Shown here: piece after piece, positions 1 through 28,942 of the stretch
Numbering within the stretch: the first letter of the stretch is position 1
Layout of the letters: each line of letters opens with the position of its first letter
The notes under the pieces: model-generated
Seen by the model: only the letters and a program-made list of their open reading frames with translations
What the model was told of the DNA's origin: nothing
Database searches by the model: none
Translations under genes and position numbers: made by a program
IMG/VR virus record: IMGVR_UViG_3300006925_000092
Span: 1-28,942 of that record
Direction: 5' to 3' (one strand)
DNA: 28,942 bases
DNA from: a virus

Positions 1-1962
1 TAATGTTATGTTAAACCAACAACAAACTAATTGACCTATTTTTACATAACTTCCAAGTTGGACGCTGTAGCTAAAGGTAGCGCCAGTACTTGTAAACGCT
101 GGTGTATATGTGCCTTCTTCATAATCATCCAGCGCATTTGCCGCCGCAGTGTCGCCGTTGAAGGTGATGCCGCCGCTGGTCAGAATACGAAGTCGTTCAC
201 TTGGTGAACCCGCAGATGCAGAGGTGTGAAAAGTAAGCGGCTCAACAGCAAGCGTTCTAATTTTTAAACCACCCGCATCTGACATTTGAATATCGGCACC
301 AGAGTTTGTTGCGCCGTTTGCTTGGAATAGAATTTGTGTGCCGTGAGATGCATTAGCATTGTCTAGCAAAACAGTGCTGAAATCACCCCCAACCACAGTC
401 AGGGGCTTTGCAGGACTTGTCGTGCCGATTCCCACTTTATTGTTAGCCGCATCGACATGCAGCGTGTTGGTGTCAAAAGACACATCGCCAGTGATGCCGC
501 CGCTAAACCCAACCGCACCAGCAAACGTGCCGCCAGCAGTCTTGCTTACCATGTCAGCCGTGGTAAATGACTTAAACGCAATCACGTTTAGCTCATCACT
601 AACAGCCGCACCTGAAGCCAGAACCACAGATGTACCACTGGTAGCTGTGTAGTCTGTGCCGTTCTCCAACACCACACCATTGAGTGTGACAATTAGATTA
701 TCTACGGTGTAACTCAGAGTGTTTGATGCGTCATCAGAACCAGAGAATGTTGTTTGCCCGGCAGTCGCCGTGTACTTGTATTCAAGTAAAGACGCAGTGC
801 CAGCAGATGATGCAGCAATCCAGTTTGCACCGTCGTATACACGCATCTCGTTGGCTGCACTATTGAAGTACAATGCCCCAGAAACTAGCGCATTTCCATC
901 GTTGTCAACTGTTGGATCGCTGGTTTTGCTTCCAAGATAGGTGTCATCAAAGTTATCAAAGGCTGCTGCCGCTGCTGCTGCACTGTTGGCTGCGTTAGTC
1001 TCACTTGTGGCTGCTGCCGTAGCTGAGTTAGCCGCTGCTGTAGCTGAAGTCGCCGCATTGGTGGCCTGAGTCGTGGCTAGAGCAACCTGTGCCGCCCCAT
1101 TAGTGGTAGCTAGTGCCGCCTGTGTAGTCGCAGTCGATGCTGATCCAGCCGCTGCTGTAGCAGAGTTTGCACTAGCAGTCGCAGAGTTTGCACTATTGGT
1201 CGCCTGGGTCGTAGATGTTGATGCGCTTGTAGAAGCATTAGACGCCTGAGTAGACGCTGTTGAGGCACTAGATGCAGCATTGTTAGCCTGTGTTGTTGCC
1301 AACGCAACTTGTGCAGCTCCGTTAGTGGTAGCCAGTGTTGCTTGTGTACTTGCTGTTGCCGCTGAGTTTGCACTAGCAGTGGCTGAGTTAGCACTATCTG
1401 TTGCTTCATTTGCAGAAGTAGTGGCTGAAGCAGCCGATGCTGTAGCACTGTTCGCCGCTGCTGCGGCAGAAGATGCTGCTGCGTTCTGAGAAACAAGAGC
1501 CGCTGCTGCGCTTGAGGCAGCGTTATTGGCTGATGTATCTACATAAGACTTGTTTGTCGCATCGTTGGCATTTGTGGGTGTAGCTACGTTCTTAATACCC
1601 CGTGTTTGGGCATCATATTTACCATCCGCTGCAACAGCGATTGACTCATTAGCACGGTCAATAGCTTCCTGCACACCAAACAAAAGCTGGTTATTGGAGT
1701 TGTTTAACTGCTGTGCAGTAAGTGCGCCGCCGTCTGAATAGGTAACATTTAAGTTATCTAAATCAGTATTACGGACAATACGTACCGTAACACCATTTGC
1801 AGGGGCAGACGCAAAGGTCACTACGTTGCTTGATGTAAAAGTAAAAGAAGTGGAAACCCCACCTACGAAAGCTGTTACATCATCAGCTTCAAGATAGGTG
1901 TACGGAATAGTAAAATCCGTGGTGCTTCCATCACCTGTGGCTTCATAGATGGAGTTTGCCAT
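1..1962 (-). CDS. Tail fibre protein, T7 gp17-like N-terminus (3' end cut by window edge)
   Basis: The frame is open without a stop from the ATG to base 1, so 654 residues are present and the C-terminus is missing. Residues 1-135 resemble the T7 gp17 N-terminal domain that attaches the fibre to the tail: a DFTIPYTYL segment near the start and KYDAQTRGIKNVATP near residue 115. Residues about 139-334 are an Ala/Ser/Thr/Asn-rich shaft with internal repeats. After this come a YLGSKTSDP...GALYFN segment, a VGIGTTSPAKPL motif and an EGTYTP...GSYVKIG motif, both common in phage fibres. The start has the Shine-Dalgarno (SD) sequence AAGGA about 8 nt upstream. It is the last gene of the structural operon, 14 bp after the large internal virion protein. 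The distal receptor-binding part is not visible. The fibre identity is firm; the receptor is unknown. Confidence 0.9.
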   Translation of the reverse strand, partial: MANSIYEATGDGSTTDFTIPYTYLEADDVTAFVGGVSTSFTFTSSNVVTFASAPANGVTVRIVRNTDLDNLNVTYSDGGALTAQQLNNSNNQLLFGVQEAIDRANESIAVAADGKYDAQTRGIKNVATPTNANDATNKSYVDTSANNAASSAAAALVSQNAAASSAAAAANSATASAASATTSANEATDSANSATASANSAATASTQATLATTNGAAQVALATTQANNAASSASTASTQASNASTSASTSTTQATNSANSATASANSATAAAGSASTATTQAALATTNGAAQVALATTQATNAATSATAAANSATAAATSETNAANSAAAAAAAFDNFDDTYLGSKTSDPTVDNDGNALVSGALYFNSAANEMRVYDGANWIAASSAGTASLLEYKYTATAGQTTFSGSDDASNTLSYTVDNLIVTLNGVVLENGTDYTATSGTSVVLASGAAVSDELNVIAFKSFTTADMVSKTAGGTFAGAVGFSGGITGDVSFDTNTLHVDAANNKVGIGTTSPAKPLTVVGGDFSTVLLDNANASHGTQILFQANGATNSGADIQMSDAGGLKIRTLAVEPLTFHTSASAGSPSERLRILTSGGITFNGDTAAANALDDYEEGTYTPAFTSTGATFSYSVQLGSYVKIGQLVCCWFNITL
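1075..1352 (-). repeat. Internal repeat in the tail-fibre shaft, 222-bp offset
   Basis: Two segments, near 1075-1130 and 1297-1352, encode almost the same peptide (LATTNGAAQVALATTQ) 74 codons apart. Their synonymous positions have diverged, so protein-level selection has kept the repeat. Shorter SANSATASANSAT-type units fill the space between. This is probably a duplicated shaft module. Confidence 0.7.
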
Positions 1963-1976
1963 TATTTAGTTCCTTA

Positions 1977-4900
1977 TTAGTTTCGGACGTTGGGGAAGAT
2001 GATGTCGTCCCTGAGACCAGCCTTGGCCTCGCCACGACGTACCGCCCGTGTTCCGAGAGAGTTCAGGTCGCCCAGTTCTTCGAGCAAAAGGATTGCAGCA
2101 ATGTTTCGCTGCTTCTGTATCTGAGCTTTGACAACTTGCGTTATCGCTCCGTCTTTACTGGCTGTGCCGTAAAGTCCCTGTTCGTTGCTAAAGATGCCGT
2201 AGAGAATCTCCGTCAGATCAGGTGATTCCTCGCCTTCACCGCCTCGATAAATCTCGTTCAACCTGTCGTACAGGGTCTTGCCTTCGTGCTTCTTGATGTA
2301 CTCGGCCTGAGCTTCATTAAGTGGCCCACCATTGATCCTCTCGAAGAATACGCTGATGGGTGTTGCCGATAGGTCTGTGTTTCCAAAGGCTGGGATACGC
2401 CTCGGCATCTCAATAGAAGAGTCAGTGGCGATAGCCATCAGCTCGAGCTTACGAAGAACATACAGCTCTTTATCACTCTTACCCTTACGACGATCCTCTG
2501 TATCCGTAATGAATACACCAGATAAACTGTTGACGGGCTTTTCCATTGGCCTTGGGATACCGAGAGCATCGTATTGGTTCGAGACTTCGATCATCCCTAA
2601 GTCCATACGGGCTTCAAGATGCTGTAGGAAACCTCGGGGGTCTTTGAGTGTGGGAGCGTCCTCGACGAAAGCGTTTTTGGTTTTGTAGATCATGTTAGGG
2701 AATGCAAGCTGGCCTTTCTTAGCCATGAACTTCAGTACATCCCTGTACCAAGCATCCTCTTGACCAACAGCGTCCATGAGATCAGTAGCGTCTGCCAAGC
2801 CTTGCATTAGGTTGGCATCCTTAATCGCATTGAAGATTGATCCGGCAGCAATATACACCCGATCTTGAATCAGCTTTACCTGATCCTCAACATACTCACC
2901 CTGTCTGCGACGATACTCAACTTCCTCGTAAGCCTCGAAGGCATTCACAAGAATTTTGATGGGGGTCGAGAAAGGGTCATAGTTTTTGTAGCTGAGTGTG
3001 GTACCGTCATCGAATCTAATGGTGTATGGCTGTGATCTGTCGGTGTCTTCCTGCATCTTACGACGCTTGTAGTCACCTGTGCCTGAACCGGCCATATTTC
3101 CCTGAGCATACTGCATCATCACGTAACCAGCGATACCGTAGGAAAGCAAAGCCTCACCCTGCGCCCGTACTTGACGAGCTGTACCGTTAGAACCTCGGAG
3201 GTCTGCAATGTACTTAGGAGCAATAAGCTGCAATCCTGGGGTCATCCTTATGCCTTCCTCAAACACCCTGACAGGTGTACGGAAGAAGAGCTGGCCCATG
3301 ATCTTCATCCAAGGATTGTCCTTTACGAACTCCTCGTATCGTTTAGCTCCACTGGATGCAATACCATCGCCGGTAAACCGACGTTTGAACAAAAGGTCTT
3401 CGGTGTATGAACGGCCCTCACGGTTTACGCCTCGAGAGAAAAGGTCTTTATTCTTCTTCATCTCTTTGGCAACAAACTTCTTGGCCTGTATAGGGTTCAT
3501 ACCCCGTGCCTTAGCTTGTTCCATCAGCTCATGCTTGATCTTGATTTCGTCTAGGTTGTCGTAGGATTTTAAGATGACCTTATCGACTTCCTTCTGAACA
3601 TAAGCCTCGAGCTTCTTGCCCTTCAGGGGTTTCTTACGTTTACCCGACTTCACTTCGGCTTGGTGTTTAGCTAGGGCATTGCCCACAGCCTTACCCTCGA
3701 CAAATCCTCTGTAGTTGAGCTGAGAGAAGAACTCGTCAGTCATGTTGAGGACGTTGGGGAAGAAACGGACTACTGAACCCGCTGGCACCCAACCCTTAAT
3801 TCTTTGAGGGAGGATGTTGTGGTTTTCCATGAATTTACTGTAGTCACCCGTCAGCATGGAACGCTCGTACTTGTAGGCTGCAATAGCGGCCCTACCAGCG
3901 GTTCCCACGGTTCTCGTCATAGCACCGTAGGTTGCACCCATCTTACCGAAGCCAACGCTGGTGTAGTCGCCTTCCACAACGAAATTGAGGAAAGGCTTGT
4001 AGAACGTCTTCATCAGTGAGGGGACAGTGTTGACCACGATTGTTGAGGTGGTGAATACCGTACCGATGACGTATTCGTTCACACCTTCAATGGTGCGACG
4101 GGATGTGGCCCTGATCTTATATCCTACGCCAGGGTTCTGTGCATCCATCTTCAGCTTCAGCAGCTCACGGCGTTCTTCAGCCAGCTTGAATGCTTTAGCT
4201 ACACGGTTCTTCTTCAAAGCTGTGTCAATCTCGCCAGACAGTCTCCGAATCTCGGTGTCCTTCTGGTAGATGCGCTTCTGCTTTTCAACCAAGGCTACAA
4301 ACTCTTTGTCGGCAGCTTCTTGGGTGATGTTCTTGTCAGCCATGATGTCATCAGGCAGCGTATCGAGCAGCTCACCACGATATAGGAACTCTTGGCGAGA
4401 CCCCAGTGAACGGGCGGCTGTGGTACGAAAACCCTCATCAAGGATGTTTGCCTGACGGATAAGGTCTTCGATCTCCTCACGCAGGACTGTCAGCTCATCA
4501 AGCTCTTCCTCGGGCATATTCTTGCCACTGAGCTGCTTCTCAACAACAGCTCCAAGCTCATCGTAAAGGTCAGAGATGTTGCGCTGGACACCGATGCTCA
4601 GGGCGTTGAACTCAGCCTGTGTGAGCTGCATACCGAGTATCTGGGTGTTCAGGGAGTCGCTATCGAGTGAACCATCAGCATTCCGTGTGACACCTTTGAG
4701 TACGTTGGTCAGCGTCTGTGTGGCCTGACCGAGGGACATACGTTTCTGTACGCCTGTCTCAGGGTCAACTCCAGCAAACCCACGCTTTGTAGTGTCCTGT
4801 AAGGCCTCTCTGATCTTCATCAGGGCGGCAGTGACACCGAGCTTAGGTTCAGATGCACCTTCAACTTTGACACGGGCTACGAGGTTAGCGTCAGCCTCTA

Positions 4901-5849
4901 AGACATCTGCTGTCTCGGCAGCTTTGGGAGATTCCGTTACAGTTTTACCTGAAGCTGGAGCTTTTGATTTTGGAGGTTTAGCTCTAATTACACTCTGTAT
5001 TTTATTAATAGCAGGAGTAGCGATAAAGCCGACAGTGCCTCCAAGTCCCACACCAAAAGCTGCTGCTTTAGCAGTGCGACCAAAGTCCATATCCTCGCCA
5101 GTAACAGATGTTTCAACAATCTGTCTGGCGGTATCATCTACAGCGGCGTAAATACCACCTTCGACACCAGCAATGACTGTGTTCCGCATACCGCCTTTGA
5201 AGAGGGCTTTTAGACCTTCCTTAGTGGCAATCTTTGCACCAGTGCCAGCGGCTGTTCCAATACCAAAAGAAGCAAGACCAGCATAGGTGGTGATATCGAG
5301 GCCCACGCCTTTGATAAATCTCCAAGTACCATCCCATGAGATGTTCTTGTCGTCATAGGCTTCCATTAGATACAGGAAGGACGCTTTGGTATTATCGTCT
5401 GCACGGGAGATGATGGCTGCATCTACAGTCATCTTGGGGAGGTTGTAGTTGAACCATCCCATAGTATCGAGGGCGTAGTCTGCCAGTTCCCTGTCAGTTC
5501 CCTCAAACGCTGTACCGCCATTATTGAAGCGGTAGACGTTACGGGCGGCTGCTAGGAAGTCTTCGTCATCAACCACGGTGTCTTCAGTGGTATCGGCCTC
5601 TCCAGCCTCAAACCTAGCGTCGAAAACCTCGTTCTCATAGTCTGCACCAAACGCACCACCAGTTAGCTGGCTGCTACGGCTGGTTGCTGATGTGGAACCT
5701 GAAGAGCTGGTGACTGTAGGTGCTGGGGGGTTTGCCGCAGCTTGAGCAGCAGCAGCTCTTTCAGCTTCCTTGCGCCGCTCCTCCTCTTTCCTAATTTCCT
5801 CCAGCTCTTCTTCAGTTGGAGTCCAAGTAGGCAGATCATTTATACCCAT
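1977..5849 (-). CDS. Large internal virion / DNA-ejection protein, T7 gp16-like
   Basis: The protein has 1290 residues, close to T7 gp16 (about 1318), and sits at the same place, just before the tail fibre. In T7 this inner-core protein is ejected into the cell envelope and helps form the DNA conduit. Residues 12-38 form a charged, Glu/Arg/Ala-rich coiled-coil-like segment. Two glycine-rich hydrophobic stretches, about 182-205 and 262-280, could insert in membrane. The rest is mostly helical and charged. I do not see the lytic transglycosylase domain found at the N-terminus of T7 gp16. The start has GAGGT upstream, only 3 bp after the previous stop. The assignment rests on size, order and composition, not on a motif. 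Confidence 0.85.
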   Translation of the reverse strand: MGINDLPTWTPTEEELEEIRKEEERRKEAERAAAAQAAANPPAPTVTSSSGSTSATSRSSQLTGGAFGADYENEVFDARFEAGEADTTEDTVVDDEDFLAAARNVYRFNNGGTAFEGTDRELADYALDTMGWFNYNLPKMTVDAAIISRADDNTKASFLYLMEAYDDKNISWDGTWRFIKGVGLDITTYAGLASFGIGTAAGTGAKIATKEGLKALFKGGMRNTVIAGVEGGIYAAVDDTARQIVETSVTGEDMDFGRTAKAAAFGVGLGGTVGFIATPAINKIQSVIRAKPPKSKAPASGKTVTESPKAAETADVLEADANLVARVKVEGASEPKLGVTAALMKIREALQDTTKRGFAGVDPETGVQKRMSLGQATQTLTNVLKGVTRNADGSLDSDSLNTQILGMQLTQAEFNALSIGVQRNISDLYDELGAVVEKQLSGKNMPEEELDELTVLREEIEDLIRQANILDEGFRTTAARSLGSRQEFLYRGELLDTLPDDIMADKNITQEAADKEFVALVEKQKRIYQKDTEIRRLSGEIDTALKKNRVAKAFKLAEERRELLKLKMDAQNPGVGYKIRATSRRTIEGVNEYVIGTVFTTSTIVVNTVPSLMKTFYKPFLNFVVEGDYTSVGFGKMGATYGAMTRTVGTAGRAAIAAYKYERSMLTGDYSKFMENHNILPQRIKGWVPAGSVVRFFPNVLNMTDEFFSQLNYRGFVEGKAVGNALAKHQAEVKSGKRKKPLKGKKLEAYVQKEVDKVILKSYDNLDEIKIKHELMEQAKARGMNPIQAKKFVAKEMKKNKDLFSRGVNREGRSYTEDLLFKRRFTGDGIASSGAKRYEEFVKDNPWMKIMGQLFFRTPVRVFEEGIRMTPGLQLIAPKYIADLRGSNGTARQVRAQGEALLSYGIAGYVMMQYAQGNMAGSGTGDYKRRKMQEDTDRSQPYTIRFDDGTTLSYKNYDPFSTPIKILVNAFEAYEEVEYRRRQGEYVEDQVKLIQDRVYIAAGSIFNAIKDANLMQGLADATDLMDAVGQEDAWYRDVLKFMAKKGQLAFPNMIYKTKNAFVEDAPTLKDPRGFLQHLEARMDLGMIEVSNQYDALGIPRPMEKPVNSLSGVFITDTEDRRKGKSDKELYVLRKLELMAIATDSSIEMPRRIPAFGNTDLSATPISVFFERINGGPLNEAQAEYIKKHEGKTLYDRLNEIYRGGEGEESPDLTEILYGIFSNEQGLYGTASKDGAITQVVKAQIQKQRNIAAILLLEELGDLNSLGTRAVRRGEAKAGLRDDIIFPNVRN

Positions 5850-5852
5850 AAT

Positions 5853-7622
5853 TTACCTCACTTGAATAAACCTGTTATTCCCGATTTGTCTGATTTGATC
5901 ACCAAGACCTTGGCTGCGAAGCTCCAGAGCTTTGACACGATCAAATACGTCGTAGATCACATCAGTGTCTGGGTCTTTGTATTGGTTGCTTGTGTTTCTG
6001 AGATCATCAGTAAACGTACCGATGTTCTTTGCAGCTGAGACTGCCGTTGCTTGAGATGATATCGTTTCAACAAAGGTCTGTGTCTTTGCGATTACAAGCT
6101 CACGGATTTCTTTGAGCTGTCGGAGTGTCAGCTTGTTATTGCCGTTCTCTTCACGATAGATAGCAACAAGCTCTTCAAACTCATTCTCAGCGATTTCTTT
6201 ACCTCGACGGTAGAACGTAGTGTCCTGACCAAGGATGCCCAGAGCAAGGCCTTTGTCATTTTCGAGAACGGACACATCCCTCACATCTGCAAGAACAGCA
6301 TCCAGCTCTTGGTTGAACCTTTTATGCTCGTCACTGTTACGGACATCGTTGATGTAATACGCTTCCTGAGCGGCTGCTAGGATCGTAGGGACATCTTGGG
6401 GATGAATGTTTTCCTGAGTTGCGGCCCACGCTTGCAGTTCGTCTGGGTCGTTGAGCATCCTTTCAGTCAGACCCAGATCATCGAGGTCTTCAGTCGTCCT
6501 AGCTGACTTGAGCTGTCCGACGATGCTTGTTGTGTTGGCCTTAGAGAATGTCTGATCGACACCTGTGTTGTCTCGGAGTCTGGCTCTGGTTCCACTAAGT
6601 GAGGAGTTAGCCTCGATCTCTCGCAGCTCTTGCTCGGTGAGTGTCTCCTTGTTGATCATCTTTTTACGGAGATAATCCTCACGGAGCTTTCTTTCGTCTT
6701 CCAGCCTCCTCATGTTGGCTGCAACATCTTGAGCATTCAGAGCGTCGATCTCACGCTGCACATTGGCAAGATAGGTTTGCCAGAGTGCTGGCTTACCTCT
6801 CATGACGCCTTTGTATTCTTCAGGCATGGTCGATAGGACAGTGATGTCTCTATTGGCCTTAGCTTGATTGTAGGCAGCGTCAGTGACGTAAGCGTTACGA
6901 TCTTTGCCTTGGATGAACCCATTACCACCAGCGGCTTTCCAGAAGTCATCCCGTTGACGTAGGGCTTCCCAGTCACCAGAGGCTGCTAGAGCCTTGTCGG
7001 TGATCTCGAAGTCATTACGTGCGTCTGCGGCCTGTGTTGCCCTTTGACTAGCCACAAACTGCTGTAGCTGGGCTGATCGCTGGGCTTCGTGGTAACCGAG
7101 TGCGCCCGAGAGGAATGCTGCGTTGGAGCCTTCGTAGTACTTACGAATGTAGGCTTCGGCTAATTGGTAGCCGTTGTTGATACCTTCGAGGGTGTTGGGT
7201 GTGCCGCCACTAATACCATCGGTAGCTGAACTGTCAGCACCAATACCAGCCAATGCAGCTTGGTATCCCTCATCTCTTTCAATTGCCTTCTTACCGGCAG
7301 ATTCAAGGATGAGGAGCTTGCGAGGCATACTCATGTCGGGGAAGAGCGTATCTAGCTCCTCGACACCTGTCATGTTGTCGTCTTGAAGTGCCTTAGTTAC
7401 ATAACCATTGAACTCAAGCTCGAATTGTTTGTTGGACTCATTGATCTTTCTGCGATCACGCTGTTGAGATGCGTCCAGCACAACGCCAAGACTCTTAGCT
7501 AGTAAACCCGCAGATTTACCGGCATTAGGGTCGGCTCGATATTGTACTGCACCTGACCCCTGCTGCCCGATGCCCCTCGCAAGGGGTGACAGAGGGGTGA
7601 TGTCAACCGTAGTACGTGCCAT
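5853..7622 (-). CDS. Internal virion protein, T7 gp15-like
   Basis: This 589-residue protein lies between the gp14-like and gp16-like genes, the place of T7 gp15 (747 aa), a core protein ejected with the DNA. It begins MARTTVDITPLSPLARGIGQQGSG. After a polar N-terminus it is largely helical and rich in charged residues, Gln and Ala, with many coiled-coil-like segments and no enzymatic motif. An SD (AAGGAAA) lies about 8 nt before the ATG. It is shorter than the T7 protein, and I assign it mainly by gene order and composition. Confidence 0.8.
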   Translation of the reverse strand: MARTTVDITPLSPLARGIGQQGSGAVQYRADPNAGKSAGLLAKSLGVVLDASQQRDRRKINESNKQFELEFNGYVTKALQDDNMTGVEELDTLFPDMSMPRKLLILESAGKKAIERDEGYQAALAGIGADSSATDGISGGTPNTLEGINNGYQLAEAYIRKYYEGSNAAFLSGALGYHEAQRSAQLQQFVASQRATQAADARNDFEITDKALAASGDWEALRQRDDFWKAAGGNGFIQGKDRNAYVTDAAYNQAKANRDITVLSTMPEEYKGVMRGKPALWQTYLANVQREIDALNAQDVAANMRRLEDERKLREDYLRKKMINKETLTEQELREIEANSSLSGTRARLRDNTGVDQTFSKANTTSIVGQLKSARTTEDLDDLGLTERMLNDPDELQAWAATQENIHPQDVPTILAAAQEAYYINDVRNSDEHKRFNQELDAVLADVRDVSVLENDKGLALGILGQDTTFYRRGKEIAENEFEELVAIYREENGNNKLTLRQLKEIRELVIAKTQTFVETISSQATAVSAAKNIGTFTDDLRNTSNQYKDPDTDVIYDVFDRVKALELRSQGLGDQIRQIGNNRFIQVR

Positions 7623-7636
7623 GTCCTATTTCCTTA

Positions 7637-8176
7637 TTAAGTTAGAAAGTCAGGAAGGAAGCTCTTCCCGCTTGCTTCTATGTTCCTCTCGTTTGCACCG
7701 TGTGTTGCCCCCGCAATGCCCAGGATAGCCCCCATGGGACTCGGGCCTGCTTGTTGGGGGTTACTCGCATAAACCTGTTCAAGGTTCTTTTGCAGACCAC
7801 GGGCTTGAGCGTCATATTGTCTATCTAGGACAGCCTCTTGATCTTTCGAGCGTACAGTGTTTCTTGCACCCGCCTGAACGATGGCTGCAATGGTATCTGT
7901 AACTGATTTACCTGTTACGCCTGACGAAGCTGCCGAAGTCACCGCAGTGGCCTTGGCTGCTCGGTTGGCTAGTATAATGTCGAATTCAGACTGGTTCTGC
8001 GCCCTCATATTCGCTTGGAAGTCTTCTTGGGCTACGCCTGTCTGGTAATTATAATCTTCCCGTCCACTGACAATACTGGCATTTGCGGCTGCATTAGCGG
8101 CGTCAATTTGTTTCCGCTCTTCTTGATACTCTAATACTGCCTTACCGCCTTGGAGGGCTGCTGTTGCATCACACAT
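7637..8176 (-). CDS. Internal virion protein, T7 gp14-like
   Basis: I place the start at the ATG giving MCDATAALQGG (179 aa), because GGAAGG lies 7 nt upstream and gp14 homologues commonly begin with Met-Cys. Two in-frame ATGs, 7 and 2 codons further upstream, are possible but have poor SD spacing. T7 gp14 has 196 residues. The protein is Ala/Gln/Asn-rich and helical, and ends with a small, Gly/Ala-rich segment (GAILGIAGATHGANE). In T7, gp14 goes into the outer membrane during DNA ejection. The start overlaps the upstream stop by 8 bp, which suggests coupled translation. Confidence 0.8.
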   Translation of the reverse strand: MCDATAALQGGKAVLEYQEERKQIDAANAAANASIVSGREDYNYQTGVAQEDFQANMRAQNQSEFDIILANRAAKATAVTSAASSGVTGKSVTDTIAAIVQAGARNTVRSKDQEAVLDRQYDAQARGLQKNLEQVYASNPQQAGPSPMGAILGIAGATHGANERNIEASGKSFLPDFLT

Positions 8177-8630
8177 TTTCATACCTTCCAAATTCATAAA
8201 AGGGCAGATCGTATGCGCCCCATGTCACCTCTCGGATGAATGAGAACCCACACCATTTAAGCCACTTGTGGTGAACTGTGTTTCTTTTGTCTGTTAGGTT
8301 CCACAACAGGTCAGCGTCTGACTCTGTATGGAGCATGGATATATAATTCTTGCTCTCTCGTAGGAACTGCTTGGAATGACGTTTTAAGTCGTCGCTAGCC
8401 AACAGCCACACCAGAGCAGACTTTTCGCTGTCTGGGGATGTGCCGTAGATGGCTATAGGCAAGTCGCCTTCCATGATGGAGTAACATACGGGAGAGCATT
8501 CCACCGACCTCGAGAGGCCAGTGATGGCATCAAGGTCGGAGGTTGCTTTGATTTCTTGCTTGTCTGCTTCCCGAAGCCGTGAGGCTAATGACGGGATATG
8601 CCAAGCCTCAGTAACTTCGGTGTGTAGCAT
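8169..8630 (-). CDS. Virion-associated protein, T7 gp13 / DUF2833-like
   Basis: The chosen start (MLHTEVTEAWHIPSLASRL, 153 aa) forms a TAATG overlap with the tail tube B stop and has AGAAGG 5 nt upstream. A longer reading of 167 aa would run inside the tail tube gene. It sits between tail tube B and the gp14-like protein, the place of T7 gp13. Its pattern matches what I recall of the Gp13/DUF2833 group, which has a GNAT acetyltransferase-like fold: a polar N-terminus, a central GDLPIAIYGTSP strand region and a C-terminal WLKWCGFSFIREVTWG segment. T7 gp13 is needed to build infectious particles but is not a major virion component. Acetyltransferase activity should not be assumed. Confidence 0.7.
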   Translation of the reverse strand: MLHTEVTEAWHIPSLASRLREADKQEIKATSDLDAITGLSRSVECSPVCYSIMEGDLPIAIYGTSPDSEKSALVWLLASDDLKRHSKQFLRESKNYISMLHTESDADLLWNLTDKRNTVHHKWLKWCGFSFIREVTWGAYDLPFYEFGRYENV

Positions 8631-10990
8631 TATAACCTTCTGGCTGCTTTCGGTGTCCACTGGGCCGTCCATTCTGTGCCGGTGAAGGTACAGTGAAACG
8701 GCGTGGAGTTGAGCAGCTCGATTTTTGTGTAGAGGTTTTCACCCATTACGGGGAACTTGAATTCACCATCGTCCAACGATAGTCCACCAAGCACGTTGTT
8801 CTGCGATCCGAGGTTACGCCCTGAGAACGTATACTCATAAGGAGTGCGTCCTCTGTTGGTCACCTTGGCTGAAAATTGTGCTGTGTCCTCGTACTGGACA
8901 GACAAGTATCTAATAGACAACCTTCCATCTTGGATGGTCACCTTGCCTTGCCCTTTGTCCTCCTTGAGGAAGAATGGGGAATATTCGTATTTGAATGTGA
9001 AGTTCCTACCGATCACGGCGTTGTTGTAAGCCGCTCCTGCGTAGTCCCCGACAGCCGTAAAGGATGTGGAGGATACTCTAGTTGCCGCAATGACAAAGCC
9101 TCGAGGCGCACTATCATCGCTCTGCACGAACACCACATCTGCTGGACTCGGATGAGGTAGCGTGAATGTAGTCAGTCCTGTGCTTGCGCTGTACGAGCGT
9201 GTGCAGTCGGAGAACTTGAAGCTGTGATCGAGGTGAATAGGGAATGACGAGCTGGATCGAACCGAATCTTCTTCGATGTTGATCTTTTCCATGTATAGAC
9301 CATCAGCCGCATAGTCCACCAACAGGAACATATCATTATCGACTAGGGTGAAATATTTGATGTCACCCTCGAATGTCCATTTGCCCCAAGATGACTGAAT
9401 CTTACCTTGGGTTCCTTGAAAGTACTTATAGCAGTACATTTCTTTAGAGTTACCGCCGAGAATAAACACACTGGATAGACGACTAGAGCCAGCAACATAC
9501 TGGACAGGAGCTGTGATATATTCAGGAACCTGAGCTGACACCTCGTCGGCGTTCTCAGTGTTTAAGTCGTTATCTACATAATACTCCATAAATTTGGAGT
9601 TTGTTCCTGTGTCGTCAGCAAAGTAGATGAAGGCACCTACCTGTATGGGATTCATCGTTTTCGAGCAGTTGAAGGCTGAAGCGAAGTTTAGTTGTGCTGT
9701 TTTGGGGGAGAGAAGGTCTGCCGAGTCAAGAATGTACTGCGTCCGATCTGAGAAGATCAGCAGTTTCTTGTTAAACGGGATTGCGAAGTTGAGGAGAGTT
9801 ACCTGACCTGTGACCGCCGCAATATCGATAGGGTCACTGTCAACTAGCTGGGCAACTGTAGTGCGCCAGAAGTTCTCGAAAAGGTCAGCCTCGGATAACA
9901 CCACGTTTTCATCCGAAAGAAAGCCCATGCGGCCTTGGTGGATGAAGATATCATTGATGGGCTTACCGATGAATGTAGGGTCGCTGTTGGTTATATCGTC
10001 CCCAACGTACATCTCCGACCATGTGTGTGTGGAGAATGTGAATTGGTCAGTGCTTGCATCATAGAATAATTTATGAGGCATAGTTGATTGCGTAATGACA
10101 CGCTTTTTACCATAGCCAAATGTTTCTATCCAAAGCTGTTTTACTGCATCAAACACCACATAATAATCATCTCCGTCATACCCTGGCTCACCTAAGATAC
10201 GGACAATACGCCCGTCTTTATCTTGAGCTGGTAAATCCTCGAAAGACGTTAGTTCTTCCTTGAACACGGTCATAGCGTTGCCACCATTACCTTCATCAAC
10301 CTGAACCGTATCGGACGAGGCCAAATAAAGAGAAATGGTCGAGTTATGCCTAGTGGCGGTATAACCCGCAGCCGTCAGGTCATTGACCAGCTCTTGAGCG
10401 ATAGCCTCTGTCCGTTCAACAGCATTCGATGCTTCAGTGTTTGCGCCGGTAGTGAAGTTGGCTCTAAGAGTGCCGTTGATATACACAGCGTAGTTAGAGT
10501 TGGACAGGGAGCCTTTGACGAAGATTGACCAATATCTCGAGGGATCGAGCCTTGCAGGGCTGATACTGGACTCAGCGGTTGTGGTAGCCGCTGGGTTAAT
10601 CGTCTTATTCAAAATGAATGTGGTATCGCCCACAGTGATCATCTTGCAATTTTCACGGGGGCTTGATCCAAAGTTAAGGTAAGAACCAGATAATGTGCCA
10701 TTGACGGTCTTTGACGCACCTGTGTCGTCGTAAACCTTGATGTCGTTGTTCTGTACGGTCAGGAAAAACTTCTTACCGTCGAACCGTTGGAAATAGTGAC
10801 CTTTGACATCAGTCGATACGTTATTACCAACTCGGGCAATAATCTCACTTCCTGAGCGTTTCTGGAGTCCAGCAACAAGCGAAGCCCAGCCGTTCTCCAT
10901 CTCAGTACAAGAGTTTTGCAAGCGGAGAGCTGGGGGCTGCTGACTGACACCGTTGAACATATTAGGCATTGAGCCAGCAACAAGAGCCAT
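8630..10990 (-). CDS. Tail tubular protein B (tail nozzle), T7 gp12-like
   Basis: With 786 residues it nearly equals T7 gp12 (794). The N-terminus (MPNMFNGVSQQPPALR, then NGWASLVAGLQKRSGSE) is characteristic of the family. A middle segment, GKPINDIFIHQGRMGFLSDENVVLSE, fits the beta-propeller part of the nozzle. Six copies form the distal tail nozzle, to which the fibres attach. The start forms TAATG with the tail tube A stop, so the two tail tube genes are translationally coupled. Confidence 0.95.
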   Translation of the reverse strand: MALVAGSMPNMFNGVSQQPPALRLQNSCTEMENGWASLVAGLQKRSGSEIIARVGNNVSTDVKGHYFQRFDGKKFFLTVQNNDIKVYDDTGASKTVNGTLSGSYLNFGSSPRENCKMITVGDTTFILNKTINPAATTTAESSISPARLDPSRYWSIFVKGSLSNSNYAVYINGTLRANFTTGANTEASNAVERTEAIAQELVNDLTAAGYTATRHNSTISLYLASSDTVQVDEGNGGNAMTVFKEELTSFEDLPAQDKDGRIVRILGEPGYDGDDYYVVFDAVKQLWIETFGYGKKRVITQSTMPHKLFYDASTDQFTFSTHTWSEMYVGDDITNSDPTFIGKPINDIFIHQGRMGFLSDENVVLSEADLFENFWRTTVAQLVDSDPIDIAAVTGQVTLLNFAIPFNKKLLIFSDRTQYILDSADLLSPKTAQLNFASAFNCSKTMNPIQVGAFIYFADDTGTNSKFMEYYVDNDLNTENADEVSAQVPEYITAPVQYVAGSSRLSSVFILGGNSKEMYCYKYFQGTQGKIQSSWGKWTFEGDIKYFTLVDNDMFLLVDYAADGLYMEKINIEEDSVRSSSSFPIHLDHSFKFSDCTRSYSASTGLTTFTLPHPSPADVVFVQSDDSAPRGFVIAATRVSSTSFTAVGDYAGAAYNNAVIGRNFTFKYEYSPFFLKEDKGQGKVTIQDGRLSIRYLSVQYEDTAQFSAKVTNRGRTPYEYTFSGRNLGSQNNVLGGLSLDDGEFKFPVMGENLYTKIELLNSTPFHCTFTGTEWTAQWTPKAARRL

Positions 10991-11586
10991 TAGTAAGTCC
11001 TCCTCACGGGGGCTACTCGAGCCACAGTTGAATAGGTCGAATAGCTGTCAGTGATCATGTTGTAATCGCCTGTCTCAGATTCCTCGTGTTGCAGCAAAGC
11101 CCATGCTTGCTGTTCGTCACCACGGTTGAACTTAGAGAGGGATTCAGAACCAAGGGTACGCTCTTGGAAAACTCGGGAAGACCTCATCGTGATATAACGA
11201 CGAGCTGCTTCTGGTATCTCGTCAAAATCGAGTACCATTGTGAGATGCAAGCGCAGTGGGCCTGAGAATATATAAGTGTTGTCCTTGCGGTCATACAGCT
11301 TCATGCCCCGCTGCACGACATCCAGATTCCTGTCGTTCTCTACAGTATCAACACGCAATGTGTTTGCAGGAAGTAGGATTTGATTAGAAATGTTGGGGGA
11401 GATGGTGTGAACCTCAGTATTCCAGTGCCAGCCATTTGACTGCACCTCACGGGACACTTCATCAATGATTGAGGAGGCAACCTGAGCATCCACCTGAAGG
11501 CCAGACAGCGAGGCTACTGGAGCTTCGCCTATGTTCGTTAGGCAGACGTTCACGGCCTCTAGTTTAGTAGTGGGGGTCAGTGCCAT
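10990..11586 (-). CDS. Tail tubular protein A (adaptor/gatekeeper), T7 gp11-like
   Basis: The protein has 198 residues, against 196 for T7 gp11. It begins MALTPTTKLEAVNVCLTNIG and continues with EVQSNGWHWNTE, the usual pattern of the gp11 family. Twelve copies form the ring joining the portal to the nozzle. It is the first gene after the intrinsic terminator that follows the capsid gene, so it is expressed by read-through or by a promoter I do not see. The 55-bp gap to the capsid gene is mostly this terminator. Confidence 0.95.
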   Translation of the reverse strand: MALTPTTKLEAVNVCLTNIGEAPVASLSGLQVDAQVASSIIDEVSREVQSNGWHWNTEVHTISPNISNQILLPANTLRVDTVENDRNLDVVQRGMKLYDRKDNTYIFSGPLRLHLTMVLDFDEIPEAARRYITMRSSRVFQERTLGSESLSKFNRGDEQQAWALLQHEESETGDYNMITDSYSTYSTVARVAPVRRTY

Positions 11587-11600
11587 GTTATCCTCTTAAA

Positions 11601-11631
11601 TAAAAAGAGAGACCCCCGAAGGAGCCTCTCT
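11601..11631 (-). terminator. Intrinsic terminator downstream of the capsid gene
   Basis: In the minus-strand transcript the arms at 11631-11621 and 11616-11606 form an 11-bp stem, counting two G-U pairs. A UUCG tetraloop (11620-11617) closes it and a run of U follows. This is a classic strong Rho-independent terminator at the place of T7 T-phi, between the capsid and tail tube A genes. It would lower transcript for tail genes relative to capsid. Confidence 0.9.
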
Positions 11632-11641
11632 AATCGTTAGC

Positions 11642-12604
11642 TTAGGCAGTTTGAATCTGCACAGCAGCTTCGTTACGGAGTACACCGTGACCACAAGCAT
11701 ACTTGGCAACCATCAGAGTACCCTGACGACGAATGTCGTACTCAGACTCTGTGGACAAATCCATCAGCTTCACAGTACCAGCACAAGATGGGTGGAATAC
11801 GATAGCAGTCGTGTTGGCTGCGGCTGCAACCTGACGACCACCAGCACCACCAGCATCAACGCCTGTGCCTGTGACGTTAGCCACGGGCAAATTGTTGGAC
11901 TTCAGTACATCAATACCAGCCACTTGCATGATCCGGCCAGATGCAGTTGAGCCGTTACCGGCGTTACCAAAGTCCACGTTCTGAACCTTGGAGCTGTTAG
12001 CCAGCAGATAGTACTGAGCTGGCTTGACGACGACGTAACGGTTATCTTCTGGGACGTTCTTTTCATCGAGTGCCTGAGCAGCAGCGAAGATCGAATCTAC
12101 CAGCGAGTCAGCGTTAGTGTCGCTGTCTGCATCGGTGATAACAGTACCGACCATATCAGATTCACCAGTGACGGTGGCTGTGGCGTCGTTAGCTGCCTGA
12201 ATAAGCGTTTGAAGAATGTGCTTATCCATCTGGTTAGCAAGAGCTACGCCCATTTCCTTAGAGTACACTGAGCGGACATCATAGTGGTTCTTAGCTTCAT
12301 CAATATTAGCAATGAAGGTCGAAGTCAGCAGGAGGTCATTAATGGTAATGATCTTTTCTGCATGGTTGATGCTGTCGCCGGTGATCTCTGCGCCAGGGGT
12401 GTGGTACGCAGCAGATGTGCGACCCATGACTGGGAACTGAGCGGATTTACCATTCGCAATGGTGCGAACTTGATGTTTGTCCATCATGATGGTCTGCTGC
12501 TCAAATGCAGTCAGAACTTCACCAGAAAAGACTTTTAGAAAGAGGGCGTCCTTATCGGAGCCGCCGTTGAGTGCGCCTAAGCGTGAAGGGGTAGCGTTAG
12601 CCAT
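11642..12604 (-). CDS. Major capsid protein, T7 gp10A-like
   Basis: This 320-residue protein is slightly shorter than T7 gp10A (345) and lies between the scaffold region and the tail tubes. It reads as a HK97-fold T7-type capsid: an N-terminal LFLKVFSGEVLTAFEQ, then KSAQFPVMGRT and HTPGAEITGD in the N-arm/E-loop region. The C-terminal part includes GTLMVAKYACGHGVLRNEAAV. GAGG lies upstream of the start. A 115-bp leader precedes the gene and a strong terminator follows. I see no slippery heptamer near the stop that would give a longer 10B-type product. Confidence 0.95.
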   Translation of the reverse strand: MANATPSRLGALNGGSDKDALFLKVFSGEVLTAFEQQTIMMDKHQVRTIANGKSAQFPVMGRTSAAYHTPGAEITGDSINHAEKIITINDLLLTSTFIANIDEAKNHYDVRSVYSKEMGVALANQMDKHILQTLIQAANDATATVTGESDMVGTVITDADSDTNADSLVDSIFAAAQALDEKNVPEDNRYVVVKPAQYYLLANSSKVQNVDFGNAGNGSTASGRIMQVAGIDVLKSNNLPVANVTGTGVDAGGAGGRQVAAAANTTAIVFHPSCAGTVKLMDLSTESEYDIRRQGTLMVAKYACGHGVLRNEAAVQIQTA

Positions 12605-12719
12605 TTTTGTACCTCAATTGTACGAGTTAAAAGTAAGGGGTGAACCTCAGATTACTCGCCACCTTTCCTTCGAGGTTGTTCTCCGCAGAGAGCCAGAAAG
12701 TACAAATGGTCTGTGTTCT
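12605..12719 (-). promoter_or_regulatory. Non-coding capsid leader with an inverted repeat
   Basis: This 115-bp gap between the HNH gene and the capsid gene holds no credible ORF. It contains a 6-bp inverted repeat (AACCTC at 12643-12648 and GAGGTT at 12672-12677) and a small TCTC/GAGA hairpin. T7 has its strongest promoter here, but the 23-bp element seen near the RNA polymerase gene has no clear copy. Its function is therefore open: a divergent late promoter, or an mRNA processing or stability element. Confidence 0.35.
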
Positions 12720-12944
12720 TTAGGTCTTCATGCCTCGGTTTTTATTTCGAGACATGACTGAAAGGTTATTAGCTGAGTTATTAAGGGTATTGCGGTCTCG
12801 ATGGTGAACGTCTTTACCGTCACCTTTACGAGCCATGCCCTTTTTAATCATCAAACGACGAGCTGCGTTTCGTCCTGCCCGTCGCTTCTTTTGCTCGGGC
12901 TTGGAATGGTAGTCAGCGTATTCCGCTGCATAATCCCTAGCCAT
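12720..12944 (-). CDS. Small HNH-type endonuclease-like protein
   Basis: The 74-residue protein has a basic N-terminal half (KKRRAGRNAARRLMIKKG) and an HNH core: VHHRD (His47-His48, Asp50), LNNSANNLSVMS (Asn55, Asn56, Asn60) and RNKNRG (Asn67). This is the usual VHHKDGN...NNxxxNL...N pattern of small HNH proteins. It is too short for a typical homing endonuclease with a separate recognition domain. It sits between scaffold and capsid, a region with no nuclease in T7 itself, so it may be a free-standing mobile gene or a minimal nicking HNH. AAAGGA precedes the start with normal spacing. Nuclease activity is inferred from the motif only. Confidence 0.75.
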   Translation of the reverse strand: MARDYAAEYADYHSKPEQKKRRAGRNAARRLMIKKGMARKGDGKDVHHRDRNTLNNSANNLSVMSRNKNRGMKT

Positions 12945-12955
12945 ACTAATTTCCT

Positions 12956-13723
12956 TTACATTATGTTGGAGCGAGACAGCTTTGCTGCGACCTGATCACG
13001 GAACGCAGGATCAGAGCTGTATCGGGGGTCTGCCATATCTGACTTCATTTGAGCTAGGCTCGAATAAGCATCGACAGAGGGGCGTGATTGACCAGCCAAG
13101 TTACGAGCCGGTTCGACGCCTTGATTGGCCTCATACATAGAGCGGAGACCTTGAACAGCGAACTTGGTTTGTTCCATGTCGCCGCTATTCACTGCTCGGT
13201 TGTAGGCATCAATCTGTCCTTCTGACAGGTTATCTGCTGCCCAACCAACCATTGAGTTGTAACTTTCCTCACCACCGACAGATGAATACACCTCGGCGGT
13301 TGTGGATTTTAATAAGGATTGCTGTCCCTCGATGAAGCTATCCACGATCTCTCGGGGGATACCGGCTTGCTCTAGGGAGTCGTAAGACTGGTCCGTGAGA
13401 CCGTCGTTTTCCCAGTATTCACTACTGAGAGCGTTAAAATCTAGACCAGCTTCTTGTACAGCCTCTCGAGCAAACTCTTCAGAGTTCTCAGCATCAGTAG
13501 AATCCGCACTTCTAGTTTCGCTTTCATCCACATCAGTTTGTCTAGACTTCGTGAAATTAGATTGCAGTTCTTCATAAGCCTTCTCTAGTTCCTCGTATGA
13601 GTCAAATTTACCTAGTATTTTTTCGTCATCAGAAGGTGACTGCGCCTCGTCTTGAAGCGCAGCCTGTTCTTCTAATGATGGATTATTATCTTGGGGATCG
13701 ATATTAACCGTTTCCGTTGCCAT
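12956..13723 (-). CDS. Capsid assembly scaffolding protein, T7 gp9-like
   Basis: The protein is about 255 residues and strongly acidic, with low-complexity polar stretches, and lies between portal and capsid as T7 gp9 does (307 aa). A short basic C-terminus (RDQVAAKLSRSNIM) follows the acidic body, as is common in scaffolds, where this end contacts the capsid. The segment LGKFDSYEELEKAYEELQSNF matches the scaffold N-terminal pattern of related podoviruses. Two adjacent ATGs are possible. AAGGA is 7 nt before the second and 4 nt before the first, so I use the second; the first would begin at 13726. The start lies inside the 3' end of the portal gene. Confidence 0.85.
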   Translation of the reverse strand: MATETVNIDPQDNNPSLEEQAALQDEAQSPSDDEKILGKFDSYEELEKAYEELQSNFTKSRQTDVDESETRSADSTDAENSEEFAREAVQEAGLDFNALSSEYWENDGLTDQSYDSLEQAGIPREIVDSFIEGQQSLLKSTTAEVYSSVGGEESYNSMVGWAADNLSEGQIDAYNRAVNSGDMEQTKFAVQGLRSMYEANQGVEPARNLAGQSRPSVDAYSSLAQMKSDMADPRYSSDPAFRDQVAAKLSRSNIM

Positions 13724-15281
13724 CATTCATTCCTTGTTGGGCCATTTCCATGGCGGCTGGGGTTGCCTTTTCTGCAATCCTGCCCATTGTCTCATTCGCC
13801 ATCATCTGCTGTTGAGCTTGGGCTGCTGCCTGTTGCTCGGCCTGAATGTCTTCCTCGGTCTTCACAAGGCCATCCATGTCGATGCCCAGTGCTGTACCAA
13901 TACGTGTGATGTAGTCAGATACGTTCATGTACTGCGCCACAGCTTCGGGGCCGAGGGGCTGCAAAGCAGTGAGGAATGCGTTGTACTTGTTCAGATCATG
14001 TCCACGACCCAGTGCCTCGAGTCCCGTCACAATTGCAGGACGGACAATACCTTTCGGCAGAGCTGGGAGCCGCTTGGCTTTGGTCATGCGATCCATCAGC
14101 CGGTTGACCAGAGGAAGCTGGAATTCCTGACTAAGGATCGAATAGACACCGCCGAGGGCATCTTCGAGTTCCTTTGCCATGAACCGCACTTCTTCAGCAG
14201 TCACACGTTCACCTGACCGTTGCACTGCGCTATTCATAAGGAAAGCGTAGGACAGACGTTCAGTGATGGTTCTGACGGTATCGTAGGCAACACGCATATC
14301 AGCGTACTTTTCAGTCTGTAGGACAGACACCTCGTTGGCGTTACCAGCGACGATTGCACAATTCTCTGCCTGACTGATGTCACGCATACGGGTTGTGCCG
14401 TTGGGATTCACCATGAAGAGAACCTTAGATGACGCCGCAGACGCCTCTACGATGGCCTTGGACAGCCCTTCGAGGCTGATCAGGTCACCGAGGTACTCAT
14501 CGACGTAAGATCGCCCGTAGTCCTCTGAGTCGATCCTAGTCCAGCGCAGGGCCAACATAGGTGACTTATCGATAGGCCAGCTACCACCAGAATCAGGGAT
14601 GATTTGACCTTTGATCTCTTGGTACATACGCCAGCGGTTACCGTCGAGGTACATATGAGTGTACAGGGCAACCTTCTTACCGTACTCGGACTTCATGTCT
14701 GACTCTGGGTTAGCACCAATAGCCTCGAGTTCTTTGTCTTCTAGGACGGCAGGGGATACTTCTTCTTTGGTGATGATCTCTAGGACGTTGCCATAAGGAT
14801 CACGTTTTACGACATAGCTGTCGAGGCGATATACACGGATACCGCCGCTTTTGGGGAGATAGACTAGGACGTTACCAGCAACGATGAGGTGCTTGAGAGC
14901 TTCAAAAATTGGGGAACGAAGGCCAGATGTCTCTATCTCCGTCATTACGGAACGCTCGATCTGGTTGAGACCTTCTTCGACCTTAGCTCTAGCACCTTCC
15001 TGACCAGTCAGTTCGGTGAGGGTCTGATCGTCTACTTGAAGACGAAAGAATGGGGAATTTGGGGGCAGGAGTGAGAGCAATAATTTAGATGCGAGGTTAT
15101 TAACACCTCTGGCACCTACGCCTTGATAGGGCGTGTTGTATTCTGTAGCCGAGCTATGACCACTCGGAGGTACGAGAGTTGGTATCGTAACCTCAGAGCA
15201 GTCTCTAGCACGGTTGAGAAACATCTCACGCTCAACGGCAAGTTGCTCGTAGCGTCCTGCACAGGTCTTACCGTTGTGCAT
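13704..15281 (-). CDS. Portal (head-tail connector) protein, T7 gp8-like
   Basis: The 525-residue protein compares with T7 gp8 (536). It begins with a helical YEQLAVEREMFLNRARDCSE segment, followed by PTLVPPSG, YQGVGARGVNNLASKLLL and LLPPNSPFFRL, which identify the T7-type portal. The Gln/Ala-rich C-terminus (QAEQQAAAQAQQQMMANE) is typical. Twelve copies form the channel for DNA packaging and ejection and nucleate the procapsid with the scaffold. A good SD (GGAG) lies 7 nt before the ATG. It follows the proline-rich small gene and overlaps the scaffold gene by about 20 bp. Confidence 0.95.
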   Translation of the reverse strand: MHNGKTCAGRYEQLAVEREMFLNRARDCSEVTIPTLVPPSGHSSATEYNTPYQGVGARGVNNLASKLLLSLLPPNSPFFRLQVDDQTLTELTGQEGARAKVEEGLNQIERSVMTEIETSGLRSPIFEALKHLIVAGNVLVYLPKSGGIRVYRLDSYVVKRDPYGNVLEIITKEEVSPAVLEDKELEAIGANPESDMKSEYGKKVALYTHMYLDGNRWRMYQEIKGQIIPDSGGSWPIDKSPMLALRWTRIDSEDYGRSYVDEYLGDLISLEGLSKAIVEASAASSKVLFMVNPNGTTRMRDISQAENCAIVAGNANEVSVLQTEKYADMRVAYDTVRTITERLSYAFLMNSAVQRSGERVTAEEVRFMAKELEDALGGVYSILSQEFQLPLVNRLMDRMTKAKRLPALPKGIVRPAIVTGLEALGRGHDLNKYNAFLTALQPLGPEAVAQYMNVSDYITRIGTALGIDMDGLVKTEEDIQAEQQAAAQAQQQMMANETMGRIAEKATPAAMEMAQQGMNDGNGNG

Positions 15282-15290
15282 ATTTTACTC

Positions 15291-15524
15291 CTATGTGCCT
15301 ACACCGCCAGCGGTGTTGCCTTTATTGCCAGTGCTGCCTGTAATCGACAGATCACTGCCACTGCGATAAGGGTCCGTCCCTTTTTTGTTTCCTTTGTTAC
15401 GCTTCCGACGCTCCTCTTCTGCTGTCATCGCCTCAGTCGGTGCGCCTTGCTCCAATACAGGAGGTGGCGGCGGTGGTGGAGGCGGTGGAGGAGGAGGAGC
15501 TGGTTTTGATCCACCTAAGCACAT
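15291..15524 (-). CDS. Proline-rich small protein upstream of portal, possible T7 gp7.3 counterpart
   Basis: The 77-residue protein starts MCLGGSKPA, followed by 13 consecutive prolines. A short acidic/basic linker (EEERRKRNKGNKKG) and a Gly/Ser/Thr-rich tail (PYRSGSDLSITGSTGNKG) come after. The ATG forms TGATG with the upstream stop and has GGAG 8 nt away; a TTG one codon upstream is less likely. T7 gp7.3, a small tail-assembly protein, lies in the same place just before the portal gene and also ends in a Ser/Gly-rich segment, so I propose a counterpart. Similarity beyond position and composition cannot be shown here. Confidence 0.65.
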   Translation of the reverse strand: MCLGGSKPAPPPPPPPPPPPPPVLEQGAPTEAMTAEEERRKRNKGNKKGTDPYRSGSDLSITGSTGNKGNTAGGVGT

Positions 15525-15715
15525 CAATAATTCTCCAATATGTTTTCGTTTTGTTGTTCATGAACCGCCCTTAGATGACGAGCAACGGATGCAGCTCCGG
15601 CTTTGAACCAGACTTCCTTTGTGTCGTTCTCTATATTCGGACAGCGATCAGGGAACATCCTCTCGAGGTAATCGAGAAGATGCTCATCAATGATTGGTAG
15701 TTTGCTAGATGCCAC
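15524..15715 (-). CDS. Small hypothetical protein with GTG start
   Basis: I choose the GTG start (reading xASSKLPIIDEHLLDYLERMF, 63 aa) because a perfect AGGAGG lies 5 nt upstream, inside the last codons of the RNR gene. A GTG 9 codons earlier lacks such a site. The product is soluble and partly helical, and I do not recognise it. It overlaps the RNR stop by 11 bp and its own stop overlaps the next ATG, so it joins the nucleotide-metabolism genes to the portal block in one translated chain. Confidence 0.65.
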   Translation of the reverse strand: MASSKLPIIDEHLLDYLERMFPDRCPNIENDTKEVWFKAGAASVARHLRAVHEQQNENILENY

Positions 15716-17387
15716 ATGAACCTCCTGTGCCACTGATGTCACAGATGTCGTGTGTTTCTACGTGTTCCTCAAACTCGGTGCCGAGCTTATCGACAGCTTC
15801 CGAATAAGGGACCGATACCAACGGTTGACCACCCCGACTTCCGTCTGGGTAGCAAGTGAATCCACGGAGCCGATGGGCATAGGATGCCAAAGTGCCAGCG
15901 AAATCATCTATTGTGTCCTCATTGTTATGCTCACTTCCCCACGATGGGAGATTGATGGTTGAGCTGATGGACATATCTACGTAGTCCTGAACGTCAGCCT
16001 GAAACTTCATGCGGCGTTCATAGTCCTGAGCCAAATCAAGAGCGGACTCGATGTTGTGAGGGTCAGCCCCGTACTGATCGATCAGCTCTTGGGCAGCGGA
16101 ATCCACGACATATTGATAATGCCAACGATTGCCGCCTTTGAGATAACGCCGCTTGTAAGCCACAGCAAAAATAGGCTCAAGACCAGTACTAGTCCCAGCA
16201 AGGATGCCAATACTCCCCGTGGGGGCAATCGCTCTGTTAGCCACAGGACGGGAAACATTGAGATAGTCAGCAAAGTTGCGGCTAGTAGTGTCAGATTGTC
16301 CTTTGTACACAGAAAGCCACTGATGAAGCTCAGGGGTGACTTCATAGCGAGACCCTTTCTTGATCAGCCATTCGTGCATACCCATAAGACCAAGGCCGAG
16401 GCGACGGTTCTTTTCACGGGTGTTGTAGACTGCTCGATAAGGGAGCTGCGCTTGCAGTGTGCCGCAGATCAGGAACTTTGTGGCTAGGTCTACGATGTCA
16501 GTAAACTCTGACAGATCGTCAACACGGCCCAAGTTAATACTGCCAAGGTTGCAAACGTCAGAGTCATCTGCGCTTGTTACCTCGGTACAGGCGTTGCGAA
16601 GGGTTTCGTTCTCCTTATCGAAGAAGTTAAAGCTGAACCCTGGCTCTGCTGATTGCATAGCTTGACGGACGTTCTGCCTGAAGACGCTGCCGACCTCGCC
16701 TGTCTTCCAGTAATTCAACAGCCATTCAGTGTCGTAGTTCACACTGATGTTGGTCATGTCTAATGGTGCAGGGAAGTTGAAGTCTTCTTGCTTGATGTCC
16801 CAGAGTGTCTTCCCTGTGCTGCCGACAGGCATAGACTGCCAGTCTTTCGCTGCTAGGAAGGTCTCGATGTCACCATGCTGCCAATTGAGTGACGCATAGA
16901 TTGCTGACCGGCGACTGCCACCTTGCATGACTCTGCGACCAATTTCGTTGATCATGTTCATCTTAGGGATAGGGCCGGATGCCTCACCGCCTGTGCGGCT
17001 GATGGTGGCTCCAGCAGGACGATAGACACTGTAGTCCACACCAATACCGCCACCTGTCATTAGGCAGCTCTCGGACTTCCAGCTCAGGTTTGCCCAATCT
17101 TCTCGAGTGTCTTCTTCTGCTTTGAGAAGATAACAGTTGTTGAAGAATTTGTTGGGACGGCCAGCGTAGTACAGATACCTACCCCCAGGAATAAACTTGA
17201 GGTCAGTGATGTACTGACGAAGCTGGGAGCGGTCTTCGAGACTCATGTGGTCACCACATACGTCTTCGACCAGTGTTTTCGCTAGGTCTGCCCATGTTTC
17301 ACAACCATCGTGGGCGTACTTGTGTTTGAAGATGTCCTCGCTGAATTTAGAGCGGAACATCGGATTGTTGTTTGATTTGAAAGCCAT
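15705..17387 (-). CDS. nrdJ: Ribonucleotide reductase, probable class II (B12-dependent), monomeric type
   Basis: The enzyme reduces ribonucleotides to deoxyribonucleotides for phage DNA synthesis. In its 560 residues I see the radical-site motif NACTEV (Asn265, Cys267 as thiyl, Glu269), the disulfide partners Cys85 (FNNCYLL) and Cys279 (CNLGSINL), the phosphate-binding PTGSIGILAGTSTGLEP, and a C-terminal Cys549/Cys558 pair that would accept reductant. No small subunit (nrdB) or activase gene is nearby. With the short length this points to the adenosylcobalamin-dependent class II enzyme, as in marine cyanopodoviruses. The host would then have to supply B12. The start follows the MazG-like stop by 2 bp and has only a weak SD, so translation is probably coupled. 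Confidence 0.88.
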   Translation of the reverse strand: MAFKSNNNPMFRSKFSEDIFKHKYAHDGCETWADLAKTLVEDVCGDHMSLEDRSQLRQYITDLKFIPGGRYLYYAGRPNKFFNNCYLLKAEEDTREDWANLSWKSESCLMTGGGIGVDYSVYRPAGATISRTGGEASGPIPKMNMINEIGRRVMQGGSRRSAIYASLNWQHGDIETFLAAKDWQSMPVGSTGKTLWDIKQEDFNFPAPLDMTNISVNYDTEWLLNYWKTGEVGSVFRQNVRQAMQSAEPGFSFNFFDKENETLRNACTEVTSADDSDVCNLGSINLGRVDDLSEFTDIVDLATKFLICGTLQAQLPYRAVYNTREKNRRLGLGLMGMHEWLIKKGSRYEVTPELHQWLSVYKGQSDTTSRNFADYLNVSRPVANRAIAPTGSIGILAGTSTGLEPIFAVAYKRRYLKGGNRWHYQYVVDSAAQELIDQYGADPHNIESALDLAQDYERRMKFQADVQDYVDMSISSTINLPSWGSEHNNEDTIDDFAGTLASYAHRLRGFTCYPDGSRGGQPLVSVPYSEAVDKLGTEFEEHVETHDICDISGTGGSCGI

Positions 17388-17389
17388 AT

Positions 17390-17800
17390 TTATTGCACCA
17401 AGTCTATTAGGATAGGGGGTTTGTAGTTCTTGCCTTTCAAGACCTTGCCGTCGTCACGTTTGACAGGCTTCCCACCCTCCAGCTTGGACATATTGCTTTC
17501 ATGAACTCTATTGAACGCTACTTGCAGAGGAAGGCCGAAGGCATCGGCAAAACCAGAGATGACGTATTGAACGTCAGCTAGTTCTTTAAGGAGATGAGCT
17601 TTGTGTTCTGGCGTCACAGCCTTGTGATACCAGAGCAAGCCACCAATTCTGTCGGCGGCTTCTTTCAACTCCAATACTTCCTCCTGAATGAGCTTCATTC
17701 GGAGGTCGATTAATTCTAGGTTGAGGGTGGCTTTTCTATCCATCCCCATTGCTTTGTGAAACTCGCTCACACGGTCTTCACGTAATAAATCTCTTGTCAC
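17390..17800 (-). CDS. MazG-like nucleotide pyrophosphohydrolase
   Basis: It belongs to the all-alpha NTP/phosphoribosyl-ATP pyrophosphohydrolase superfamily. The metal-binding motif is QEEVLELKEA (Glu40, Glu41, Glu44), followed by KELADVQYV (Glu73, Asp76) and a RVHESNMSKL segment typical of phage members. I take the GTG start, giving 136 aa: it forms a GTGA overlap with the DUF3310 stop and has AAGGGGG 7 nt upstream. An ATG 18 codons earlier (17854) lies inside the neighbouring gene with a poor SD. The enzyme may hydrolyse non-canonical or host nucleotides; phage MazG has also been proposed to alter (p)ppGpp. It sits directly before the RNR gene. Confidence 0.85.
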   Translation of the reverse strand: MTRDLLREDRVSEFHKAMGMDRKATLNLELIDLRMKLIQEEVLELKEAADRIGGLLWYHKAVTPEHKAHLLKELADVQYVISGFADAFGLPLQVAFNRVHESNMSKLEGGKPVKRDDGKVLKGKNYKPPILIDLVQ

Positions 17801-18039
17801 CAGTTTACCCCCTTTGTTTTTTCCATAAGCCTGATCATCTCGGTCAGATACCATTGAGCTTTCTTGGCATCCTCGAGGGGGTCGTTCTTATTCCAGAGGC
17901 GGGAACCGAGATATTTGAGTACTTGTGCATGGGCGACAGAGATTGACTCATATTCGCCAATGACATCGACTATGTAGTCCCAAGTCTCGATCTTTCCGCT
18001 GGTGTAGTGGGCAGGGTGATTGACGTTATCTTCAGCCAT
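17797..18039 (-). CDS. DUF3310 protein, similar to the C-terminal domain of T7 gp1.7
   Basis: The 80-residue protein shows VNHPAHYTSGKIETWDYI and a later VLKYLGSRLWN...LEDAKKAQWYL, the standard DUF3310 pattern. The same pattern forms the C-terminal part of T7 gp1.7, a nucleoside monophosphate kinase, although no kinase P-loop is visible here. It lies between the exonuclease and the MazG-like enzyme, which supports a nucleotide-metabolism role. GGAG is 5 nt before the ATG, which overlaps the exonuclease stop by 8 bp. Confidence 0.8.
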   Translation of the reverse strand: MAEDNVNHPAHYTSGKIETWDYIVDVIGEYESISVAHAQVLKYLGSRLWNKNDPLEDAKKAQWYLTEMIRLMEKTKGVNW

Positions 18040-18766
18040 CAGGACTCCACAGTTTTACTTTGCTATTCTTCATGTCGTACTCGCCATGTCGGAGAATCCG
18101 AGCGAGTCTGGCCTGAAAAATTGCATCCTCTTCTGACAGCCCTGCTTTTGTGTAAGCCTTGACGACAGCTTCCCATGTCGGGTCGTCGTCTAGGATAGCA
18201 GTAGCTCTCTTCTCCCCGATCCCTTTGCATCCAGCATAGTTATCGGCTTGGTCGCCAGTGAGGACTTGTTTTAGGAAAAAGTAATCGGCCTGTTCAGGCG
18301 TTACTTCGACGATCTCATCATCCACTAGGTGTAGCCCAGGGATTTGCATCAGGTCTTTGTCGATGCTGTAGATGATTGGCTCTTCAAAAAGAGGCTCGTA
18401 TGTTCCACAGATGCCAAGCACATCGTCAGCCTCGAGGCGAGGGTAGACAAGTGTTCGATATCTGGCAGTGCAGTATTCTCTGAGCATAGGCAGCATCATA
18501 GGTTTGCGCTGCTTTGCTCGGTTGGCCTTGTAGGTTTCGCAGAGTTCTTTTCTGAAATTGACCTTGTCAGTAAAAGCTACGATGACATCCGAAGCTCCCG
18601 ACTTTTCGGTCAGGGTCTCCATCATGTCATCGAATTTTGCTTTTGTGTCGGACTCAGACGCCCAGAGTATCCAAGTGTCTTCGTCGTACTTAGTAGGGTG
18701 TTCCAGAGAAGCTGCTGCTTGGAAGGCCACGATATCCCCGTCAACGAGGAGCGTGTTCTTAGCCAT
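18032..18766 (-). CDS. 5'-3' exonuclease, T7 gp6-like (FEN/PIN fold)
   Basis: The 244-residue protein has the flap-nuclease metal ligands in order: VDGD (Asp9, Asp11), FTDK (Asp67), YKANRAKQRKP (basic helix near 79-88), LEADDVLG (Glu112, Asp114, Asp115), SIDKDL (Asp136, Asp138) and GDQADNYAGCKGIGEKRA (Asp172, Asp175 plus the H3TH motif). In T7 this enzyme removes RNA primers, degrades host DNA and aids recombination. It is shorter than T7 gp6 (300 aa). AGGAG lies 5 nt before the ATG, overlapping the end of the DNA polymerase gene. Confidence 0.93.
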   Translation of the reverse strand: MAKNTLLVDGDIVAFQAAASLEHPTKYDEDTWILWASESDTKAKFDDMMETLTEKSGASDVIVAFTDKVNFRKELCETYKANRAKQRKPMMLPMLREYCTARYRTLVYPRLEADDVLGICGTYEPLFEEPIIYSIDKDLMQIPGLHLVDDEIVEVTPEQADYFFLKQVLTGDQADNYAGCKGIGEKRATAILDDDPTWEAVVKAYTKAGLSEEDAIFQARLARILRHGEYDMKNSKVKLWSPDG

Positions 18767-18774
18767 GCGTTCTC

Positions 18775-20547
18775 CTAGTGTGTCTCAGCCCAGTTTGCAC
18801 CGATGTTGTATTCACCAGTGAGTGGTACTTTGACATTGAAGTGGTCACCAGCTCGAGCAATGCAATCCACGATTAGCTTGCCGCATTCCTCTGAGATATC
18901 GGGATCACAGTCGAATTGCAGCTCGTCATGAATCCATGCGACTTGCTGGCATTTATGTTGCCACCCTCTAGAGCGTAGTTCTTTGTCTACCTCTACGAGC
19001 CACTGCTTACAGACCAGACTACCGTCCGACTGTAGGCTTGTGTTGAGGGAAGCGAAAACAGCACGTATGTGTAACTGTCTTCCGTCTAGTCCTGTCAGGT
19101 AGCCTTTCGTTTCAGCTTCCTTCTTAACAGACTGAACCAGTTTCTTGAGTGCTGGGACTTTCTCGAAGAAAGCCTTTTTAATTTCTTTTCCAGCAGATGC
19201 ACCCTTACCGATAATGGAGCCAATCTTAGCGTCACCAGCACCGTAGAGAAATGCGTAGATAAACGTCTTCGCATCATTTCTAGTCGGTAAGCCAGCGGCA
19301 GTTTGGTTGGCTGTGTGGACATCCCCATCAACAACCTCCTTGGCATAAGCACCCTTGTCGTACTGCCACATTTTATTGGCAAGCATTCGCAGCTCGAGAC
19401 CGGACACATCAGCACCGATCAGCACACGGCCTTTCGATGCAGTCCAGCAGGAGCGGCAGTCCTTGCCGTAGGGGGCATAGACGCTAGGTGTTTGGGCGGT
19501 GTTGGGAGACCTGTGCGTTGCACGGCCTGTCACAGCCCCATTGGTTATTACCTGACCGTGAATCCGTCCGGCCTTGATCTTCTTGAGCCAACCATTGGCC
19601 CCGTCAGATACCTGTCCGATACGCTTCTGGATCATCAGGTATTCACTGAGTAGCTTCGCCTCGGGGTATGGCAAGCTAGACAAAACTTTCTCGTCTACCT
19701 TCGCCCTACCGTCCTCGGTAAAGTCTTTGGGTTTCCAACCGTGGATAGCTTTCAGGCGGGACTCGATGTGCATACGAGAGCCTGGGTTGAACACCACAGT
19801 CTTTTTCTTCATGAAAGGTACGCCTTTGACGTACCCTCGGGTCTTGTTGTTTACCTTGGGTGTAAAGAGACCAAGCTCTTCTTCCCAAGGAGGGAATGCG
19901 TCCTGTAGTTCTGCTTCGAGTTCAGCTCTACGCTTATCCAGCGTATGTTTAAGTCGTAACGCAGCGTCCTCGTCAAAAGGAAAACCGCAACGCTCCTGTT
20001 CTGCAATCACCCACTTGACCTCATGTTCAAGTTCGGTAGCTACAGGAGAAACGCCTTTAGACTCGATGAGCTTCCACAGTCTATCAGTGACCTCCACATC
20101 CTGTTCGCAGTAGTACTGCATATCGGATGACCATTCTGACCAACCGCCATCATAGTCACCCTTGTAACACTTGAGCCTATGTCCCCATGCCTCTAGACGG
20201 TGCTTCCCTACTAGCTTGCGGGGAAAGCTCTCGTCTTGGGCTACTAAACGCCAATCTCGGTCACTGAGATCAGGGTAAAGCAATAGCGACATAATCAGAG
20301 TGTCACGCACCCGTGATTTTCGGATTCGGAACCACGGGTACACCTTCTTCAAGGCTGGGATGTCAAACGCTATGACGTTGTGACCTACTACAAGGTCAGC
20401 GTCCATGAGCATCTTGACACCAGTTTCCACCTCAGAAGGTGCGAAACTATAGGTTTCTTCAGTGTCTATATCCTTCAGACATAGGCAGTGGATGCGGTCT
20501 AGCTCGTCCAGCAATCCGTTACTCTCAAGGTCGAATATCAACCGCAT
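18775..20547 (-). CDS. DNA polymerase, family A, T7 gp5-like
   Basis: It replicates the phage genome. An N-terminal 3'-5' exonuclease has DLESNG (Asp6, Glu8), HNVIAFDIPAL (Asp62) and YYCEQDVEVT (Asp150). The polymerase domain has motif A GADVSGLELRMLA (Asp380), motif B RNDAKTFIYAFLYGAG (Lys427, Tyr431) and motif C WIHDELQ (His540-Asp541-Glu542). The 590 residues compare with 704 in T7. The region before NPGSRMHIESRL is much shorter than in T7, so the thioredoxin-binding insertion is probably missing or reduced. Position 431 is Tyr at the site equivalent to E. coli Phe762. An SD (AGGAG) overlaps the preceding stop. Confidence 0.96.
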   Translation of the reverse strand: MRLIFDLESNGLLDELDRIHCLCLKDIDTEETYSFAPSEVETGVKMLMDADLVVGHNVIAFDIPALKKVYPWFRIRKSRVRDTLIMSLLLYPDLSDRDWRLVAQDESFPRKLVGKHRLEAWGHRLKCYKGDYDGGWSEWSSDMQYYCEQDVEVTDRLWKLIESKGVSPVATELEHEVKWVIAEQERCGFPFDEDAALRLKHTLDKRRAELEAELQDAFPPWEEELGLFTPKVNNKTRGYVKGVPFMKKKTVVFNPGSRMHIESRLKAIHGWKPKDFTEDGRAKVDEKVLSSLPYPEAKLLSEYLMIQKRIGQVSDGANGWLKKIKAGRIHGQVITNGAVTGRATHRSPNTAQTPSVYAPYGKDCRSCWTASKGRVLIGADVSGLELRMLANKMWQYDKGAYAKEVVDGDVHTANQTAAGLPTRNDAKTFIYAFLYGAGDAKIGSIIGKGASAGKEIKKAFFEKVPALKKLVQSVKKEAETKGYLTGLDGRQLHIRAVFASLNTSLQSDGSLVCKQWLVEVDKELRSRGWQHKCQQVAWIHDELQFDCDPDISEECGKLIVDCIARAGDHFNVKVPLTGEYNIGANWAETH

Positions 20548-20556
20548 CCGTGTCTC

Positions 20557-20760
20557 CTAGTACTCGAAGTATTTATGAAGAGCTTCCAGCTTGTCGTGGA
20601 AGTCAGCGATCTTGCCCAGCTCGATCTCCACCGCTTCTTGTATGTCTTGATGCTCACCAATACCCGCTGGGTGATTGAGGAGAACCTCGACGTTGGAAAC
20701 GTGTCTTTTGATAAGACCTCGGAAGTGAGCGTCAGCGGCTTCTAGCAGGATGTTCCGCAT
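20557..20760 (-). CDS. Small hypothetical protein, widespread phage type
   Basis: The 67-residue helical protein begins MRNILLEAADAHFRGLIKRH and has a central NHPAGIGEHQDIQEAVE. I recall similar short proteins in many T7-like and T4-like phages, without a known function. The ATG forms TGATG with the stop of the HTH gene and has no SD of its own, so it is probably made by coupled reinitiation. It directly precedes the DNA polymerase gene. Confidence 0.75.
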   Translation of the reverse strand: MRNILLEAADAHFRGLIKRHVSNVEVLLNHPAGIGEHQDIQEAVEIELGKIADFHDKLEALHKYFEY

Positions 20761-21110
20761 CAGGAAGCCAGCGTGTAACGGACGTACTTTTGTCCTGTCA
20801 CTGGGTGGTACTTGACGTTGCTGTTGATCTTGTGACCGTTTGTACGAAGCACAGAGATCACTTTGGTCAGCGATTGGATTGAGTATTCGACAATGGCCTC
20901 ACGTACTGTGATTGACCCTGCCTTTTTAAGATGACGCATAATTTTATCGTGCTGTGTCATTCCGTTCCTTTTCTTCCATCCGTTGGATTCTAAAGATTGT
21001 GCTAGGTGGTTGAAGTAGCTGTGGAGAGCCTCCCATTGTGGATTTCTAGCCGCACACACGGCAGTGATGTCAGCCATCTCGAAGATGGTGTCGTCAGTAG
21101 ATATCTCCAT
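20760..21110 (-). CDS. HTH protein (HTH_39-like C-terminal domain)
   Basis: Residues 51-116 fit a short winged-helix domain: MTQHDKIMRHLKKAGSITVREA, then YSIQSLTKVISVLRTNGHKI and a YVRYTL end. This resembles the phage HTH_39 group. Residues 1-50 are unrelated and unrecognised (DITAVCAARNPQWEALHSYF). The first ATG has GGAGG 9 nt upstream and overlaps the primase-helicase stop by 17 bp. A second in-frame ATG at codon 51 also has an AAGGA site, so a 66-aa HTH-only form could be made. A DNA-binding role within the replication operon is inferred; its target is unknown. Confidence 0.75.
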   Translation of the reverse strand: MEISTDDTIFEMADITAVCAARNPQWEALHSYFNHLAQSLESNGWKKRNGMTQHDKIMRHLKKAGSITVREAIVEYSIQSLTKVISVLRTNGHKINSNVKYHPVTGQKYVRYTLAS

Positions 21111-22713
21111 TCTGGGGAGCCTCCGTTGTTACCTCGACAAGTCTTCCTGTCACCTCGTCGTAGTTGAGCTGACAACACTCGCCAGTCATGCCACTGAAGC
21201 GATTCTTCAGGACTCGAACCGTCGTTTGATTACGGTTCTCCCCCTGCTGATCTCTCTCGAGACCAATCACAACATCAGATGTCTGGGCGATACTTTGGGA
21301 GCCACGGAGATGACTAAGGCTAGTCGTAACTCCATTTTCGTGGCCTCTGTTTCCCTCAAGGCGGCGTAGGTGTGCCACCATGATGAGACCTACGCCTGTC
21401 TCTTCAACAAGACTGCGTAGCTTGGTAACCATGATATCGAGGGCTTTACGGTCATCTACATCGAGACCCGCAACAGCAATCGAGATATGGTCGAACACAA
21501 TGAAATCACACTTGAGACCAACAGCCATGTATCGGAGCTTTTCGATAAGCACCTCGGGATCGGTAGAACCGAAGCTGTCGTATAAGTGTAATCTGTCTGT
21601 GCTTGTGACGGCATCGAATGCCTCACGTAGTTTGCCTTCATCTGTATTTGAATTTACGTGAAGGACTTCATTCATGTGGATGCCCAGAATGCCCTGCATC
21701 GTCCGACGCAAGCCTTCCTCGAGCATCATCATGCCCACGGTCATCTCTTTGTTCATGAGAAGGTCGTAGGCAATCTCACGGACGAATGCCGATTTACCGA
21801 CGCCCGTACCCGCTGTGATTGTAGTCAGCTCCCTGAGACCTAAACCATAGGTGGGGGTGTTAAGCCCTGCGAATGGATAAGGCACACGGAAGCTCTCGTT
21901 GCTGCCTGAGACCTCTTCCCAGAGATCAGCAGCGTTCACAATGCCGTCTGGACGGTACTGCTTGGCACCCCAGATCGCATCGATAACCTCTGAGCCACGC
22001 CCTGCGATAAGCATATCACTGGCGTCTTTCAGCGGTAGGTGGGCTATGTGAGCTTTCCCTGGCGATAGGAGCTTTGCGCACTCTAGTGCTGCATCCTGAC
22101 CGGCAGGGTCGCTGTCAAACATGAACACACACTTCTCGAACTTCTCGAGGAAGCTAATGTTCTTTCGGATAGCCCTTGACGCACCCGCTGCCCCATTAGG
22201 AACGGATACCACTGGATATTTGTTGTTCTGGAGCTGGGATATTGAGAGGGCATCTAGTTCGCCCTCACATACCACTATCATCCTGCCTGTATCACGCCAC
22301 AGCCAGTCGCCATAGAGACCTACGCTTTTGGAGTCACCAATCCAGACGAAAGATTTGTCAGGGTAGCGAACCTTGGCAGCGACAGGTCGGCGTTTTTGAT
22401 TATAGTAGTAAGCTAGGTGAGCTGGCTTGCCAGCGTGATCACCGAGTTTATATCCCCATTTCGCACAGGTGTCCTCGGTGATACGCCTTGACGCAATAGC
22501 TCTCGTTTCGCCCGTGACCTTGAATACTTGGTTTTCACCTTTGTCTTCCGTGATCGATAGAGGGGCGACCCAAGACTTTTCGCCATCGGATTGCTCTTGC
22601 TCATGATATCCACATCCAAAACAAAAACCGTGTCCATCGTCATATCGAGCTAAATTATCTTTGGAGCCACAGCTCGGACACGGTTCGTGGTTAGTAAACT
22701 GCGACTCTTCCAT
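21094..22713 (-). CDS. Primase-helicase, T7 gp4-like
   Basis: This 539-residue bifunctional enzyme (T7 gp4A 566) primes lagging strands and unwinds the fork. The N-terminal zinc ribbon is CPSC...CFGC (Cys12, Cys15, Cys31, Cys34). The TOPRIM primase part shows VVCEGELDAL (Glu150, Asp154) and MFDSDPAG (Asp200, Asp202). The DnaB-type helicase has Walker A ITAGTGVGKSAF (about 299-310), a Walker B-like strand DFIVFDHIS and a later LRGSQSIAQTSDVVIGLER. The linker between domains is near residue 260. The start lies 1 bp after the endonuclease I stop, with AAAGGAG within that gene's last codons. Confidence 0.96.
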   Translation of the reverse strand: MEESQFTNHEPCPSCGSKDNLARYDDGHGFCFGCGYHEQEQSDGEKSWVAPLSITEDKGENQVFKVTGETRAIASRRITEDTCAKWGYKLGDHAGKPAHLAYYYNQKRRPVAAKVRYPDKSFVWIGDSKSVGLYGDWLWRDTGRMIVVCEGELDALSISQLQNNKYPVVSVPNGAAGASRAIRKNISFLEKFEKCVFMFDSDPAGQDAALECAKLLSPGKAHIAHLPLKDASDMLIAGRGSEVIDAIWGAKQYRPDGIVNAADLWEEVSGSNESFRVPYPFAGLNTPTYGLGLRELTTITAGTGVGKSAFVREIAYDLLMNKEMTVGMMMLEEGLRRTMQGILGIHMNEVLHVNSNTDEGKLREAFDAVTSTDRLHLYDSFGSTDPEVLIEKLRYMAVGLKCDFIVFDHISIAVAGLDVDDRKALDIMVTKLRSLVEETGVGLIMVAHLRRLEGNRGHENGVTTSLSHLRGSQSIAQTSDVVIGLERDQQGENRNQTTVRVLKNRFSGMTGECCQLNYDEVTGRLVEVTTEAPQNGDIY

Positions 22714-22714
22714 G

Positions 22715-23146
22715 TCACTCCTTTAGCCACTCCAGCGGAAGAACACTGTTGGAATACAGGTAGCCATTACGCTCGGCCCACATTCCGTAGGTGGTCTTCG
22801 ATTGCTTGGATATTTTTTGATTGGCGTTTGAAAAGATGAACCTGATGTCAAGATCAGGATGCTGGTCTTTTACCAAGAGCATTTTCTGACGATCTGCTGT
22901 CAGGAAGCGGCCCTTGGTCTCAATGATAATACCGTTGGGTAGTACAAAGTCTGGAGTGTACCGAGCCTTCTTGGCCGGTCTCAGGTAGTCAATGCGTAGG
23001 GTCTCATATTCAAACTCGACGCCTTTTTCGATCAGCTCTTGAGCAATACGTTCCTCAAGCCCTGATCTGTAACCATTACCTGTTTTTGATGCCCACCCGC
23101 CGCTATTAGTAGAAGCCGTCTGCTTCTTGCGACGTAGCGTCGGCAT
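22715..23146 (-). CDS. Endonuclease I, Holliday-junction resolvase, T7 gp3-like
   Basis: I use the ATG giving MPTLRRKKQT (143 aa; T7 gp3 has 149), which has GGAG 9 nt upstream. Earlier ATGs (23155, 23212) either touch the SD or lie deep in the SSB gene. Catalytic residues match T7 Glu20, Asp55, Glu65 and Lys67: Glu31 in YRSGLEE, Asp66 in YTPDFVLPNG, and Glu76 and Lys78 in ETKG. The C-terminal SKTTYGMWAERNGY and LPLEWLKE also match. It resolves branched DNA before packaging and helps degrade host DNA. It overlaps the SSB gene by 41 bp. Confidence 0.95.
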   Translation of the reverse strand: MPTLRRKKQTASTNSGGWASKTGNGYRSGLEERIAQELIEKGVEFEYETLRIDYLRPAKKARYTPDFVLPNGIIIETKGRFLTADRQKMLLVKDQHPDLDIRFIFSNANQKISKQSKTTYGMWAERNGYLYSNSVLPLEWLKE

Positions 23147-23717
23147 CTGTTGCATCTCCAGTATTTGTTTCGGCTGGAGGTGTGTCGAAGCTGGCTTCTT
23201 CACCCTCGCCAAACGGATTGGCCTCTTGTTGTGGCTCTTTCACTTCCTCGACCAGTACGCTCATCGGTTGAAGTGACACGCCTTTTTTCTCCGCTTGCCA
23301 GCAGTAGACTGCGAACTCAACTTTGATGGATGAACCACCACCAATTTTGTCTGTGCGCTCTTCTGGGTCACGGAAGAAAACTCGAGGACGGCGGTTCCAC
23401 AACTCGCCATCTCTGTTGAGGCGGTTGGCGACACGAATCTTGATGATCACATCACCTGTGGCATTACCGTCTTTGTCCTCTTCCATCTTCCACATGGAAT
23501 TGTCATTTTTACTGGGAGCCTTGCCTGTCCACTCTTTGTAGACTTGACCAAGCTCTTCCATCAGCTCTTTCGCTTCCTCAACAGGAACACGGATGTCTGC
23601 TTTATATTGCCCAAGTTTGTTAAAATGGGTGTCAGGACGGACAAGCCTTGGATAGAACGCCTTGGCGGTCATCGTCATGCCCGTGTATTTTCCAGATTTT
23701 TCATTCAGATATTTCAT
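23106..23717 (-). CDS. Single-stranded DNA-binding protein, T7 gp2.5-like
   Basis: The 203-residue protein (T7 gp2.5 has 232) has a beta-rich OB-fold body: KAFYPRLVRPDTHFNKLGQYKADIRVP, DVIIKIRVAN, RPRVFFRD and SIKVEFAVYCW. Its low-complexity acidic tail (TGDATDADATSQEADGFY) ends in aromatic residues, as in gp2.5, where the tail contacts polymerase and helicase. GAGG lies 6 nt before the ATG. It overlaps the upstream 109-aa gene by 17 bp. Confidence 0.9.
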   Translation of the reverse strand: MKYLNEKSGKYTGMTMTAKAFYPRLVRPDTHFNKLGQYKADIRVPVEEAKELMEELGQVYKEWTGKAPSKNDNSMWKMEEDKDGNATGDVIIKIRVANRLNRDGELWNRRPRVFFRDPEERTDKIGGGSSIKVEFAVYCWQAEKKGVSLQPMSVLVEEVKEPQQEANPFGEGEEASFDTPPAETNTGDATDADATSQEADGFY

Positions 23718-24030
23718 CCAAATCCTCGATTAGGTAGAATGTTGTTGCGTAGCTCGAGATGAACTGGAGCTGCTTTTGTGTCAGGACAACGGTTTGAAGG
23801 ATGAGGTTATCTTCATCGACTTTTTCGCCAGCCTCGATGTCTTCTTCGGTGGCTTGTCTGATCTGCATCAGTAAGAATTTGTCATCTTCAATGATGTATC
23901 CCATTAGAGCTGGGATGGTGTTGTCGTGGGTGTCATCATCCACTTCGTAAATGTTGGCGACAGTCAGATCGATTTTCTGTGACTGCTTTTTAGTAAAGCC
24001 CTTGAAGTGGATTACGTTGTCAGATGTCAT
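23701..24030 (-). CDS. Acidic hypothetical protein between RNA polymerase and SSB
   Basis: The start MTSDNVIHFKGF (109 aa) has AGAGG 8 nt upstream and overlaps the stop of the preceding 59-aa gene; an ATG 9 codons earlier lacks a site. The protein is acidic, with a central ALMGYIIEDDKFLLMQIRQATEEDIEAGE and a C-terminal FYLIEDLDEISE. I do not recognise a family. Its position, early in the operon behind the phage promoter, is where T7 keeps small host-modifying or regulatory genes (1.1-2). Confidence 0.7.
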   Translation of the reverse strand: MTSDNVIHFKGFTKKQSQKIDLTVANIYEVDDDTHDNTIPALMGYIIEDDKFLLMQIRQATEEDIEAGEKVDEDNLILQTVVLTQKQLQFISSYATTFYLIEDLDEISE

Positions 24031-24199
24031 CGAACATCCTCTGTAAAAAATGTTCACAAGTGTAAGTGTCTGACATGGCTAATGCCGGATACAGACGCTC
24101 AAAGGTTTCTTCATTGATCCCGTTGATTGCTTTACGGGTCTGGAAGGCATTGCGGATAATCTCCACAACAGGATGTAGTTGATCGAAGTTATGTTTCAT
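24020..24199 (-). CDS. 59-aa hypothetical protein, first gene after the RNA polymerase
   Basis: A short ORF runs from MKHNFDQLHPVVEIIRNAF to HFLQRMFDDI and ends in TGA, which overlaps the next ATG. It has a weak purine-rich site (AAGGGA) upstream and fills the otherwise empty space between promoter and operon. The sequence is partly amphipathic helical and no family is recognised. Support comes from the stop/start overlap and from the promoter-like element 12 bp before its ATG. Confidence 0.6.
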   Translation of the reverse strand: MKHNFDQLHPVVEIIRNAFQTRKAINGINEETFERLYPALAMSDTYTCEHFLQRMFDDI

Positions 24200-24210
24200 T
24201 TCCGTTGGTT

Positions 24211-24233
24211 CCCTTCTAGTGGGCGTTGTAAGT
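24211..24233 (-). promoter_or_regulatory. Candidate phage RNA polymerase promoter, copy A
   Basis: This 23-bp element occurs again at 26757-26779 with one mismatch and the same orientation. In minus sense it contains ACTTACAAC, then CCCACTAGAAGGG. The CACTA core and the purine-rich GAAGGG start resemble T7-family promoters (T7 CACTATAGGG, SP6 CACTATAGAAG). It lies between the RNA polymerase stop and the first gene of the replication operon, like T7 phi1.1. Confidence 0.7.
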
Positions 24234-24258
24234 CGTAAGGCTCCTGTATATGTAAGTA

Positions 24259-26739
24259 TTATGAAAAGAAAAACTCACTGTCGAAGACCCCATCGATATC
24301 CAGCTCACCTTTTTCTGGGTATAGCTCATGCTCGAATGGCAGGGACTGGTACAGCTCCGCTAGCGGATCAGTCTTGACATACATATCCACAAAGCTCGGC
24401 TTCACGCACTTTTCGATGAACGTCGGCATCTGCGCTGCGTGGACTCCGAAGCTGTCATGGATCATAGCAAAGCTCTTGATACCTTCCTCGACCCCACGGT
24501 TCACCGCCATGCGAAGATGGGTTGCATCGAGGCTATGAACGAAGTTAGGGGCAACAGACAACGCCATGTCTTTAGAATCCAGCTTCGGTGTGTCATTGTA
24601 GTACGTAAGCGAAACCCTTCCGTTCATGTAAGTATCTTGTCGATGTTTTTTCTGGGACGCTCGATACTGTACGACCTGAAAGCCGTCAGGTGTTACCCAA
24701 GTCATCCGCTTGTCATATCCAGAGCAGTCGAGCTTGTTGTGGTACTTAGTCCACTCCCGTGCCACTGAGGACAACCAATCCATGGCTATCTTACCTTTGA
24801 CCACAACCTGATCGATAGCTGTCCAGATGTGACGGGCCAGCATGATGACCATCTCTTTGTCTTTCGACTTGTCCCACATCCGCTGGTGACCAGCCTTGAG
24901 CTTGTCGTCGTATCCCTCTTGGGTGTACTCCATGCAGCTCGAGAACTTACCGGCGTATGGGATGACCATGGTCTGACGCTTGGTCATCTTCCTGTCGATA
25001 CCAAACTTGACCCACAGGTGGGCATCAGCCGACCCTTCAGCCAGCAGTAGCTCCTTGGTCACATCAGCCACATCTTGGTAGATGTCTTGCCGAGGTAATC
25101 CTGGGATCAGGTTTACACTACGTCCACCAACCTCATCCCGCAGCATCGCTGAATAGTGCTGAAGGCCGCTGCAAGTTGCATCAACGTGGCAGGGGAAGTG
25201 TGAGATGAAAGCCTCACCGTTTGCGTTGGTCTCGAGGAAGTCTGCCCATTCCATGGCAAAGCTCAGGAACATGAATGGCTCATCGGCATCAAGCCACTCG
25301 AGATTTTTACGCCAATCCCTGCCGCACTTCACGATCCATTCTTCGTTGGCGACAACCCAGTCAGCCCGATCCTGAAGGGACACCTTGTCGTTCCCCCAAG
25401 CATTCGCTCCGGCCACAGCAAGCCAAGCTGCCTGTTCCATGTCGCTGATCTCAATACCGTTGGCGAACTCCAGCATCGATTTACCAAAGTCAGCCGCCTG
25501 TGGATTCAGGAACGCTGGGAGCGGGTAGGCTCGGCCCCTGACATCGAGGTTGTGCGGAAAGTATATCTCATGGAACGGCTGAAACTTACGGGCGATCTGT
25601 AACGTATAGATCACCGACAGCCGCTTCGAGATGTCCTCACGGTTCCTCGAGCGGATCAGGAAGACCTCGAGGTTGTGCTTTTTCTTTACATCCTCGTCAG
25701 TATCGTACCCGACAGGTTTCGGTGGTATCTGCACCTCATCAACCGTTGGGATTCCCCCTCGGTCACCTCCAAGCTCGTTGAAGACATAATCGAGGGCATC
25801 CACCATGCGGCGTTTGACCCGCCAAGGGGTCTCTTGGATGGCGTTGATGGCCGGAAGGGTCTGAGACCAATCCATGTGCATCATACGCTCAATGTCCCGC
25901 TTACCGGCACCTTTGATGATGCTGTACTTCTTGACCTTGCCTCGGTTCATGTACCCGCCTTTGAACAGGTTGAACTCAGCAGACCATGGGCGAGGCTTGA
26001 CGACCATCGGTAGGTACAACGTGAAATCCATCACAGACCGCTTACAAGCCTCCTCAACGTGATCTACCAGCTCCTTGGTGGGTAGGATGTACGTTTTGGT
26101 GTGGTCGTACTCTATGAGGCCCGTAGCCTCCATGAACAGGCTCATCATTGCATAGCCAATCAGCAAGCACTCACGCTGCGACCAGCCACGCCACTCGACC
26201 TGTTCCGCATCGAAATACATCCGGTATGTGCGAAGACGCCAATGGGGAGGGTAGGTGCGTCGATCCATGTCCTTGGTGATCTTGTCCAGAAGGTTCTTTC
26301 GTTCCTCGACGGAACCGAAGTGCTTCAGACGCCACTCAGTGTGAATCGCATCGACTGCCTTGATGCAGAACGATGTGCGTTTGATTGGCTTGTTCGAGAA
26401 TAGCGGAATCAGGTTGTACACCTGTTTCACGAAAAGGTATGAGATGACCTCTGGATCGAGACCAGTTTGACGTAGGTATTCAGCAGCCCTTGCTCCCCGA
26501 CCACCACTCTTCCTAGACAGGAACGAGATTACAGTCTCAGCAAAACGACGCTGGGTAGAAGAGACATAACGTGACCCGATCTTAGAATCAGACCAAGACC
26601 CTCTAGAGTTAGACTTTAAGTTATCTTTAGTTAATCTAGAGTACGAATTATCATATATCTCTGTTTCTATTTTTTCTTGCAAGACGCTATTACTATAGTC
26701 TGTGCCATAAGCTGACTCTAAGTAATCTTTAGTATCCAT
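24259..26739 (-). CDS. DNA-dependent RNA polymerase, single-subunit T7 type
   Basis: This 826-residue polymerase (T7: 883) transcribes the phage's middle and late genes. Catalytic residues align with T7: Asp520 in HVDATCSGLQHYS (Asp537), Lys587 and Tyr595 in MTKRQTMVIPYAG (Lys631, Tyr639), and Asp762 in IHDSFG (Asp812). PNFVHSLDATHLR precedes the last. The C-terminus ends FFFS, comparable to T7 FAFA. The promoter specificity loop (about 690-712, QYRASQKKHRQDTY) differs from T7, so the promoters should differ too. AGGAG lies 9 nt before the ATG. The first 50 codons are AT-rich, with TTA at Leu7, Leu36 and Leu41 and AGA at Arg35 and Arg46, unlike the rest. Confidence 0.97.
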   Translation of the reverse strand: MDTKDYLESAYGTDYSNSVLQEKIETEIYDNSYSRLTKDNLKSNSRGSWSDSKIGSRYVSSTQRRFAETVISFLSRKSGGRGARAAEYLRQTGLDPEVISYLFVKQVYNLIPLFSNKPIKRTSFCIKAVDAIHTEWRLKHFGSVEERKNLLDKITKDMDRRTYPPHWRLRTYRMYFDAEQVEWRGWSQRECLLIGYAMMSLFMEATGLIEYDHTKTYILPTKELVDHVEEACKRSVMDFTLYLPMVVKPRPWSAEFNLFKGGYMNRGKVKKYSIIKGAGKRDIERMMHMDWSQTLPAINAIQETPWRVKRRMVDALDYVFNELGGDRGGIPTVDEVQIPPKPVGYDTDEDVKKKHNLEVFLIRSRNREDISKRLSVIYTLQIARKFQPFHEIYFPHNLDVRGRAYPLPAFLNPQAADFGKSMLEFANGIEISDMEQAAWLAVAGANAWGNDKVSLQDRADWVVANEEWIVKCGRDWRKNLEWLDADEPFMFLSFAMEWADFLETNANGEAFISHFPCHVDATCSGLQHYSAMLRDEVGGRSVNLIPGLPRQDIYQDVADVTKELLLAEGSADAHLWVKFGIDRKMTKRQTMVIPYAGKFSSCMEYTQEGYDDKLKAGHQRMWDKSKDKEMVIMLARHIWTAIDQVVVKGKIAMDWLSSVAREWTKYHNKLDCSGYDKRMTWVTPDGFQVVQYRASQKKHRQDTYMNGRVSLTYYNDTPKLDSKDMALSVAPNFVHSLDATHLRMAVNRGVEEGIKSFAMIHDSFGVHAAQMPTFIEKCVKPSFVDMYVKTDPLAELYQSLPFEHELYPEKGELDIDGVFDSEFFFS

Positions 26740-26756
26740 GCTCAGATTCTCCTCTG

Positions 26757-26779
26757 CCCTTCTAGTGGGTGTTGTAAGT
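26757..26779 (-). promoter_or_regulatory. Candidate phage RNA polymerase promoter, copy B, upstream of the polymerase gene
   Basis: It equals copy A at 22 of 23 positions, in the same orientation. Its GAAGGG end lies about 20 bp before the RNA polymerase ATG, just ahead of the AGGAG site. If it works as a promoter of the phage enzyme, the polymerase gene activates itself. Confidence 0.65.
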
Positions 26780-26929
26780 TTTTACAGAAGCAGTGTGACC
26801 CCGCTTCTAAGTCCCTTACATATGTGTAAGTGTATATCCAGATCTAAGGCAATGCAGTGATTACAACGCCTTAGTGATGTTTATGTATGTGTAAGAGAGT
26901 CTGAAAGGATTTTAAGACTCTTGTGAAGG
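26780..26929. repeat. Non-coding repeat-rich segment between tRNA and RNA polymerase
   Basis: No credible ORF is present. I see three perfect inverted repeats: AGAAGC/GCTTCT (26786-26808), CTAAGGC/GCCTTAG (26844-26874) and AGAGTCT/AGACTCT (26896-26921). There is also a CTTACA-TATG-TGTAAG palindrome (26815-26830) and an exact 10-bp direct repeat TATGTGTAAG at 26821 and 26886. None has a U-run that would make it an intrinsic terminator. The segment is probably an attP arm with integrase or host-factor sites, or a regulatory leader for the RNA polymerase. Confidence 0.6.
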
Positions 26930-27016
26930 TGGTGGGGACACCGAGACTCGAACTCGGAAGTCATTGCTGACTACGGGTTTTAAGCCCGTTGCGTTTACCA
27001 ATTTCGCCATGCCCCC
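26930..27016 (-). tRNA. tRNA-Leu (anticodon UAA), complete with CCA; likely contains attP
   Basis: The 87-nt sequence folds as a class II tRNA: 7-bp acceptor stem (GGGGGCA with TGTCCCC, one G-U pair), D arm GCGAAATTGGTAAACGC, anticodon stem ACGGG/CCCGT with loop CTTAAAA (anticodon TAA at 26982-26980), long variable arm AGTCA/TGACT, T arm with GTTCGAGTC, and an encoded CCA end. It lies between integrase and RNA polymerase. Marine T7-like phages with integrases carry a tRNA fragment here as the attachment core, for example a tRNA-Leu match in cyanophage P-SSP7. Here the whole gene is present, so it may also be a working tRNA. Confidence 0.93.
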
Positions 27017-27026
27017 GTGCCATATA

Positions 27027-27054
27027 TGTCACCGTGTGTCACAGGTCGTGTCAC
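27027..27054. repeat. Three TGTCAC direct repeats next to the tRNA
   Basis: TGTCAC occurs at 27027, 27037 and 27049 in the 42 bp between the tRNA 5' end and the integrase stop. Spacing is about one helical turn. They resemble the GTGTAAG repeats on the other side of the tRNA (GTGTnA shared), and may be arm-type integrase sites. Confidence 0.45.
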
Positions 27055-27058
27055 ACTA

Positions 27059-28039
27059 TCATCCTTGCTCCAAAGCATCAAGACAGACATCCAGATCACT
27101 GGGTGCTAAGTGACTGTAACGCATGGTCATTGCTATGGTCGAGTGACCCAGCCAGACCTGTACACGCCTAATGTCCACACCGGATTGCACAAGCCTCGAA
27201 GCACAGGTGTGACGCATGACATGAGGGACAACATCATTGCCCAGCCCTGCCATGCCTCTAGCCTTCTCGAAGATCGAGCGGTAGGTGTACCTGTTGATGT
27301 GACCGAAGGGCTTGTCAGTGTCCTTTGGGCAACGCTCGAGGATGCTACGGCAACGCTGGGTCATCGGGATGGTACGAGGCTTGCCGCTCTTGGTTAGCCA
27401 CAGGGTGACCTTGCCGTCACTGTAGTCAGCCCAAGTAAACTTCAACGCCTCACCCATGCGGAACCCTGAGTCGATCAGGAATGCAGTGAAGTCACCATAC
27501 TCAGGACGCATGAAGGTCAGCTTCTCGAGCAGACGGGCTTCCTCGGCATCTGTGAGGAACCTGAGCCGACCTACGCCTTCCTTTCGGCGGTAGGCTGAGA
27601 TGTCAGGCTTGTCCTTCAAGACCTTTGTCTTCTTGGCCTGTGTCAGCACTTTCGACAGGGCTGCTAGTTTCCTGTTGATTGTACCGTCAGCGTTGCGTCG
27701 TTGCTTCAGCTCACTGACGATGGTCTCGAGGTGCTGGTCAGTGAACATGGACACAGGGATGTCATTGACGATCTGTGCGATTTCCCTGAGCTGTGCCACA
27801 ACCTTCTGCCCATGGTCAGTGTCACCCCACAGCACAGGATGGATGCGCCTGTAGTACTGTGTGAAGGTCTCTGAGCTAGGGGCTACACCCTCGGAGCTGA
27901 TAGGCTCACCTCGGGCTATTGCTAGCCGTACAGAGGCTTCCCACAGCTCGGCCTCGGCCTCAGTTGCGAAGTTCTTTCTGTGGCGTTGGTTGCCACTCTT
28001 TACGTCGCCTTGCCATTGCTTCCCACGCTGTCTCGCCAT
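27059..28039 (-). CDS. int: Tyrosine recombinase integrase
   Basis: The start chosen gives MARQRGKQWQGDVKSG (326 aa), with GGAG 8 nt upstream; the frame is open further up (to 28198) but only inside the neighbouring gene. The N-terminal arm-binding part is followed by a core-binding domain (about 55-150) and the catalytic domain. Catalytic residues are Arg194 (DSGFRMGEAL), His273 and Arg276 (HVMRHTCASRL), His299 (WLGHS) and the nucleophile Tyr308 (MRYSHL). The set is complete, so the enzyme is probably active. It should integrate the phage at a host tRNA-Leu gene, as the adjacent tRNA suggests. It lies among the early genes, so it could be expressed by host RNA polymerase before the phage polymerase. 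Confidence 0.95.
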   Translation of the reverse strand: MARQRGKQWQGDVKSGNQRHRKNFATEAEAELWEASVRLAIARGEPISSEGVAPSSETFTQYYRRIHPVLWGDTDHGQKVVAQLREIAQIVNDIPVSMFTDQHLETIVSELKQRRNADGTINRKLAALSKVLTQAKKTKVLKDKPDISAYRRKEGVGRLRFLTDAEEARLLEKLTFMRPEYGDFTAFLIDSGFRMGEALKFTWADYSDGKVTLWLTKSGKPRTIPMTQRCRSILERCPKDTDKPFGHINRYTYRSIFEKARGMAGLGNDVVPHVMRHTCASRLVQSGVDIRRVQVWLGHSTIAMTMRYSHLAPSDLDVCLDALEQG

Positions 28040-28274
28040 TGCGGTGTCTCCATTGTTGCCAGTATTTGTTGCGGAAGTGAGGTGAAAATATCTGTGCTGA
28101 ATATTCACTGTTCGCCAAGTAGAGGGTCTTCTTGTAGTAAGCCCCTTGTTTCTGTAAGTCTTGGGCCAACAAGTAATCACCTTCCCATTCTGCCTCACTC
28201 GAGGCGAACATCATGAAGCTGTGTGCCTCATGGGTGTTCAGTCCGTGATCATTTGCAGGTAAATACTCTTTCAT
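27960..28274 (-). CDS. 104-aa hypothetical protein overlapping the integrase start
   Basis: The start MKEYLPANDHGLNTHEAHSF is preceded by AGGAAAGG at good spacing; a further in-frame ATG 16 codons upstream lies in the MarR-like gene. The product is polar and rich in Trp, Tyr and Arg near the end (WQQWRHRNGETAWEAMARRRKEW). I recognise no family. It overlaps the MarR-like gene by 26 bp and runs 80 bp into the integrase gene in another frame. Ribosomes reading it pass over the integrase SD and start, so it could couple or hinder integrase translation. Confidence 0.6.
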   Translation of the reverse strand: MKEYLPANDHGLNTHEAHSFMMFASSEAEWEGDYLLAQDLQKQGAYYKKTLYLANSEYSAQIFSPHFRNKYWQQWRHRNGETAWEAMARRRKEWQPTPQKELRN

Positions 28275-28575
28275 GAAATGCCTTTCCTGCTTTGGTAAGT
28301 TTAACGACTCTGTAGCGTTCATCCTGGGGATCAGGATACGACTCGATAAACTCTAAGCCTTTAGCCTGTTTCCGTTTATCCTTCCACTTTCCCCACCATT
28401 TGATACACCGTGATGCTGTGGCGTTGCTGAGACCAAGGTATTGCTCCAGATCGTACTGGTGTTTACCTTCATTCTCCGCAACCCACATCAGCGTCAGGAT
28501 GTATGTCAGAGGCATGGCTGGATACAAGTTGTAGAATTGTTCAAGAACCCCCTTTATTTGGATCGTATGTTGCAT
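28249..28575 (-). CDS. MarR-like winged-helix transcriptional regulator
   Basis: The start MQHTIQIKGVLEQF (108 aa) has GGAAGG upstream; an ATG 6 codons earlier overlaps that SD and is unlikely. The fold reads as MarR: MPLTYILTLMWVAENEG (helix), YDLEQYLGLSNATASRCIKWW (HTH with recognition helix SNATASRCI), then a wing DPQDERYRVVKLTKAGKAF, which matches the MarR DxRxRxxxLTxxG pattern. Members bind DNA as dimers and usually repress. Here it lies between the first early gene and the integrase and is the only clear repressor candidate in the window, so a role in lysogeny or early-gene shut-off is likely but unproven. Confidence 0.82.
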   Translation of the reverse strand: MQHTIQIKGVLEQFYNLYPAMPLTYILTLMWVAENEGKHQYDLEQYLGLSNATASRCIKWWGKWKDKRKQAKGLEFIESYPDPQDERYRVVKLTKAGKAFHERVFTCK

Positions 28576-28609
28576 TGATGTACCTTCCCTCATTTATAGT
28601 CCGTAGGGC

Positions 28610-28626
28610 GACTCATTCACGACTCA
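28610..28626. promoter_or_regulatory. Direct repeat upstream of the MarR-like gene, possible operator
   Basis: GACTCA occurs twice, at 28610-28615 and 28621-28626, exactly 11 bp apart (one helical turn), just before the MarR-like gene. It may be an operator for autoregulation. MarR sites are usually inverted repeats, which weakens the case. Confidence 0.3.
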
Positions 28627-28848
28627 ACTCAAGAAACCAATCTTGCTTACCGATACGTAAGTAGACCCCATAGGAAAGTATTTCAAGTTGAAAGTATGTA
28701 GTGATATTGATTTTGAAATACGGTTCGTCCATACGGTTCTACCTTTCGAAGAATTTAATGGTGGGGCTGTAGGCCAATCGGCATCCGCACGAATACAGTA
28801 CAGATTACGCTCGGACTTAGCCTTTCCGATATAAGTTGCGTGTTCCAT
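28624..28848 (-). CDS. 74-aa hypothetical early protein
   Basis: It begins MEHATYIGKAKSERNLYCIR, with GGAG 7 nt before the ATG, and ends SVSKIGFLS. The protein is slightly basic with beta-strand-like stretches and no recognised family. It is the first gene in transcription order in this window, where T7-like phages place small proteins that act on the host, such as anti-restriction or host RNA polymerase inhibitors. That role is inferred from position only. Confidence 0.6.
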   Translation of the reverse strand: MEHATYIGKAKSERNLYCIRADADWPTAPPLNSSKGRTVWTNRISKSISLHTFNLKYFPMGSTYVSVSKIGFLS

Positions 28849-28879
28849 AGTTGCTCCAAAAGGATACGGTTGTGTGAAT

Positions 28880-28912
28880 CTTATACATGGGGGCAGTGGG
28901 TGCAGATGTCAA
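28880..28912 (-). promoter_or_regulatory. Possible host sigma70-type early promoter
   Basis: In minus sense a perfect TTGACA (28912-28907) is followed by TATAAG (28885-28880). The 21-bp gap is longer than the usual 17; an 18-bp spaced ATGTAT is the alternative -10. It lies about 32 bp before the first early ATG, where a host-read promoter is expected. Confidence 0.35.
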
Positions 28913-28942
28913 GGGCTTACAGAAGTAAATATATAAATGGAA

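Follow-up and report, generated by a model that had tools for sequence, protein, structure and literature searches.

The two 23-bp elements that flank the RNA polymerase (RNAP) gene of the window (the whole 28,942-nt stretch of DNA analysed here, from a marine T7-like phage) are very probably cognate promoters for the T7-type RNAP that the phage itself encodes. This assignment was made from sequence comparison, because the element was kept at both sites in the relatives and its core covaried with residues of the specificity loop of the polymerase. The upstream copy lies at 26757–26779 (ACTTACAACACCCACTAGAAGGG, read from 26779 to 26757; −17 at 26779, +1 at 26762, +6 at 26757) and the downstream copy at 24211–24233 (ACTTACAACGCCCACTAGAAGGG, read from 24233 to 24211; −17 at 24233, +1 at 24216, +6 at 24211). 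The original prediction had described a match at 22 of 23 positions, a common orientation and a location in gaps before gene starts, all of which were confirmed together with the coordinates; the strand, unnamed there, is the minus strand for both copies, as it is for all genes of this region. The only mismatch is an A/G difference at −8. The upstream copy ends 17 nt short of the start codon of the RNAP gene (ATG at 26739) and the downstream copy ends 11 nt short of the next ORF (24020–24199, minus strand; ATG at 24199), the first one downstream of the second promoter, which encodes 59 aa and lacks a family match. The leaders predicted from +1 are short, 23 and 17 nt, respectively. Repetition in the same orientation in noncoding gaps ahead of genes is characteristic of promoters of T7-type RNAPs.

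In a repeat search over the whole window, the two copies proved to be the best and the sole near-perfect dispersed two-copy repeat. Identity within the remaining dispersed two-copy families was at most 90% over 20 nt; tandem coding repeats made up the longer families. No further site with three or fewer mismatches to the 23-mer was present anywhere in the window, where the next best 23-mers had 8 mismatches. Coding repeats of 21-nt period were seen at 973–1470 in a tail-fibre-like ORF.

Aligned from −17, the 23-mer is as long as the T7 and SP6 promoters (−17 to +6) and has a G at position 18, that is, about 17 bp precede a G start and the initial transcribed region follows, as in promoters of T7-type RNAPs. 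The layout is the canonical 17 + 6, divided into −17 to −13, −12 to −5, −4 to −1, and +1, with ACTA at the position of TATA. The reduced TATA spacing claimed originally arose from mis-registration: aligning CACTA of the element to CACTA of T7 had made the spacing look shortened. The same plan of 17 bp plus G was found in the promoters (phi1–phi8) of the Pseudomonas phage LUZ100 (OP329100) in the form of AATTACCACACAGTTAT followed by GGA, and phi1 and phi2/phi3 of this phage were mapped by ONT-cappable-seq (PMC10134795). The element does not conform to the T7/SP6 consensus (CACTATAG core at −7 to +1 with TATA at −4 to −1), as it has ACTA at −4 to −1 and variable bases at −7 to −5. T7 RNAP reads the −12 to −5 stretch with its specificity loop. 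By the proposed mechanism, −17 to −13 (ACTTA) would be the upstream AT-rich contact, the specificity-loop hairpin would recognize −12 to −5 from the major groove, and −4 to −1 (ACTA) would melt, with the RNA beginning at the G of GAAGGG.

Specificity loop and its covariation with the promoter core

The RNAP gene (24259–26739, minus strand) encodes a T7-type single-subunit enzyme of 826 aa (Pfam RNA_pol, 1.8e-85; phrog_414, 6e-205). Its structure model, obtained from a 72-sequence alignment (pLDDT 89; a 10-sequence version with pLDDT 34 was unusable), matched T7 RNAP on its promoter (1cez) with a Z of 41.7 and an rmsd of 4.0 over 609 residues. The single-subunit sequence and fold and the T7-like gene order place the enzyme among the T7-type RNAPs of Autographiviridae. 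The specificity-loop hairpin (residues 694–720, encoded at 24580–24660, minus strand), with 698, 700, 702, 708, and 710 as the putative base-reading residues, was recognized from the T7 alignment, the covariation with promoter bases, and the predicted beta hairpin, whose strands were modelled at 694–703 and 709–720 (pLDDT below 50 at 708–710). With the gap of the T7 alignment moved into the hairpin turn, residues 700, 702, 708, and 710 correspond to R746, N748, R756, and Q758 of T7, respectively.

Conservation was examined in 16 IMG/VR contigs with 80–100% RNAP identity (L005–L018, L037, and L043), where repeated entries were counted once (L004 and L005 are one contig, as are L003 and L013, and the re-fetches L033–L036 and L044 repeat others). 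The element was kept at both sites in all 16 relatives wherever the contig covered the site. In the nine loci covering both flanks, the −12 to −5 stretch was identical between the two copies except in L005, where the copies, the same as in the window, differ at −8 (A/G). Between phages this stretch occurred in seven forms, namely CAAC(A/G)CCC, CCGCCACC, CCGCCCAC, CCGCCCAT, TCACACGT, CAACCCGT, and CCCCTCAT, and the flanks at −17 to −13 (ACTTA) and −4 to +3 (A C/T TA GAA) were fixed across these relatives. Pair-finding, for which the shuffle maximum was 16, gave at least 17/20 in 10 relatives of 46–57% identity and likewise in several at 35–40%; nothing clear was obtained in many other distant relatives. 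Repeated elements on both sides of the RNAP gene were seen in L046, L047, L048, L053, L061, L067, L080, L092, L097, L105–L109, L113, and L116, and distant relatives of this kind form a ready set of predicted polymerase–promoter pairs.

To relate the core to the enzyme, all pairings of a promoter position with one of the 250 variable RNAP columns were scored, with no contacts assumed. The top-scoring columns were residue 700 for −7, residue 710 for both −8 and −10, and residue 698 for −6, all of them in the loop. Provided that the columns are independent, four of four tops would fall within the 17 loop columns by chance with a probability of about 2e-5, and the permutation p was 0.006 for 700/−7 and 0.0005 for 710/−8. 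Several columns tied for −9, including loop residue 708. The independent evolutionary changes were few, about three at residue 700 and about four at residue 710. In the literature on T7, R756 contacts −9, Q758 contacts −8, and N748 contacts −10/−11, the loop reading −11 to −7. The links 700/−7, 708/−9, and 710/−8 agree with T7, and the aligned residues 708 and 710 reproduce the T7 contacts at −9 and −8.

Simple residue rules could be derived from these links. Arg700 goes with C at −7, and Leu, His, or Gln at 700 goes with A in the close relatives; Arg708 goes with C at −9 and His708 with A (one case, L039); and at −8, Arg710 goes with C, Ser or Asn with A or G, and Gln with T. In the relatives of 46–57% identity, where the promoter register, anchored by a conserved A at −13, is less certain, Arg700 was again accompanied by C at −7 and Gln700 by T, not A. 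In the Roseobacter phages CRP-403, CRP-118, and CRP-804 (OR420752, OR420741, and OR420734, respectively), the residue at the position of 700 is not Arg, and −7 varies among the copies. A simple rule linking residue 702 (T7 N748) to −10/−11 failed, as the same Asp occurred with AA, CA, or CG. The core is matched to its cognate loop through residues 698, 700, and 710, and residue 702 does not account for −10/−11.

The location of the copies in short gaps just before start codons would also suit host sigma-70 promoters or leaders for ribosome binding that resemble each other through duplication. We regard this as extremely improbable, since the ribosome-binding site follows downstream of the conserved part and since the core varies together with the RNAP loop residues, a coupling that would be needless for a host RNAP or the ribosome. 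Moreover, no sigma-70 hexamers (TTGACA and TATAAT with 16–18 nt spacing) were found at the copies.

Promoter number and the window/L007 pair

The original prediction that a third copy is absent was borne out by weighted scanning of the window and of three long relatives, in which each gave two full-score sites and all the rest stayed at or below the shuffled maxima. It had further been supposed that the late promoters must be more divergent or lie outside the window, but this was not supported: only the same two copies were found in G003 (38 kb, from integrase to maturase B) and in G002 (35 kb, from maturase through the early region to the tail genes), which jointly span the known gene set. 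The region upstream of the capsid gene was considered as a late promoter and rejected as a cognate one, for although conserved it does not vary along with the promoter core. Weak or host-type promoters may be present elsewhere. Among the more distant relatives, L040 has two copies, L116 three, and L113 four (in a 21-kb fragment). Two promoters are few compared with the six to seven copies per genome in the CRP phages and the eight in LUZ100. A G+C-rich hairpin followed by a T run was noticed directly after the capsid gene, at about 11590–11640; it is kept in the relatives, and its position matches that of the late terminator of T7.

The window and its relative L007 share about 96% DNA identity across 11.8 kb. 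Nine of the 826 RNAP residues differ between them (M198L, S200T, E430Q, K478N, A510V, S695A, R700L, S710R, and V750I), three of which (S695A, R700L, and S710R) lie in the loop (P = 0.0012). Both L007 promoters share four substitutions relative to the window, −11 A>C, −10 A>G, −8 A/G>C, and −7 C>A, and have no others. The changes at −7 and −8 go as the residue rules say, the pair itself being among the cases behind these rules. The co-change, which comprises few independent events, is strong evidence that promoters and polymerase would work as a functional pair.

We see an even chance that the complete set of phage-RNAP promoters in this phage group consists of just these two, both adjoining the polymerase gene. 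Polymerase and promoters would then make up a self-contained module, about 2.6 kb long, that could switch specificity in nature in a few steps, as the comparison of the window with L007 suggests. If so, the usual barrier, that many scattered promoters have to change together, would be absent. When T7 with a re-targeted RNAP was evolved in the laboratory, there were promoters that consistently did not evolve (PMC6171733). The window/L007 pair bears on how an RNAP and its full promoter set shift specificity together: in this near-isogenic natural pair, a nine-residue RNAP difference accompanies the same four changes in each promoter, which makes it possible to reconstruct the step and measure it. 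The seven natural cores with their matched loops could also be useful as orthogonal transcription parts.

Neighbouring genes and the lysogeny region

Downstream of RNAP, the genes for SSB, endonuclease I, primase-helicase, DNA polymerase, exonuclease, portal, scaffold, capsid, and tail follow in the same order as in CRP-403, CRP-118, and CRP-804. Because LUZ100 phi1 is at the same place as the upstream copy and phi2/phi3 are at the same place as the downstream copy, we propose by analogy that host transcription first makes some polymerase, which would then transcribe its own gene from the upstream copy. This positive feedback would commit the phage to lytic growth, and the downstream copy would drive the middle and late genes (replication and virion) as one long unit.

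In T7, promoters just downstream of gene 1 act as the primary replication origin. The downstream copy occupies the same place relative to its RNAP gene, and it could accordingly be asked whether the copies are cognate promoters of which the downstream one is mainly such an origin. An origin of this type would need a transcription start, too, and it would add to the promoter role instead of replacing it; we consider it exceedingly unlikely as the principal function of that copy.

Between the integrase and RNAP genes lies a complete tRNA-Leu (TAA) gene (26930–27016, minus strand), the probable attachment site, which is found at the same place in the relatives; its sequence varies between them. 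It is followed by the genes of a tyrosine integrase (27059–28198, minus strand; Pfam Phage_integrase, 2.5e-24) and a MarR-like regulator (28249–28593, minus strand; Pfam MarR_2, 7.5e-05, below the gathering score; phrog_9665, 4e-22). Compared with L007, identity falls sharply inside the integrase gene and beyond (window 28200–28942), the rest being about 96% identical, and this drop marks a recombination boundary at the lysogeny module. A search of genome contigs for a host link, by an RNAP relative or an exact match to the 32-nt 3′ part of the tRNA, gave no hit.

The MarR-like protein raises the question of whether the 23-mer is its operator, with a copy on either side silencing the RNAP gene in lysogens. 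The MarR protein of LUZ100 has been proposed to act near the RNAP promoter, and the window and L007 are unlike in their MarR gene, too (81% identity). A MarR operator is expected to be an inverted repeat that follows the recognition helix of the repressor, but the element lacks such symmetry, phages with different cores have an identical putative MarR recognition stretch (NATASRCIKWWG), and the core tracks the RNAP loop residues instead. In addition, a better operator candidate exists separately, the near-palindrome CTTACACATATGTAAG (26815–26830, minus strand), which precedes the RNAP promoter by about 35 nt and has looser matches at 26880–26895 and 28646–28661, that is, at sites upstream of the RNAP and MarR genes (4 matches at 3 places versus 0.15 expected). 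An operator role of the 23-mer is therefore highly improbable, and CTTACACATATGTAAG may be the operator of the MarR-like repressor, which would control the lytic switch through it, with the 23-mers acting as the promoters.

Comparison with known systems

The −17 to +6 layout is common to the window element and the T7 and SP6 promoters, and the GAAGGG start is shared with SP6. T7 R746, R756, and Q758 are the counterparts of residues 700, 708, and 710 and are assigned to the same base positions. The differences are TATA versus ACTA at −4 to −1, the different −12 to −5 stretch, the presence of two promoters only, and a hairpin turn of the window loop that is two residues shorter than in T7.

The gene order of the three CRP phages is that of the window phage, and elements of the same plan (TCACCyTTwyTAG cores) occur before and after their RNAP gene; promoters were neither annotated nor discussed in the CRP genome paper. 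These phages differ in their RNAP (35% identical), the higher copy number, the variable −7, and the absence of the tRNA.

In LUZ100, the MarR, integrase, tRNA-Leu, and RNAP genes are located in the same region as in the window phage, but its tRNA gene is on the other strand and separates MarR from integrase. Its promoters share TTAC at −15 to −12 and CAC at −9 to −7 with the window, and Arg at the position of residue 700 is likewise combined with C at −7. Pair-finding applied to LUZ100 gave 16/20, at the mapped phi1 and phi3. Besides the number of promoters, LUZ100 differs in the −6 to −1 bases and in its RNAP, which is about 33% identical. The elements had originally been regarded as a new promoter class fitting a divergent specificity loop; the tie to the loop is supported by the covariation of the core with loop residues, while "new class" was too strong, since LUZ100 and the CRP roseophages share both the plan and the places.

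T7-type promoter/RNAP pairs are already known, as are specificity set by the loop and the siting of promoters next to the RNAP gene. What is new, as far as the literature examined shows, is this family of promoters with its layout of two copies, together with the natural switch between near-isogenic phages. The general idea of reading promoter specificity from phage genomes is shared with Zhu et al. (NAR 2025, gkaf140), who reportedly decoded the promoter specificity of T7-like RNAPs in this way.
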